From assembly GCF_014699075.1 (NCBI RefSeq), contig NZ_JACXAB010000001.1:248001-312000 (forward strand): a stretch of 64,000 bases of DNA, in the 5' to 3' direction. The notes under the pieces are model-generated. The model made no database searches and was not told the origin of the DNA. It saw only the letters and a list, made by a program, of their open reading frames with translations. Within the stretch, counting starts at the first letter, position 1, and each line of letters opens with the position of its first letter. The position numbers and the translations under genes are program-made. The DNA comes from Microvirga sp. GTDB lineage: Bacteria > Pseudomonadota > Alphaproteobacteria > Rhizobiales > Beijerinckiaceae. Below, in pieces: positions 1 through 64,000 of the stretch.

Positions 1-712
1 TGTAGATCACGCCCTTGGTGTCGCAGAGGATGACATTGTTGGGCGCAAAGCCCATGGCTTTCAGGAGCTCCGTGCAGGCGATTCCCGCGGCACCGGCGCC
101 GTTCACCACCAATTTCGTCTTTGCCATGTCGCGGTCGGTGAGATGCAGGGCGTTGATGAGGCCCGCCGCCGCGATGATCGCCGTGCCGTGCTGATCATCA
201 TGGAACACCGGAATGTCCATGAGTTCCCGCAGACGCTCCTCGATGATGAAGCATTCCGGCGCCTTGATGTCCTCGAGGTTGATGCCGCCGAAGGAGGGGC
301 CGAGATAGCGGACGCAGTTGATGAAGTTGTCCGCATCCTCCGTATCGACCTCGAGGTCGATGGAGTCCACATCCGCGAAGCGCTTGAAGAGCACCGATTT
401 GCCCTCCATCACCGGCTTCGAGGCCAGCGCCCCGAGATTGCCGAGGCCGAGGATCGCCGTGCCATTCGAGATCACCGCCACCATGTTGGACCGGGTGGTG
501 TAGTCGAAAGCGAGCGACGGGTTCTCGGCAATGGCCAGCACCGGCACTGCGACGCCCGGAGAATAGGCGAGCGACAGGTCGCGCTGGGTCGCCATGGGCT
601 TGGTCGGGACCACCTCGAGCTTGCCGGGTCGTCCTTGGGCGTGGAATTGCAGCGCCTCCTGGTCCGTGAAGGTGGGGCGTTTGCGGCGGGTCGGGCGCTG
701 ATCGTCGGTCAT
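1..712 (-). CDS. maeB: NADP-dependent malic enzyme, N-terminal part (partial)
   Basis: Oxidative decarboxylation of malate to pyruvate, giving NADPH in the cytosol. Only about 237 N-terminal residues are present; the gene runs off position 1. From ATG at 712 the protein shows the malic-enzyme signature YSPGVAVP (residues 50-57), the metal/substrate motif FHDDQHGTA (170-178) and the start of the Rossmann domain, VVNGAGAAG (202-210). Large bacterial malic enzymes of this type usually carry a C-terminal phosphotransacetylase-like domain, which cannot be seen here. It is divergent from mutS across about 150 bp, a common arrangement in Rhizobiales. The function is clear; the choice of maeB over other paralogue names is inferred. 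Confidence 0.9.
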
Positions 713-861
713 GAGGGTCCGATTCTTGTGATGCAGGGCGTTTCCTAAGGGGGATGCGACCTTAAGACATAGGATGCGACTTCCTCAAGACTTGTCCACA
801 TGCGCCCTTCGGACCCCATGACACGGATGAACTGGGGCTTGAGCTTTGCTACACAGGACGG

Positions 862-3576
862 ATGTCGTCCCAAGCCGCCTATAAATCCTCCGAGACCGCT
901 TCAGCGAACGCCGCGCCCTTAGCGGACAACCGCGTCACGCCCATGATGGCGCAGTATATCGAGATCAAGGCCGCCAACCCGGACAGCCTGCTGTTCTACC
1001 GGATGGGCGACTTCTACGAGCTGTTCTTTGAGGATGCGGAGATTGCCAGCCAGTCGCTCGGCATCGTGCTCACCAAGCGCGGCAAGCACCAGGGACAGGA
1101 CATTCCCATGTGCGGCGTGCCGGTGGAGCGGGCCGACGACTATCTCCAGCGCCTCATCGGCCTGGGCCACCGGGTCGCCGTCTGCGAGCAGACCGAGGAT
1201 CCGGCCGAGGCGAAGAAGCGGGGTTCCAAATCGGTCGTGCGCCGCGACGTGGTGCGCCTCGTCACCCCCGGCACGATCACCGAGGAGCGCCTGCTGGAGC
1301 CCGGCCGGGCCAATTACCTGCTGGCCATCGCCCGGCGCCGGGCCTCCGACACGCAATGGTGCTATGGGCTGGCAGCCCTCGACATATCCACAGGCCATTT
1401 CGTCTTAAGCGAGACGGACGGCACCGGCCTCTCGGCTGAGATCGCCCGCTTCGAGCCGCGCGAGATCCTCGTGCCGGACGTGATCCACGACGATCCGGAG
1501 CTGAGGGGCTTCTGGCAGGAGACCCGTGCCTCCATCACGCCCCTGTCCCGCGAAGGCCTCGATCCGGCCTCGGCCGAGCGTCGGCTCAAAAGCTATTTCG
1601 GGGTTGCGACGCTCGATGCCTTCGGAGCTTTCAGCCCGGCCGAGATCACGGCGGCTGGCAGTGCCCTGTTCTATGTCGAGAAGACGCAGATCGACAGCCG
1701 CCCGGTCCTCAACCCGCCCTCCCGCGACACCGCTGGCGCGGCCTTGGCCATCGATGCGGCGACCCGCGCCAACCTGGAGCTGACCCGCACCCTGTCGGGC
1801 GAGCGGGCGGGCAGCCTGCTCGCCACCATCGACTGCACGGTGACGCCGGGCGGTGCGCGGCTGCTGGCCGAGCGACTCGCCGGTCCCCTCACCCATCCCG
1901 GCCTGATCCGAGACCGGCAGGATTCGGTCACGGCCCTCGTCGAGAACGGCGACCTGCGCGACCGGCTGCGGCGCATTCTCAAGCGCTCGCCGGATCTCGC
2001 CCGCGCCCTCTCGCGCCTCAGCCTCGGACGCGGCGGGCCGCGAGACTTGGCCTGCGTGCGCGACGGCCTGTTCGCGGCGCGCGAACTTGGGCTTGAGCTG
2101 GCGATTGCGCCCAACCTGCCGCGTGAATTGTCCGAAGCCGCTCAGGTGCTTCAAGGCCTGCGCACGGATGTGGCCGACCGGCTGAGCGCCGCTCTGGCCG
2201 ACGAACTGCCGCTTTTGAAACGCGACGGCGGCTTCATTCGCGCCGGCTTCGACCCGAGCCTCGACGAGCTGCGCGAGCTGCAGCAGGATTCGCGCCGCTT
2301 CATCGCGGCGCTACAGGCCCGCTACGCCACCGAGACCGGCTGCCGGACGCTTCGCGTCAAGCACAACCACATGATCGGCTACTTCGTGGAGGTGCCGCAG
2401 AATGTGGGTGAGGATCTTCTCAAGGAGCCCTGGAAGGACACCTTCGTCCATCGCCAGACCATGGCGGGCGCCATGCGCTTTTCCACCATGGAGCTCGGCG
2501 AGCTCGAGTCGAAGATCGCCTCTGCGGCCGACCGAGGGCTGAAGATCGAACTCGCGCTGTTCGACGAGATGGTGCAGGCGCTGCTCGATCTCACGGGAGA
2601 GATCGCGATGGCTGCGGAAGCGATCGCCGTCATCGACGTGACGGCGGCGCTCGCCGATCTCGCCATGCGCCTCGACTGGACGCGGCCCGTGGTGGACACC
2701 GGTCTCGCGTTTACGATCAAGGGTGGGCGCCATCCGGTGGTCGAGGCCGCGCTCAAGCGCGAGGGCGTTCCGTTCATCGCCAACGATTCGGACCTGTCCG
2801 GCAAGGACGCGGGGCACATCCTGCTGATCACCGGCCCGAACATGGGCGGCAAGTCGACCTATCTGCGCCAGAACGCGCTCATCGTCGTGCTGGCCCAGAT
2901 GGGCTCCTACGTGCCCGCGAAAGAGGCGAAGATCGGCATCGTCGACCGGCTCTTCTCCCGCGTGGGCGCCGCCGACGACCTGGCGCGGGGCCGCTCGACC
3001 TTCATGGTCGAGATGGTGGAAACCGCCGCCATCCTCAATCAGGCCACCGCCCGGTCTCTCGTGATCCTCGACGAGATCGGCCGCGGCACCGCCACCTTCG
3101 ACGGGCTGTCCATTGCCTGGGCGGCCATCGAGCACCTGCACGAGACCAATCGCTGCCGCGCCCTGTTCGCCACCCATTTCCACGAGCTGACGGCTTTGGC
3201 CGAGCGCATGGCTCGCATCTCGAACGCGACCCTGAAGGTTACGGAATGGAACGGCGAGGTGGTGTTCCTGCACGAAGTGGTGCCCGGCGCGGCCGACCGC
3301 TCCTATGGCCTGCAGGTGGCGCGCCTTGCCGGTTTGCCGACGCCCGTCGTCGAGCGAGCAAAGACGATCTTAAGTAAGTTGGAAAAATCCGACCGGGAGG
3401 CCCCGAAGCGCGCGCTGCTCGACGACCTGCCGCTCTTCGCCGTGCCCGTCCGCAATGAGCCTCTACCTGCACTGAAGCAGGATTCCTTACGGGAAGCGCT
3501 CGCGGCTCTCGATCCCGACCAGATGACCCCGCGGGAAGCGCTCGATGCGCTCTACCGACTCAAGTCACAGAATTAG
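862..3576 (+). CDS. mutS: DNA mismatch repair protein MutS
   Basis: Recognises mismatches and short loops and recruits MutL. 904 residues, the usual length for alphaproteobacterial MutS. The mismatch-wedge motif F51-Y52-E53 sits in GDFYELF. The C-terminal ATPase has Walker [10 protein letters not shown] (658-666) and Walker B LVILDE (733-738), followed by GRGT and the ATHFHEL histidine motif. Core, clamp and connector regions lie between. The ATG at 862 follows directly on the maeB-mutS divergent promoter region. The stop codon touches a REP-like hairpin (3577-3625) that probably ends transcription toward the convergent response regulator. Confidence 0.97.
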
Positions 3577-3625
3577 AGCATCGAATTGAATTCCAGAAGT
3601 GCCCTCCACTTCTGGGTCCGATGCT
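3577..3625. repeat. REP-like hairpin between convergent genes, copy 1
   Basis: Inverted repeat with outer arms AGCATCG (3577-3583) and CGATGCT (3619-3625) and inner arms CCAGAAGTG (3593-3601) and CACTTCTGG (3607-3615). It starts at the base after the mutS stop and ends 17 bases before the stop of the facing response regulator. Its right half, from CACTT through GGGTCCGATGCTTTAG, is nearly the same as the element at 25399-25442. It is probably a dispersed palindrome that also serves as a terminator in both directions. Confidence 0.75.
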
Positions 3626-3642
3626 TTAGCCGCAGGGGCTTC

Positions 3643-4095
3643 TCACGACATTTGCGAGCTACGCTGGCGGGTTGCCGGATCGAAAGGGACGAAGGTCACC
3701 GTTCGCGCCTCCTGAGCCTCGCGCGGGTGACCGGCCATCACATAGGCGAGAGCCTCCCGCACGCCGCGCTCCGTATAGGGCTTGGCGATGACGCCCCAGG
3801 CGCCTGCGAAATCTTCAGGAATGCGCTTGGCATTGGCTGTCATGAACAGCACCGTGACCTCGTGCTCGCTGCTGAGATGGCGGGCCACGTCGACGCCGGT
3901 CGGCCCGTCCGATAGATGGATGTCGACGAAGGCGAGATCGGGCTTGAGATCCCGGCCGAGGGACAAGGCGTCCTCGGACGAGGCTGCGATCCCTACGACG
4001 TCATGCCCCAGATCCTGGAGCAGGCTTTCGAGTTCGAGCGCGATGAGGATTTCATCCTCGACGACGAGGATGCGCAAAGGCTTATCGCTACTCAA
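3643..4095 (-). CDS. Single-domain response regulator (CheY-like receiver)
   Basis: About 150 residues: one receiver domain and a short tail, no output domain. The acidic pocket is in VVEDE, the phospho-acceptor Asp is in LAFVDIHL, the switch Thr is in LFMTAN, and the conserved Lys is in IAKPYT. The TTG at 4095 is chosen as start because GGAGGAG lies 7 bases upstream; a further TTG at 4128 has no ribosome site. No histidine kinase is adjacent. A GGAAC-N16-CGTT match lies about 200 bp upstream (4300-4324). A stand-alone receiver suggests a phosphorelay or protein-protein role; the partner is unknown. Confidence 0.85.
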   Translation of the reverse strand: MSSDKPLRILVVEDEILIALELESLLQDLGHDVVGIAASSEDALSLGRDLKPDLAFVDIHLSDGPTGVDVARHLSSEHEVTVLFMTANAKRIPEDFAGAWGVIAKPYTERGVREALAYVMAGHPREAQEARTVTFVPFDPATRQRSSQMS

Positions 4096-4299
4096 ACTTC
4101 GTCTCCTCCGCGACGGCGGACATTCCAAATTCGGTACGTGTACCTGGCTTCCCGTTGCGCCAAGTCAACGGCCTTCTCGATTGTCGGATCAGCATCGCGG
4201 CTTCAGCCGAATGAAATCGATCCGTGTCATGAAGGCCCCTCCCGAACAGCTTTTTCGGAGACTTGGTCGCCTTGCGGCTTTCTCCGTACAGTTGGACTC

Positions 4300-4324
4300 A
4301 ACGCTTTTTCAGGGCGACGGTTCC
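4300..4324 (-). promoter_or_regulatory. Possible EcfG-type promoter for the response regulator
   Basis: On the minus strand GGAAC (4324-4320) and CGTT (4303-4300) are separated by exactly 16 bases, matching the alphaproteobacterial general-stress (EcfG) consensus. It is about 200 bp before the response regulator start, so the leader would be long. About one chance match of this kind is expected in a window this size, so this isolated one is weaker than the cluster near 58-59 kb. Confidence 0.35.
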
Positions 4325-4420
4325 GCATGAAAAGCGAGTCTTCCGCCAGAAAATATAGCAACACTATCCTGTTTCAAAAGACCACGTTAACATCCAGGCT
4401 TTGCGGGAGGTTCAAGCCGG

Positions 4421-5959
4421 ATGGTGACGCGCGTTTCCACTGTTGCGTTCGAAGGAATTGAAGCGCGGACGGTCGATGTCCAGGTTCAGATTTCCCCCGG
4501 CGCGGTCGCCTTCACCATCGTGGGCCTGCCCGACAAGGCGGTGGCGGAATCCCGCGAGCGGGTCCGCTCGGCCCTGATCGCCTCGGGCCTCGCCCTGCCG
4601 GCCAAGCGCATCACGGTCAATCTCGCCCCGGCCGACCTGCCGAAAGAGGGCAGCCATTACGATCTGCCCATCGCCCTTGCAGTCATGGGCGCCATCGGGG
4701 CCATCCCGGCGGATGCCCTGGGTGGCTTCACGGTGCTGGGCGAGCTGGCGCTCGACGGCTCGATCACCGCCGTCGCGGGAGCGCTTCCCGCCGCCATGGC
4801 GGCCCATTAGCGTAGTCATGGGCTGATCTGCCCCGCAGCCTGCGGCTCGGAGGCCGCCTGGGCCGGCAGCGACATCGACATCCTGGCACCGCGCTCGCTC
4901 ATCCAGCTCGCCAATCACTTCAAGGGCACCCAGGTGCTGGCGCGACCGGAACCCGCCATCATGCCCGCCTCCGGCATGCTGCCGGATCTCAGGGACATCA
5001 AGGGACAGGAGAGCGCCAAGCGGACCCTCGAGATCGCTGCGGCCGGCGCCCATAACCTCCTGATGAACGGCCCGCCCGGCGCCGGCAAATCCATGCTGGC
5101 CCAGCGCCTGCCCTCCATCCTGCCGCCGCTCTCGCCACGGGAACTCCTGGAGGTTTCGATGATCCAGTCGGTGGCGGGGCTGCTGGCCGAGGGCGCCCTG
5201 TCGAACCGCCGCCCCTTCCGGGCTCCGCACCATTCGGCTTCCATGGCGGCGCTGGTGGGCAGCGGGCTCAACGCCCGCCCCGGCGAGGCGTCGCTCGCCC
5301 ACCACGGGGTGCTCTTTCTCGATGAGCTGCCGGAATTCCAGCCGCAGGTTCTGGATTCGCTGCGTCAGCCGATCGAGGCAGGCGAAATCCTGATCGCCAG
5401 GGCCAATCACCGGGTCACCTATCCCGCCCGCTTCCAGCTCGTCGCCGCCATGAACCCGTGCCGCTGCGGGCAGGCCACCGAGCCCGGCTATGTCTGCCGC
5501 CGTCAGCCGAACGAGCGCTGCATCGCGCAGTACCAGGCACGGCTCTCCGGCCCCCTCCTCGACCGCATCGATCTGTCCATCGACGTGCCGGCCGTCACGG
5601 CGGCCGACCTGATCCTGCCGGCTCCCGCTGAGGGCTCCGCCGACGTTGCGGCCCGGGTGGCCCAGGCCCGCGAGCGGCAGGTCAGGCGCTATGCCGCTCT
5701 GAAGCTCGATGGCGTGACCACCAATGCCGCCTGCCCGCCGGCGCTGCTGGAGGACGTGGCGCAGCCCGATCCGGAGGGCCTGTCCCTGATCCGCGATGCG
5801 GCCAATGCCATGCGGCTCTCGGCCCGCGGCTTCCACCGGGTGCTGAAGGTGGGGCGGACGCTCGCCGACCTCGATGGGGAGGAGCGCGTCCGGCGCATCC
5901 ATGTGGCCGAAGCTCTCTCCTACCGCGCCCATGCGGACCGGCGCCCAGCCGCTGCGTGA
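4421..5959 (+). pseudogene. comM: YifB/ComM-family Mg-chelatase-like AAA ATPase, interrupted by an in-frame UAG
   Basis: The full frame (512 codons, the normal ComM length) stays open from ATG 4421 to 5959 except for one TAG at 4808-4810 (codon 130). Before it lies the Lon-protease-like ChlI domain (TIVGLPDKAVAESRERV). After it come Walker A GPPGAGKSML (about 217-226), the motifs FRAPHHSAS and LFLDELPEF, and the C-terminal helical domain with RGFHRVLKVGRTLADL. There is no frame change, and sequence homologous to the family continues directly after the stop. An ATG at 4934 could restart the ATPase part alone. Known ComM is a branch-migration helicase for natural transformation. It is either a true nonsense allele, a split gene or a read error. 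Confidence 0.8.
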
Positions 5960-6137
5960 TATGGGAGCGAGGATCCCTTCACCCTGCTTGTGAATCCCTG
6001 AACCGGCTCCGATATCTTCCACCGGAACGGATATGTTTTCTGTCACAAAACAGTTTGGAACAGGTTTTATGTCATAGCGGAAGCGGAGCGGCGTCAGCCA
6101 CGATCCGGCGCCGGAGAGACGATTCTGTGAGGCAGCG

Positions 6138-7067
6138 ATGAGTCAGTATCCTTCGAACCATGCCGCGCCTGGCTTGGCCCCTATTGGTTCAGGTCTTCAC
6201 GGGCTCAAGTTCATGCCCGGAGGCGACAGGATCGTCCGCGACTATGGCAGCCTCGATCCGGTGCTCGGCCGGATCGGCTCCCTCGAGGTTCGCCTCGCCA
6301 CCACCGCCAAGAACATCCGGCGCGCCCAGCGTCTGCGCTTCAAGGTGTTCTACGAGGAGATGTCGGCCTCCCCCAGCGGTGCGGCCCTGATCTCCCGCCG
6401 CGATGTGGATGAATATGACCGGATCTGCGACCACATCCTCGTCCTTGACCACGACGTGAAGGCCAAGCCCTTCCGCCCGGCGAAGCCCAAGGTGGTGGGC
6501 ACCTACCGCCTGCTCCGCCAGGCCATGGCTGAGCGCAACAGTGGGTTCTACACGCGGGGCGAATACGACATCGCGCCGCTGCTGAAGGCTCATCCCGGCC
6601 TGCGCTTCCTGGAGCTCGGCCGCTCCTGCGTGCTCAAGCCCTATCGTAACAAGCGCACGGTCGAACTGCTGTGGCACGGCATCTGGGCCTATGTGCTCCA
6701 TCATCGCATCGACGTGATGATGGGCTGCGCCAGCCTGGAGGGCACGGACCCGCGGGCGCTGGCGCTCCCTTTAAGCTTCCTGCACCACTACGCCGCCGCC
6801 CCGGCCGAGTGGCAGGCCCGCGCCCTGCCGGAACGCTTCACCCCCATGAACATCCTGCCCAAGGAGGCTATCGACCCGAAGGCCGCCCTTCATGCCCTGC
6901 CGCCCCTGATCAAGGGCTACCTGCGCGTTGGTGCGACCTTCGGCACGGGCGCCGTGATCGACCGGCAGTTCGGCACCACGGACGTGCTCGTCGTCCTTCC
7001 CGTCTCGGCGATTAATCCACGCTACATCGACCATTTCGGGCCGACTGCGAACCGCCACGCGGCGTGA
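6138..7067 (+). CDS. olsB: L-ornithine N(alpha)-acyltransferase (GNAT fold)
   Basis: 309 residues. Known role of the family: transfer of a 3-hydroxyacyl chain from acyl-ACP to ornithine, the first step of ornithine-lipid synthesis, at the inner membrane face. Signatures seen: LRFKVFYEEM, the acidic DEYDRICDHILV, VGTYRLLRQ, LELGRSCVL and the late MMGCASLEGTDP, all typical of the OlsB/hemolysin-like acyltransferase family. Upstream lies a small AT-rich dyad, TGTTTT-N7-AAAACA (6034-6052). Ornithine lipids are often phosphate-regulated, but I see no convincing Pho box. No OlsA is adjacent, so the second step must be encoded elsewhere. Confidence 0.85.
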   Translation: MSQYPSNHAAPGLAPIGSGLHGLKFMPGGDRIVRDYGSLDPVLGRIGSLEVRLATTAKNIRRAQRLRFKVFYEEMSASPSGAALISRRDVDEYDRICDHILVLDHDVKAKPFRPAKPKVVGTYRLLRQAMAERNSGFYTRGEYDIAPLLKAHPGLRFLELGRSCVLKPYRNKRTVELLWHGIWAYVLHHRIDVMMGCASLEGTDPRALALPLSFLHHYAAAPAEWQARALPERFTPMNILPKEAIDPKAALHALPPLIKGYLRVGATFGTGAVIDRQFGTTDVLVVLPVSAINPRYIDHFGPTANRHAA

Positions 7068-7104
7068 TTCTGGCCGGCAGCAAAACCGCACTTCACACCC
7101 TCCG

Positions 7105-7209
7105 ACCTCATCCTGAGGAGCAGCCGTAAGGCTGCGTCTCGAAGGATCGTCCAGTGCTCTCTGGAAGCTCCTTCGAGACGCCCACTACGTGGGCTCCTCA
7201 GGATGAGGT
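7105..7209. repeat. R1 palindromic intergenic repeat, copy 1
   Basis: About 105 bp with ends ACCTCATCCTGAGGAG and CTCCTCAGGATGAGGT, inner GTCTCGAAGGA and TCCTTCGAGAC, and a central CCAGTG...CTCTGGA segment. Near-identical elements lie at 21067, 26104 and 33383. It sits between convergent olsB and queG and could fold into a long cruciform or RNA hairpin. Confidence 0.9.
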
Positions 7210-7237
7210 TGGAGGATGATGGTTCGTTTCTTAGAAT

Positions 7238-8383
7238 TCAGACTACGGTTTCGATCAGGGTCGCCATCACCTTACGCCATTCTTCGCGCACATCTGGATC
7301 GCTCTCTTGCTCCAGCCGCTCGGCAGCATAGCGAGCCTTCGCCTCGGGCGGCAGCAAGCGTCCGAGCGTCCAGACCGCCATGGCGCGCACCAGCGGCGAG
7401 GCGTCGTCCAGCAGGCGCTCTGCCTCTTCCGCGAGGCTCGCATCGCCCGCGTTGCCGATGGCGATCAGCACGTTGCGGATGAAACGGTCGCGCCCCGTGC
7501 GCTTGATGGGCGTGCCGGCGAAGCGGGTGCGGAACGCGGGATCGTCGAGGCGGGCGAGATCCGCCAGCGGCAGGGCGGCAAGGTCCTCCCGCTGCACGAG
7601 GCGCGCCTCGCGGCCGGCCTGCGCGAACTTGTTCCAGGGGCATACCGCCAGACAGTCGTCGCAGCCGAAGATGCGGTTGCCGATGCCGGAGCGAAGCTCT
7701 TCGGGGATATGTCCCTTATGCTCGATGGTCAGATACGAGATGCAGCGCCTCGCATCGAGCTGATAGGGCGCCGGAAAGGCGTTCGTCGGGCAGACATCGA
7801 GGCAGCGGCGGCAGGAGCCGCAATGGTTGCGCTCCGGCGCGTCGGCAGGCAGTTCCGCCGTGGTGAAGATGGCGCCCAAGAAGAGCCAGTTGCCGAACTC
7901 CCGTGACACGACCACCGTGTGCTTGCCCTGGAAGCCGAGGCCCGCTGCTTCCGCCAGCGGCTTTTCCATCACCGGCGCCGTATCGACGAACACCTTCACG
8001 TCGGACGAGGCTTTGGAAGCCAGGAAGCCCGCAGCCTCCTTCAGCTTGCCCTTGATCACGTCATGGTAGTCGCGGTTGCGGGCATAGACCGAGATGTAGC
8101 CGCGGTCCTTCTGGGCAAGTTCCGCGAGGGGATCATCGGCAGGCCCGTAGTTCAGCCCGAGCAGGATGACGCTGCGCACCTCCGGCCAAAGGGTGCGGGG
8201 GTCGGCGCGGCGCTCGGCCGTGTCCGCCATCCAGTCCATGGAGCCGTGATGCCCGGCCTCAAGCCAGGCCTGAAGACGCTCCGGCGCAAGCGGGATCGAA
8301 TCCGGCCGGGCAATGCGCACGGTGTCGAAGCCGAGCGCCTTGGCGCGCTCGACGAAGGCGCGCTTGAGAGCTTCCCCGGTTAA
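7238..8383 (-). CDS. queG: Epoxyqueuosine reductase QueG (start codon unclear)
   Basis: Reduces epoxyqueuosine to queuosine in tRNA, using cobalamin and two [4Fe-4S] clusters. Visible: the N-terminal DUF1730-type region ([21 protein letters not shown]), the ferredoxin-like cluster motifs [16 protein letters not shown] and [15 protein letters not shown], and a C-terminal HEAT-repeat part ([12 protein letters not shown]). Homology begins at about 8383, overlapping the GST stop by four bases, yet that codon is TTA. The nearest in-frame canonical starts are GTG at 8320, which loses about 20 residues, TTG at 8482 and ATG at 8509. The coordinates mark the homologous part, not a proven start. Confidence 0.88.
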
Positions 8384-9072
8384 AAGTCCAGGTTGTCGTA
8401 GTGGTCCGCCGGCGCCATGCCCGGCACCCGGTCCGCCAGGAGCGCGCGAAAGGACGGCCGGGACTTGATCCTGGCGTACCAAAGCTTCGCTGTCTCGTCC
8501 TCGTTCCATGGCACGTCGCCGAGATAATCCACCACCGACAGATGGGCCGCCGCGGCCAGATCCGCATAGGTCATCTGGTCGCCGGCAAGCCAATTCCGTT
8601 TTGAGATTAGAAAACCGATATATTTGAGATGGTATCGCACATTGGTCTGGGCTGCGCGAATCGCGCCCATGTCCGGCGGACCGCCCCCCAGTTCGCTGGG
8701 CATGAACCGCTTATAGATCTTTTCTGTGGCAAGGTAGTCCGACACCTCGCCGTGGAACTTGACCAGGAACCAGTCGAGCAGGCGGCGCACCTCGACCCGC
8801 CCGGCGAGATCCCCCGGCAGGAACCGGCGATCGCGAAGATCCTCGCCCCGCGTCTCGTCCAGATACTCCGCAATGCCCATGGGGCCTGGCACCGCGAGCC
8901 CGTTGTCGTCGAGGAAGAGCGGCAGGTTGCCGGCCGGGTTGATCTCAAGATACGGGATGCGCCGATCCCACGGCTTCTCCTCGACCACGTCCGGTTCAAG
9001 GCCGAGTTCCGCAACAATGAGGCGCGCGAACCGCGACTGCGGGCAAAAGGGATAGGAATGCAGGGTGGCCAT
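8380..9072 (-). CDS. Glutathione S-transferase family protein
   Basis: 230 residues. The N-terminal thioredoxin-like domain begins [21 protein letters not shown], carries the cis-Pro and glutathione-binding region [12 protein letters not shown] (about 46-57) and [11 protein letters not shown]. The C-terminal all-helical domain ends with the [20 protein letters not shown] pattern. ATG 9072 is chosen because the fold starts there; a longer in-frame extension upstream has no family match. Its end overlaps queG, so the two are likely cotranscribed. The FtsZ-linked UzcR-type GSTs of alphaproteobacteria look similar; the substrate is unknown. Confidence 0.88.
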
Positions 9073-9249
9073 GAATGATGCTGACGCGAAACAGGCGGCA
9101 AGAATAAGGCCGTGCTTCGTTAAGAGTTGGTAAGGAATATTGGTGAATCTCATGTCTCTGACGCAGAAGGGCCGCGCCTTGAGCGCAAACCTTTCTTGAC
9201 AGAGGTGGAGGCGCTCCCGCATCTGGCGCCGTTCTCAGGATTTTCAACG

Positions 9250-10047
9250 ATGTCGCAAATCATCGAGGCGCTCTTTCTCGGCCTCATCGAAGGGCTGACG
9301 GAGTTTCTCCCCGTCTCCTCGACCGGCCACCTGCTCCTCGTCGGCCACTTCCTCGGCTTCGAGTCGACGGGCAAGACCTTCGAGGTGCTGATCCAGCTCG
9401 GCGCGATCCTGGCGATCCTGTCGGTCTACTTCAACAAGCTCTGGTCGATCGCCAAGGCCCTGCCGCACGATCCCATGGCGCGCCACTTCGTGATCGGCGT
9501 GCTGGTGGCCTTCCTGCCCGCGGCCCTGATCGGCGCCGTGCTGCACGGCTTCATCAAGGAGGTGCTCTTCAACCCCTGGATCGTGTGCGTGACGCTGATC
9601 GTCGGAGGCTTCGTGCTGCTCGTCATCGACCGGATGCCGCTCGAGGCGACGAAAACCGACGCGACCCGCTTTCCTCTTTCGATGTACCTCAAGATCGGCC
9701 TCATCCAATGCGTGGCGATGATCCCCGGCGTGTCGCGCTCAGGCGCCACCATCGTGGGAGCCATGCTGATGGGAGCCTCGAAACGCGCGGCCGCGGAATT
9801 CTCGTTCTTCCTGGCCATGCCCACCATGGCGGGCGCTTTCACCTACGACCTGCTGAAGAACTACAAGATCCTCTCGGCCAACGACATCACGATCATCGTG
9901 GCGGGATTCATCTCCGCCTTCGTGGCGGCCCTGCTCGTGGTGAAGCTGCTGCTCGACTACGTGTCGCGCCATGGCTTCACGCCCTTCGCCTATTGGCGCA
10001 TCCTCGCCGGGGCCGCAGGTCTCGCAGGCCTCATGGTCTACGGCTGA
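9250..10047 (+). CDS. uppP: Undecaprenyl-diphosphatase UppP (BacA)
   Basis: 265-residue polytopic membrane enzyme that recycles undecaprenyl pyrophosphate for peptidoglycan synthesis; known to give bacitracin tolerance. The two family signatures are clear: [13 protein letters not shown] (15-27) with catalytic Glu and Ser/His, and [17 protein letters not shown] (from 159) with the essential Arg163. About eight hydrophobic segments. ATG 9250 begins [11 protein letters not shown], the usual family start. A small secreted or anchored ORF follows after three bases. Confidence 0.96.
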
Positions 10048-10050
10048 CCC

Positions 10051-10299
10051 ATGCTGTCGTGCGACGAAGCCCTGGCCGTCACCCTCTCTGTTGCGGTCGC
10101 TTTGCTGGTTGCAACATTGGCGATCCTCTTCGGCCTGAGCACGGAGCCACGAGCCGCCATGCCGAACGGCGCGCCGGATGCGACGTGCCTGGAATGGACC
10201 GACAGCTGCGTGGTCTGCAGCCGCACACCGCAAGGGCTCGCCTGCTCGACGCCGGGAATCGCCTGCACGCCTTCAGCACCGCGTTGCTTGCGGCGGTAG
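10051..10299 (+). CDS. Small membrane-anchored Cys-rich hypothetical protein
   Basis: 82 residues. An N-terminal hydrophobic helix (about 8-28, TLSVAVALLVATLAILFG) is followed by a short periplasmic part with five cysteines, including the pattern CLEWTDSCVVC. It starts three bases after the uppP stop, so it is probably cotranscribed and may be translationally coupled. I do not recognise a named family. Disulfides would fit an envelope location. Real because of coupling, hydrophobic start and Cys spacing, but the function is unknown. Confidence 0.6.
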   Translation: MLSCDEALAVTLSVAVALLVATLAILFGLSTEPRAAMPNGAPDATCLEWTDSCVVCSRTPQGLACSTPGIACTPSAPRCLRR

Positions 10300-10316
10300 C
10301 GCGTTTCACCCTCCCT

Positions 10317-10406
10317 CGTCATGGCCGGACTTGTTCCGGCCATCCACGTCTTCGGAAACGCAGGGCTGTAAAGACGTGGATCCCCGGGACAAGCCCAGGG
10401 ATGACG
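10317..10406. repeat. R2 palindromic intergenic repeat, copy 1
   Basis: Begins CGTCATGGCCGGACTTGTTCCGGCCATCC and ends GGGATGACG. Related elements lie at 21005-21216 (split), 21891-21981 and 23668-23758. It lies between the small uppP-linked gene and convergent nth. Confidence 0.8.
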
Positions 10407-10434
10407 ATGAGAGATTGAGGAGCGAGAGCAAAAC

Positions 10435-11178
10435 CTAAGGAATCGTCTTGTCCGGATAGCGGCACAGGTCGTTCACCGGGCAGCGCCAGCATTCGGGCTT
10501 GCGGGCCTTGCAGATGTAGCGGCCGTGCAGGATGAGCCAGTGATGAGCGTGGAGCCGGTACTCGTCCGGGATCAGCTTTTCGAGGGCGACCTGCGTGTCC
10601 AGCGGCGTCTTGGTGATGGCGAGCGGCAGGCGGTTGGTGACGCGGAAGATGTGCGTGTCCACCGCAACCCTCGGATCGCCGAACGCGATGTTGACCACGA
10701 CGCTTGCGGTCTTGCGCCCGACCCCCGGCAGGGTCTCCAGGATCTCCACGGAATTGGGCACCTCACCGCCGAACTCATCGACGAGGCGCCGGGCCATGGC
10801 GATCACGTTCTTCGCCTTGGTGTTGAAGAAATTCAGCGTCTTGACGTGCTGGCGCAGGCCTTCCTCGCCGAGATCGAGCATCTTCTGCGGCGTGTCGGCA
10901 ATCGGAAACAGGTTCTTCGTCGCCTTGTTGACCCCCACGTCGGTCGCCTGGGCCGAGAGCGTCACGGCGACCAGCAGCGTATACGGGTTCGTGTAGTCGA
11001 GCTCGCCCTTGGGCTCGGGATTGGCCGTGTGCCAGCGGCGGAAGATCTCGACCATGGTGGCCCGGTCGACCGGCTTCGGCACGCGGGAGCGCACCGCCCT
11101 GCCCACGGCTTTTGCCGGCACGGCAGACTTGGTCTTAGGCTTCGAAATGCGACGAGAGGACGACTTCAGATCGGACAT
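10435..11178 (-). CDS. nth: Endonuclease III
   Basis: Base-excision repair DNA glycosylase/AP lyase for oxidised pyrimidines. 247 residues. The helix-hairpin-helix LPGVGRKTASVV carries catalytic Lys156; the catalytic Asp174 is in VDTHIFRVTNRL; a [4Fe-4S] site C223-x6-C230-x2-C233-x5-C239 is complete. The N-terminal 40 residues are a Lys/Arg/Ser-rich tail outside the fold. The ATG at 11178 is only 20 bases from the divergent DUF2244 start, so either the promoters overlap coding sequence or the true start lies further in. Confidence 0.95.
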   Translation of the reverse strand: MSDLKSSSRRISKPKTKSAVPAKAVGRAVRSRVPKPVDRATMVEIFRRWHTANPEPKGELDYTNPYTLLVAVTLSAQATDVGVNKATKNLFPIADTPQKMLDLGEEGLRQHVKTLNFFNTKAKNVIAMARRLVDEFGGEVPNSVEILETLPGVGRKTASVVVNIAFGDPRVAVDTHIFRVTNRLPLAITKTPLDTQVALEKLIPDEYRLHAHHWLILHGRYICKARKPECWRCPVNDLCRYPDKTIP

Positions 11179-11198
11179 TCCTGCGTTATATCCAGGCT

Positions 11199-11708
11199 AT
11201 GGCAGGCAGCAAGGCGACATTTGATGGCGCGGAACGGTTCGAGGAGCCGGTGTTCTCGGCCGTCATCCGGCCGCACCGGTCGCTGAGCCCGAGAGCGTTC
11301 AGGATCGTCATGTGGCTCGTCTGCCTCACCTCCCTGGTGGCGAGCATCCCCTTCGTGGTCATGGGCTTCTGGCCCGTGGCCGGCTTCTTCGGCCTCGATT
11401 TCCTCGGCCTCTACATCGCCTTCCGGGTCAGCTACCGGCAAGGCGATGCCTTCGAACTGCTCGAGCTGACCCCGATCCGGCTCCTGTTCCGCAAGGTGAG
11501 CCCGAAGGGCGAGGTGAAGGACTGGCAGTTCAACCCGCTCTGGACCCGCCTCGACCGGGAGATCGACGACGAATACGGCATGCAGAAGCTGGCGCTTTCC
11601 TCCCGCAACGAGCACGTGGTGATCGCCCGCGACCTCTCCCCGCCGGAGCGCGAGACCCTCGCCGAAGCCTTGGGCCGTGCCCTGGCGGATGTGAAGCGGG
11701 GCTATTGA
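11199..11708 (+). CDS. DUF2244 domain inner-membrane protein
   Basis: 169 residues. Begins with the family pattern FSAVIRPHRSLSPRAF, then two adjacent membrane helices (about 36-56 and 58-76), then a soluble C-terminal part (FELLELTPIRLLFRKV ... WTRLDRE) of the DUF2244 type. The family is widespread in alphaproteobacteria and has no established function. Head-to-head with nth across 20 bases. Confidence 0.85.
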   Translation: MAGSKATFDGAERFEEPVFSAVIRPHRSLSPRAFRIVMWLVCLTSLVASIPFVVMGFWPVAGFFGLDFLGLYIAFRVSYRQGDAFELLELTPIRLLFRKVSPKGEVKDWQFNPLWTRLDREIDDEYGMQKLALSSRNEHVVIARDLSPPERETLAEALGRALADVKRGY

Positions 11709-12083
11709 GAAAGAACCAGCACCTTCGGGCCTGAGGCCGTCTGGCCTCAAGCCGTCAGGTCAATCGAGGGTGGCGCTCAGGGCAGCCCGGCTCGATGTGG
11801 TGTGTGGAAGGTGAGAGCCAAGCTGCTCATCACGCGCGGTTTGTTTCAGCGGACCTGGAGGCATGCCAGATCGGCCACCTGCGATCACAGGCTTGCGAGG
11901 CCTGCGGCAGGACCGCTCCTTGCCCCACTCTTACGACGCCTCGCGAGCGCGCCCCTCATCGGACGAGGATGTCCATACCTATAGCCGAGCTTAGGAGAAT
12001 TGTCAAGAACAAAGTGAGAACAAGCGCGATGGTGAGAAGGCGGTCATCCTAACCCTCAAGAATTTTACCGAGCGTTCTGCCTA
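11709..12083. other. Intergenic stretch without a supported gene
   Basis: Contains a short stem TGAGGCC-GTCT-GGCCTCA (11732-11749) just after the DUF2244 stop, with no T tract. The short ORFs here lack ribosome sites and family character. Composition falls toward the right end, next to the convergent lipoprotein gene. Confidence 0.5.
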
Positions 12084-12452
12084 CTACGGCGTTTTGGAAC
12101 CGGGCCCTGGCACTCCTGACGGTGTGCCATCCGGGTTCATTCCATGTTTCTTATAAAAAGCCTGTTGATCCACTTCCTGGGCAGCCCTTGTGCGGGCTTG
12201 GACGCTTGCCATCCAGGCTCTGTGGGCCGCGCGGCCTGCAGCCATGGTCGGCAGGGATGCAGCACCCGTAGGATCGAAGGCTGCCGCAACACCGACGGCA
12301 CCTTGCGCGGCTCCGAAAGCGTAGGCTTCCGCTCCAGTCTCAGCCTCCACGGCTGCCATGGCTGTCCCCGGCTCATTGATTTGACTGGTCTGGCAGGCCG
12401 ATAGCAGAGCCATGACCGGGAGAGCGATCAATGTCGGGTACTTACGAGTCAT
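12084..12452 (-). CDS. Small putative lipoprotein
   Basis: 122 residues with a lipoprotein signal: positively charged MTRKY, a hydrophobic stretch and lipobox LLSAC with the lipidated Cys near residue 19. The mature part is Ala/Gly-rich (TAMAAVEAETGAEAYAFGAAQGAVGVAAAFDP) and ends in a Gly/Pro-rich tail. No catalytic motif. Probably outer-membrane or periplasm-facing; function unknown. Confidence 0.65.
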   Translation of the reverse strand: MTRKYPTLIALPVMALLSACQTSQINEPGTAMAAVEAETGAEAYAFGAAQGAVGVAAAFDPTGAASLPTMAAGRAAHRAWMASVQARTRAAQEVDQQAFYKKHGMNPDGTPSGVPGPGSKTP

Positions 12453-12664
12453 GACTGTTTCCCAGGATGCCTATCGCGGAGCTTCGAGACGCATCTTAGT
12501 GGCAGAGCCCTCAACTGCAACGATATATATGATGCTCCTGTTTGATACCTGTCCGAGAAGGTGGATGGAATCTTGGAAGATCCGGACGGGTGGGTTCGCA
12601 CAGATATCGGGTGTCGCCCCTCCCTCAGGGTCGCTAGGATGAGCGTCAATCAAGGATAAAAGTC

Positions 12665-13573
12665 ATGCTCGATACCTTGCGCGACATCACCATCGAACCG
12701 GCCGACCTCATGGTGCCGGACGAGCCCCATTCGGATTACGAGCGGGTGCGCCGGATCATTGCCTACATCTCGGAGCGCTGGCGCGAGCAGCCGTCGCTGG
12801 AGGCCATTGCCGACCATGTGGGCCTGTCCACCACCCATGTGCACCACCTGTTCCGGCGCTGGGCGGGTCTGTCGCCCAAGGCCTTCCTCCAGGCGATCAC
12901 CTTGGACAACGCCAAGGCGCTGCTGGCGGATTCCGCCAGCGTGCTCGACGCCACCTACGAGCTGGGGCTGTCGGGTCCGGCCCGGCTGCACGACCTGTTC
13001 GTCACCCACGAGGCCATGACGCCGGGCGACTACAAAGCGGGCGGCTCAGGGCTCACCATGCGCTTCGGCTTCCATCCCTCGCCCTTCGGCGAGGCGCTGC
13101 TGATCGTGACCGACAGGGGCCTTGCGGGCCTGGGCTTCGTGGACGACGGAGACCGTCCGGCGGCGCTCGCCGACATGACCCGCCGCTGGCCGAGGGCGGA
13201 GTATGTGGAGGACCCGGCCGCCACCGCGCCGGTGGCGAAGCGCATTTTCAGCCCGTCGCAATGGCAGGCGGAGCAGCCGCTCCGGGTGGTGCTCATCGGC
13301 ACCGATTTCGAGGTGCGGGTCTGGCAGACCCTGCTGCGCATCCCCCGCGACCGGGCCACCACCTATTCCGACATCGCCCGCCACATCGGCAAGCCCGCCG
13401 CCTGCCGGGCCGTGGGCGCGGCAGTGGGCAAAAACCCGGTCTCCTTCGTGGTCCCCTGCCACCGGGTGCTCGGCCGCTCGGGCGCACTCACCGGCTACCA
13501 TTGGGGGCTCACCCGCAAGCAGGCGATTCTGGGATGGGAAGCGGGGCGGAGTTTGAGCGGGAACGAAGGGTAG
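12665..13573 (+). CDS. AraC-type HTH fused to methylated-DNA-protein-cysteine methyltransferase
   Basis: 302 residues. An AraC-family double helix-turn-helix (about 25-110; LEAIADHVGLSTTHVHHLFRRWAG) is joined to an Ogt/MGMT domain with the acceptor motif PCHRV (Cys265) and the GxLTGY segment. Suicide repair of O6-methylguanine, with possible self-induced regulation as in Ada. The N-terminal zinc/phosphotriester-repair domain of E. coli Ada (AdaA, Cys4) is absent, so methyl-phosphotriester sensing is not expected. alkB lies 11 kb away in this window, not in the same operon. Confidence 0.92.
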   Translation: MLDTLRDITIEPADLMVPDEPHSDYERVRRIIAYISERWREQPSLEAIADHVGLSTTHVHHLFRRWAGLSPKAFLQAITLDNAKALLADSASVLDATYELGLSGPARLHDLFVTHEAMTPGDYKAGGSGLTMRFGFHPSPFGEALLIVTDRGLAGLGFVDDGDRPAALADMTRRWPRAEYVEDPAATAPVAKRIFSPSQWQAEQPLRVVLIGTDFEVRVWQTLLRIPRDRATTYSDIARHIGKPAACRAVGAAVGKNPVSFVVPCHRVLGRSGALTGYHWGLTRKQAILGWEAGRSLSGNEG

Positions 13574-13683
13574 AATTCTCGTAAGCCCAAAGCGGGATCA
13601 TGCCGACTGCCTTGCTTAGGAGATTGAACAGGTCCGTGCTATTCTAAGGCGAAGAGCATGCTCTTGGATGAGAGGAGGCTGCC

Positions 13684-13953
13684 ATGGGCGCACCGATCCA
13701 GAGGCTCTGGCACCATATTTCGCACTGGCCGTTCTCAAGCGCTCTTCATGCGCGAGACCTCAATTCCGAGCCGCCTGAAGCCCCGGATGATATCGCGTTG
13801 GAGACGGTCGCGGTTACGTTCAAGGAATGCGACGGTATCTGCGAGCCGACGGCTGAGCAGATGGAGGCACAGGACCGGGAGCGCACGGAGCGATTCAAGC
13901 GCGATCAGCTTCTGCCGATCATAGGATTTACGGGCGGCGGGCCGCCAAGCTGA
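13684..13953 (+). CDS. Small hypothetical protein
   Basis: 89 residues, acidic and without membrane helices. It carries two cysteines (ECDGICEP) and ends in Gly-Pro-Pro-Ser. Supported mainly by a strong AGGAGG (13673-13678) six bases before ATG and by position between convergent or flanking known genes. I do not recognise a family. Confidence 0.55.
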   Translation: MGAPIQRLWHHISHWPFSSALHARDLNSEPPEAPDDIALETVAVTFKECDGICEPTAEQMEAQDRERTERFKRDQLLPIIGFTGGGPPS

Positions 13954-13992
13954 AGAGGAATACGCCCTTCCAGAACGGTTGACTGATCGGGC

Positions 13993-14730
13993 TCAGGCAT
14001 TCCCCTCCTGCCGAAGGTGGAGGTAGAGCGGGTCGAAATCGCCCGCCTCCTTCAGTCCTTTCCAGTCCAGGATGCTCACCTGGGTTCCCCGGCTGCGGAT
14101 GAGGCCGTCGGCCCTCAGCTCCTGCAGAACCCGGTTGACGTGGACCGTGCTGGCCCCGATGGCATCCGCGAGCTCGGTCTGGGTGATCGGCAGGTCGAAG
14201 GTCCCGTCCTCCACCAGGCCCACCATATTCAGGCGCACCCGCATCTCGCACAGAAGGTGGGCCGTCCGGTTGTAGGCCTCGCGCCGCCCGATGCCGGTCA
14301 TCCATTCGCGGAAGATCGAGGCGTCCACCAGCGTCTCGCGCCAGAGGGCGGCGGTGATCCGGGGATAGCGGTTGCAGAGGTCGTACAGGGCTTCGTGCGG
14401 AATGAAGCCCAGCGTGCATGGGCTGACGGTCGCGAGGCTGTTGTCCATGACCTTCAGGTGCAGGCTCTGCAGGTCGGGAATGTCACCGGGCACATGGAAG
14501 GCCACGATCTGGCGCTTGCCCTCGGCGGTGATCTTGTACACGCAGGTGAAGCCTTCCAGGAGAAGGCAGGACTGGGACGGGCGGTCGCCGATGCGGACGA
14601 TGTCCTGGTCGGCCTTGTAGGCGGCAATCTGCATCGGAAGCCTGGCCAGAGCCTGCTCCTCCTCGTCCGATAGCGGGAAGATGCTGTCCAGCTTCCGGAT
14701 CATCAAGCCGTTCGGGGATTGGGCCATCAT
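13993..14730 (-). CDS. Crp/Fnr-family transcription regulator
   Basis: 245 residues. A cyclic-nucleotide-binding-like beta barrel (about 25-140) and a C-terminal winged helix (ITQTELADAIGASTVHVNRVLQELRADGLI). No N-terminal or central Cys cluster for an Fe-S centre, so not an oxygen-sensing Fnr; the ligand is unknown. ATG 14730 is chosen because AAGGAG lies eight bases upstream. The type is abundant in Methylobacteriaceae and Bradyrhizobiaceae. Divergent from the DUF6894 gene. Confidence 0.9.
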   Translation of the reverse strand: MMAQSPNGLMIRKLDSIFPLSDEEEQALARLPMQIAAYKADQDIVRIGDRPSQSCLLLEGFTCVYKITAEGKRQIVAFHVPGDIPDLQSLHLKVMDNSLATVSPCTLGFIPHEALYDLCNRYPRITAALWRETLVDASIFREWMTGIGRREAYNRTAHLLCEMRVRLNMVGLVEDGTFDLPITQTELADAIGASTVHVNRVLQELRADGLIRSRGTQVSILDWKGLKEAGDFDPLYLHLRQEGNA

Positions 14731-14941
14731 GGTCGGGCTCCTTCTCACGGGCACGGTGTCCCACAACCAGCCACAGCCACACCGGCTATGCACCAAGCAT
14801 GGTAGGCCCGCCCCTTCCGCTTGACCAGCCATTGCTCGAAACCGGCCAGCGACTTGGAATTTCAGGCATTTTCCTGGTTTTGGGATGGAATTCCGAACAA
14901 ATCACCCGTTCCTTGAGTTGTCAGACACCAGGCTATGGGAG

Positions 14942-15199
14942 ATGCAGTTGCCGCGCTATTTTTTCGACACCTACGATGGCAACCGTCTCATTTCCGATTC
15001 CGAAGGAATCGAGTTGCAGAGCGTCGAGATGGCCAGGATCGAGGCCCAGAAGGCCCTGCCCGACCTGGCGCGGGATGCCCTTCCCGACGGCAACCAGAAG
15101 ACCTTCATCGTCAGCGTCCGGGACGAGGCCGGGCAGGTGGTCCTGAGGGCAGCGCTCACCGTGATCGTCGAAACAGCTCCCGATAATCGCTCCGCCTGA
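14942..15199 (+). CDS. DUF6894-type small protein
   Basis: 85 residues. Pattern PRYFFDTYDGNRLISDSEGIEL ... ARIEAQKALPDLARDALPDG ... FIVSVRDEAGQVVLRAALTV matches a small family very frequent in Rhizobiales genomes. ATG 14942 is used because the family begins there; an in-frame extension to 14885 has no conserved sequence. Function unknown; several paralogues per genome are usual. Confidence 0.7.
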   Translation: MQLPRYFFDTYDGNRLISDSEGIELQSVEMARIEAQKALPDLARDALPDGNQKTFIVSVRDEAGQVVLRAALTVIVETAPDNRSA

Positions 15200-15301
15200 G
15201 CCCAGCCTCAGGGCCGGCAGCCTTGGCGCCCCGCCCCATATTGCAGGAATGCAACAGGGTCCGGCTCCGACGAATTGGCGCAAACTAGCGTCCACCTTCG
15301 T

Positions 15302-15330
15302 CTTGCAGCCCTGAAAACCCCTTCTTATAT
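15302..15330 (+). promoter_or_regulatory. Heat-shock (RpoH)-type promoter candidate for dnaK
   Basis: CTTGCA (15302-15307) and TTATAT (15325-15330) with a 17-base spacer, about 120 bp before the dnaK start. This resembles the alphaproteobacterial sigma-32 pattern CTTG-N17/18-tATaT and is also readable as a sigma-70 promoter. A similar CTTGAT-N17-TGATAT precedes grpE. No CIRCE element is present. Confidence 0.5.
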
Positions 15331-15452
15331 CGTGGCCAGCACGGGGCACGGCTCGGTTTGAGGCGGCCCCGGCGATTTGTCAGCAACATGTAAGCCATGG
15401 GCCGAGCTGCTTTGAGGGCTCGGCGGTCTGCTTGAAAGTGAGGGATCCCGCC

Positions 15453-17369
<1,917 letters not shown>

Positions 17370-17393
17370 ATGATGAGCGCTCTTTAGAGAATT

Positions 17394-17425
17394 CGGCACC
17401 CGGTTTCATGACCGGGTGCCGTTTT
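17394..17425 (+). terminator. Rho-independent terminator after dnaK
   Basis: Perfect 11-bp stem CGGCACCCGGT / ACCGGGTGCCG with loop TTCATG, then TTTT. It separates dnaK from dnaJ, so dnaJ either depends on read-through or has its own promoter in 17426-17575. Confidence 0.9.
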
Positions 17426-17575
17426 CGTGAAATGAGCTTGAAACACCCATGACCGATCAACCGACCGCTTTTCGCGATGCTCCGGCAAGGACTTTCGGAG
17501 TCCTTCCCTGTGCAGCGCATGCAATGCGGACGATGAACAAGACGGAGCGGCCGGCCGCTCCGAGGGGCGCCTGAC

Positions 17576-18721
17576 ATGTCCAAGCGCGATTACTACGAGG
17601 TTCTCGGCGTCGCGAAGACCGCGACCGAAGCGGAGATGAAATCCGCCTTCCGCAAGCTCGCGATGCAGTATCACCCGGACAAGAATCCGGGCAATCACGA
17701 GGCCGAGGTCAAGTTCAAGGAAATCAACGAGGCTTACCAGACCCTCTCGGACGGCCAGAAGCGCGCGGCCTATGACCGCTACGGCCATGCGGCCTTCGCC
17801 AATGGCGGCGGCGCCGGCGGGCCGGGCTTCAACGGCGATTTCTCCGACTTCATGTCGGACATCTTCGAGAACTTCTTCGGGGAGGCCGGCGGAGCGCGGG
17901 GCCGCGGACGCAGCGCCGGCGGGCGCGAGCGCGGCGCCGACATGCGCTACAACCTTGAGATCTCCCTCGACGAGGCCTTCCACGGCAAGAACGCGGAACT
18001 CAAGATCCCGACCTCCGTCACCTGCGAGGCCTGCACCGGCTCCGGCGCGAAGCCGGGCTCGAAGCCCAAGGCCTGCCCCACCTGCGGCGGCGCCGGCCGG
18101 GTGCGGGCGACGCAAGGGTTCTTCTCCATCGAGCGCACCTGCCCCAACTGCCACGGGCGCGGCGAGGTCATCGACGACCCCTGCGCCTCCTGCGGCGGCG
18201 CAGGACGCGTCACCCGCGAGCGCACCCTCTCGGTCAACATCCCGGCAGGCGTCGAGGACGGCACGCGCATCCGCCTTGCGGGCGAGGGCGAAGCCGGCCT
18301 GCGCGGCGGGCCGGCGGGCGATCTCTACATCTTCCTCTCGATCAAGCCGCATCCGTTCTTCCAGCGCGACGGCGCGGACCTGTTCTGCCGCGTGCCGATC
18401 TCCATGGTGACGGCGGCGATCGGCGGCGAGTTCAACGTGCCGACGCTGGGCGGCTCCGAGGCCCTCGTGAAGGTGCCCGAGGGCACCCAGACCGGAAAGC
18501 AGTTCCGCCTGCGCGGGAAAGGCATGCCGGTGCTGCGCTCGCGCGACGTGGGCGACCTCTACATTCAGGTTGTTGTGGAAACCCCGCAGAAGCTCACCAA
18601 GCGCCAACGCGAGCTCCTGATGGAGTTCGACCAGGAGTGCTCCAAGGAAAATCACCCGGAAAGCTCAGGCTTTTTCTCGCGTTTCCGCGAGTTTCTCGAC
18701 GGCCTGGGCGGATCAACTTAA
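17576..18721 (+). CDS. dnaJ: Co-chaperone DnaJ (Hsp40)
   Basis: 381 residues. J domain with HPD at 33-35, a Gly/Phe-rich linker, and four CxxCxGxG-type zinc repeats ([32 protein letters not shown]), so it is a type I DnaJ. C-terminal peptide-binding domains follow. It stimulates DnaK ATP hydrolysis and delivers substrates. It follows dnaK with a terminator in between and precedes pmtA. Confidence 0.99.
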
Positions 18722-18787
18722 CTTGACGGTCGTTTTCATTGGATTCTAAAGAGCGAACGTGATCTGCAAGATCGAGGGGTCAGCTTA

Positions 18788-19411
18788 GTGGTTCAGTCGT
18801 TCCAACGGCCAACGGCCCGAAAAATCCCTCTCAAGAAGGATCGCTTCCAGGATGAGGCGCGCTTCCTGCGCTCCTGGCTCGAACGCCCGCTCACCGTCGG
18901 CGCGGTCACACCGTCCGGCAAGATCCTGGCCCGGACCATGGCGTCCTATGTGGACCCGCGCATTCCCGGTCCGGTGATCGAGCTCGGTCCCGGCACCGGC
19001 CCGGTGACCGACGCCCTGATCCGGCGCGGCGTGGCCCAGGACCGGCTGGTCCTCATCGAGTACAACCCCGAATTCTGTCAGCTGCTGAAGCGCCGCTTTC
19101 CCAAGGCGGCAATCATCCAGGGCGACGCCTACGATCTGAAGGAGACGCTCTCGGGCATCTTATCAGAGCCGGGGGCCGCCACCGTGTCGAGCCTGCCGCT
19201 CTTCACCAAGCCCATGGATCAGCGCCTGGAACTTCTGGAAACCGCTCAAGGCATGATGCACCCGGGCGCGCCCTTCATCCAGTTCACCTACGCGGTGGTG
19301 CCGCCGATCCCGGCGCGCTCGGACAGCTACAGCGCCCGCGCCTCCAACCGGATCTGGCGCAACCTGCCCCCGGCCCGCGTCTGGGTCTACAACAAGGTCA
19401 ACAACCCATGA
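18788..19411 (+). CDS. pmtA: Phosphatidylethanolamine N-methyltransferase, PmtA type
   Basis: 207 residues. SAM-binding motif [11 protein letters not shown] (63-73), VLIEYNPEF and GDAYDL follow the Rhizobium/Agrobacterium PmtA pattern (soluble, rRNA-methyltransferase-like fold). Known role: three methylations of phosphatidylethanolamine to phosphatidylcholine at the membrane. The start is GTG 18788 with GAGGGG upstream. It overlaps pyrF by four bases (ATGA). The dnaJ-pmtA-pyrF order supports the call; a general phospholipid methyltransferase is the fallback. Confidence 0.85.
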
Positions 19412-20142
19412 GCGCCGCGATGTCCCTTCCGACGCATCCCATTTCCGCAGGCGACATCCGCGACAAGCTTATCATCGGTCTCGACGTTCCGTCCGTCGAG
19501 GAGGCCCGCGCGCTCGTCGAGCGCATCGGCGATGCCGGGACCTTCTACAAGATCGGCTATCAGCTCGCCTATGCGGGCGGCTTGGAGTTCGCCCGCGAGC
19601 TGATCGGCCAGGGCAAGAAGGTCTTTCTCGATCTCAAGCTCCACGACATCGGCAACACGGTGGAGGAAGGCGTGCGCTCGGTGGCGCGCCTCGGCGCCAC
19701 GTTCCTCACGGTCCATGCCTATCCGCAGACCATGCGCGCGGCGGTGGCCGGAAAGGCGGGATCCGATCTGAAGATCCTCGCCGTGACGGTGCTCACCTCC
19801 TATGACGACAACGATCTCGTCGAAGCGGGCTATGCCCCGGTTCCGGCCGCAGATCTCGTCGCGCAACGCGCGGGGCAGGCGCGCGATCTCGGCATCGACG
19901 GCATCGTCTGCGCGGCTCCGGAAGCGCATCGCGTACGCTCCATCGTCGGCCCCGATCGCCTCATCGTCACGCCCGGGATCCGTCCCGCGGGTTCGGAGGC
20001 CGGCGACCAGAAGCGCATCGTCACACCGGCCGAAGGCATTCGGCTGGGCGCCAACCACCTCGTGGTGGCCCGCCCCATCGTGAAGGCCGCCGATCCACGC
20101 GCGGCCGCGGAAGCCATCGTGCGCGACATCGCCGGCGCCTGA
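19408..20142 (+). CDS. pyrF: Orotidine 5'-phosphate decarboxylase
   Basis: Last step of UMP synthesis. 244 residues, TIM-barrel. The catalytic [11 protein letters not shown] (75-85) with the Asp-Lys-Asp array is complete, IIGLDVP is at the N terminus, and TPGIRP and [11 protein letters not shown] form the phosphate site. Start overlaps the pmtA stop by four bases, showing translational coupling. Alphaproteobacterial type I. Confidence 0.98.
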
Positions 20143-20150
20143 GACACACG

Positions 20151-20948
20151 ATGCTCGCTCGCCTGCTCCTTGCATGCTCCTGCCTGCTCGCGCTCGCCGG
20201 CGCAGCCAGAGCCGATACCTGCACCCTTGTCACCGCGTTCGACACCGACCGCGTGCTGAAGCGTGAGGGCGATTGCGAGCGCCGCAACAGCCCGGCCTCC
20301 ACCTTCAAGGTCCCGTTGAGCGTGATGGGCTTTGACGCCGGCATCCTCACGGACGAGGACGAGCCCGCCTGGCCCTACAAGCCTGAATACAAGGCTTGGA
20401 ACGAGGCCTGGAAGGCGACCAAGACCCCGCAGTCATGGCTGAAGGATTCAGTGCTCTGGTACTCGCATGTTCTGACCCGCGAGTTGGGCGAGGAGCGCTT
20501 CAAACGTTATGTCGACGCGTTCAGTTATGGCAACCGCGATGGCAGTGGCGACAAGGGCAAGAAGAACGGCCTGACCCGCGCATGGCTGAGCGCCTCCTCG
20601 CTGCAGATCTCGCCTGTCGAGCAGATCGCTTTCTTCCGCAAGCTGCTCAAGCGTGAATTGCCGGTGTCGGACAAGGCCCACGCCATGACGCTCGCGATCA
20701 TGCCGAGCTTCCCACTGGCCGATGGATGGACGGCCTATGGCAAGACCGGCACCGGCTTTCAGCCGCTGCGGGACGGCACGTTCGACCGGTCCCGGCAATT
20801 CGGCTGGTTCGTGGGATGGGCGCAGAAGGGCGAGCGCAAGATCCTCTTCGCGCGCCTGATCCGCGACGAGCGCAGGGAAAGCTCCGTCGCGAGCTTCCGC
20901 GCCCGCGACAGCCTGCTGGCCGACCTGCCCGCCCTTCTGGCCGATTGA
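20151..20948 (+). CDS. Class D (OXA-like) beta-lactamase
   Basis: 265 residues with a Sec signal peptide (LLLACSCLLALAGAARA). All class D landmarks are present: S50-T51-F52-K53 with the acylated Ser and carbamylated Lys, S100-V101-L102 as a variant of SxV, Y126-G127-N128, a WLSASSLQISPVEQ segment and K198-T199-G200. It begins eight bases after pyrF, apparently in the pmtA-pyrF transcript. A chromosomal housekeeping setting with no mobile flank suggests an intrinsic enzyme. Hydrolysis of beta-lactams is likely but the spectrum cannot be read; it could also be a BlaR-sensor-like relative, though no membrane domain is present. Confidence 0.9.
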   Translation: MLARLLLACSCLLALAGAARADTCTLVTAFDTDRVLKREGDCERRNSPASTFKVPLSVMGFDAGILTDEDEPAWPYKPEYKAWNEAWKATKTPQSWLKDSVLWYSHVLTRELGEERFKRYVDAFSYGNRDGSGDKGKKNGLTRAWLSASSLQISPVEQIAFFRKLLKRELPVSDKAHAMTLAIMPSFPLADGWTAYGKTGTGFQPLRDGTFDRSRQFGWFVGWAQKGERKILFARLIRDERRESSVASFRARDSLLADLPALLAD

Positions 20949-21004
20949 TTTTCTTGGGGCGAAATCATGGAGAAGGGAATGGACGAGACATTCCCCATTT
21001 GCCA

Positions 21005-21216
21005 TGGCCGTCCTCGGACTTGATCCGGGGATCGGTCCCGGCCATCCATGTTTTGAACAATCACAAACCTCATCCTGAGGAGGCGCGCAAGCGCCGTCTC
21101 GAAGGAGGATCCAGTGCGCTCTGGAAGCTCCTTCGAGACGCCTGCTGCGCAGGCTCCTCAGGATGAGGTGAGGGTGTGCTGCAAGCGGGATCACCGGCAC
21201 AAGGCCGGTGATGACG
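21005..21216. repeat. R2 repeat copy 2, split by a nested R1 element
   Basis: The left R2 half (GGCCGTCCTCGGACTTGATCC to GGCCATCCATG, about 21005-21050) and the right half (GGGATCACCGGCACAAGG to GATGACG, 21187-21216) flank the R1 element 21067-21169. It fills the 339-base gap between the beta-lactamase and the DUF1330 pair, leaving only a short DUF1330 leader. Confidence 0.75.
21067..21169. repeat. R1 palindromic intergenic repeat, copy 2 (nested in R2)
   Basis: Ends ACCTCATCCTGAGGAG and CTCCTCAGGATGAGGT with the inner GTCTCGAAGGA / TCCTTCGAGAC pair, as in copies at 7105, 26104 and 33383. It lies inside an R2 element. Confidence 0.9.
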
Positions 21217-21287
21217 ACGAGGATGAGGCTTGACGCTGGGGCTGCCCTGGCGTTCGCTGCGTCACCTCAAATCAAAAGGAGCGCCCG

Positions 21288-21575
21288 ATGCCCAAAGGCT
21301 ATGTCATTGCCCGCGTCACCGTCACCAACCCGGAAGCCTATGCGGAATACGCCAAGGGCGCGACGGAAGCGATCCGCCAGTATGGCGGCCGGCCGCTGGT
21401 GCGCGGCGGCGCTTATGAGGCGCTCCAGGGCGAGGCGCGCCCGCGCAACGTGGTGATCGAGTTCGACTCGGTGGAGCAGGCCAGGACCTATTACAACTCT
21501 CCCGAATATCAGGCCGCGAAAGCCAAGCGCGACGGCGCCTGCGTTGGCGAATTCGTGCTCGTGGAAGGAGCTTGA
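21288..21575 (+). CDS. DUF1330 protein (first of tandem pair)
   Basis: 95 residues, ferredoxin-like ABM-type fold. Family pattern: KGYVIARVTVTNPEAYAEYAKGA ... YGGRPLVRGGAYEALQGEARPRNVVIEF ... YYNSPEYQAAKAKRDG. AAGGAG precedes the ATG. Clearly paralogous to the next gene, three bases away. DUF1330 proteins have no settled biochemical role. Confidence 0.9.
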   Translation: MPKGYVIARVTVTNPEAYAEYAKGATEAIRQYGGRPLVRGGAYEALQGEARPRNVVIEFDSVEQARTYYNSPEYQAAKAKRDGACVGEFVLVEGA

Positions 21576-21578
21576 ACG

Positions 21579-21881
21579 ATGAAGGGCTATTGGATCGGCC
21601 GCGTCGATGTTTCGAACCCCGACGCCTACCAGAACTACGTGAAGGCCAATGCAGTGCCGTTCGCCAAATACGGTGCTCGCTTCCTGGTGCGCGGCGGCGC
21701 GTATCGGGTGGCCGAGGGCGAGGCGCGCGCCCGCAACGTAGTGATCGAATTCCCGTCCTACGAGGCGGCGCTGGAATGCTGGGACTCGCCCGAGTATCAG
21801 GCCGCCAAGGCGGAGCGCGACGGTCACGCGGTCGCCGACATCATCATCATCGAAGGCTACGAGGGGCCGCAGCCGGGGTAA
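21579..21881 (+). CDS. DUF1330 protein (second of tandem pair)
   Basis: 100 residues. Shares with the preceding gene the core LVRGGAYxxxxGEARxRNVVIEF and SPEYQAAKAxRDG, but differs at many other positions (MKGYWIGRVDVSNPDAYQNY). An old tandem duplication, therefore, not a recent copy. Three-base spacing implies one transcript. Possibly a heterodimer, because the family forms dimers; this is inference. Confidence 0.9.
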   Translation: MKGYWIGRVDVSNPDAYQNYVKANAVPFAKYGARFLVRGGAYRVAEGEARARNVVIEFPSYEAALECWDSPEYQAAKAERDGHAVADIIIIEGYEGPQPG

Positions 21882-21890
21882 TCTGCTCAC

Positions 21891-21981
21891 CGTCATGGCC
21901 GGGCTTGTCCCTGCCATCCCGATGTTGAAAAGCACGGCGCTCCATGTGATCGGGATCACCGGCACAAGGCCGGTGATGACG
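21891..21981. repeat. R2 palindromic intergenic repeat, copy 3
   Basis: Begins CGTCATGGCCGGGCTTGTCC and ends CACAAGGCCGGTGATGACG, with a middle CACGGCGCTCCA shared with the copy at 23668. Confidence 0.9.
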
Positions 21982-21989
21982 TGGGAGGG

Positions 21990-22087
21990 TGTCATTCCCG
22001 GCCGGAGCGTAGCGGAGGGGAAGGGAATCCACTCACAGGCTCGACGCTATGGATCCCCTTCCCTCGCTGCGCTCGCCGGGGATGACA
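21990..22087. repeat. R3-related palindromic repeat
   Basis: Begins TGTCATTCCCGGCCGGAGC and ends GCTCGCCGGGGATGACA, with inner GGGAATCCA / TGGATCCCC. It lies eight bases after an R2 copy and about 80 bp before dapB, so the dapB promoter must be in or after these repeats. Confidence 0.8.
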
Positions 22088-22165
22088 AAGGCGGGAAAGC
22101 CTCCGCGCTTCTCAGTCTCCTTCTCACCCGCTATACCCTGTCCCCGTGACAACAGGAGAACGGCC

Positions 22166-22981
22166 ATGAGCGAGATGCGACTTGTCGTGGTGGGCGCCGC
22201 CGGACGCATGGGGCGCATGCTCATCAAGGCCGTGGCTGAGGCGCAAGGCTGCACCCTCGTTGGGGCCATTGCGCGTGAGGGCTCGAAGGCCCTCGGGCAG
22301 GATGCCGGCCTTCTCGCCGGAACAGGCCCGCTCGACGTGACCATCACCGACGATCCCCTGCCCGTGTTCGCCAAGGCTGACGGCGTTCTCGATTTTACGA
22401 CGCCCGCTGCCACCACGGCCTTCGCGGCGCTCGCAGCCCAGGCCCGCATCGTTCATGTGATCGGCACCACCGGCTTGGCAGAAGACGACTTCACCAAGCT
22501 CGAGGCAGCCGCGCGCCATGCGCGCATCATCCAGTCCGGCAACATGTCGCTCGGCGTCAACCTGCTGGCCGGTCTTGTGCGCAAGGTGGCCGCGACGCTC
22601 GGCGAAGACTTCGACATCGAGGTACTGGAAATGCACCACCGCATGAAGGTGGATGCGCCCTCGGGCACGGCGCTGCTTCTCGGCGATGCGGCGGCTGAGG
22701 GACGAAAGGTGTCGCTGAAGGAGCGCTCCGTGCGCAGCCGCGACGGGCATACGGGCGCGCGCAATCCGGGCGATATCGGCTTTGCGACGCTTCGCGGCGG
22801 CACCGTGGTGGGCGAGCATTCGGTGATCTTCGCCGGTGCCGGCGAGCGCCTGGAGCTGTCGCACCGGGCCGAGGACCGGGGCCTCTTCGCCCGCGGCGCC
22901 GTGAGGGCCGCCCTCTGGGGCTTCGACAAGAAGCCGGGCTATTACACCATGGACCATGTCCTTGGCCTCGATCGGCTCTAA
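22166..22981 (+). CDS. dapB: 4-hydroxy-tetrahydrodipicolinate reductase
   Basis: Second committed step of diaminopimelate/lysine synthesis. 271 residues. The N-terminal nucleotide loop [11 protein letters not shown] (8-18), the DFTTP motif, the catalytic [15 protein letters not shown] with His and Lys, and the C-terminal [13 protein letters not shown] are standard. ATG 22166 has AGGAGA six bases upstream, which decides it over an in-frame extension beginning inside the repeat. Next to gpmA, as in many Rhizobiales. Confidence 0.98.
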
Positions 22982-23020
22982 AACTCTCTTACATCTCACG
23001 GACATCGGAGACACGACGAT

Positions 23021-23641
23021 ATGGATCGCCTTCTTGTGCTGGCCCGCCACGGCCAGAGCGAATGGAACCTCAAGAACCTGTTCACCGGCTGGAAGGATCC
23101 GGGCCTGACCGATCTCGGCGTCCAGGAGGCGCGCACCGCCGGTCAGCGGCTCAAGGAGATGGGCGTTCAGTTCGACGTCGCCTTCACGTCCGATCTCTCC
23201 CGGGCGCAGCGCACCTGCAAGCTGATCCTGGAAGAGATCGGCCAGCCGGATCTCAAGACCATTGCAAACCTCGCCCTGAACGAGCGCGACTACGGCGATC
23301 TCGCGGGCCTCAACAAGGACGACGCCCGTGCCCGCTGGGGCGAGGAGCAGGTCCATCTCTGGCGCCGTTCCTACGACGTGCCGCCCCCCGGCGGCGAGAG
23401 CCTGAAGGACACGGTGGCCCGCGTGCTGCCCTACTACATCCGCGAGATCCTGCCCCGCGTCATGCGCGGCGAGCGCGTGCTGGTGGCCGCCCACGGTAAT
23501 TCTCTGCGTGCCCTGGTGATGGTGCTCGACGGTTTGACCTCGGAGACCATCCCGGGCCTCGAGCTCGCGACGGGCATCCCGCTCGTCTACAAGCTCAACG
23601 AGGACACGACGGTCGCCAGCAAGAAGGTGCTGGAGGGGTAA
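23021..23641 (+). CDS. gpmA: 2,3-bisphosphoglycerate-dependent phosphoglycerate mutase
   Basis: Glycolysis/gluconeogenesis: 3- to 2-phosphoglycerate. 206 residues, the short alphaproteobacterial form. The phospho-histidine motif is ARHGQSEWN (His10), with [27 protein letters not shown] and the second catalytic His in [11 protein letters not shown]. It lies 39 bases after dapB on the same strand. Confidence 0.96.
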
Positions 23642-23667
23642 GGAAAAACGCCTGGCACAACCTCATC

Positions 23668-23758
23668 CGTCATGGCCGGGCTTGTCCCGGCCATCTCGCT
23701 TCCGAGAAGCGCGGCGCTCCACACAATCGAGATCACCGGCACAGGGCCGGTGATGACG
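23668..23758. repeat. R2 palindromic intergenic repeat, copy 4
   Basis: Begins CGTCATGGCCGGGCTTGTCC, contains GCGGCGCTCCACA and ends CAGGGCCGGTGATGACG. It fills the gap between gpmA and alkB and overlaps the place where an alkB promoter would be expected. Confidence 0.9.
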
Positions 23759-23771
23759 TGCGGAGGTGAGC

Positions 23772-24407
23772 GTGCAAAATAAGTCCATGTCGTCCATCAC
23801 CCTTAGCTCCGGCCTCACCTACTACCCTGATTATCTCGACCGCCCGGCGCAGGAGCGTCTGCTCCAGGCGGTGCGCGAGATCACGAAGGCAGCACCCCTC
23901 TTCACTCCGCGCATGCCGCGCACGGGAAAACCGTTTTCCGTGCGGATGACCAATTGCGGGCGGCTGGGCTGGGTGTCGGATGTACAGGGCTACCGCTATC
24001 AGCCGACGCATCCTGAGACGGGCGAGCTTTGGCCTGTCATGCCGGAACAGGTGCTGAGCGCCTGGGAGGAATTGAGCGGCTACCCGCATCCGCCCGATGC
24101 CTGCCTGATCAACTTCTACGAACAAAGCGCCCGCATGGGGATGCACCAGGACAAGGACGAGGAGGAATTTGATGCCCCTGTCGTGTCCCTGTCCCTGGGC
24201 GACACGGCGCTGTTCCGCTATGGCGGTCTGGAGCGCAAGGATCCGACGAAATCGATCAAGCTTCGCTCCGGTGACGCGATCGTGTTCGGCGGGCCGGCGC
24301 GGCTGATCTATCATGGCATCGACCGGCTGACGCCCGGCAGCTCGGACCTGCTGCCGCAGGGCGGGCGCCTCAATCTCACCTTGCGCAAGGTGGAAAAGGC
24401 GCTCTAG
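23772..24407 (+). CDS. alkB: Alpha-ketoglutarate-dependent dioxygenase AlkB
   Basis: Fe(II)/2-oxoglutarate oxidative demethylase for 1-methyladenine and 3-methylcytosine in DNA/RNA. About 211 residues. It has FYEQSARMGMHQDKDE with the His-x-Asp metal pair, PVVSLSLGDTALFRYGG, the distal His in RLIYHGIDR, and RLNLTLR, which contributes the 2-oxoglutarate and substrate arginines. GTG 23772 is chosen because GGAGG ends five bases before it; GTG 23766 would overlap that site, and ATG 23787 lacks one. Confidence 0.94.
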   Translation: MQNKSMSSITLSSGLTYYPDYLDRPAQERLLQAVREITKAAPLFTPRMPRTGKPFSVRMTNCGRLGWVSDVQGYRYQPTHPETGELWPVMPEQVLSAWEELSGYPHPPDACLINFYEQSARMGMHQDKDEEEFDAPVVSLSLGDTALFRYGGLERKDPTKSIKLRSGDAIVFGGPARLIYHGIDRLTPGSSDLLPQGGRLNLTLRKVEKAL

Positions 24408-24452
24408 CCTCTGCTAAACCACGACCTGCACGTTTCCTGGAGGGGCATACCC

Positions 24453-25394
24453 GTGAAAGCTTTTGCAGCCGCTGCCTTGGGCGTCGTTCTATCGGTTCAG
24501 GCCGCCCTCGCGGCCGAGCCCGTGTTTCCGCCGGCCTCGCGGATCGGCATCGTGCCGCCGCAGGACATGACCGTGTCCCGGCGCTTCAGCGGCTTCGAGA
24601 ACGAGGAGAAGGCCGCCGCCATCAACCTCGTGGAGATGCCCGCACCGGCCTATGAGCAGCTGGTCAAGGGTTTCACCAAGGATGCCCTGAAGCGCCAGGG
24701 CCTGAACGAGACCTCCCGCGAGACCCTGAAGCTCGGCGACAAGGCCGGGGTGCTGATCGGGGGCACCATGGAAGGTCCTGTGGAGGGGCGCAAATGGGTC
24801 ATGGCCGTCAAGGGCCCCGACGTGACCGGCCTCATCATCGCGCAGGTGCGCGGCGGGGCCGACGGCTACAGCGAGGCCCAGATCCGGGAGGCCCTGAAGT
24901 CTGTTGCCCTGCGCGGCCCGATCCCCATCGAGGAGCAGGTCTCCGCCATGCCGTTCCGGCTCGGCGACCTTGCGGGCTTCCGCCCCGTGCGAGCGATCTC
25001 CGGCAACTCCGTCCTGTTCACGGACGGCCCGAAGGACACGATCAAGGCGGTGGAGCAGCCGATCCTGATCATGGCCGCCTCCCCGGGTGCCGCGCCGCCC
25101 GCCGGCGATCAGCGCAACCAGTTCGCCCGCGCGGCGCTCAACGCCAACCAGATCCTCAAGGATGTGAGGGTCGAGCGCTCGGAATCCTTCCGCTTCAAAG
25201 GCCAGGACTGGCACGAGATCGTCGCCAGGGCGGTGGAGGCGGAATCGGGCCAGCCCGTTGTCGTGATGCAGACCATCCGCTTCGAACCCGGCCGCTATGT
25301 GCGCATGGTCGGCATGACCCGGATGGAACAGCGGGACGAGAACCTGCGGCGCTTCCGGGCGGTGATCGACGGCGTGGAGATGAACGCCTATTAG
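24453..25394 (+). CDS. Exported hypothetical protein
   Basis: 313 residues with a clear Sec signal peptide (AAAALGVVLSVQAALA, cleaved before AEPVFPP). The mature protein is soluble-looking. Near residue 30 it has VPPQDMTVSRRFSGFEN and ends in RMEQRDENLRRFRAVIDGV. The start is GTG with GGAGG eight bases upstream. I recognise the type as conserved in Methylobacteriaceae and Rhizobiales but know no function. It is followed directly by the REP-like hairpin. Confidence 0.8.
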   Translation: MKAFAAAALGVVLSVQAALAAEPVFPPASRIGIVPPQDMTVSRRFSGFENEEKAAAINLVEMPAPAYEQLVKGFTKDALKRQGLNETSRETLKLGDKAGVLIGGTMEGPVEGRKWVMAVKGPDVTGLIIAQVRGGADGYSEAQIREALKSVALRGPIPIEEQVSAMPFRLGDLAGFRPVRAISGNSVLFTDGPKDTIKAVEQPILIMAASPGAAPPAGDQRNQFARAALNANQILKDVRVERSESFRFKGQDWHEIVARAVEAESGQPVVVMQTIRFEPGRYVRMVGMTRMEQRDENLRRFRAVIDGVEMNAY

Positions 25395-25398
25395 AAGG

Positions 25399-25442
25399 AG
25401 CATCGGACCCAAAAGTGCAAATCCACTTTTGGGTCCGATGCT
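25399..25442. repeat. REP-like perfect hairpin between convergent genes, copy 2
   Basis: Perfect 19-bp stem: left arm 25399-25417, loop CAAATC, right arm 25424-25442, beginning AGCATCGGACCC. It lies four bases after one stop codon and touches the stop of the facing TRIC gene. Shares its right half with 3577-3625, which occupies the same kind of site. Likely a terminator in both directions. Confidence 0.85.
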
Positions 25443-26087
25443 TTAGTCCCGAGCCGGAAAGGCCGGCAGGGACCAGCCGTGCAGGAGGGCGAGCGCCCTT
25501 AAGGTAAAGGCAGCGACAAAGCCCAGGGCGGCGCTGAGGAACGGATCGAGGCTGAGGGCCTGCAGGGCCACCATGACGGCAGCGCCCAGGGCCGCCGCCG
25601 TGACATAGATCTCCTTGCGCAGCACGAGCGGCGTCGTTCCCGCGAAGATGTCCCGGATGATGCCGCCGAACGTGGCCGTGACGGTGCCGAGCGCCACCGC
25701 CGACAGGGCCGGCACGCCGGCGCCGAGTGCCTTGGCCGTGCCTGAGACCGCGAACAGGGCCAAGCCTAGGGCATCTGCCCAGAGCAGCAGGCGCCCTTGC
25801 CGCCCGCCCTCGATCCAAGTGACGCGCTTGGGGCCGAGGATAAACACCAGCTCGGCCACGATGAGGCAGACGAGCACATCGACCGGATCACCCACCCAGA
25901 AGACCGGCCGGATGCCGATGAGCAGGTCCCGCACGGTGCCGCCGCCGACGCCCGTGAGGGTCGCCAGGAGGGCGAAGCCGAACGGGTCCATGCCCTTGCG
26001 GGCCGCCATCAGGGCGCCAGAAAGCGCGAAGACGGCGACGCCGATGGTCTCGAAGGGGATCGTGTGGAGCAAATTCACCGAGGACAC
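25443..26087 (-). CDS. TRIC (UPF0126) family cation channel/membrane protein
   Basis: 214 residues, about seven membrane helices, with an internal duplication. The paired motifs FALLATLTGVGGGTVRDLLIG and VTATFGGIIRDIFAG are the family's two glycine hinges with the trailing Arg-Asp. Prokaryotic TRIC proteins are trimeric K+-permeable channels; the older name is YadS/UPF0126. The start is GTG 26087 without a strong ribosome site. Confidence 0.9.
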   Translation of the reverse strand: MSSVNLLHTIPFETIGVAVFALSGALMAARKGMDPFGFALLATLTGVGGGTVRDLLIGIRPVFWVGDPVDVLVCLIVAELVFILGPKRVTWIEGGRQGRLLLWADALGLALFAVSGTAKALGAGVPALSAVALGTVTATFGGIIRDIFAGTTPLVLRKEIYVTAAALGAAVMVALQALSLDPFLSAALGFVAAFTLRALALLHGWSLPAFPARD

Positions 26088-26103
26088 CTTGCCATAACTC
26101 CGG

Positions 26104-26228
26104 ACCTCATCCTGAGGAGCAGCGCAGCTGCGTCTCGAAGGAGGGTCCAGAGAGCACTGGAGGCGCCCCCGTGCCCGGACATAGTCCGGGACCTCGAGAC
26201 AGACCTGACGGTCCTCCTCAGGATGAGG
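26104..26228. repeat. R1 palindromic intergenic repeat, copy 3 (extended)
   Basis: Has the R1 ends ACCTCATCCTGAGGAG and CTCCTCAGGATGAGG but is about 20 bp longer than the other copies. In place of the usual right inner arm it carries GCCCGGACATAGTCCGGGACCT, itself a small palindrome. It lies between the TRIC gene start and the grpE stop. Confidence 0.85.
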
Positions 26229-26296
26229 GCTTATGGGGTGTTCGCTTACAGCATTTTCAGGCGAAGCGGGACTGGTTCACCGGAAAATCCGGTCCC

Positions 26297-26917
26297 TTAC
26301 GAAGCCGACGAGTTGTCCGCCGTCTCGCTGCCGGCGCCATTGGCGGCCGCCTTCGGGCCGCCCTTGGAGACGCCGACCAGCGCCGGGCGCAGAACCCGGT
26401 CGCCGATCACGTAGCCGGATTGGACCACCTGCAGGACCGTGCCGTTCGGCACCTCCGCGTTGGGGATCTCGAACATGGCCTGGTGCAGGTTCGGGTCGAA
26501 CTTCTGCCCCTGCGGGTCGAGGCGCTTCACCCCGTGGCGCTCCAGGTTCTTCAACAGGTCGCGCTCGGTGAGGTCGATGCCGTCGATGAGGCCCTTGAAG
26601 GCGCCCTCGGCGGTCCTGCTCGCCTCCTCCGGCACGCTCTCGATGGCGCGGCGGATGTTGTCGGCCACGTTGAGCATGTCGCGGGCGAAGTTCGCCACCG
26701 CATAGGTGCGGGCGTCCGTGACTTCGCGCTCGGTGCGGCGGCGCAGGTTCTCCATATCGGCCATCAGGCGCAGGAGCTTGTCCTTGAGATCCGCCTTCTC
26801 GGCTTCGAGAACGGCGATCGGGTCGGCCTCGGGCGCGAAAGCGGCCTCGGGGGCAGCATCGTTGGCGGGCTCGGCCTGCGGGGCCGCGTTCTGGTTTTCC
26901 GTGTCGTTCGGATTCAT
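26297..26917 (-). CDS. grpE: Nucleotide exchange factor GrpE
   Basis: Releases ADP from DnaK. 206 residues: an acidic, Ala/Glu-rich N terminus, a long coiled coil ([34 protein letters not shown]) and the C-terminal beta domain ending PALVGVSKG. It lies 66 bases downstream of glnD on the same strand, with its own heat-shock-type promoter in the gap. In many relatives hrcA is next to grpE; here hrcA is 17 kb away. Confidence 0.97.
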
Positions 26918-26959
26918 GCTCGATCAACTGAAGGTGGGAGAAACATGGGTTCGGGCCAC

Positions 26960-26988
26960 ATATCAGGTCACGAGCGCCACAAATCAAG
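26960..26988 (-). promoter_or_regulatory. Heat-shock (RpoH)-type promoter candidate for grpE
   Basis: On the minus strand CTTGAT (26988-26983) and TGATAT (26965-26960) have a 17-base spacer, about 43 bases before the grpE ATG. The -35 overlaps the glnD stop. Compare CTTGCA-N17-TTATAT before dnaK. Confidence 0.5.
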
Positions 26989-29734
26989 CGCTGCGCCGCT
27001 GGAGGGAGGCGGTTTCCTCTGCCTTGAACACGTCCAGCAGGGCCCGGCGGATGGTGGCTTGGCGGCCTGCATGGGTGACCTTCGTGCCGGTCAGGTCCGT
27101 CACGTAGAACACGTCCACGGCCTTCTCGCCGAAGGTGACGATATGGGCCGAGGCGATGTTGAGGTTGAGCTTGCCCAAGGCCGTGGTGAGGTCATAGAGC
27201 AGGCCCGGCCGGTCGAGGCCGGAGACCTCGATCACCGTCTGGCGGTTCGACAGGGAATTGTCGATGGTCACCTCCGGGGGCACGTGGAAAGCCCGAGAGC
27301 GCTCCTTCGACGGGCGCTTGCCGTCCACGAGATCGGCGATCCTCACCTCGCCTTTCAGGGCCCGTTCGATGGCCTTGGCGACCCGCTCGGCCCGCCGCAG
27401 CTCGTCTTCGTCCCGGTCGAAGGCGCGGGACAGCACGATGGTGTCGAGGGCCATGCCGTCCGTGGTGGTGAAGATCTGCGCATCGACGATGTTGCCTCCG
27501 GACGCCGCGCAGGCTCCCGTAATGATTGCAAGCAGGCGCGGATGGTCCGGTGACAGGATGGTGAGCTCGGTCACGGCTCGGAACTGATCCGTCTCGTAAG
27601 TGGTGGTGACGGTCCGTCCGCCCTTTTCCGCCTCCATCAGGAGACGGGCCTGCTTCGCCCGCCGGGTCTCGTCGGTCTTCATCCAGTAGCCCGGCGTATG
27701 GCGGGCCGCATAAGCCTCGAACTCCTCGTCCGACCAATCGGGCAGCTCAGCGCGCAGCTGCTCCTGAGCCAGGCGCACGCGCTCGGAGCGGGCGAGATCC
27801 GCGGCCCCGCCGCCAAGGAGCACCTCGGTCTCGTGATACAGGTTGCGCAGGAGCTGGCCCTTCCATCCGGTCCAGGTGCCCGGTCCCACGGCCTTGATGT
27901 CCGCGATGGTGAGCACCAGCAGGAGCTTCAAGCGCTCCATGGTCTGCACCACCTCGGCGAAGCTCTTGATGGTGGCGGGATCGGAGAGATCGCGGCTCTG
28001 CGCCGTGTTCGACATGAGCAGGTGATGCTCGATGAGCCAAGCGACCGTGTCGGTCTCCGCGTCGGAGAGGCCGAAGCGCGGCCCGAGCTTGCGGGCGATC
28101 ACGGCACCGGCCGTCGAGTGATCCTCCGGCCGCCCCTTGGCGATGTCGTGCAGGAAGACGGCGACATAGAGCGCCCGCCGGTTCTGGATGGTGGGGAAGA
28201 TCCGGTTCGCCAGCGGATGCTCGCCGCCGAGATGCCCCGCCTCGATCTCGGTGAGCACGCCGACCGAGCGGACGAGATGCTCGTCCACCGTATAGTGGTG
28301 GTACATGTTGAACTGCATCATTGCGACGATGCGGCCGAAATCCGGAACGAGGCGCCCGAGCACACCAGCCTCGTTCATCTGGCGCAGCACCACCTCCGGG
28401 GCGTTCTTGGACGTGATGATCTCGAGAAACAGCCGGTTGGCTTCCGGATCGTTGCGCAGGCTCGGACCGATGAGCTTGAGCGAGCGTGTCGCCAGACGCT
28501 TGGCGTCGGGATGGATCGCCAGATTGTGGCGGTCGGCAAGCCAGAACAGGCGGATCAGGTTGACGGGGTCGTGCTCGAAGACGTCTTCGTTCTCGACGTT
28601 GAGGCGGTTGTTGTCGATGATGAAGCCGTCACCCACGAGCGCACCGCCACGACGACGGCGGAAGCGGCCGAATACACGGTCGAGCATGGGGCGGGGCTTG
28701 GTCTGGCGCGCTTCGAGTTCGGCGCAGACGATAGCGGTGAGATCGCCCACATCCTTGGCGATGAGGAAGTAGGCTTTCATGAACCGCTCGACCGCCGACA
28801 AGCCGCCCCGGGGCGCATAGCCGATGCGCTCGGCAATCGTGCGCTGCAGGTCGAAGGTCAGGCGCTCCTCAGAACGGCCGGTGGCGAAATGCATGTGGCA
28901 GCGCACGCGCCACAGGAACTCCTCGCAGCGCGCGAACAGATTGAACTCGTCCTGCGTGAACAGGCCCGCGGTCACCAGTTCCTCGGGCTCCTTCACCCGG
29001 TAGACGTACTTCGCAATCCAGAAGAGCGTGTTGAGATCGCGCAAGCCCCCCTTGCCGTCCTTCACATTGGGCTCGACGAGGTAGCGGGAGGCGCCCGCCT
29101 TGGCGACGCGCGCATCGCGCTCTTTGAGCTTGGCATCGACGAAGGCGGGAGCCGAGGTGGCGATGATTTCCTTGTCGAAGCGCCTGGTCAGATCGTCGAA
29201 CAGCTCCCGGTCCCCGAACAGGAAGCGCGTTTCGAGAAGCGACGTGCGGATCGTCATGTCCGCGTGCGCCTCGCGCAGGCACTCCTCCACGGAGCGTGTC
29301 GCGTGCCCGACCTTGAGCTTTAGATCCCACAGCACATAGAGCATGGCCTCGACCACGCTCTCGCTCCAGGCAGTCTGCTTGTAGGGCAGAAGGAACAGGA
29401 GATCGACGTCGGAGCCCGGCGCCAGGGTGCCGCGCCCGTAACCGCCGGTCGCCGCCACGGCGAGGCGCTCTCCGGCGGAGGGATTGGCACTGGGGTAGAG
29501 GTGCTGGACGACTGCATCGTGGACGATGCGCACCAGCTCATCCATGCGCTCGCACAGGTAGCGGGCGCAAACCAGCCCGTCCTGGTTCTCCAGAAGCTTC
29601 GCCTCGGCCTCCGCCCTCCCCTCGTCGAGGAAGGTCTTGAGCAGGGGAACGAGCCCGGCACGTAAGCCAGCAGCATCCTCGATCGTCTGGCTGCCAAGGC
29701 TTTGCAGGATGGTCTGTGGCTTCAGGGATGGCAT
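26984..29734 (-). CDS. glnD: Bifunctional uridylyltransferase/uridylyl-removing enzyme (PII)
   Basis: Nitrogen sensor: adds UMP to PII at low glutamine and removes it at high glutamine. 916 residues. Nucleotidyltransferase GGYGRGTLAPGSDVDLLFL has catalytic Asp109 and Asp111. The central HD domain (VFLHDIAKGRPEDHS) is the removing site. Two ACT domains (about 720-800 and 835-905; LLYDLTTALGKLNLNIASAHI) bind glutamine. A single ATG at 29734 fits. The glnD/mutS/maeB region is typical of Rhizobiales, though here glnD is 23 kb from mutS. Confidence 0.98.
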   Translation of the reverse strand: MPSLKPQTILQSLGSQTIEDAAGLRAGLVPLLKTFLDEGRAEAEAKLLENQDGLVCARYLCERMDELVRIVHDAVVQHLYPSANPSAGERLAVAATGGYGRGTLAPGSDVDLLFLLPYKQTAWSESVVEAMLYVLWDLKLKVGHATRSVEECLREAHADMTIRTSLLETRFLFGDRELFDDLTRRFDKEIIATSAPAFVDAKLKERDARVAKAGASRYLVEPNVKDGKGGLRDLNTLFWIAKYVYRVKEPEELVTAGLFTQDEFNLFARCEEFLWRVRCHMHFATGRSEERLTFDLQRTIAERIGYAPRGGLSAVERFMKAYFLIAKDVGDLTAIVCAELEARQTKPRPMLDRVFGRFRRRRGGALVGDGFIIDNNRLNVENEDVFEHDPVNLIRLFWLADRHNLAIHPDAKRLATRSLKLIGPSLRNDPEANRLFLEIITSKNAPEVVLRQMNEAGVLGRLVPDFGRIVAMMQFNMYHHYTVDEHLVRSVGVLTEIEAGHLGGEHPLANRIFPTIQNRRALYVAVFLHDIAKGRPEDHSTAGAVIARKLGPRFGLSDAETDTVAWLIEHHLLMSNTAQSRDLSDPATIKSFAEVVQTMERLKLLLVLTIADIKAVGPGTWTGWKGQLLRNLYHETEVLLGGGAADLARSERVRLAQEQLRAELPDWSDEEFEAYAARHTPGYWMKTDETRRAKQARLLMEAEKGGRTVTTTYETDQFRAVTELTILSPDHPRLLAIITGACAASGGNIVDAQIFTTTDGMALDTIVLSRAFDRDEDELRRAERVAKAIERALKGEVRIADLVDGKRPSKERSRAFHVPPEVTIDNSLSNRQTVIEVSGLDRPGLLYDLTTALGKLNLNIASAHIVTFGEKAVDVFYVTDLTGTKVTHAGRQATIRRALLDVFKAEETASLQRRSA

Positions 29735-29831
29735 GGAACAACCGTATACGAGGTGTCGTTCGGCTTACCACCAGAAACGACCTCCACCCAAGGGCGGACT
29801 GGCCTTATCCGGAAAAGCGGATAAGATGTTC

Positions 29832-29877
29832 TTTATAAGAGATAGCGTTTGACATAAAAAACGCTCGGTTCTATAAA
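29832..29877. promoter_or_regulatory. Symmetric four-arm operator candidate overlapping the ssu-type operon promoter
   Basis: Outer arms TTTATA (29832-29837) and TATAAA (29872-29877) and inner arms AGCGTTT (29844-29850) and AAACGCT (29859-29865) share one centre at 29854.5, with equal six-base gaps on both sides and an eight-base centre. The right outer arm is the -10 hexamer and the -35 lies across the centre. The element should lie upstream of the transcript, so it is a DNA site rather than an RNA hairpin. Confidence 0.65.
29849..29877 (+). promoter_or_regulatory. Near-consensus sigma-70 promoter for the sulfonate-type ABC operon
   Basis: TTGACA (29849-29854), a 17-base spacer, then TATAAA (29872-29877): a full -35 match and five of six in the -10. 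The ATG of the binding protein is about 105 bases downstream of the likely start. Such a strong promoter usually needs a repressor; the dyad over it fits that. Confidence 0.7.
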
Positions 29878-29987
29878 AAGGACACGCGCCGATTTGAAGC
29901 ATGCAGATTGCGGGCGCGAAATAAGTGCAGCTAAAGCGCCGGGCGCCTCTCACGAAGCTCCCATGCGCCAAACATGGGACCAACACG

Positions 29988-30956
29988 ATGAGCCTGACCC
30001 GCCGCCTTCTCCTCGCCGCCTCCGTCGCCACCAGCCTGACATTGCTCGCGAACGGCGCTATTGCGCAGCCTAAGGAAATCAAGATCGACTTCGCCACCTA
30101 TAACCCGGTGAGCCTCGTTCTCAAGGACAAGGGCTTCCTCGAGAAGGAGCTGGAGAAGGATGGCATCAAGGTGCGCTGGGTGCAGTCGCTCGGCTCGAAC
30201 AAAGCGCTTGAATTCCTCAATGCCGGCTCGATCGATTTCGGCTCCACGGCCGGTGCCGCGGCGCTCATCGGCAAGATCAACGGCAACCCGATCAAATCGA
30301 TCTATGTCTATTCCCGCCCTGAATGGACGGCGCTCGTGACCCGCAAGGATACGGGCATCAGCAAGGTCGAAGACCTGAAGGGCAAGCGCGTGGCGGTGAC
30401 CCGCGGCACCGATCCGCACATCTTCCTGGTACGCGCCCTGCAGGAGGCCAAGCTCACCGAGAAGGACGTGAAGCTCGTCCTGCTCCAGCATCCGGACGGA
30501 CGCACGGCGCTTGAGCGCGGCGACGTGGATGCCTGGGCCGGTCTCGACCCGCTGATGGCAGCAGCCGAAGTGGAAACCGGCGCTCAGCTGTTCTACCGCA
30601 ATGCCGGCGCCAACACCTGGGGCGTGCTCAACGTCTCGGAAGCTTTCGCCAAGGAGAACCCCGCTCTCGTGGAGCGCGTGCTCAAGGCCTATGAGGAAGC
30701 GCGCAAATATGCCCTGGCCAACAAGGACGAGCTGAAGAAGTCCCTGATCGCCTACACCAAGCTCGCAGAGCCGGTGATCGAGCGGCAGCTCGAGCGCACG
30801 GAGCTCACGCACTCCTCCATTGGTCAGCCTCAGGTCGACACCATCCTCGCCGCAGGACTCGCCCTGCAGCAGGCCGGCGTCATCACCCCGGAGACCAATG
30901 TGCGGGCCGCCGTCGACTCGCTAATCGACCGCCGCTTCGCCACCGCGTCGCGCTGA
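29988..30956 (+). CDS. ssuA: Aliphatic sulfonate-type ABC transporter, periplasmic binding protein
   Basis: 322 residues. Signal peptide MSLTRRLLLAASVATSLTLL to AIA. NMT1/SsuA-like fold: FATYNPVSLVLKDKGFLEKELEKDG, LNAGSIDFGSTAGAAALIGKINGNPIKSIYVYSRPEWTAL split over beta strands, and GKRVAVTRGTDPHIFL. It stops within the permease start (TGATG). ATG 29988 is used because the signal peptide begins there. Sulfonate or taurine import is the likeliest role, but no ssuD/tauD oxygenase is adjacent, so another organosulfur or nitrogen substrate is possible. Confidence 0.85.
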   Translation: MSLTRRLLLAASVATSLTLLANGAIAQPKEIKIDFATYNPVSLVLKDKGFLEKELEKDGIKVRWVQSLGSNKALEFLNAGSIDFGSTAGAAALIGKINGNPIKSIYVYSRPEWTALVTRKDTGISKVEDLKGKRVAVTRGTDPHIFLVRALQEAKLTEKDVKLVLLQHPDGRTALERGDVDAWAGLDPLMAAAEVETGAQLFYRNAGANTWGVLNVSEAFAKENPALVERVLKAYEEARKYALANKDELKKSLIAYTKLAEPVIERQLERTELTHSSIGQPQVDTILAAGLALQQAGVITPETNVRAAVDSLIDRRFATASR

Positions 30957-31834
30957 TGATTTCATCACGGGAGAGCGCCGTGACAGGCCAAGCCACAAGC
31001 CAAGCCTGGTCCTCCCATGAGGGTGCCGCCGCTCTCGCGGCCCCAACCTCCACCGAGAAGCGACGCGCCTTCGACTGGCGCCTCCTTCTCGGCTTTTTCT
31101 TGCCTGTCGCCATTGCGCTTCTCTGGGAGGCTGCGGTCACCCTCGGCCTCGCGGAAGGCCGCCTCGTGCCGCCGCCGAGCCGCATCATCGCCATGCTCTG
31201 GGGGCTCGCGCAAACGGGCGAGCTGTGGACCCATGCCTGGATGACGCTGTGGCGCGTTCTCGTCGGCTTCGTCATCGGCGCCTTGTCCGGCATCGTGCTC
31301 GGCGCTCTCTCAGGCTCCAGCCAGACCCTTCGGCAATTGCTCGACCCGACCCTGCAGGCCCTGCGGGCCATTCCGTCCATCGCCTGGGTGCCGCTGTTCA
31401 TTCTGTGGCTCGGCATCTTCGAGGCGTCGAAAGTGGCACTCATCGCGGTGGGCGTGTTCTTCCCGGTTTATCTCGGCATCGCGGGCGCGATCCTCTCCGT
31501 CGACCGCAAGCTCGTGGAAGTCGGACACGTGTTCCGCCTCTCGCGCGTCCAGCTTGCCCGCCGCATCCTGCTGCCGGCCGTTCTGCCGGAAGCCGTGATC
31601 GCGCTGCGCTCAGGCCTCGGACTCGGCTTCATGTTCGTGGTCGCAGCCGAGTTCATGGGCGCATCGGAAGGCCTCGGCTATCTGCTCGTCGACGGACAGC
31701 AGATGGGCAAGCCCGACCAGATCCTCGCAGCCATCATCGCCTTCGCGCTGCTCGGCAAGACGGCCGACAGCCTGCTGGTTGCCGCCACCAAGCCGCTTGT
31801 GCGCTGGCAGGACACGGTGCGGGAGAGGTTGTAA
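30956..31834 (+). CDS. ssuC: ABC transporter permease, SsuC/TauC type
   Basis: 292 residues, about six membrane helices of the BPD_transp_1 type. An N-terminal soluble tail of about 40 residues precedes the first helix (LLLGFFLPVAIALLWEAAV). The ATPase-contact EAA-like loop is VEVGHVFRLSRVQLARRILLPAVLPE. The ATG overlaps the binding-protein stop by one base. It is separated from the ATPase gene by a 144-bp palindromic repeat. Confidence 0.9.
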   Translation: MISSRESAVTGQATSQAWSSHEGAAALAAPTSTEKRRAFDWRLLLGFFLPVAIALLWEAAVTLGLAEGRLVPPPSRIIAMLWGLAQTGELWTHAWMTLWRVLVGFVIGALSGIVLGALSGSSQTLRQLLDPTLQALRAIPSIAWVPLFILWLGIFEASKVALIAVGVFFPVYLGIAGAILSVDRKLVEVGHVFRLSRVQLARRILLPAVLPEAVIALRSGLGLGFMFVVAAEFMGASEGLGYLLVDGQQMGKPDQILAAIIAFALLGKTADSLLVAATKPLVRWQDTVRERL

Positions 31835-31855
31835 TGATTGCCACCTGCTTCCCGC

Positions 31856-31999
31856 TGTCATTCCGGGGCGGCCATAGGCCGAGCCCGGAATCCATAAACG
31901 CTGACGCTGCAGAAGAAAGCGCAGCAGGACCCACTGCACCTAATCCTTTGATGTCGTGGTTATGGATTCCGGGCTCCGCTGCGCGGCCCCGGAATGACA
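31856..31999. repeat. R3 palindromic repeat inside the ABC transporter operon
   Basis: Ends TGTCATTCCGGGGCGGCC and GCGGCCCCGGAATGACA, inner CCCGGAATCCATAAAC and GGTTATGGATTCCGGG. The same family lies at 36262-36427 and in part at 38445-38633. It splits ssuC from ssuB and, as RNA, would form a long hairpin between two cistrons. Confidence 0.9.
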
Positions 32000-32045
32000 G
32001 TGCTTATATCGTTCGGGCAGAACATCTGCATAGAAGAGGCCCTTC

Positions 32046-32834
32046 ATGCTGAGCTTCGAGCACCTCGCCAAGACATACGCCGACGGCACGCGCGCGCTCT
32101 CCGATATCAATCTCACCGTGCACGAAGGCGAGATCGTCGCGCTGATCGGCGGCTCGGGCTGCGGCAAGACCACGTTGCTGCGCCTCATCGCCGGCCTCGA
32201 CCGGGAAAGCGCCGGCCGCATCCGCCTCGACGGCGAAGTGCTGTCCGGTCCGCACCCTGCCGTCGGGATCGTGTTCCAGGAGCCACGCCTGCTGCCGTGG
32301 CTGTCGGTTGCCGACAACATCGCCTTCGGCCTTGATGGATTTAGCACAGCCGAGAAGAAAGCGCGCGTGACGCATGCGCTCGAAAAAGTCGGTCTCGTCG
32401 AGCACGCCGGCCGCTGGCCGCGTGATCTTTCAGGTGGCCAGCAGCAGCGCGTGTCGATCGCCCGTGCCTTCGTGACCAACCCGAAGGTGCTGCTCCTCGA
32501 CGAGCCTTTCTCGGCCCTCGATGCCTTCACCCGCGCGAGCCTGCACGAGCATCTGCTCGGCCTGTGGGAGGAAACGCGCCCGACCGTAGTGCTCGTCACG
32601 CATGACGTGCAGGAGGCGGTCACGCTGGCCGACCGCGCCATCGTCATGCAGCCCAAGCCCGGCCGCATCTTCGACGAACTGCCGCTCACGCTTGCGCGTC
32701 CGCGCGACAGGACGGGGCTTCCCTTCGAGACTTCCGTGCGCCGCGTCTTGACGGCCCTCGACCATTCCCTCAAAGCTCCTCAACAGCAGCCCCAGCGCGA
32801 ACGCGACCGTCAGGCCGCCGCGTTGTGGTGGTAA
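32046..32834 (+). CDS. ssuB: ABC transporter ATP-binding protein, SsuB/TauB type
   Basis: 262 residues. Walker A GGSGCGKTT (35-43), Q loop in VFQEPRLLPWLSV, signature LSGGQQQR, Walker B LLLDEPFSALD and the H loop in VTHDVQEAV. The C terminus has a PGRI segment and an Arg/Gln-rich tail. It completes the importer with ssuA and ssuC despite the inserted R3 repeat between ssuC and ssuB. Confidence 0.93.
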   Translation: MLSFEHLAKTYADGTRALSDINLTVHEGEIVALIGGSGCGKTTLLRLIAGLDRESAGRIRLDGEVLSGPHPAVGIVFQEPRLLPWLSVADNIAFGLDGFSTAEKKARVTHALEKVGLVEHAGRWPRDLSGGQQQRVSIARAFVTNPKVLLLDEPFSALDAFTRASLHEHLLGLWEETRPTVVLVTHDVQEAVTLADRAIVMQPKPGRIFDELPLTLARPRDRTGLPFETSVRRVLTALDHSLKAPQQQPQRERDRQAAALWW

Positions 32835-32854
32835 CACAGCTCAAGGACACCATC

Positions 32855-33364
32855 ATGGATGTGACCGCCCTCCGCGCTCTCCAGGCGCCGTTGAAGGATC
32901 AGTACCGCAGCGACCCGAACTCCGCCGTCATCACCTTGAAGGCGCAAGGCACCCTCGACGACCAGCACATCGCCTGCAAGGTCGAGACCGGTCGCGCGCT
33001 CGCGGTTGCGGGCCTCCACCCGGCCACCGGGGGCTCCGGCGCGGAGCTGTGCTCCGGCGACATGCTGCTGGAGGCGCTCGTGGCCTGCGCGGGCGTGACG
33101 CTGAAAGCCGTGGCGACCGCGCTTGAAATCGACCTGCGCCACGGCGCCGTGAAGGCGGAAGGCGATCTCGATTTCCGCGGCACGCTCGGCGTCGACAAGG
33201 CCGCGCCCGTGGGCTTCAAGAACATCCGCCTCTCCTTCGAGGTCGACACGGATGCGCCGCAGGAGAAGATCGACCAACTGCTCAAGCTCACCGAGCGTTA
33301 TTGCGTGGTGTTCCAGAGCCTCAACAACAAACCCGAGTTGAGCGCGACGCTGACGCGCAAATAA
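32855..33364 (+). CDS. OsmC-family protein
   Basis: 169 residues. OsmC-type alpha/beta fold with the two reactive cysteines of the family: one in LEALVACAGVTLK and one in LTERYCVVFQSL. Thiol-dependent peroxide reduction is known for OsmC/Ohr proteins; this one is of the OsmC-like (YhfA) branch. ATG 32855 has AAGGA eight bases upstream; GTG 32825 inside ssuB has no ribosome site. It follows the sulfonate ABC genes directly, which suggests a link to sulfur metabolism or thiol stress (inference). Confidence 0.85.
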   Translation: MDVTALRALQAPLKDQYRSDPNSAVITLKAQGTLDDQHIACKVETGRALAVAGLHPATGGSGAELCSGDMLLEALVACAGVTLKAVATALEIDLRHGAVKAEGDLDFRGTLGVDKAAPVGFKNIRLSFEVDTDAPQEKIDQLLKLTERYCVVFQSLNNKPELSATLTRK

Positions 33365-33382
33365 GCTTTCCACTCCCACTGC

Positions 33383-33486
33383 CCTCATCCTGAGGAGGTC
33401 GCGCAGCGGCCGTCTCGAAGGAGGCTCCAGTGCTCTCTGGATGATCCTTCGAGACGCAGCCTCACGGCTGCTCCTCAGGATGAGGT
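33383..33486. repeat. R1 palindromic intergenic repeat, copy 4
   Basis: CCCTCATCCTGAGGAGGTCG to CTGCTCCTCAGGATGAGGT, with GTCTCGAAGGA / TCCTTCGAGAC inside. Between convergent osmC and the LpoA-like gene. Confidence 0.9.
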
Positions 33487-33505
33487 TGAGTCTTTTGAAA
33501 TAGTG

Positions 33506-34789
33506 TCAGTTCCCCGCCACCAGCGTCCGCGGCGCGCCGCTGATCGCAACGGCAGTGCCGTTCCTGATCTCCTGCACGGTGAGCGCACGGGCATTGGTGC
33601 CGTCAGGGTTGAAACGGAACACGCCGTCGGCGCCGGCAAAGCCCGCCGGATTGGTCAGCATCGCGTCACTGAACGCTTGAGCGCCCTGCATGCGCGCGAG
33701 CGCCGCCGCCAGGGTGACGGCGTCGTAGGAGAGCGTCGCAAGGCGGATCGGGTCGGCGTTGAAGCGTGCCCGGTAGCGCTCGGCGAAGGCCTCGAAGCCG
33801 CGATTGTCGGGTGCAGCGAACCAGCCGCCCTGCAGGGCGGGCAGTGCAAAGATGCGGGGCTCGTTCCAAACGCCGGTACCGAGCGGCTTCACCCGTGCGG
33901 GATCGAAGCCCGCCATCTGCAGCGCCTGAGCAACCGCCGGCAGGCCGTCACCGTTATCGGGAATGAACAGAGCATCCGCCTGCGGAGCGGCTCCGCCGAT
34001 CACACGGGACAGGCGCTGCACACCCACCTGCGGCTGACCGGCTGGGTAATATTCGAGCGCGGCGATGCGCAGACCCTGCCGGGCCGCAGCCTGCTGCAGC
34101 CGCGCCTCGGCCACCCGGCCGTACTGCGTTTCCGGGATCAGAGCCGCGATGGAACGGCGGCCTTGGGCAGCCGCAAAGGCGACGATGCGGTCGACCTCCT
34201 CCTGCACAAGGAAGCTCAGAAGATAGACGCCACGGGTGGCGACGCTCGCATCCGACGAGAAGCCGATGACGGATTTGCCCCGCTCGCGCGCCACCTGGGC
34301 GGCGGCCTGGACGGAGCCCGAAAAGACCGGGCCGATGATGAGTTCGGCCCCTTCCGCGAGCGCCTGCTGCGCGGCGGTTCGCGCGCCCTCGGGCGTGCCG
34401 CTGTCGTCCTTCACGAGGAGCGTGATGTCCTGACCTTGAAATTCGCTCACCGCCATCTCGGCGGCATTGCGCATGCTCTGGGCTACGCCGCTTCCCTGGC
34501 CGGCAGCGCTCATGGGCAGGATCAAGGCGACTTTGACGGGGCCGGTGCCGATGGTGGTGGAGCCGAGAGGCTGCCCCGCCGCAAGAGCCTGCATCGGGAG
34601 AGCGGGCGGCGTCACCCCGGCCGCATAGGACGGCTCGACGGGAGCAGCCTGAGGCCGGCTGACCTTGCGGGATGACACACGGCTCTCTGTGCCCATACAC
34701 CCTGCTAGGCCCAGTGACGCGGCCAGGACAAAAGCCCAGGCCACACGACCCGGAAAGCTCCGAGCCCGACCACACGACACGTGTGCCAT
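33506..34789 (-). CDS. Penicillin-binding protein activator-like lipoprotein (periplasmic binding protein fold)
   Basis: 427 residues. Lipobox LAGC with lipid Cys31, then a proline-rich linker and a type I periplasmic-binding (Peripla_BP_6) domain: VKVALILPMSAAGQGSGVAQSMRNAAEMAV, LLVKDDSGTPEGARTAAQQAL, GAELIIGPVFSG. Divergent from rsmI-yraN, the gene pair that neighbours lpoA in many proteobacteria, which supports the LpoA-like call. ATG 34789 follows a GGGGGTGGAG. Whether it really activates PBP1a is not shown for this lineage. Confidence 0.85.
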   Translation of the reverse strand: MAHVSCGRARSFPGRVAWAFVLAASLGLAGCMGTESRVSSRKVSRPQAAPVEPSYAAGVTPPALPMQALAAGQPLGSTTIGTGPVKVALILPMSAAGQGSGVAQSMRNAAEMAVSEFQGQDITLLVKDDSGTPEGARTAAQQALAEGAELIIGPVFSGSVQAAAQVARERGKSVIGFSSDASVATRGVYLLSFLVQEEVDRIVAFAAAQGRRSIAALIPETQYGRVAEARLQQAAARQGLRIAALEYYPAGQPQVGVQRLSRVIGGAAPQADALFIPDNGDGLPAVAQALQMAGFDPARVKPLGTGVWNEPRIFALPALQGGWFAAPDNRGFEAFAERYRARFNADPIRLATLSYDAVTLAAALARMQGAQAFSDAMLTNPAGFAGADGVFRFNPDGTNARALTVQEIRNGTAVAISGAPRTLVAGN

Positions 34790-34929
34790 CTCCACCCCCT
34801 TTGGAAACAGCCCTTGTTATTGGAACGTACCGTGGCACAGAAAAGTAAACATTGTTTCTCACAGACCATGCGAAGGCCTGACAACCCGGCTTTCGCGAAG
34901 GCGCCCCTTCATGCGAGAGTGCCGATCCC

Positions 34930-35868
34930 ATGACTCAGAGAATCGACAATCGAACGAAGCGGCGCGAGCCCAATGAGCGGATCGCCACCTTCACCGCCTT
35001 CGGCCTCGCGGCCGAGGCCAAGCCCCTCTCGCCCGGCCTCTATGTGGTCGCGACCCCCATCGGCAACCTGCAGGACGTGTCCTTCCGCGCGCTCAGCGTG
35101 CTGGCGGCAGCGGACGCTGTCCTGGCCGAGGACACGCGGGTGACGAAGACCCTGCTCGCGCACTACGGCATCACCACCCCGCTGGTGGCCTATCATGAGC
35201 ATTCCAACGAGGCCGTGCGCGAACGCATGGTCCACCGCATCCGCGAGGGACAGGCGCTCGCCCTGGTTTCCGATGCCGGTACGCCATTGGTGTCGGATCC
35301 CGGCTACAAGCTCGTGCAGGCAGCCATCGAGGAGGGGCTTCCGGTCACCCCAATCCCCGGCCCGTCCGCCGTGCTCACCGCGCTCGTGGCCTCGGGTCTG
35401 CCCACGGACCGGTTCTTCTTCGAGGGCTTCCTGCCCTCGAAGAGCGGCGCGCGCCGCACGAGGCTGGCCGAGATCGGCACCATTCCCGGCACGCTCATGC
35501 TCTTCGAGGGTCCGCACCGCCTGCCCGAGATGCTGGCGGACGCCGCCGAGGTGCTGGGCGAGCGGCAGGCCGTGGTGGCGCGCGAACTCACCAAGATGTT
35601 CGAGACGATCCGGCGCGGCACACTCCCGGAGCTTGCCCGGCAATTCGCCGAGGAAGGCCCGCCCAAGGGCGAGATCGTGGTGCTGATCGGCGAAGCCACC
35701 AAGGCCATGCATGCGGCGGAAGCCGATGCGGCCCTCGACGAAAAACTCGAAGCGGCCTTGAAGAACCACTCGATCAAGGACGCGGCGGCCCTCGTTGCCG
35801 CGGAACTCGATCTGCCCAAGCGGGAGATCTATGCCCGCGCCCTGGTGCTCGCCAAGAAGAGCGAATGA
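34930..35868 (+). CDS. rsmI: 16S rRNA (cytidine1402-2'-O)-methyltransferase
   Basis: 312 residues. Tetrapyrrole-methylase fold: [52 protein letters not shown] and [12 protein letters not shown] are the RsmI signatures. Methylates ribose of C1402 in the decoding centre. Overlaps yraN by four bases. Confidence 0.96.
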
Positions 35869-36242
35869 AGAGCGCGCTCGATCGTCGCCAAGCAACCTTT
35901 CTGCGCGGCCACCGCGCGGAATGGATCGCACTGCTGTTCCTGATCTCAAAGGGCTATCGACCCCTCGCGCGCCGCTATGCAGCATCCGGCGGCGAGATCG
36001 ACCTCATCGTCATGCGCGGCGACACTATCGCGTTCGTCGAGGTGAAGGCGCGTGCACTCATGGACGATGCGCTCTCCGCCATCACGGGGCGCAAGCGCCA
36101 GCGCTTTTCGCGCGCGGTGCGGGCATGGCTGTCACGGAATGAATGGGCGGCGGACAAGACGTGGCGCGCAGATGCCGTGTTCATCGCGCCAAAGAAATGG
36201 CCGCAGCACATCGTGAGCGCGTTCGAGTTGGAGATGCAGTAA
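35865..36242 (+). CDS. yraN: YraN family (UPF0102) nuclease-fold protein
   Basis: 125 residues. Restriction-endonuclease-like core with [22 protein letters not shown] giving the Glu...Asp...Glu-x-Lys acidic set, plus an AEW N-terminal helix. The family has a nuclease-like fold but no agreed function; it is often beside rsmI, as here, with a four-base ATGA overlap. Confidence 0.9.
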
Positions 36243-36261
36243 ACAATACCAGCTCTATCAC

Positions 36262-36427
36262 TGTCTTTCCGGGGCGGCCGGAGGACGAGCCCGGAATCCA
36301 TAAACACGACGCATCAAGCAAGGGCGACCAGCGTCGCGCCTCTTCCTGCATTGTCACCGGTTATGGATTTCCACGCCTATGGCGCGGCCCTTCGGGTCGG
36401 GCTCCGCTGCGCGGCCCCGGAATGACA
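36262..36427. repeat. R3 palindromic repeat, second long copy
   Basis: TGTCTTTCCGGGGCGGCC at the left end and GCGCGGCCCCGGAATGACA at the right; inner GCCCGGAATCCATAAAC and TTATGGATTTCC. The right side has an extra CGGCCCTTCGGGTCG hairpin. Between convergent yraN and the lipid kinase. Confidence 0.9.
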
Positions 36428-36446
36428 GCGGAGACGAAGTGAGAAC

Positions 36447-37331
36447 CTACGTGATGGCCTTCTTCGGCGCGAACACCGTCACGGCCGAAGGGCGGATCGA
36501 GAAGTGGGCCGGGGTCTGCGTGACGATCTCGCCATCGGCGTTGACGGGCTTGGGCTTGCGCGTGCGGATGTCGAATTCCTTGGCGCGCACCGCCCGCACC
36601 TCGTTCCAGGCGCCATGCCGGCCGTGCCGGAACGAACGGGCCATGAGGGCGAGCTTCCAGGCGCGATCAAGCTCGAGGCTGTAGAGATCGAGGTGGTGGT
36701 CGTCGATGGTGGCATCCTGCTCGACCGCATTGCCGCCGCCATAGAAGCGGCCATTGCCCACGGCGACCTGGAGCGTGCGCACGCGCGCCGCCTCGTTCTC
36801 GCTGTAGATCGTCGCCCGGAACGGCTTTGCGTGCATCAGAACGTTCAGGGCCACCATGGCGTAGCCGAGTCGTCCCCAGCGGCGCTTAATGTCGCGCGTC
36901 AGCTGCTGGGCGAGTTCCGCCGAGAGCCCGATGCTCGCCACGTTGAAAAAGGGCTCGCCATTGACGATGCCGAGATCGATCTTGCGGGTGTGGCCGTCGG
37001 CGATCACCTGGGCGGCAGCGTCGAGGTCTGTGGGGATTTCGAGGGTGCGGGCGAGGTCGTTGGCTGTGCCCAGCGGCAGGATGCCGAGCGGCAGGCCTGT
37101 CTCGATCACCCCGAAGGCTGCTGCGTTGAGCGTGCCGTCTCCCCCGCCGACCACGGCGCAATCCACATCTTTCGCATGCTTGACGATGAGGGGCGACAGG
37201 TCCTCCCGGCGGCCGCAATCCACGTGAACCGGCTCGATTCCATGGTCCTTCAGACGCTCGACGGCCATGTCGCGCTGGGCGGCACCGCTGCGGCTCTTGG
37301 CATTGACGATCAGAAGGGCACGGCGGGGCAT
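36447..37331 (-). CDS. Diacylglycerol/lipid kinase family protein (YegS-like)
   Basis: 294 residues. DAGK catalytic domain: LLIVNAKSRSGAAQ, the nucleotide motif VVGGGDGTLNAAAFG, and GILPLGTANDLARTLEIP. The C-terminal half has the VGNGRFYGGGN and DDHHLDLYSL segments of the YegS/sphingosine-kinase-like group. Phosphorylates a lipid; the exact substrate is not readable. Divergent from gshB. Confidence 0.9.
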   Translation of the reverse strand: MPRRALLIVNAKSRSGAAQRDMAVERLKDHGIEPVHVDCGRREDLSPLIVKHAKDVDCAVVGGGDGTLNAAAFGVIETGLPLGILPLGTANDLARTLEIPTDLDAAAQVIADGHTRKIDLGIVNGEPFFNVASIGLSAELAQQLTRDIKRRWGRLGYAMVALNVLMHAKPFRATIYSENEAARVRTLQVAVGNGRFYGGGNAVEQDATIDDHHLDLYSLELDRAWKLALMARSFRHGRHGAWNEVRAVRAKEFDIRTRKPKPVNADGEIVTQTPAHFSIRPSAVTVFAPKKAIT

Positions 37332-37493
37332 AGACTCTCACATGGAAAAGCTTGAAGCGACCGGCAAGGGGCGGTCCCCAAGCGGGGCCGTTGGATAACC
37401 CGCATCCCCGGCTTTCGTTCAGGCCATGCGGGATGAACGGTTGCCATACCACAGTTTAGGCCCAATAACCCTGCTTCCCAGGAGGCCCGACTC

Positions 37494-38438
37494 ATGACCC
37501 TCACCGTTGCGTTCCAGATGGATCACATCCGCAGCCTCAAGATTGCGGGTGATACCGGCTTCGCGCTGCTGCTCGAAGCCCAACGGCGGGGTCACCGGGT
37601 TCTGCATTACACGCCCGACCGCCTGTCCCTGCGTGACGGTGCCGTGATCGCCATGGCCGAGACCGTCGAAGCCCGCGACGTGGAGGGCGACCACTTCACC
37701 CTTGGAACGCCCGAGCGGGTCGATCTCTCCACCGTCGATGCGGTGCTCATGCGCCAGGACCCACCCTTTGACCTCGCCTACATCACCGCCACCCATTTCC
37801 TGGAGCGCATCCACCCCAAGACCGTGGTGGTCAACGATCCGACCCATGTGCGCAATGCGCCGGAAAAGATCTTCGTCACCCACTTCCCGCACCTGATGCC
37901 GCCGACGCTGATTTCCCGCGACAAACAGGAGATCGAGGAGTTTCGCCGCGAGCATGGCGACGTGGTGATGAAGCCGCTCTACGGCCACGGGGGTGCCAGC
38001 GTGTTCAAGGTCGGGCGGGAGGATCCCAATTTCGGCTCGCTCTATGACCTCTTCGCCAACCTGTTCCGCGAGCCGTGGGTGATCCAGCGCTTCCTGCCCA
38101 AGATCACGGAAGGCGACAAGCGGATCATCCTCATCGACGGCGAGGCAGCAGGTGCCATCAATCGGGTGCCGGCGGCCAACGACATCCGGTCCAACATGGT
38201 GCGCGGCGGGGCGGCAAAGCCCACGGATCTGACGCCCCGCGAGCGCGAGATCTGCGAGACCATCGGCCCCGATCTCAAGCGCATGGGCCTGATCCTCGTG
38301 GGCATCGACGTGATCGACGGCAATCTCACCGAAATCAACGTGACGGCCCCCACCGGCATCCGCGCCATCAAGCGCCTCGGCGGGCCGGATCTCGCGGTGA
38401 CGGTGTGGGATGTGATCGAGTCGAAGGTGAAGCGGTAA
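37494..38438 (+). CDS. gshB: Glutathione synthetase
   Basis: Second step of glutathione synthesis. 314 residues, ATP-grasp. Begins [46 protein letters not shown]-grasp [35 protein letters not shown]; end region [13 protein letters not shown]. In many Rhizobiales it lies just after rsmI-yraN; here a lipid kinase stands between on the other strand. Confidence 0.98.
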
Positions 38439-38444
38439 CCGAGG

Positions 38445-38633
38445 CGTCATCCCGGACGCCGCAGGCGATCCGGGATCGCAGGACCGGTGATCTCTGGAAC
38501 CTCAACATTGTCATCCCCGCGAAGGCGGGGATCCATAACCACGACGTTTTCAAAGAGGTCGATCAGCGTTGCGCGTTCTTGCGCACCGTCAGCGTTTATG
38601 GATTCCGGGCTCGCCTGCGGCGCCCCGGAATGA
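38445..38633. repeat. Composite R3-type palindromic repeat
   Basis: Starts CGTCATCCCGGACGCCGCAGG, contains a second unit ATTGTCATCCCCGCGAAGGC with its own CGGGGATCCATAACC, and ends TTATGGATTCCGGGCTC to CGCCCCGGAATGACA. It looks like R3 units placed one within another. Between convergent gshB and hemW. Confidence 0.8.
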
Positions 38634-38643
38634 CAGTGGGTTC

Positions 38644-39804
38644 TCAAGCCGCCAGCTCCGCAATGACCGCATTGAGCACCGGGAAACCCTTCGGCGTCAC
38701 CGCGAGGCGTGCACCATCCACCTGGATCAGGCCTTCCTCTCTGAGGATCCGCACGCCGCGTTGATTGAGCGTCTTGCCCGTGAACGCCTCGAAGCGGCGC
38801 GGGTCGACGCCTTCCTTGAGGCGAAGACCCATGAGCAGGAACTCGTCCCCCTCGGCCTCGGAGGTCAGAACCTCCTCGTCGATGACGCCATGGCCCTCGC
38901 GCTCGACCCGTTCCAGCCAGGTCTCAGGATGCTTCTCCGTCGCGGTGGCGAGCCGCGCGTTGCCTGTCACCAGACGCCCATGGGCGCCGGGGCCGATGCC
39001 GGCATATTCGCCGTAGCGCCAGTAGAGCAGGTTGTGCTGCGATTCCGCGCCGGGCCTCGCATGGTTCGAGATCTCGTAGGCCGGAAGACCGTGCTTCTCG
39101 CAGGTTTCCTGCGTGATGTCGTAGAGCGCGCGGCCGGTCTCCTCGTCCGGCACCGTGATTTTTCCCGCATCGTAGAGGCGCTGAAACCAGGTGCCCGGCT
39201 CGATGGTGAGCTGATAGAGCGACAGGTGCTCGACGGCATGGCTGATCGCCTGCTCCAGCTCCGCGCCCCAGCTCTCTGGCGTCTGGCCCGGACGGGCATA
39301 GATCAGGTCGAAGGAGTAGCGCTCGAAGATGGAGGCGGCGATCTTCACCGCACCGAGCGCCTCGTCGACGGAATGCATGCGTCCCAAGCGCTTGAGATCG
39401 GGATCGTTGAGCGCCTGCACGCCGAGCGACACCCGGTTGATTCCGGCACCGCGATAGCCGCGGAAGCGCTCGGCCTCGACGCTGGTGGGATTGGCCTCCA
39501 GCGTGACCTCAGCCTTCGGGTCGATGCCCCAGGCGCCGCCGATGGCATCGAGAATGGCACCTACGGTCTGCGGCTTCATCAGGGAGGGCGTGCCGCCGCC
39601 GAAGAATACGCTCGTGACGGTGCGCCCCGGAATGCGCGCCGCCGTGTGGGCGATCTCGCGCTTGAACGCCGCCAGAAACCGCTCCTGATCCACCGGCTGG
39701 TGGCGGACATGGCTGTTGAAGTCGCAATAGGGGCACTTGGAGGCGCAGAAGGGCCAATGGACATAAACGCCAAAGCCCACGTCGCGCGTCGGGTGATCGA
39801 TCAT
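38644..39804 (-). CDS. hemW: Radical SAM heme chaperone HemW
   Basis: 386 residues. Radical-SAM cluster C20-x3-C24-x2-C27 in WPFCASKCPYCDF. FFGGGTPSLM and EANPTSVEAERFRGYRGAGINRVSLGVQ follow the HemN-like family. No fourth nearby Cys as in true HemN (Cx3Cx2CxC), and the C-terminal part is the short HemW type, so a heme chaperone/insertase is more likely than coproporphyrinogen dehydrogenase. In relatives it follows rdgB-rph. Confidence 0.93.
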   Translation of the reverse strand: MIDHPTRDVGFGVYVHWPFCASKCPYCDFNSHVRHQPVDQERFLAAFKREIAHTAARIPGRTVTSVFFGGGTPSLMKPQTVGAILDAIGGAWGIDPKAEVTLEANPTSVEAERFRGYRGAGINRVSLGVQALNDPDLKRLGRMHSVDEALGAVKIAASIFERYSFDLIYARPGQTPESWGAELEQAISHAVEHLSLYQLTIEPGTWFQRLYDAGKITVPDEETGRALYDITQETCEKHGLPAYEISNHARPGAESQHNLLYWRYGEYAGIGPGAHGRLVTGNARLATATEKHPETWLERVEREGHGVIDEEVLTSEAEGDEFLLMGLRLKEGVDPRRFEAFTGKTLNQRGVRILREEGLIQVDGARLAVTPKGFPVLNAVIAELAA

Positions 39805-39875
39805 GGGGCGTATATGGCAGGTCGGAGGCCGAACGTCACGGGTGCAGGTGTCGCGTTGTTTGATCCAGGCGCGCA

Positions 39876-40099
39876 GTCATCCCGGACGCCGCAGGGAATC
39901 CGGGATCGTCAGACGAGAATGGCGCTGATTCACTTCTCCCAGTGGGAGAGGTCGCGCTTTCAGGCGCGGGTGAGGGGTTAGCGTCCTTTCCGGACAGGCC
40001 TGTAACCCCTCCCCCCAACCCTCTCCCACCCGGGAGAGGGAGACCCGCGCCTCATCCTGCACGCGATCCCGGCTCTCGCTTTGCTCGACCGGGATGACG
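39876..40099. repeat. Composite palindromic repeat (R3-like ends, R4 core)
   Basis: Outer GTCATCCCGGACGCCGCAGG and CTCGACCGGGATGACG flank a different palindrome, about 39933-40054: CTTCTCCCAGTGGGAGAG ... GGTGAGGGGTTAGC ... TAACCCCTCCCC ... CTCTCCCACCCGGGAGAGG. It takes up about half of the 428-bp gap between hemW and the tetR gene. I see no gene in the remainder. Confidence 0.8.
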
Positions 40100-40232
40100 C
40101 CCTTCGCTATGTCCCGAGACAAACTTTTCTGAACCTCTTCACCCACAATGATGTTCACTCTATGAGCCGTTCCATCCTGGCTTCCGCCATGCGGCAAGCC
40201 TAAGATGGCCGGCAGAGAGTTAGGAACCCATC

Positions 40233-40889
40233 ATGCGGCATTGGCGCGGTCCGTTCGACCGGCAGGGCTATCATCACGGCAATCTGAAGGAGGCGCTGAT
40301 CGAGGCGGCGCAGCGCTTCATTGCCGAGCGGGGCATTGGCGGGTTCACGCTGGCCGATGCGGCCAAGCTCGTAGGCGTCACACCGGCAGCGCTCTACCGG
40401 CATTTCCGGGGCCGGGATGCCCTGGTGGCCGAGGTGGCCTTCCGCGGCTACGACGAACTCGCGAAGCGGCTTGGCCGGGCGCTGCAGAGCGACGGCACGG
40501 CGCTGGAACGCTTCACCCGCATGGGCGAGGCCTATCTCGCCTTCGCCGAGCAGGAGCCCGGCTTCTATACGGCCATGTTCTCGGCGAAGACCACCGAAGG
40601 CGAGACCTCCTGCGGCCCCTTCTGGGCCAAGGCTGTGGAAAGCGGGGGCAAGCCCGCTGGCAACGCGTTCGATTTCCTGGTCAAGGCTCTCGCCGACACC
40701 TTCCCGGAAGGCTTTCAGACCGTCGACGCCCGGTTCATCGCCATCGAGGTCTGGGCGCTCTCCCATGGCATCGCCACCCTTGACGCCGCCGGCCAGTTGC
40801 CGAGGGGGCCGGGCCTGCCGGATAAGTACGAACTCCTGCGGGCCGGTGTGCTTGCCCTCGTCCACGGCGCCCTCAAGGGCAAAGCCTAA
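40233..40889 (+). CDS. TetR/AcrR-family transcription regulator
   Basis: 218 residues. The N-terminal HTH reads ALIEAAQRFIAERGIGGFTLADAAKLVGVTPAALYRHFRGRDALVAEV (about 19-66), classic TetR; a C-terminal ligand/dimer domain follows (TetR_C-like with FYTAMFSAKT). Same strand and 93 bases before the DUF2852 gene, with a palindrome in the gap, so that gene may be a target. The ligand is unknown. Confidence 0.92.
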   Translation: MRHWRGPFDRQGYHHGNLKEALIEAAQRFIAERGIGGFTLADAAKLVGVTPAALYRHFRGRDALVAEVAFRGYDELAKRLGRALQSDGTALERFTRMGEAYLAFAEQEPGFYTAMFSAKTTEGETSCGPFWAKAVESGGKPAGNAFDFLVKALADTFPEGFQTVDARFIAIEVWALSHGIATLDAAGQLPRGPGLPDKYELLRAGVLALVHGALKGKA

Positions 40890-40944
40890 GCGCCCAGTCG
40901 ATTTTTCCAAGATCGATCTCTTGAAAGCGCCCAAATCGATCCGC

Positions 40945-40969
40945 ATGTTAATGTTGTTAGCATTAACAT
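40945..40969. promoter_or_regulatory. AT-rich palindromic operator candidate before DUF2852
   Basis: ATGTTAATG (40945-40953), a seven-base spacer TTGTTAG, CATTAACAT (40961-40969): perfect nine-base arms in a GC-rich region, ending 13 bases before the DUF2852 ATG. Size and symmetry suit a TetR-type dimer site; the TetR gene just upstream is the natural candidate. Confidence 0.6.
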
Positions 40970-40982
40970 AGGAACCCTTTCG

Positions 40983-41456
40983 ATGTCAGATTCTGCCTCC
41001 GCCGCCTGGAACGCGGGCCCGCACGCGGGGCCGTGGGATAATCGGACCACCCGCCGCCATGGGCGCAAGCCCGGTCGCGGTCTGGAGATCGCCGGCATCA
41101 TTCTGGGCTTCATCTTCGTCTGGCCGCTCGCGCTGGCCTATCTGGTGTGGAAAATGTGTGAATATCCGAAATACGACGAGGCCAAGTCCTTCCTCCGCGA
41201 CACCTTCGGCCGGGCGCGCGATGATCTCGCGTCCCGCGGTGCAGCCGGCTTTGGGGGCTTTGCCAGCACCGGCAACGCGGCCTTCGACGATTACCGCCGC
41301 AGCGAGATCGAGCGCCTCGAGGAAGAGCGCCGCAAGCTCGACGAGGAGGCCCGTGACTTCCGCAACTTCGTCGAGGAGCTGAAGCGGGCCAAGGACCGCG
41401 AGGAGTTCGACGCCTACATGGCCAGGCGCCGCGGCAACGGCCCGACCAACGTCTAA
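40983..41456 (+). CDS. DUF2852 membrane protein
   Basis: 157 residues. A Gly/Pro/Arg-rich N-terminal stretch, a membrane helix (LEIAGIILGFIFVWPLALAYLVW, about 34-56), then MCEYPKYDEAKSF and a charged coiled coil (YRRSEIERLEEERRKLDEEARDFRNFVEELKRA). Matches the alphaproteobacterial DUF2852 family, whose function is unknown. Followed by a strong terminator. Confidence 0.88.
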   Translation: MSDSASAAWNAGPHAGPWDNRTTRRHGRKPGRGLEIAGIILGFIFVWPLALAYLVWKMCEYPKYDEAKSFLRDTFGRARDDLASRGAAGFGGFASTGNAAFDDYRRSEIERLEEERRKLDEEARDFRNFVEELKRAKDREEFDAYMARRRGNGPTNV

Positions 41457-41475
41457 AGCGGCTTAATCAGCAGCG

Positions 41476-41505
41476 AGAGCGCCCTTCGGGGCGCTCTTTC
41501 TTTTC
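41476..41505. terminator. Terminator after DUF2852, touching the facing kinase pseudogene
   Basis: Stem AGAGCGCCC / GGGCGCTCT with a TTCG tetraloop (41476-41497) and then TTTCTTTT. The facing gene's stop codon is at 41504-41506, so its 3' end lies in the T tract. Confidence 0.85.
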
Positions 41506-41993
41506 AGGGGTCGCTTGCGAGGATGACCGCGCTCGCTTTCTCGACACACTCGGAAAGGCTCAACAGAGAAGTGTCGAGAACGAGATCGCTGAAGGGACGG
41601 GCATGATACCCCTCGTCATACATTTCGACGATGCGGATCTTCTCTTCAGATGAGAGCCCGCTGCCCCCGGTTGGTCAACGCAACCTCAACCGACGGCGCC
41701 AGCGTCAGAACCAGAAACCGAGCCCTACGCCTATCCGTGGCCGCTTTCAGCCTTTCATGGTCAGCGTCGTCCAAAGGATAGGCCACAACAAGGTAGCGCC
41801 CCTGCCTCGTCGCAATCTCCCTTTCAATACGGCGAAGGGCAGCCTCGATACGGACGTTCAGAGGGGCGTCATCCGGGGCTTCATGATCGTCACCGTCGAT
41901 GAAAGAGGCTCTGGGGAGAGAATCGGTCAAAGCCCGACCAAGGGTGGACTTGCCGCTGTTGATAGGTCCATTGATGTGGATCACCGTCAGCAC
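41504..41993 (-). pseudogene. Small P-loop kinase (shikimate/gluconate-kinase-like), frameshifted
   Basis: From GTG 41993 the frame gives HINGPINSGKSTLGRAL (P loop), FIDGDDHE and up to ALTNRG, then meets a stop at 41646. In the next frame the family continues at once: SGLSSEEKIRIVEMYDEGYH, RPFSDLVLDTS, LSECVEK, to a stop at 41504. The switch falls at CCCCC (41664-41668; GGGGG on the coding strand). One G fewer would restore one frame of about 160 residues. It is either a single-base insertion in a homopolymer or a read error. Confidence 0.8.
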
Positions 41994-42019
41994 GGCTGGC
42001 TACTCTCCGGAAAGCCTGA

Positions 42020-42661
42020 TCAAGACCTGTCCAAGCACCCGGCGGCCAGCTTCACGAAAGCGCGCGCGCGGTGGGAGAGGCCCGAGGGCTGCGGCTTCGA
42101 CCAGTCGATGCCGTGCTTCTCCTCCGACGAAATCTCCCCGAAGGTCTCGGAGAAGCCGTCCGGCTGGAACATGGGGTCGTACCCAAAACCTTTGTCGCCG
42201 CGCGGCGGCCAGACCACTTGGCCGAAGATGCGGCCCTCGAACAGCTCCTCATGTCCATCGGGCCAGGCGATGACCAGGGCCGAGACGAAGTGCGCACGCC
42301 GGTCCGTCGCGTCACGCTTCTTCAGCTCGCCTATCACCCGCTCCATAGCGGCGTAGAAGTCCCTGTTCGGACCGGCCCAGTCGGCCGTGAACAGCCCCGG
42401 CGCGCCGTCGAGCGCATCCACACACAGGCCTGAATCGTCGGAGAGCGCCGGCAGGCCCGTGGCCCTGGCGGCCGCATGGGCCTTGATGGCGGCGTTCTCG
42501 GCGAACATGTGCCCCGTCTCGTCGGGCACCGGCAGGCCGAGTTCTCCCGCCGACACGGCCTCGATGCCGAAAGGCGCGAGCAGCTCCTGCATCTCGCGCA
42601 GCTTGCCCGCATTGTGGGTGGCAATGACGACCTTGCCGGTCAGGGAGCGATGCAGGCTCAT
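42020..42661 (-). CDS. rdgB: RdgB/HAM1 non-canonical purine NTP pyrophosphatase
   Basis: Removes dITP/XTP from nucleotide pools. 213 residues. [68 protein letters not shown] and [10 protein letters not shown] are complete HAM1 signatures. ATG 42661 overlaps the rph stop (ATGA), so it is coupled to rph. Confidence 0.97.
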
Positions 42662-43371
42662 GCCACCGCCTTCTTCTGCAGGTCCACGAGTTGCGCCACG
42701 CCGGCCTTGGCAAGGCGCAGGAGGTGCAGGAACTCCTCCTCGGAGAAGGGCTTGCCCTCGGCCGTGCCCTGCACCTCGACGATGCCGCCGGAGCCCGTGA
42801 TCACGAAATTGGAATCCGTCTCGGCGACCGAGTCCTCGGCGTAATCGAGGTCCAGCACCGGCGTGCCCTTGTAGATGCCGCAGGAGATGGCGGCGACGGG
42901 CTCGCGCAGGGGGTTGATCGAGATGATGGAGCGGCTCTGCATCCAGGCGAAGCAATCGTGCAGGGCCACCCAGGCGCCGGTGATGGACGCGGTGCGGGTT
43001 CCGCCATCGGCCTGGATCACGTCGCAATCGACCACGATCTGCCGCTCGCCCATGGCCGGCAGGTTGACCACGGCGCGCAAGGAGCGGCCGATGAGGCGCT
43101 GGATCTCCTGCGTGCGGCCGGAGGGCTTGCCGGAATTGACCTCGCGCCGGGTGCGCTCATGGGTGGCGCGGGGCAGCATGGAATATTCCGCCGTCACCCA
43201 GCCCTTGCCCGTGCCGCGCAGCCACGGCGGCCCCTTCTCCTCCAGCGAGGCGGTGCAGATGACCTTCGTGTTGCCGAAGGAGACGAGGCAGGAGCCCTCC
43301 GCATAGCGCGCGACGCCGCGCTCCAGGGTGACGGGGCGCAATTCGTCGGGGGCACGGTTGGACGGGCGCAT
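42658..43371 (-). CDS. rph: Ribonuclease PH
   Basis: 3' trimming of tRNA by phosphorolysis. 237 residues. Starts [19 protein letters not shown], has [45 protein letters not shown], the catalytic [19 protein letters not shown] and LDLDYAEDS. Divergent from hrcA and overlapping rdgB, the usual alphaproteobacterial order. Confidence 0.98.
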
Positions 43372-43520
43372 GGCGGGATTCTCCTTCAGATCTCGTGATT
43401 CACGCCTGTTTGAGCCCCCCGGGCACTTTGCGCAAGGGTCAAGCCTTGCCTAATAGGCCCTGGACCCGCACATAATGCTTCATTGCAGCGTCGAGTTGTT
43501 GAGAGCGTAGAACCCATCGG

Positions 43521-44612
43521 ATGCACGCCACCGGGCCCTTCTCCCATCTGTCGGAAGCCCGCGCCATCGCGGAGCTGAACGACCGTTCCCGCGAGATCTT
43601 CCGCCAGATCGTCGAGAGTTACCTGATCACGGGCGAGCCCGTGGGCTCGCGCCACCTGTCGCGTATCCTGCCGATGACCCTCTCGCCGGCCTCGATCCGC
43701 AATGTCATGGCGGATCTGGAGACCGCGGGCCTGATCTTCGCCCCCCATACCAGCGCTGGGCGCCTGCCCACGGAGACGGGCCTGCGCTTCTTCGTCGATG
43801 CCATGATGGAGATCGGCGACGTCACCTCCGACGAGCGGGCGCGGATCGAGGCGCAGATGAGGGCGGCCGCCTCCGGCCACACCATGGAAACGGCGCTGGC
43901 CGAAGCCTCGGCGCTTCTCTCCGGCGTCTCGCGCGGCGCCGGCGTGGTGGTGACCTCCAAGTCCAACACGCGGCTCAAGCACATCGAGTTCGTGCGCCTC
44001 GACCCAGCCCGCGCCCTGGTGGTCTTGGTCTCCGAGGACGGCTCGGTGGAAAACCGCCTTCTCGACCTGCCCGCAGGCCTTCCGGCCGGGGCCCTCGTGG
44101 AGGCCGGCAATTTTCTCAACGCCCGCATCCAGGGCAAGACGCTCGGCGACATCAAGCAGGAGATCCAGGCGCGCCGCGGCGACATGGAGCGCGAGCTCGA
44201 TGTGCTCACCGCCCGGCTGGTGGAGGCGGGTCTCGCCACCACGGTGGGACCGGCGGAATCCCGCCAGCTCATCGTGCGCGGCCAAGCCAACCTCCTGGAC
44301 GACCTGAAGGCGGCGGAAGACCTGGATCGCATCCGCCTGCTGTTCTCGGACCTCGAGACCCAGACCGACGTGATCGACTTGCTGAGCCGCGCCGAGGGTG
44401 GCGAAGGGGTGCGCATCTTCATCGGCTCGGAGAACAAGCTGTTCTCGCTTTCCGGCTCCTCGATGATCGCCGCCCCGTTCCGGGACGGCAGCCAGAAGAT
44501 CGTCGGCGTTCTCGGCGTCATCGGCCCGACGCGGCTCAACTACGCCCGCATCGTCCCGATGGTGGACTACACCGCCAAGGTGATCTCGCGCATCTTGGAG
44601 AAGGGCCGTTAG
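43521..44612 (+). CDS. hrcA: Heat-inducible transcription repressor HrcA
   Basis: 363 residues. N-terminal winged helix ([64 protein letters not shown]), a GAF-like middle and the C-terminal [23 protein letters not shown] and [22 protein letters not shown]. It represses groE-type operons through CIRCE elements; no CIRCE sequence is seen in its own upstream region or before dnaK or grpE here. In relatives grpE follows; here it does not. Confidence 0.97.
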
Positions 44613-44772
44613 GATCCACAGTTCCGGCCCTCCAGGCTGACCACTCGCCGCGTGATCGCCTCCCTTACGAAATCGTAATCCTCCCGCAATGCGGCAGGCA
44701 TCCGGCAAAGCTTAAGGTTGATCCTGCTTCGGATTGAACCCTTCGCCGCCCGTGACACAACGGAGAACCAGC

Positions 44773-44988
44773 ATGACGTCAGACCGGCCGTTTCAGGAGC
44801 AGACGGGTGCCACGCAGCCCTTCGATCTGAGCCAGATCAAGGAAGCCGTGCGGGAGTTGCGCGCCTTGAGCCCCAGAAGCGCTTTGGCCGATCTGGTCGA
44901 GGAAAAGATCCGGACAATGGAGAGCCGCCATCCTGTGCCGCCTCTCCCGCTGTCGATCAAACCGACGCGATGGACCGGTCACCCTTGA
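44773..44988 (+). CDS. Small hypothetical protein
   Basis: 71 residues: a Gln/Thr-rich start, an amphipathic stretch (LSQIKEAVRELRALSPRSALADLVEEKIRTMESR) and a proline-rich tail. ATG 44773 has GGAG eight bases upstream. No recognised domain. Moderately convincing because of the ribosome site and charged helix. Confidence 0.45.
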   Translation: MTSDRPFQEQTGATQPFDLSQIKEAVRELRALSPRSALADLVEEKIRTMESRHPVPPLPLSIKPTRWTGHP

Positions 44989-45016
44989 GTTTTCCTCGTC
45001 TGCTCGATTGAACCGG

Positions 45017-45565
45017 TCACGGTTTCGGCGGCAGCGGATCGGGCACCTTGTTCTTCACGGGAGGGACTTGGCGGAGGTAGGCGAACACGGCTTTCAGATC
45101 GTCATCGGTCATGTTTCCGTAGGCTGGCCATGGCATCGGCGGCAGGATCGGCCGGCCCTGGCCCTGGTGGCGCCCCGTGCGCATGGTCTGGATGAACTGC
45201 TGCTCGGTGAAATCCCTCAGCACACCTGTTTCCGGATCGGACGTGAGATTGGCGGAGAAACTGACGCCCCAGGTTCCAGACCAACCGGTCGAGGTTGGAT
45301 TCATGGCGCCGCTCCAGGGTGGTGAGAGAGTGGCCGGTGCGGAGATCGTCACATCCTGCGGGTGGCCCGACAAGGCCCGCTTCATGTCAGGCTCGGGACC
45401 GGCAGAGCCCATCATCCAAGGCGTATGGCAATCGTGGCAACCGGCAATGGAGACCAGGTACTCACCGCGCTTCACCTGGGCGCCAGCGCTGTCCTGAGAA
45501 GACACGGTGCTTGGCATCAGCAAGGCAGTCGTCAACATCAACGGTAGGGCGCGGTGCATGGTCAT
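45017..45565 (-). CDS. Periplasmic c-type cytochrome, monoheme
   Basis: 182 residues with a signal peptide (LPLMLTTALLMPSTVSS) and one heme motif C43HDCH47 in YLVSIAGCHDCHTPW. Axial Met candidates lie in the second half (PILPPMPWPAYGNMTDDDLKAVFAYLRQVPPVKN), a typical cytochrome c fold end. Overlaps the diheme gene upstream by four bases. Probably an electron carrier with its partner; the donor is not encoded here. Confidence 0.85.
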   Translation of the reverse strand: MTMHRALPLMLTTALLMPSTVSSQDSAGAQVKRGEYLVSIAGCHDCHTPWMMGSAGPEPDMKRALSGHPQDVTISAPATLSPPWSGAMNPTSTGWSGTWGVSFSANLTSDPETGVLRDFTEQQFIQTMRTGRHQGQGRPILPPMPWPAYGNMTDDDLKAVFAYLRQVPPVKNKVPDPLPPKP

Positions 45566-46680
45566 CTCCCTTCTGCGTTTGCGTGCGCTTGCTGGACGGA
45601 AGCACCTTTCTCTTCGATCCAGCGGTAAAGCAGGCGCACGGCTTCATTATCGATCATCTCGGTTCCGAGCGGCGGCATCTGCAAGGCGGGGGAGCGGGAT
45701 GAGACCCGCTGCATCAATGCACTGCGGCCGGGATGCCCCGGCTCAACGCGAAGCACGGCGTCCGGCGACTGCCCGGGAGCAGGCTTCTTGACGGCCTGCC
45801 CGACGGTGCTCGTGCTGGCCGGCTCACCTGCGTTCATGACGCTGTGGCGCAGAAAGAGCGCGATGTTCTGCAACGAGCCACGCTCGTTGTGGCAATGACC
45901 GCAATTGCCATGCATGTAGCCGAGAGCCGCACGCTCCGTTTCGTTCACGCCGGCGATCCGCGGCGGCACATCGAGCACGGCCTTGGGCAGGCCGACGAGC
46001 AGACCTCTATCGACAAGATATCTGAGATCCACATGCGGCTCGGGCTGAAGTTCGGCATGGGGCGCACCGGCATCCCGCTCCGACGACAGCTGAAGCGTCC
46101 CGAAGCCGAGAACCTCTGACGGCCCTCCCTGATGGCAGGCCTTGCAGTCTGTCACGCCCGGTATCGTGTGCGAGCGCCCGCCTGCGAGCGGATACGCGCC
46201 GCGCTTGCCGCGGGCCGAGACCAGCTGCGCCTCGCGGCCATCGGGGCTCCAGGCATAGGCGGCGTAGAGCCATTGGCCGTCAGCCCGGCGTTCGAGATAG
46301 CGCGTCTCGACCCGCTGGCCGTTGAAGGAGAATTCTTTCCAGAAGCGCGTGCCGACCGGGAAGATCCAGGCTTCCGGATCGGACCCGTCGATGGCGGTGC
46401 CCGGCGGCAGGGAGATCCAGCGGCGCTTGGTGGCGCCATCGCTCCACAGCGGGTATTGCGGCGCGAACGCGAGGTGCGCGGGATCGACCTGCAAGGTGAC
46501 AGGATCGGCGTAGAGGCCGGTTTCGGGAAGCGTCGATGGCGGGATCGCCGTCGCAGGCTGCGGGATCGCCGGAACATTCGGGATCGAAGCGAAGAGCAGG
46601 ATCAGCACCGCACCGACGGCGACCGGCCAGTAACCCTGACGAGACTGCAACAGCTTCGTGGTGGCAAGCACCTTGGCCAT
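45562..46680 (-). CDS. Membrane-anchored diheme c-type cytochrome-like protein
   Basis: 372 residues. An N-terminal hydrophobic helix (about 17-33) anchors or exports it. The first half has [41 protein letters not shown] and [14 protein letters not shown], seen in the SO2930-type diheme family. Heme sites C179KACH183 and C260GHCH264 follow. Late [21 protein letters not shown] resembles a C-terminal cytochrome module. Transcribed with the next monoheme cytochrome. The redox partner and substrate are unknown. Confidence 0.85.
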
Positions 46681-47193
46681 GCATGTCTTCCCTTGCTTTC
46701 AGGATGAAAGCATACCGATGGATACACCTGTTTTCCTTGCGTCGCGGTGATCCTACGCACCTGCGCACCACTCCCCTAAAACTCTTCCGGGGTGGCCCTT
46801 CGGACGGCTCCCGTCCCAAAAGGGATCGGGTGTTGGCGCTCAATGAGCGTGAGGATTCCTGCTATCACCGCCTCCGGTGCTTGGTTGCTTCGGCCGAGTA
46901 CGGGCGACGGGGCAGGATTTCGAGCCGATCCGCCCACATGCGCCGTGAACATGCCCTGATCCCAGGACCGCCGGTTGCGCCGCAGGATTAAGCTGATATG
47001 GAGGGGCATGGTTCACCACAGCACCCTTGCGACGATCTCAGGGATGACCCCGCCGTAGCGCGGCGCGTTGGGCGCATCGCCGCCCTGAACCTGCTTCCAT
47101 TTCCTTCGTCGCCACGGCCGCTCCTGCCCCACAGCAGGGCTTTTGCCCGTAGCGCATCATGCCCTCGCCAGCAGGGCTCACGAGACTTTTGAC
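46681..47193. other. 513-bp intergenic region with a structured segment before the SulP gene
   Basis: No convincing gene. Contains GGACGG-CTC-CCGTCC near 46800, CGCTCAATGAGCG near 46840 and, nearer the SulP gene, two GC hairpins: CGCCG-N5-CGGCG within 47050-47065 and GGGCG-N6-CGCCC within 47068-47088. The last two lie in the expected 5' leader of the transporter and could be a regulatory RNA. Confidence 0.4.
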
Positions 47194-48672
47194 ATGACCC
47201 ATCTCTCCCGCCTCAAGGCCGAGTGGTTTCCCAACGTGCCCCGCGATCTTCTTGCCGGCACCGTGGTGGCCCTCGCCCTGATCCCGGAGGCCATCGCCTT
47301 CTCGATCATCGCCGGCGTTGACCCGAAGGTCGGCCTCTATGCCTCCTTCTGCATCGCCGTCGTCACCGCCGTCGCGGGCGGACGCCCGGGCATGATTTCC
47401 GCCGCCACGGGCGCCATGGCGCTCGTCATGGTCACCCTGGTGAAGGAGCACGGACTGCAATATCTGCTCGCCGCCACGCTTCTCACGGGGGCGCTGCAGA
47501 TCGTGGCAGGCCTGCTTCGCCTCGGCGACCTCATGCGTTTCGTCTCCCGCTCCGTGGTGACGGGCTTCGTCAACGCGCTCGCCATCCTGATCTTCATGGC
47601 GCAGTTGCCCGAGTTCGTCGGTCAGGGCCCGCTCATGTACGGCATGGTCGCGGTGGGCCTTGCAATCATCTACTTCCTGCCGCTGGTCACGAAGGCCGTT
47701 CCCTCCGCCCTCGTCACCATCGTCCTGCTGACGGCGGTTTCGATTTACTTCGGGTTCGACCTGCGCACGGTGGGCGACATGGGCCAGTTGCCGAGCGACC
47801 TGCCAGCCTTCGCCCTGCCTGACGTGCCACTCAATTTGAAGACGCTTCAGATCATCCTGCCCTACTCGCTCACGCTCGCCATGGTGGGCCTGCTCGAATC
47901 CCTCATGACGGCCGCCATCGTGGACGAGATGACGGATACGGACAGCTCCAAGAACCGGGAATGCGGCGGACAGGGCCTCGCCAACATCGTGGCCGGCCTG
48001 TTCGGCGGCATGGCGGGCTGCGCCATGATCGGTCAGTCGGTGATCAACGTCTCGTCCGGCGGGCGCGGGCGGCTCTCGACCCTCTGGGCCGGCGCCTTCC
48101 TGCTCTTCCTCATCCTCGTCCTCGACGACTGGGTGCGGCAGATCCCCATGGCCGCCCTGGTCGCGGTGATGATCATGGTGTCGATCAACACCTTCCAGTG
48201 GGGGTCGCTCCTGGCCATGCGCCTCCACCCCAAAAGCTCCAGCATCGTCATGGTGGCGACCGTCGCCGTGGTGGTCTTCACCCATGACCTCGCCAAGGGC
48301 GTGCTGGTGGGCGTGATCCTGAGCGGTATCTTCTTCGCCCGGAAGGTCGCCAAGTTCTTCACCGTTGCCTCGGAGCGCGAAGGCGACGTGCGGACCTACC
48401 GGGTCAACGGCGAGATCTTCTTTGCCACGGCCGAGGCCTTCCACAGCGCCTTTGACTTCCGTGAGGAAGACTTGGAAAAGGTGGTGATCGACGTGACGGC
48501 CTCCCATTTCTGGGACATTACCGGCATCAACGCCCTGGACCGGGTGGTATTGAAGTTCCGCCATCACGACATCCCGGTGGAGATCGTGAGCCTCAACGAG
48601 GCGAGCGCCACCCTGGTCGAGAAGCTGGGCACCCATCAGAAGGAGGGGTCCAGCCTCGCGGCAGGCCACTAA
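47194..48672 (+). CDS. SulP-family inorganic anion transporter with STAS domain
   Basis: 492 residues. Ten or more membrane helices with the SulP start [47 protein letters not shown] and [18 protein letters not shown]. The C-terminal STAS domain (about 400-485) includes [28 protein letters not shown] 47194 is where the family starts. Sulfate, bicarbonate or another anion are all possible; no carbonic anhydrase or sulfate-assimilation gene is adjacent. Confidence 0.93.
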
Positions 48673-48782
48673 GGCGCCCGAAACCCTGGAAAGCCCCCAC
48701 GCGACACCGCCTTCCCTTGGCATAAGGGGGCCGGGCTGCTATTGCCCGGCCAACAGGGTTTCACACCCGCCAGAGTTTACTG

Positions 48783-50588
48783 ATGACCGCTCGCACTTTC
48801 GACAATATCCGCAACTTCTCCATCGTGGCCCATATCGACCACGGCAAGTCCACGCTCGCCGACCGCCTGATCCAGACCACCGGGGCGCTGACTGCCCGCG
48901 AGATGACGGAGCAGGTGCTCGACAACATGGATATCGAGCGCGAGCGCGGCATCACCATCAAGGCGCAGACCGTGCGCCTGGAATACAAGGCGCAGGACGG
49001 CAAGACCTATATCCTGAACCTCATGGACACACCCGGCCACGTGGACTTCGCCTACGAGGTCTCGCGCTCGCTCGCCGCCTGCGAGGGCTCGCTCTTGGTG
49101 GTCGACGCCTCCCAGGGCGTGGAGGCGCAGACGCTCGCCAACGTCTACCAGGCCATCGACGCCAACCACGAGATCGTCCCGGTTCTCAACAAGATCGACC
49201 TGCCCGCCGCCGATCCGGACCGGATCAAGGAGCAGATCGAGGAGGTGATCGGCATCGACGCCTCGGACGCCGTGCCGATCTCGGCCAAGACCGGCCTCAA
49301 CATCGAGGGCGTGCTGGAGGCCATCGTCACCAAGCTGCCGCCACCGAAGGGCGACCCTGACGCGCCGCTGAAGGCTCTCCTGGTCGATTCCTGGTATGAC
49401 GCCTATCTCGGCGTGGTCGTGCTCGTGCGCATCATCGACGGGTCCATGAGGAAGGGCTCGACCATCAAGATGATGGGCACCAACGCTTCCTACAGCCTCG
49501 ACCGCGTCGGCGTGTTCAACCCGAAGATGACCGAGCTGGCGCAGCTCGGCCCCGGCGAGGTCGGCTTCTTCACCGCCTCGATCAAGGAAGTGGCCGATAC
49601 CCGTGTCGGCGATACCATCACGGACGAGCGCAAGCCCACGGCCCAGGCGCTTCCGGGCTTCAAGCCCGTGCAGCCGGTGGTGTTCTGCGGCCTCTTCCCG
49701 GTGGACGCCGCCGAGTTCGAGAACCTGCGCGCCGCCATGGGGAAACTCCGCCTCAATGACGCGAGCTTCTCCTACGAGATGGAAACCTCCGCAGCGCTCG
49801 GTTTCGGCTTCCGCTGCGGCTTCCTCGGGCTGCTGCACCTCGAGATCATCCAAGAGCGTCTGGAGCGCGAGTTCAACCTCGACCTCATCTCCACCGCGCC
49901 TTCCGTCGTCTATCACCTGAAGCTGCGCGACGGCTCCACCATCGAACTGCACAACCCGGCCGACATGCCGGACGTGATGAAGATCGAAACCATCGAGGAG
50001 CCGTGGATCCGCGCCACGATCCTCACGCCTGACGATTACCTCGGCTCCGTGCTCAAGCTGTGCCAGGAGCGGCGCGGCGTCCAGATCGACCTGAACTACG
50101 TCGGCAAGCGCGCCATGGTGGTCTATGACCTGCCGCTCAACGAGGTCGTGTTCGACTTCTACGACCGCCTGAAGTCGATCTCGAAGGGTTACGCCTCGTT
50201 CGACTACCATATCTCCGACTACCGCGAGGGCGACCTCGTGAAGATGTCGGTTCTGGTCAATGCCGAGCCTGTCGATGCGCTCTCCATGCTGGTCCACCGC
50301 GACCGCGCGGAAGGCCGCGGCCGCGCCATGTGCGAGAAGCTGAAGGAACTGATTCCGCCGCACATGTTCCAGATCCCGGTGCAGGCGGCGATCGGCGGCA
50401 AGATCATCGCCCGCGAGACCATCCGGGCGCTGCGCAAGGACGTGACCGCCAAATGCTACGGCGGCGACGCCTCGCGCAAGCGCAAGCTGCTCGACAAGCA
50501 GAAGGAAGGCAAGAAGCGGATGCGCCAGTTCGGTAAGGTCGATATCCCGCAGGAAGCTTTCATCGCCGCGCTGAAGATGGATACGTGA
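48783..50588 (+). CDS. lepA: Elongation factor 4 (LepA), ribosomal back-translocase GTPase
   Basis: 601 residues. GTP-binding motifs [22 protein letters not shown] and NKIDLP; switch [13 protein letters not shown]. Domains II-V as in EF-G without domain IV, and a LepA-specific C terminus with Lys/Arg runs ([27 protein letters not shown]). Membrane-associated or ribosome-bound. Followed by a strong terminator. Confidence 0.99.
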
Positions 50589-50619
50589 GCCGCCCTCTGC
50601 CCCATCGTTGAAGCCAAAC

Positions 50620-50650
50620 AGGCCCAGCTCACTCGCAGCTGGGCCTTTTT
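50620..50650 (+). terminator. Rho-independent terminator after lepA
   Basis: Ten-bp perfect stem AGGCCCAGCT / AGCTGGGCCT, loop CACTCGC, followed by a T run and CTTTG. Confidence 0.93.
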
Positions 50651-50854
50651 CTTTGCGACGGCCCTGCATAATCGAACATTGGAACATCCCCTGCCCCGCA
50701 GAGTTCAACCCAGGCACGGGGCTTGGTCTCTCTACTGTTATTCGCCGAGGAGCGGGGTCACGCGACGCCGGGATTTGGCACGCCCAGTGGGGAGGCCCAG
50801 GCTCCCATGCGCCGCGTATCCAAGCCACAGGATCTCGCTTCACGAGGAGAGCCC

Positions 50855-52090
50855 ATGACTTCGTCCCTGCGGACCACATTGCCGACCCTCTTCGCCCTTC
50901 TTCTCGGCTATGCGCTCATGCAGGTCGGCAATACCCTGCAGGGCACGCTCCTCAGCGTGCGCGGGAGCATCGAGCAATTCACGCCCACCGAGATCGGCGC
51001 CGTCGCTGCGGCTTTCTGGGGTGGCATCGTCCTGGGCTCCCTCTGGGCCGGACGGGTGATCCATCAGGTGGGGCATACACGCGCGTTCTCGGCCCTTGCG
51101 GCGGTGGCTTCCTCGGCCGTGCTGCTGCATCTGCTCGTGATCAGCCCGGCCGTGTGGATCGCAGCAAGAGCCGTCACCGGCTTCTGCTTTGCGGGACTCT
51201 TCATCGTGGTGGAAAGCTGGCTCAATGCCTCCGTGACGGCGCAGACGCGCGGGCAGACCTTGAGCCTCTACAGCATGACGGGTCTGGTAGCCGGCATCGG
51301 CGGGCAGATGCTCCTGCCGGCGGGCGACCCGCATGGGTTCCGGCTGTTCTGCTTCGTGGCTATCCTCATCTCGCTCGCTCTCGTGCCAACCGCCCTGTCG
51401 CGGGCGAACGCCCCGGCCCATGCGGTGAGCGACACGAGGATCAACCTGATGCAACTCTACCGGCAATCGCCCTTCGGCGTGGTGGCGGCGGTTCTGTGCG
51501 GCATCACCACCAGCTCGTTCTTCGCGCTCGGCCCGCTTTGGGCGCAGGAGCGGGGCCTGGACACCACGGAAATCGCGCTCTTCATGACCTGCGGCACGCT
51601 CGGCGGGTTTCTCACAACGTGGCCGCTCGGGTGGCTTTCAGACCGCATGGACCGCCGCCACGTGATCATGGGAACGGCCGCCATGGCGGCCTCGATCCTG
51701 CTGGTGCTCATCCATTCCGTGCCGCTCACCGTGCCGGCCTGGCTGCTCTTCATCTATGTGGCGATCTTCGGCGGCAGCGTGATCCCCACCTACAGCATCG
51801 TCACGGCGCATGTGAACGACATGGTGAAGCCCGGCGAGTTCGTGGCTGCCGCCGGCGGCCTCCTGATCCTGCTGGGCTTCGGTGCCGCCATCGGGCCCGT
51901 CATTGCAGGTGCGGCCATGACCCCGTTCGGACGCCTGGGGCTCGTCTATGTCTTCGTCATCGCCCAACTGCTCATGGCGATCTGGGGCGCCTATCGCAGC
52001 ATCCAGCGCGCCGCACCGCCTACGGAGGCGAAGGAGAGTTTCGTGCCGGAGCCCACCGTTCCCGTGGGAACGCAGCTGGAGGCGCATTAG
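50855..52090 (+). CDS. MFS transporter, YcaD/MFS_1 type
   Basis: 411 residues, about twelve helices. Begins LPTLFALLLGYALMQVGNTLQGTLLSVRG; the inter-helix loop LAGRVIHQVGHTRAF-like motif is present as WAGRVIHQVGHTRAF; the second half has PLGWLSDRMDRRHVIM, the MFS motif A equivalent. ATG 50855 follows GAGGAGA. The substrate is unknown; the YcaD-like group is of uncertain function. Confidence 0.88.
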   Translation: MTSSLRTTLPTLFALLLGYALMQVGNTLQGTLLSVRGSIEQFTPTEIGAVAAAFWGGIVLGSLWAGRVIHQVGHTRAFSALAAVASSAVLLHLLVISPAVWIAARAVTGFCFAGLFIVVESWLNASVTAQTRGQTLSLYSMTGLVAGIGGQMLLPAGDPHGFRLFCFVAILISLALVPTALSRANAPAHAVSDTRINLMQLYRQSPFGVVAAVLCGITTSSFFALGPLWAQERGLDTTEIALFMTCGTLGGFLTTWPLGWLSDRMDRRHVIMGTAAMAASILLVLIHSVPLTVPAWLLFIYVAIFGGSVIPTYSIVTAHVNDMVKPGEFVAAAGGLLILLGFGAAIGPVIAGAAMTPFGRLGLVYVFVIAQLLMAIWGAYRSIQRAAPPTEAKESFVPEPTVPVGTQLEAH

Positions 52091-52107
52091 CGCCTCCAGT
52101 TCGCGAC

Positions 52108-52887
52108 TTACACCAGAAGCGACTGCGCGCCGTCGATCCAGACCGGCGTGCCGGTGATGTGGCGGGCGCGATCAGACGCAAGGAAGAGCACGAGATCCGC
52201 CACCTCCTCGCTGGTGCCTGGCTCCTCGCCGGTAAGCGGGATCGGGCCGGCAGGGTATTCGGCGGGAACCTCCGCCTCTTCGGTGTTGCGCTTGTCGGTG
52301 TTCTCCGCGATCTGCGTGCCGATCCTGCCCGGGCAGACCACGTTCACCCGGATCTTGTGCTTGGCGAGTTCCACCGCCAGCATCTGGGCCATCGCCACCT
52401 GGGCGGCCTTGGTGGCGGAATAGGCCGTGGCGCCCGCGCTCGTGAAGGTGCGCGTGCCGTTGATGGAGGCGGTGATGACGATCGAGCCGCCCGCTGTCTT
52501 CAGGTGCGGCACCGCATAGTGGATGGTCAGGTAGGTGCCGCGCAGGTTCGTGTTGATGGTGCGATCCCACTCCGCCGGCTGCAATTCGTCGATCGGCGCC
52601 CAGACGCCATTGATGCCCGCATTGGCGAAGACGATGTCGAGGCGTCCGTAGGCCTGGACGAGATCGGCCACGGCCTTCTGCATCTCGGCCTCGCTCGCTA
52701 CGTCGGCGACGAGCGGAATGGCCTTGCCTCCGGCCTGCTCGATCTCCTGCGCGACTTTACGGATCTCGTCTTCCGTATGGCTGAGCACGCCGACCATGGC
52801 GCCTTCACGCGCAAAGCGCAGAGCCGCCGCCTTGCCGATGCCGGATCCTGCGCCCGTGACGAGCGCGACCTTGCCTTGAAGTTCCAT
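52108..52887 (-). CDS. Short-chain dehydrogenase/reductase
   Basis: 259 residues. Classical SDR: TGAGSGIG nucleotide motif (11-18), VFANAGI, catalytic Ser in ITASING, Tyr-x3-Lys in TAYSATKAA, and VNVVCPGRIGT. ATG 52887 has GGAGGAAC nearby; a longer in-frame start is not needed. Convergent with the MFS gene by 17 bases. The substrate is unknown; glucose/3-oxoacyl-like members are common. Confidence 0.92.
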   Translation of the reverse strand: MELQGKVALVTGAGSGIGKAAALRFAREGAMVGVLSHTEDEIRKVAQEIEQAGGKAIPLVADVASEAEMQKAVADLVQAYGRLDIVFANAGINGVWAPIDELQPAEWDRTINTNLRGTYLTIHYAVPHLKTAGGSIVITASINGTRTFTSAGATAYSATKAAQVAMAQMLAVELAKHKIRVNVVCPGRIGTQIAENTDKRNTEEAEVPAEYPAGPIPLTGEEPGTSEEVADLVLFLASDRARHITGTPVWIDGAQSLLV

Positions 52888-52954
52888 GTGCCGTTCCTCC
52901 GGTGATGGGATCGTCTGTTCCTGAACCGGAGGAGCGCCAGCTTGTTCCAGCCTT

Positions 52955-53380
52955 TCAGGCGATGCCGACGCGCCGCCCCGCGGCATCGACCACCGGCTGG
53001 CCGTCCTCCTTGACGAACTCGCCCTGCTGCGGCGGCAGGATGTCGAGCACCGTTTCCGAGGGACGGCAGAGCCTGACGCCGAGCGGCGTGACCACGATGG
53101 GCCTGTTGATCAGGACCGGGTGCTCCATCATGGCGTCGAGCAAGTGATCGTCGGTGAGGGAGGGATCGTCGAGACCGAGGTCCTGGAACGGCGTTCCCTT
53201 CTCGCGGATCACGTCGCGAACGCTCACACCCATGCGGTCGATGAGCTGGCGCAGGAGCAGGCGCGTGGGCGGGCACTTCAGGTACTCGACGATGTGCGGC
53301 TCGATCCCCGCATTGCGGATCATCGCAAGCGTGTTGCGGGAGGTGCCGCATTGGGGATTGTGGTAGATGATCACGTCCAT
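52955..53380 (-). CDS. arsC: Arsenate reductase, glutaredoxin-type (ArsC)
   Basis: 141 residues. VIIYHNPQCGTSRNTLAMI has the catalytic Cys11 in the CGTSR pocket, and the arginine triad of the family follows (LLLRQLID; LINRPIVVTPLGVRLCRPSE). Long C-terminal tail of the ArsC1 type. ATG 53380 is the family start. No other ars gene is adjacent, and close relatives (YffB/Spx-like) have other roles, so the substrate is likely but not proven. Confidence 0.85.
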   Translation of the reverse strand: MDVIIYHNPQCGTSRNTLAMIRNAGIEPHIVEYLKCPPTRLLLRQLIDRMGVSVRDVIREKGTPFQDLGLDDPSLTDDHLLDAMMEHPVLINRPIVVTPLGVRLCRPSETVLDILPPQQGEFVKEDGQPVVDAAGRRVGIA

Positions 53381-53472
53381 GGCCAAACCCTGTCGTCGCG
53401 CATTCCCGCTTCTGCGGGCCGTGCTCAATGGCTAGAGGTGAATCATGAACCCATCAAGCGTCAAGGCGTGCT

Positions 53473-54096
53473 TCAGCCCTGGCAGGCTGCCCTGCCCTGC
53501 ACCTGCAATCGCGTGAGAAGGCGCTGCGCGAGCGCGTCATGGGCCGCCTGGCTTTCGACGCCACTTAAGGAGAGTTCGAGCACCCATTCGCCCGAGAGCG
53601 GCACGATCAGCGTTTCGACCGTCATGCTCTGCGAGGCGCTCGGCAGGTTGGCGTCGATCCAGGTTGCGGACCAGCGTGCCGCCTTCCCGTGAGCGGACAG
53701 GGAGACCGATTGCGCCGGACGTCCGAGAAGCTCCTCGTAGTCCTTCTGCAGGAAGGCCGCGTCGCGGCTCGCGAGATCGGGCTGCGGCATGTCGCGAAGC
53801 TCGCCGGCGGAGCGAAGGCCGATGCCGATCTCGACGTCGGAGCGGGCAGCCTTCAGCCCCTGAGCGGTCGAGCGCCATTCCTCCGGGAGCGAGAAGGAGA
53901 AGCAGAGGCCGGACGGGACGGCACCCTTCACAGAAGTCTGGCGGATCATGGGATCGAAGCTCACCTGCACAGGCTCGCTGCTCATCGGTTGGTCGAGTGG
54001 CCCGTTCGCAGACTGCACGCTGGAAGCGGCAGAGAGTAGCAGAACCAGGGTTGCGGCTTGGAATGCCCCTGCTCGCCAGGATTTGACGCTACGCAC
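53473..54096 (-). CDS. Exported hypothetical protein
   Basis: 207 residues. Signal peptide AGAFQAATLVLLLSAASSVQSA. The mature part has FSFSLPEEWRSTAQGLKAARSDVEIGIGL, no metal or catalytic motif I recognise. GTG 54096 is chosen over TTG 54117 because GGAGG lies six bases before GTG. Function unknown; divergent from the lytic transglycosylase gene. Confidence 0.7.
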   Translation of the reverse strand: MRSVKSWRAGAFQAATLVLLLSAASSVQSANGPLDQPMSSEPVQVSFDPMIRQTSVKGAVPSGLCFSFSLPEEWRSTAQGLKAARSDVEIGIGLRSAGELRDMPQPDLASRDAAFLQKDYEELLGRPAQSVSLSAHGKAARWSATWIDANLPSASQSMTVETLIVPLSGEWVLELSLSGVESQAAHDALAQRLLTRLQVQGRAACQG

Positions 54097-54236
54097 TCGA
54101 TCCTCCCACTGGGACAACCCCTCATCTTCATGGCAACGCGCGGGAACTGCTCCGGTTGCCTCAAGGGCCGTGATCTTGAGTTACAGGAGATTGGCCCTAC
54201 CTCGCTCAGGAACGATCATGAACCTGGAGAGACTTC

Positions 54237-55070
54237 ATGCAGGCCTTCATACGCGCCTCGCTCATCGCCGCCACCCTGCTCGCGGCAGGCCAAGCGACCG
54301 CTGCCACCTGCCGGGATCCCGCCGGTTTCGAGAAGTGGCTCGACGACATTGGGCAGGAAGCCGTGGCGCAGGGCATCTCGGCCCAGGCCGTCCGGCAGGG
54401 CCTGTCCGGCGTCACGTTTGATCAGAGTGTGATCAAGAGGGATCGCGGTCAGGGCGTGTTCAAGCAGAGCTTCGAGCAGTTCGCCGGCCGCATGGTTTCT
54501 GCCGGACGCCTCAAGGGCGGTGCCAACATGCTGCAGCGGCATGCGGGCACTCTCCAGCGCATCGAGCAGCGCTTCGGCGTGCCGGGACCGGTGCTGGTGG
54601 CGATCTGGGGGCTGGAGACCGATTTCGGTGCCGTGCGCGGCAACCTGCCGGTCATCCGCTCGGTTGCAACGCTGGCCTACGATTGCCGTCGATCCGACTT
54701 CTTCAAGGCTCACCTGTTCGACGCTCTCAGGATCGTCGATAAAGGCGACCTGTCTCCGGCCGAGATGCGCGGAGCCTGGGCGGGCGAGATGGGGCAGACG
54801 CAGTTCATGCCGTCGTCCTACGTCAAGTACGCCGTCGATTTCGACGGCGACGGACGCGCCGATCTCCTGCGCAGCCCGGCGGACGTGCTCGCCTCCACGG
54901 CCAATTATCTGCGCGGTCATGGCTGGGTGAAAGGCGCGGATTGGGAGCCAGGCTCCCCGAACTTCGAAGCGATCCGCGCCTGGAACAAGTCGCAGGTCTA
55001 TTCGAAGACTATCGCCTTCTATGCAAAGAAGCTCGCGGGCGAAGATACATCGGCTTTCGCGAGCCAGTGA
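54237..55070 (+). CDS. Lytic murein transglycosylase (MltB-like, SLT_2)
   Basis: 277 residues. Signal peptide (SLIAATLLAAGQATA). The SLT_2 domain has VPGPVLVAIWGLETDFGAVRGNLPVIRSVATLAYDCRR with the catalytic Glu in the ETDFG motif, then GEMGQTQFMPSSYVKYAVDFDGDGRADL and ADVLASTANYL. It lacks the C-terminal peptidoglycan-binding domain of longer MltB proteins and lacks a lipobox, so it is probably soluble in the periplasm. Confidence 0.92.
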   Translation: MQAFIRASLIAATLLAAGQATAATCRDPAGFEKWLDDIGQEAVAQGISAQAVRQGLSGVTFDQSVIKRDRGQGVFKQSFEQFAGRMVSAGRLKGGANMLQRHAGTLQRIEQRFGVPGPVLVAIWGLETDFGAVRGNLPVIRSVATLAYDCRRSDFFKAHLFDALRIVDKGDLSPAEMRGAWAGEMGQTQFMPSSYVKYAVDFDGDGRADLLRSPADVLASTANYLRGHGWVKGADWEPGSPNFEAIRAWNKSQVYSKTIAFYAKKLAGEDTSAFASQ

Positions 55071-55077
55071 CATTCGG

Positions 55078-55106
55078 AAAAGGGCGGGCTCCAAGCCCGC
55101 CCTTTT
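55078..55106. terminator. Bidirectional terminator between the transglycosylase and DUF1328 genes
   Basis: Thirteen-base arms AAAAGGGCGGGCT / AGCCCGCCCTTTT with a CCA loop. The A and T ends give a U tract in each direction, suiting the convergent genes. Confidence 0.9.
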
Positions 55107-55162
55107 CCTGCGATTGATCAGCCTTGAGCGCGGATCCGGCCCAGCGAGCGGGTTAAAGCATC

Positions 55163-55336
55163 CTAGAAGAACAGTTCGCCCGCGCCCCAGGCGAGCAGGA
55201 TGAAGATCACGAAGATCAGCAGGAAGATGCCGAACAACACCTTGGCGATGCTGCGCGCCCCCGAGGCGATTCCCGTGAAGCCCAGGGCGCCGGCCACGAG
55301 GGATACGACGAGAAAGATCAGAGCCCATTTGAGCAT
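55163..55336 (-). CDS. DUF1328 (UPF0391) small membrane protein
   Basis: 57 residues, two membrane helices: [20 protein letters not shown] then a loop [15 protein letters not shown] then [20 protein letters not shown]. Exact UPF0391 pattern, including the [17 protein letters not shown] start. Known as a stress-associated membrane family. Upstream on the minus strand GGAAC (55400-55396) is followed after 16 bases by GCTT, an imperfect EcfG match. Function unknown. Confidence 0.88.
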
Positions 55337-55430
55337 GTCGGCAACTCCTGCAGCTTACTGTCCAGCTTCTACCATAAGCGTTCAAGCCTGATCGGGTTCC
55401 CGATAGCACTGGGACGCCGGACATCGCCTT

Positions 55431-56522
55431 TCAGACCACAACGGTGACCTTCTCGGCGGCCCGGGTCAGGGCCGTGTAGAGCCAGCGGCTGCGATGCTCG
55501 CGAAAGGCAAAGGACTCGTCGAAGAGCACAAGGTCGTCCCATTGCGAGCCTTGGGCCTTATGCACGGTCAGCGCGTAGCCGTAGGTGAACTCGTCCGATT
55601 CCTTGCGCAGGACGAACGGCACCTCCTCCTCCGTGCCCTCGAAGAAAGCCTTGTGCACGGCCACTTCCACCGAGCGGCGGCGGGCATCGTCGTCGGGCAG
55701 CACGTCCATGCGAATGAAGTCGTTGCGGATGCCGCGCAGGGCCTGGATGCTCCAGGTGCCGCCATTGAGCAGGCCCTTGGTCTTGTCGTTGCGCAGGCAC
55801 ACGAGCTTCTCGCCAGCCGCCGGCATCGGGTCCCGGTAGCCGTTCAACTCGCGCAGGCGGGTGTTGTAGAGGCGCCGCGTCTTGTTGAGACCGACCAGCA
55901 CCTGATCGGCTGCCATGACGGCGGCGGCATCAATCTCGCGACGGCGGATGATGCGGCTCTCGCCATAGATGCCCGGCTCGAGACGCCCGCCTTCACGGAT
56001 CTGCATCGAGAGATGAATGATCGGATTGTCCTTGGCCTGGCGATGCACCTCCGTGAGCATCACGTCGGGCTCGCCTTCCGTGAAGAAGCCGCCCCCTTTG
56101 ACGGGAGGCAGCTGCGCCGGGTCGCCGAGCACAAGGACCGGCTGACCGAAGGACAGGAGATCGCGTCCCAGTTCCTCGTCCACCATGGAGCATTCATCGA
56201 TGATGATGAGATCGGCCTTGGAGGCCGGGCTCTGGCGGTTGATGACGAATTGCGGGCCGTTCTCGTCCGACTCTCGCGACTTGTAGATCATCGAGTGGAT
56301 CGTGGAGGCATCCGTGCAGCCCTTCGTGCGCAGCACGAGCGCCGCCTTGCCCGTATAGGCGCCGAAGGCCACCTCGCCGTCCACATGCTCGGCGATATGC
56401 TTGGCGAGCGTGGTCTTGCCGGTGCCGGCATAGCCGAAGAGGCGAAACACCGGGCGATCGCCGCGGCGCAGCCACTCGGCGACGGCTTTCAGGGCGGCGT
56501 CCTGTTGCGGCGACCAGGTCAT
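55431..56522 (-). CDS. RecD-like ATP-dependent DNA helicase (AAA_30 / UvrD_C_2)
   Basis: 363 residues. Walker A GYAGTGKTTLAKH, IIDECSMVD (Walker B), LGDPAQLPPV and the C-terminal TVHKAQGSQWDDLVLFDE with YTALTRA, the UvrD_C_2 motif VI. Short form, lacking the N-terminal RecD domain, resembling phage Dda-like 5'-3' helicases. ATG 56522 overlaps the stop of the EamA gene by four bases. A role in replication restart or recombination is inferred. Confidence 0.9.
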   Translation of the reverse strand: MTWSPQQDAALKAVAEWLRRGDRPVFRLFGYAGTGKTTLAKHIAEHVDGEVAFGAYTGKAALVLRTKGCTDASTIHSMIYKSRESDENGPQFVINRQSPASKADLIIIDECSMVDEELGRDLLSFGQPVLVLGDPAQLPPVKGGGFFTEGEPDVMLTEVHRQAKDNPIIHLSMQIREGGRLEPGIYGESRIIRRREIDAAAVMAADQVLVGLNKTRRLYNTRLRELNGYRDPMPAAGEKLVCLRNDKTKGLLNGGTWSIQALRGIRNDFIRMDVLPDDDARRRSVEVAVHKAFFEGTEEEVPFVLRKESDEFTYGYALTVHKAQGSQWDDLVLFDESFAFREHRSRWLYTALTRAAEKVTVVV

Positions 56523-57451
56523 ACGGTTCGTGCCTCGCGGTGAAGAGAATAGAGGAGGCCGACAATGATGCAGAAGCTTCCCAGGAAGACAAAGGGATCG
56601 AGCGGCTCGCCATAGAATTGCCAGCCGACGAAGGCGATCAGCGGGATGCGCATGAAGTCCAGGGGCACGACCATCGTGGCATCGCCCTGACGATAGGCGT
56701 TGGTCAGGCAGTAATGGGCGAGCAGGCCGCCAAGAGAGATGCCGATCAGGGGCAACACGTGGGACGACTGCACCTCCAACCAGAAGGCCCGGCGCACGCC
56801 CGCGAGGTTCATGGGCAGTTGCAGGAGGTTCATGAAGAACAGGATCGAGAAGGTGCTCTCGGTCATCGTGAGACGCTTGGTCATGATGGCCACGAGCGCG
56901 AAGCTGAAAGCCACTCCGAGCATCAGGAAACTGGCCGGCTGCAAGGTTTCCAGGCCGGGCCGCAGGATCACGAGAATGCCGATGAATCCAAGGATGACAG
57001 CCACCAATCGGCCTCGTGTCATCGTCTCTTTCAGCAGCGGAATCGCCAGCAGCGCCACCCAGGCCGGCGTGGTGAACTCGAGCGCGAAGACGGTTGCTAA
57101 CGGCAGAAGCGTGAGGCCGAAAGCCCATCCGTCCGTGCCGGCGAAATGCAGGACGTTGCGCGTGAGATGCAGGCCGAAGCGCCGCGGCTTCAAGCCGGGT
57201 CTGAGCTCCGGCCTGACGAGGGTAAGGGCGAGCAGGATCAGGACGCCGGCACCGTTGCGCACCGCCAGCATCTCGAAGATCGAGAAGGCAGGCGCGAGCG
57301 CGCGCACGGCGATGGCGGTTGCCGAGAAGGCGAGGAGCGCGCCGCTCATCCAGAGGACGACGGCAAGGATGCTGCGTTGGGGCACGATGGACCGGACGAT
57401 GTGAATGTCCCTTCCGCTTACCCCGCCGCTTCCCTCGCGTGAAGCCTTCAT
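56519..57451 (-). CDS. EamA/DMT-family transporter
   Basis: About 310 residues, ten membrane helices in two EamA repeats: an N-terminal one from SILAVVLWMSGALLAFS and a C-terminal one from ASFLMLGVAFSFALVAIMTKRL to DPFVFLGSFCIIVGLLYSL. ATG 57451 is preferred because GGAGG lies nine bases before it; ATG 57484 is also possible. Overlaps the helicase start. The substrate is unknown. Confidence 0.87.
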   Translation of the reverse strand: MKASREGSGGVSGRDIHIVRSIVPQRSILAVVLWMSGALLAFSATAIAVRALAPAFSIFEMLAVRNGAGVLILLALTLVRPELRPGLKPRRFGLHLTRNVLHFAGTDGWAFGLTLLPLATVFALEFTTPAWVALLAIPLLKETMTRGRLVAVILGFIGILVILRPGLETLQPASFLMLGVAFSFALVAIMTKRLTMTESTFSILFFMNLLQLPMNLAGVRRAFWLEVQSSHVLPLIGISLGGLLAHYCLTNAYRQGDATMVVPLDFMRIPLIAFVGWQFYGEPLDPFVFLGSFCIIVGLLYSLHREARTV

Positions 57452-57484
57452 CGACACCAGACCTCCAGCGACCAAGGCGCGCAT

Positions 57485-58023
57485 GATTGATCGCCTTCAA
57501 GTCGGCAGACAACACCCCGCACGATGAGTCATCGAACATGATTCTCGGCTCGAACCGTCGCTTTCATGCCGAACGTCATGCCGAAGAGACGATTTTTTTC
57601 GCGCGGTGTCGGAGCGCGGCATCGGACTCGTGAAAGGCCCTGATCTTCCCTCTCCAAGTGAGGAGGATTGCACCGCGATGTTGAACGTTCTTGAAGATGT
57701 TCGAATACTCGCGCGCTGGAGAAGATCAACTTTTGACATCATATAAGCATCTGACAGTAAATGATTTTTTCGACAGTATGCGACGGCCTTCCAAGTTGAT
57801 CGACCATGCCGCGTCCTCTCTGCAAGCGACTCTAACTCACTCATCCTGCACCCGATATTGAGTCTTGCATCGGCAAGTGAAGAGAGCAGCGTCGAGCAAC
57901 ATATCCACAGAAAAAGTGCGCGTTCTACTGTCTACACTTTCCGTTATTCGGAACCCCCTTGGTATAACGACGTTGCCTTGCAAGCGTGACGGTTGCACGC
58001 GAAGGCCCTTGAAGGAGGCGGCA
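57485..58023. other. AT-richer 539-bp region upstream of the histone-like gene
   Basis: No ORF here looks real. It holds two poly-T stretches (near 57594 and 57765), TTGACA at 57733 without a matching -10, and the EcfG-type promoter 57950-57974. A small RNA could be hidden here, but I see no terminator hairpin that would define one. Confidence 0.5.
57950..57974 (+). promoter_or_regulatory. EcfG-type general-stress promoter for the histone-like gene
   Basis: GGAAC (57950-57954), 16 bases, CGTT (57971-57974). The histone-like ATG is 50 bases after the -10. One of three such sites within 1.5 kb. Confidence 0.7.
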
Positions 58024-58719
58024 ATGCCGACAGATACCAAGAACCCGCTGACGATGCTGTTCACGGGTGACACCGGTGCGACCAGCACCAAGAAGACCGC
58101 GAAGAAGAGCAGCTCGCGCAGCGGCTCGTCCAGCACCAAGAAGTCGGGCTCGAAGAGCTCGGGCGCCAAGAAGGCGACGGCCAAGAAGACGGCTGCGAAG
58201 TCGACCTCGAAGTCGGCATCGAAGTCCTCGGCCAAGTCCGGCGCCAAGAAGTCCACGGCGAAGAAGACGGCTGCTAAGAAGACCACGGCCAAGAAGACCG
58301 CTGCCAAGAAAACCTCGGCAAAGTCTTCCCCCAAGTCGGCGGCCAAGAAGACCACCGCCAAGAAGACAGCTGCTAAGAAGACGACCGCTAGGAAGACCGC
58401 TGCCAAGAAGACGACCGCAAAGAAGGCTTCGGCCAAGTCGAGCTCGTCGGCTTCCCGCAAGTCCTCGTCGGCTCGCTCCGGCGCATCGCGCTCTTCGGCC
58501 AAGAAGACGGCCTCGCGCAGCTCCAGCCGCGGCGCGGTGAAGTCCTCGTCCCGCAGCTCGGCGTCCAAGTCGCGCAGCAGCTCCAAGTCGGCGCCCAAGC
58601 GCGCTGCCGCTGCTACGAGCCGGACCTCTTCCACGAAGAAGTCGGGCAAGGTCGCCAAGCGTTCGTCCAGCTCCCGTTCGTCGAGCTCCCGCAAGAGCCC
58701 GTCGAAGTCCAGGCGCTAA
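58024..58719 (+). CDS. Histone H1-like Lys/Ala/Ser-rich protein
   Basis: 231 residues, almost wholly Lys, Ala, Ser, Thr and Arg after a short acidic-neutral start (MPTDTKNPLTMLFTGDTGAT). About 58150-58440 encodes repeated AKKTTAKKTAA units; the last third changes to Ser/Arg-rich SRSSSK-like repeats. It resembles eukaryote-type H1 tails and bacterial Hc1/AlgP-like proteins that bind DNA through charge. AAGGAGG is six bases before ATG 58024. An EcfG-type promoter upstream suggests nucleoid compaction under stress (inference). Confidence 0.85.
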   Translation: MPTDTKNPLTMLFTGDTGATSTKKTAKKSSSRSGSSSTKKSGSKSSGAKKATAKKTAAKSTSKSASKSSAKSGAKKSTAKKTAAKKTTAKKTAAKKTSAKSSPKSAAKKTTAKKTAAKKTTARKTAAKKTTAKKASAKSSSSASRKSSSARSGASRSSAKKTASRSSSRGAVKSSSRSSASKSRSSSKSAPKRAAAATSRTSSTKKSGKVAKRSSSSRSSSSRKSPSKSRR

Positions 58720-58778
58720 GACCCCCATGCGGCACGCGCCGGGATAGGCTTCCCTGTCGTCAGGCGCGTGCGCATAAA

Positions 58779-58810
58779 AAATCGCCCGGTGAAAACCGGG
58801 CGATTTCTTT
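58779..58810. terminator. Bidirectional terminator between histone-like and PRC-barrel genes
   Basis: Twelve-base arms AAATCGCCCGGT / ACCGGGCGATTT with a GAAA loop, A run before and CTTTT after. Between convergent genes. Confidence 0.92.
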
Positions 58811-58828
58811 TGTCCGCGTTGAAGAGGC

Positions 58829-59242
58829 TTACCGGCCCGTGCTCATCGGGTCGCTGGCACCCCAGTAAGGGGTTGCATTGTAGTAGCGGTGGACGTGCTC
58901 CTCCCATTCCCGATCGTAAGAAGCATCGTGCCCTTCCGCACTGCGCCGGGGAGCGCCGCGCAGCTGATCTTCGTTGAGGTTCAGCTCGTAGGCATCGAGC
59001 TCCGTGTTGTACTTCAGGACGCCCCAGGGAAGCGTGTAGTATTCCTCGCCGAGACCCATGAAGCCGCCGAAGCTCATGACCGCATAGGCCACCTTGCCGG
59101 ACCGCTTCTCGATCATCACGCGCTCGATCGTCCCGATCTTCTCACCGTCCGAGCGGCGGACGGGCGTTCCCTCAACCTTGTCGCTGGCGATCAGGCTATG
59201 GGTTTCGCGAACGTCGCCACTCTGTGCCGTCGTCTCCATCAT
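58829..59242 (-). CDS. PRC-barrel domain protein
   Basis: 137 residues. The PRC-barrel core is ASDKVEGTPVRRSDGEKIGTIERVMIEKRSGKVAYAVMSFGGFMGLGEEYYTLPW, then LNLNEDQLRGAP. The C terminus is rich in His/Tyr/Asp (HDASYDREWEEHVHRYYNATPYW). ATG 59242 follows AAGGAG. A GGAAC-N17-CGTT promoter lies 31 bases upstream. PRC-barrel proteins of this type are common stress-induced proteins in alphaproteobacteria; the mechanism is unknown. Confidence 0.9.
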   Translation of the reverse strand: MMETTAQSGDVRETHSLIASDKVEGTPVRRSDGEKIGTIERVMIEKRSGKVAYAVMSFGGFMGLGEEYYTLPWGVLKYNTELDAYELNLNEDQLRGAPRRSAEGHDASYDREWEEHVHRYYNATPYWGASDPMSTGR

Positions 59243-59272
59243 CTCGCTCCTTCGTCTGTGAGATCCTAAGGC

Positions 59273-59298
59273 AACGCTCGGGTTGAAAACCCGGTTCC
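59273..59298 (-). promoter_or_regulatory. EcfG-type general-stress promoter for the PRC-barrel gene
   Basis: Minus strand GGAAC (59298-59294), 17 bases, CGTT (59276-59273); 31 bases to the ATG. The spacer includes CGGGTT-GAA-AACCCG. Confidence 0.7.
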
Positions 59299-59354
59299 GT
59301 GCCCCGCTTCTCCAAGCTTTCCAAGGCTTTGCTCCTGAGCGAAGCGCTGCCGTA

Positions 59355-59379
59355 GGAACCCCCTTACCGCCCTCACGTT
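59355..59379 (+). promoter_or_regulatory. EcfG-type general-stress promoter for the SDR gene
   Basis: GGAAC (59355-59359), 16 bases, CGTT (59376-59379). The -10 lies within ACGTTGATCAACGT (59375-59388), a perfect 14-bp palindrome. The site supports the later ATG (59420) as start. Confidence 0.7.
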
Positions 59380-59419
59380 GATCAACGTTTCCGCAATGAA
59401 CGATATGAGGGAGATTGCC

Positions 59420-60580
59420 ATGGCGGTTCGCCAGAAGCCGGTTGAGGAGCAGGTCATCGTCATCACCGGCGCATCCAGCGGCATCGGACTTGCAACAGCG
59501 CACCTGTTCGCCGAGCGCGGGGCCAGAGGTCTGGTCCTCGTCGCCCGCAACGAGGAGGCCCTGCGCAAGATCGCCGATGAGCTCAGCCATGGCCATACCC
59601 GCGCCATTGCGGTGGCGGCGGATGTGAGCAAGCGGGAGGATCTGGAGCGCGTGGCGCGCACGGCCATCGATACCTTTGGCGGCTTCGACACCTGGGTGAA
59701 CGATGCGGCGGTCGCCCTGTATGGCAACCTCAACGAGATCCCCATGGAGGATCAACGGCAGCTCTTCGACGTGAATTACTGGGGTGTGGTCAACGGTTCC
59801 ATGATCGCTGCCGACCACATGCGCCGCCGCGGCGGCACCATCATCAATGTGGGCAGCGTCCTGTCCGAGCGGGCCATGATCCTGCAGACCCAGTATTCCG
59901 CCTCCAAGCATGCCGTGAAGGCCTTCACCGATGGCCTGCGCATGGAGCTGGAGAACCAGGACGCTCCGATTGCGATCACGCTGATCAAGCCGTCGTCCAT
60001 CGACACGCCTTATGTGGAGCACGCCCGCAACTATCTCGATCGGAACAACGCCGTTCCTCCGCCGGCCTACGATCCGCACCTTGTGGGCAAGGCGATCATG
60101 TTCGCGGCCGAGCATCAGCGCCGTGAGATCACCGTCGGGTTCGGCGGCTGGGTCATCGGCGCCATGGGCAAGGTGGCTCCGCGCCTGATGGACAAAGCCA
60201 TGGAATGGACCGGCTACGGGTCACAGACGACGGATCAGCCGGAACGTCCCGGCATGCGCGACAACCTCTATCAGGCCCGTGAGGATGGCGACATGTACTC
60301 GTCCCTGCCCGGCGAGCCGCGCAAGACGAGCTTCCTGCTCGAGGCGCAGCTTCATCCTTTCGTGACGGCGGCCGTTCTGGCCGGCGTCGCTGCCGGCATC
60401 GCCGCGCTGTTCATCCCATCCTTGAGCGGCGGACAGCGCCGGCGCCAAGCCAAGCGCCCGACGCCGCGCTACCAGCCCACCATGCGGCGCACAGGCAACG
60501 GTCACGACAAGCGCACCCTCGGCCCTGGCCATGTGAGCCAGCGCGGGCCCTATGAGGGGCGCCCTCAACCCCGACACTGA
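59420..60580 (+). CDS. SDR-family oxidoreductase with C-terminal membrane helix
   Basis: 386 residues. SDR domain: VIVITGASSGIGLATAHLF, WVNDAAVALYG, INVGSVLSER with catalytic Ser, QYSASKHAVKAF with Tyr-x3-Lys, and IKPSSIDTPYVEH. After about residue 290 the protein leaves the SDR fold: a hydrophobic helix (HPFVTAAVLAGVAAGIAALF) and an Arg/Gln/Pro-rich tail. ATG 59420 has GGGAG six bases upstream and lies 40 bases after the EcfG-type -10. This long SDR form with a membrane tail is frequent in Rhizobiales. The substrate is unknown. Confidence 0.92.
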   Translation: MAVRQKPVEEQVIVITGASSGIGLATAHLFAERGARGLVLVARNEEALRKIADELSHGHTRAIAVAADVSKREDLERVARTAIDTFGGFDTWVNDAAVALYGNLNEIPMEDQRQLFDVNYWGVVNGSMIAADHMRRRGGTIINVGSVLSERAMILQTQYSASKHAVKAFTDGLRMELENQDAPIAITLIKPSSIDTPYVEHARNYLDRNNAVPPPAYDPHLVGKAIMFAAEHQRREITVGFGGWVIGAMGKVAPRLMDKAMEWTGYGSQTTDQPERPGMRDNLYQAREDGDMYSSLPGEPRKTSFLLEAQLHPFVTAAVLAGVAAGIAALFIPSLSGGQRRRQAKRPTPRYQPTMRRTGNGHDKRTLGPGHVSQRGPYEGRPQPRH

Positions 60581-60587
60581 CCATAAC

Positions 60588-60614
60588 AAGGGCCGGACCT
60601 CACATCCGGCCCTT
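60588..60614 (+). terminator. Terminator after the SDR gene
   Basis: Ten-base arms AAGGGCCGGA / TCCGGCCCTT, loop CCTCACA, followed by CTTCTTG. Confidence 0.85.
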
Positions 60615-60686
60615 CTTCTTGAAGAGCGACAAGATGGCCACCACCGGCACATTCCGAAGTCGCGGGATGCGGGTTAGCCTTCCTGC

Positions 60687-61607
60687 ATGAACCCGATTCG
60701 CTTCTCCGCCATCGCGCTCGCTCTCGTCATCGGCGGCTCTGCCGCCGCGCAGGACAAGGGCACCCTCAACCCGAAGCCCTTAGCCCCGCTCGCCAACCCG
60801 AGCGATCCGAACCTGGCCGCGAAGGAGCTCTTCGGCCGCCGCACCACGCCGGCGGACATGCAGTCACGCTCCATCGGCGGCTATGCCCGCGGCTGTGTTG
60901 CAGGCGCCGAGGCCATCCCGGTCGACGGGGAGAACTGGCAGGTCATGCGCCTGTCCCGCAACCGCAACTGGGGCCATCCTCAGCTGATCGACTTCCTGCA
61001 AAGGTTTGCCACACGGCTTCCATCCGTCAACGGATGGCCGGGGCTTCTTGTGGGCGATATCTCGCAGCCGCGCGGCGGACCCATGATCACGGGCCACGCC
61101 TCGCACCAGATCGGCCTCGATGCGGACATCTGGCTCACCCCCATGCCCAACCGCCGCCTGAGCCGGGCCGAGCGGGAGGAGATGTCGGCCACCAACATGG
61201 TGCGCGACGACTGGCTCGACGTGGATCCGAACCGTTGGACGCCCCAGCACACCGCCCTCATCCGTGCGGCAGCCCAGGAACGTGGCGTCGCCCGGATCTT
61301 CGTGAACCCCGCGATCAAGAAGGCGCTCTGCCGCGAGGCGGGCGCGGACCGTGGCTGGCTGGCCAAGGTGCGGCCGATGTGGGGCCACAACTATCACTTC
61401 CACATCCGCCTCGCCTGCCCGGCCGGCAATGCCGGGTGCTCGGACCAGGACCCGCCGCCTGGCGGCGATGGCTGCGGAGCGGAGCTCGCGGGCTGGTTCA
61501 CGCCCCAGATGCTGAACCCGAAGCCGGGCAAGCCCCGCCCGCCTCTGACCATGGCGCAGCTGCCCAACGAGTGCCGGAGCGTTCTCGCGGCGCCTGACGG
61601 GCCGTGA
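60687..61607 (+). CDS. mepA: Penicillin-insensitive murein endopeptidase MepA
   Basis: 306 residues with a signal peptide ([14 protein letters not shown]). M74 family: [13 protein letters not shown], the metal motif [21 protein letters not shown], and [20 protein letters not shown]. Cleaves D-Ala-meso-DAP cross-links; periplasmic zinc enzyme. Cys pairs in the C-terminal half fit disulfides of the family. Confidence 0.95.
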
Positions 61608-61610
61608 ATA

Positions 61611-61649
61611 AAAAGAAAGCGGATCGACCCGTGCCGGAGTCGATCCGCT
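61611..61649 (-). terminator. Terminator of msrA (between mepA and msrA)
   Basis: Arms AGCGGATCGAC (61618-61628) and GTCGATCCGCT (61639-61649). On the minus strand the stem is followed by TTTCTTTTTAT, so it ends msrA; the plus side lacks a T tract. Confidence 0.85.
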
Positions 61650-61679
61650 CTCCTGCGTCTTGAAAATGGAAGGGTCGGC

Positions 61680-62339
61680 CTATTCGGCCGCCACGCCCAC
61701 GCCGATGGGGCAGGACACGCCGGTGCCGCCCAGCCCGCAATACCCGTTCGGGTTCTTGGCCAGGTATTGCTGGTGGTAATCCTCAGCAAAGTAGAATGGA
61801 CCTGCATCCAGGATCTCGGTCGTGACCGGCCCGTAGCCCTTGGCGGCAAGCGCTTGGGCGTAAGCAGCCTTGGAGGCCTCGGCGGCCTTGCGCTGATCCT
61901 CGTTGTGCACGTAGATCCCGGAGCGGTACTGGGTGCCCACATCGTTGCCCTGGCGCATGCCCTGGGTTGGGTCGTGGTTCTCCCAGAAGGTCTTCAGCAG
62001 AGCGTCGTAGGAGATCACCTTCGGATCGAAGACCACCAGCACCACCTCGTTGTGCCCGGTGAGCCCTGAACAGACCTCCTCATAGGTCGGGTTCGGCGTG
62101 ATGCCGGCGGCATAGCCCGCGGCGGTGATCCAGATGCCGTCGCCCGTCTGCCAGAACTTGCGCTCCGCGCCCCAGAAGCAGCCCAGACCGAATACGGCCT
62201 TCTCCATACCGTCCGGATAGGGCGGCAGCAGCGGACGGCCGTTGATGAAATGCCGCTCCGCGGTCGGGATGGGACTCGACCGCCCCGGCAGGGCCTCGGC
62301 GGCTTGCGGCAGGTCGGTGCGTTTGCGGAAGCTGAACAT
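61680..62339 (-). CDS. msrA: Peptide-methionine (S)-S-oxide reductase
   Basis: 219 residues. Catalytic Cys54 in [56 protein letters not shown], and resolving Cys near the C terminus ([16 protein letters not shown]). A 45-residue N-terminal extension is common in this group. No signal peptide, so it acts in the cytosol. Confidence 0.96.
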
Positions 62340-62426
62340 CGGGGATCCCTCGCGTGACCCCGCTTATATAATCATCGCGCTGTTCTGACGGGAGGGGCTG
62401 CTTGCCTCACCTTGCCGTGAAAGGCT

Positions 62427-62765
62427 TCAGCGCTCGGCCAGGTAGCCGATGGGCTCGAGGGGCTTCTGGCCGAGCCACAGCAGGAAGGCTCCGATGATGA
62501 ATCCGGTGACCGAGGCAGGCAGCTGGAGGCCATAAGTGGCGATCGGCTCCCACAGCCATGTGGAACTGCGCTGTGCCATTCCCCCCTCCAATCCGGCCAT
62601 GCTTCCCGGAAAGAGAATACCCGCCACTTTCCCGATAGGAGCGAACGATACAGCATTGTTGACGATGGAGCGTGTTCCATCGATCACCAACCCGACAAAT
62701 CCTGCAGCAATGAGCAGAAGGCCAAGGCTACGCGCTAAGAACTTCAAGGGAGGATACCTCTCCAA
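62427..62765 (-). CDS. Small two-helix membrane protein
   Basis: 112 residues with two helices: ARSLGLLLIAAGFVGLVIDGTRSI (about 11-34) and ASVTGFIIGAFLLWLG (about 85-100). The start is TTG 62765 with no good ribosome site, so the true N terminus is uncertain. I know no function. The only ORF in this gap with membrane character. Confidence 0.6.
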   Translation of the reverse strand: MERYPPLKFLARSLGLLLIAAGFVGLVIDGTRSIVNNAVSFAPIGKVAGILFPGSMAGLEGGMAQRSSTWLWEPIATYGLQLPASVTGFIIGAFLLWLGQKPLEPIGYLAER

Positions 62766-62952
62766 ACAGAGGGGAGATTATCTAGCCCTTTTTGTGGCAA
62801 TGGCAAAGGCGATTCCGGATGATTTGTCATAAGTTCGGTCTTGCCTTTTGCCCACATTTAGCGATACACGGGCGCTCCGCAGATGAAGCGGAGAACCTGA
62901 ACTGCCTGCCGGATGGTGGGCAAGGGTTCCTGAGCCGAGAAGGCTCACGCTG

Positions 62953-63042
62953 GAGGGGTGGCCGAGTGGTTGAAGGCGCACGCCTGGAAAGTGTGTATAC
63001 GGGAAACCGTATCGCGGGTTCGAATCCCGCTCCCTCCGCCAT
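62953..63042 (+). tRNA. tRNA-Ser (anticodon GGA), CCA encoded
   Basis: Acceptor GGAGGGG pairs with TCCCTCC (last pair G-U); D arm TGGCCGAGTGGTTGAAGG; anticodon loop in CTGGAAA with GGA; long class II variable arm TGTATACGGGAAACCGTATC; T loop GGTTCGAATCC; CCA at 63040-63042. Composition changes just after it. Confidence 0.97.
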
Positions 63043-63437
63043 ATCCTAAGACTAAAGGTTTGACATGACTGGCAGTTTGCCAATCGAGCCGGGCCCGCCC
63101 CACAATTTGCCCCACTTTTAGTTTGGCTTCAGGTGGCCGCTCTTAGACTACTTCGGACAACGGGTCACTCGCGGGTCGGCGTAGGCATTTGACGATGGCT
63201 AAGCGACAGCCAATTTTGATCCAAACTATAACCTGACCGTGGTGAAACGTTGGCGGTTAGTCCAATGAACAGTCTATCACCATTCTTGCTGGGCCTAAAG
63301 TTGCTGGGGAACCATGCGCCCACTGCCCGCGACATACAGATCCGGTCCGATACCGAGATCCGGAATATCATCGCGGCAGCCCTAAAGATTGACCCGAGCC
63401 GACCATTGCAGATCTTCATCCTTCCGCTGAATTGATC
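63043..63437. other. Low-GC stretch after tRNA-Ser, no supported gene
   Basis: About 395 bases, clearly lower in GC than the rest. It has two small ORFs on opposite strands (63250-63435 plus, 63165-63419 minus) but no family match or ribosome site. No integrase is visible in the window. It may be the left edge of an island inserted at the tRNA. Confidence 0.5.
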
Positions 63438-64000
63438 CTAACCGCCCTTAACTGCTCCTGCCGTGAGTCCGGCTACGATCTGTCTCTGTGCAACAATCGT
63501 CAGCACGAGGACCGGCAGGGTCACGATCAGTGCCGACGCCGCCAAGGGACCCCAGCTCAACTGCTCGAAGGACAGCATGTTATAGACCGCGACGGGCAAG
63601 GTTCGGGTTTCCCGACCCGCGAGCACGATACCGAAAACAAAGTTGTTCCAGGAAAAGATCACCGCAAGGATGAAGGCAACGGTAATGCCGGGCTTGGCAA
63701 TAGGCAGCGCGATGTAACGAAAAACATGCCACCGATTAGCACCATCGATGACGGCTGCCTCCTCCAACTCGAGCGGGGTTGTCTCGAAGTAGCCGATCAT
63801 AATCCAGATGACGATCGGAACCGTAATCACGAGGTGGGCGATGATCTGTGGCACCAGAGTGCCCATAAGCCCCAGCCATTGGAACAGCAGGAAGAGCGGG
63901 ATCAGGTACGACAGCCCCGGAGTCATGCGGGCAATGAGCACGACCACGGCAGCTTTGGTCGCCTTCATACGGGCGATACCATAACCCGCAGGCACGCCGA
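63438..64000 (-). CDS. Sugar-type ABC transporter permease (MalG family), partial
   Basis: At least 187 residues; the start is beyond the right edge. Several helices and the ATPase-contact EAA loop: EEAAVIDGANRWHVFRYIALPIAKPG, typical of MalG-type carbohydrate permeases. TRMTPGL-like ARMTPGLSYLIPLFLLF precedes it. Lower GC than its neighbours to the left, fitting the change after tRNA-Ser. Partner genes would be to the right. Confidence 0.9.
   Translation of the reverse strand, partial: GVPAGYGIARMKATKAAVVVLIARMTPGLSYLIPLFLLFQWLGLMGTLVPQIIAHLVITVPIVIWIMIGYFETTPLELEEAAVIDGANRWHVFRYIALPIAKPGITVAFILAVIFSWNNFVFGIVLAGRETRTLPVAVYNMLSFEQLSWGPLAASALIVTLPVLVLTIVAQRQIVAGLTAGAVKGG

Follow-up and report, generated by a model that had tools for sequence, protein, structure and literature searches.

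The closest described counterpart of the locus reported here is the PhyR-NepR-EcfG regulon of Methylobacterium extorquens and Sphingomonas melonis. In one source (PMC4814048), the EcfG promoter consensus is given as GAAC-N16,17-C/GGTT, and divergent phyR and nepR-ecfG under EcfG promoters are described as the usual alphaproteobacterial layout, M. extorquens excepted. A second source (PMC6599016) tabulates EcfG-dependent genes, among them a PRC-barrel gene of S. melonis that has a log2 ratio of -4.5 and carries GGAACC...CGGTT at a distance of 27 bases from the start. The genome analysed here, from the soil genus Microvirga, matches this regulon in its sigma-factor locus, in its promoter consensus and in the placing of promoters tens of bases from gene starts.

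In this genome, phyR diverges from two genes, nepR and that of an ECF sigma factor. Two GGAAC-N16-CGTT motifs in the region between them point apart, facing nepR and phyR; a looser pattern gave five more EcfG-like motifs in the 4.3-kb stretch of the locus. PhyR scored 366.7 bits with NF006623 (cut-off 240), and NepR 63.1 bits with Pfam PF18557 (cut-off 25.7) and 30.4 with the NCBIfam NepR model, under its cut-off of 100. The sigma factor scored above the sigma70-ECF cut-off; we named it EcfG from its place and kin, not from a model of that name. Since this locus itself carries the motif, GGAAC-N16/17-CGTT is a usable signature in this Microvirga.

Three exact copies of the signature precede the genes for a histone H1-like protein (H1 below), a PRC-barrel protein and an SDR oxidoreductase (Table 1) in the window, the whole 64-kb stretch of DNA that was analysed, which corresponds to 248001-312000 of contig 13. 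The original prediction had placed them 30-50 bases from the gene starts, and the gaps indeed amounted to 49 bases for H1 (ATG 58024), 33 for the PRC gene (ATG 59239, minus strand) and 40 for the SDR gene (ATG 59420). For the latter we used ATG 59420 over a possible TTG at 59378, because a ribosome-site-like sequence precedes it and it aligns across relatives. Shuffles gave 0.89 exact matches expected in the window against 5 observed, at least five being reached in 2 of 100 shuffles. In the whole genome (6.6 Mb), 152 matches were counted vs 104 with the pattern reversed. As this excess is modest, a match taken singly is weak evidence, and position and conservation must carry the argument. A single-domain response regulator is a plausible further stress target, since the fourth exact motif of the window (GGAAC-N16-CGTT, 4300-4324, minus strand) lies 171-222 bases ahead of where this gene may start. 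The fifth (29735-29760, plus strand) precedes a substrate-binding-protein-like frame by about 230 bases, but it also falls within a long open frame of the opposite strand and may be a chance match.

Table 1. Features of the H1-PRC-SDR locus, in window coordinates.
Feature	Position	Strand	Basis or remark
TATCCACAG, invariant element upstream of H1 promoter	57902..57910	+	32/32 aligned Microvirga loci
Upstream stretch TTCTACTnTCTACACTTTCCGTTA, moderately conserved	57923..57946	+	Diversity 0.11-0.12; candidate activator site
Inverted repeat TTCCG-N5-CGGAA overlapping -35	57939..57953	+	Left arm altered in 6/32 loci
EcfG-type promoter, H1-like gene	57950..57974	+	Exact GGAAC-N16-CGTT
TTGGTATAACGA within EcfG spacer, TGn-TATAAC	57959..57970	+	Site diversity 0.005
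5' leader of H1-like gene, ultraconserved	57975..58023	+	Diversity 0.012, first 48 bases
Predicted hairpin, probable mRNA 5' end	57975..58006	+	GCCTT/AAGGC, GCGTG/CACGC
Histone H1-like lysine/serine/alanine-rich protein, 231 aa	58024..58719	+	Pfam HC2 E 2.5e-7
GC-rich inverted repeat between convergent H1 and PRC	58779..58806	.	Sequence; sub-threshold Rfam overlap
PRC-barrel protein, 136 aa	58829..59239	-	PF05239 E 4.9e-14, 52.5 bits vs cut-off 21.2
EcfG-type promoter, PRC-barrel gene	59273..59298	-	Exact GGAAC-N17-CGTT
EcfG-type promoter, SDR gene	59355..59379	+	Exact GGAAC-N16-CGTT
SDR oxidoreductase, PRK07109 subfamily, 386 aa	59420..60580	+	NF005495 367.7 bits vs 264

The SDR search covered 61 genomes, 37 of them of Microvirga including the present one, and 32 of these held a full-length close ortholog. 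It returned no close full-length SDR ortholog in G005, G010, G011 and G021, and the match in G025, on a contig of 3.4 kb, was incomplete. The gene order H1, PRC, SDR was maintained in all 32 genomes with a full-length SDR. We looked in these relatives for loss of a motif where the gene was kept. The exact motif was present ahead of H1 in 32/32 loci, ahead of PRC in 32/32 (N16 in 9, N17 in 23) and ahead of SDR in 31/32 (N16 in 26, N17 in 5), so that each motif was conserved with its gene, as in members of an EcfG regulon, with the loss of a single SDR motif (L079, GGACC instead of GGAAC). In five loci (L073, L074, L075, L078, L079), the PRC motif stood about 110 bases more distant from the PRC start; a decayed-looking promoter copy was seen there at the customary position. 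G010, which has no close SDR ortholog, retained the H1 and PRC motifs, and an SDR-side motif was looked for there and not found. Correctly placed and kept in the related genomes examined, the three motifs constitute strong evidence. Together with the phyR/nepR/ECF locus that carries the motif, this conservation over 32 Microvirga genomes supports the proposal that the genes form a stress-regulated cluster, in which all three would depend on EcfG.

The PRC motif extended beyond the genus. Of 149 family genomes searched, 110 matched the PRC protein, and among the best 30 loci taken, 24 belonged to other genera. An exact N16/17 motif occurred within 200 bases of the inferred PRC start in 21 of these 24 best other-genus loci, whereas the reversed pattern gave no match at the same 24. 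The three misses include a gene (L168) that reaches the contig edge, whose upstream sequence is missing and which was counted as a miss. In three loci from two genera (L148, L149, L150), the frame divergent from the PRC gene was an SDR of the same type, with an SDR-side motif 23-44 bases from the possible SDR starts, and a composition filter run over these 3.4-kb loci found no H1-like frame. Because these other-genus PRC-SDR pairs have both promoters and no H1-like frame was found with them, the pair looks like an older unit common to other genera of the family and H1 like a Microvirga addition. In three other loci outside Microvirga (L159, L160, L162), the neighbour opposite the PRC gene is a membrane-protein-like frame of about 52 aa, likewise with EcfG-type motifs. 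Stand-alone H1-like proteins of other genera (MVKATTK/MAKATTK) resemble the Microvirga proteins in composition and differ from them in their N-terminus; no EcfG-type motif was found within 400 bases of their genes in 8/8 loci, after three further loci (L221, L224, L232) had been dropped from the upstream scan for a wrongly chosen frame. Stress control of H1-like proteins is therefore not general. Among SDR homologs, the motif was absent from those on four plasmid records (of 20 listed).

H1-like proteins, as a kind, bind DNA, and the Microvirga protein would be expected to do so as well. The copy in the window scored under the curated cut-offs (31.5 bits vs 40 for PF07382, 30.2 vs 135 for NF038052 and 27.5 vs 80 for NF038053) and is therefore H1-like by composition, not a certified family member; the Microvirga orthologs in G010 and G029 do exceed the PF07382 cut-off. 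Its computed pI was 12.0, probably the ceiling of the calculator. The 45 distinct orthologs, drawn from 96 loci in which species recur, with 5 additional edge-cut loci set aside, measured 192-294 aa, with 15-31% lysine and a pI of 12.0. Most begin with some form of MPTDxK(S)NPLTMLFTGDTGATSTKK, which is missing in L097 and divergent in L096, and protein identity among Microvirga loci went down to 43%. The SDR protein carries a C-terminal hydrophobic segment, recognised by eye in the sequence. The GC-rich repeat that separates H1 from the convergent PRC gene is a probable two-way terminator. Four sub-threshold Rfam matches over it (sodF_sRNA, BSnc120, ncS037 and ncS011, window 58727-58812) probably reflect just its hairpin; one more sub-threshold match lies at 59280-59344.

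The control region of H1 stood apart from those of PRC and SDR. In an alignment of the 32 Microvirga loci, diversity was 0.45 far upstream, 0.11-0.12 from -46 to the -35 element, 0 in GGAAC and CGTT, 0.30 at spacer bases 1-4 and 0.005 in TTGGTATAACGA, compared with 0.36-0.47 in the SDR spacer and 0.22-0.41 in the PRC spacer. Diversity at fourfold sites was 0.42 in PRC (30 of the 32 genes) and 0.37 in SDR (15 of the 32 genes, gap-free). A search that tolerated up to 3 mismatches found the longer string GGAACNNNNTTGNTATAACGACGTT in exact form in 47 of 48 Microvirga genomes; the exception is G025, a 780-contig draft in which absence cannot be established. Among named genomes, the H1 promoter pattern matched 39 contigs, all of Microvirga. 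The invariance of the spacer rests on searches that permit change at spacer bases, and the one change in TTGGTATAACGA, a single event (L082/G022), hits the n of TGn. In the genome, the spacer element gave 7 matches vs 9 for the reversed control, thus no excess.

This element may be part of a second promoter. TGn stands ahead of the hexamer TATAAC (T57960, G57961, n, then 57963-57968), which agrees with TATAAT at 5 of 6 positions, and we take TGGTATAAC to be an extended -10 element, assuming the consensus TGnTATAAT; the Caulobacter -10 is GCTANAWC. Its spacing would place a start at 57975, exactly where the predicted hairpin GCCTT...AAGGC begins. For this putative housekeeping start, no TTGACA-like -35 was found, and the hexamer ends in C. 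Further upstream, the invariant TATCCACAG resembles a DnaA box, and the stretch TTCTACTnTCTACACTTTCCGTTA is a possible activator site, with a single match in the 6.6-Mb genome at up to 3 mismatches.

The constraint continued into the leader, whose diversity was calculated from 31 loci, L097 being excluded for a two-base insertion; the invariance reached into the coding region, where ATGCCGA was identical in 23/23 aligned rows. A leader model (R1) matched 15 of the 248 family genomes, and these belong without exception to Microvirga, one of 43 genera, in a run with stricter filters by which weak matches are lost. Membership of the leader in a wider RNA family was discarded, the R1 matches being confined to Microvirga. 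An order-wide blastn matched 3 of 297 genomes, namely the present one and two with short matches that we took as chance, the first lying ahead of a sulfatase-like frame and the second within open frames that are unrelated. A 20-mer of the leader was exact at the H1 site only, with two more places in the genome at 3 mismatches. An EcfG promoter needs no conserved spacer, since those of PRC and SDR drift; the constraint on the H1 promoter and leader, which the original prediction did not include, far exceeds what such a promoter needs.

We consider it probable that the three genes are direct EcfG targets and that H1 combines a composite promoter with a conserved leader. Under stress, PhyR would take NepR off EcfG, and EcfG-RNA polymerase would initiate at the three GGAAC-N16/17-CGTT promoters. 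Microvirga would have placed the histone H1-like gene alongside an older unit, the divergent PRC-SDR pair. The EcfG -35 and -10 of the H1 promoter would surround the nearly invariant TGGTATAAC, which would either serve the housekeeping sigma factor as a start of the extended -10 type or be bound by a regulator. We favour two interleaved starts because the nearly invariant TG-n-TATAAC has the extended -10 layout. H1 would then have basal and stress-induced starts a few bases apart. Both would yield an mRNA that begins with the conserved leader, and this leader would probably adjust translation or stability. The broader idea of a chromosome stress-compaction circuit is offered tentatively and is in our judgement rather doubtful; here a genus-wide dual-sigma promoter and leader would give the H1-like protein basal and stress control with leader-gated translation, possibly autoregulated.

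The main rival to two interleaved H1 starts is a dedicated regulator, for which the H1 spacer and leader would be the sites from which it represses or activates the EcfG promoter, without any second sigma start. Conserved dyads, for instance AACG-A-CGTT within the spacer and, beyond the start, GCGTG-N7-CACGC, would suit such a protein, as would the lower level of conservation upstream of -35, of the kind that regulator sites would show, and the lack of a housekeeping consensus -35. The elements searched are not recurrent in the genome, however, so that this regulator would serve H1 alone, and we regard it as unlikely. The leader could also act as an RNA device, either through hairpins that control translation around the ribosome site and AUG or through autoregulation by the H1-like protein. 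The 48 bases from the -10 to the AUG are nearly invariant, and in the predicted fold the ribosome site is paired while the AUG sits in a stem-loop. The fold energy was nevertheless ordinary (z -0.48, with 61 of 200 shuffles equally good), none of 10 pairs was changed on both sides among 15 distinct rows, and Rfam gave no match to the leader at E up to 5. There is no covariation signal because almost nothing varies (8 of the 10 pairs are invariant), and the argument for an RNA function of the leader is thus one of sequence conservation alone. We give this possibility somewhat less than an even chance; it is compatible with the composite promoter preferred above.

Two further explanations fared much worse. 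The leader might be coding, as a short upstream frame or as an extension of H1, since a short frame that opens with GTG and spans 8 codons and a stop ends right before the ribosome site and the H1 frame is open upstream. Yet two-base insertions in L097 and L127 disrupt the H1 frame, GTG has become GTC in L127, and the near-invariance affects every position, not just codon positions one and two, which makes a coding leader very improbable. It is equally hard to believe that the three motifs arose by chance and that the genes lie outside the EcfG regulon. Single matches are indeed common in the genome, but the three sites have been kept across the 32 genomes even as the spacers of PRC and SDR drifted, and the motif recurs at most of the best PRC loci outside Microvirga.

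The near-invariance of TTGGTATAACGA and of the 48-base leader is new, and such an ultraconserved promoter and leader suggests that a putative DNA-packaging protein is under tight control of a kind not described before. In the literature searched, in which subscription journals are thinly covered, EcfG was not found together with histone-like proteins, nor Microvirga with EcfG or with histone H1, and the word "histone" is absent from the main texts of PMC6599016 and PMC4814048. If the H1-like protein does belong to the EcfG regulon, this would suggest that an alphaproteobacterial nucleoid is remodelled within the general stress response. In addition, about 60 non-coding bases kept nearly constant genus-wide, beside a protein whose identity falls so low, offer a clear and readily testable case of non-coding constraint.

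As a protein, the window copy is like Hc2 of Chlamydia (Pfam HC2) and AlgP of Pseudomonas in being lysine/alanine-rich, very basic, of low complexity and of variable length; it is unlike them in falling under the HC2 and NCBIfam cut-offs and in its N-terminus. The element TGGTATAAC resembles extended -10 housekeeping promoters, including in the start that it would set, but differs from them in having no -35 and in lying inside the spacer of another promoter. Finally, unlike the M. extorquens and S. melonis regulons as described in those main texts, that of Microvirga would count a histone H1-like gene among its targets, and the promoter of this gene is conserved through most of its spacer.
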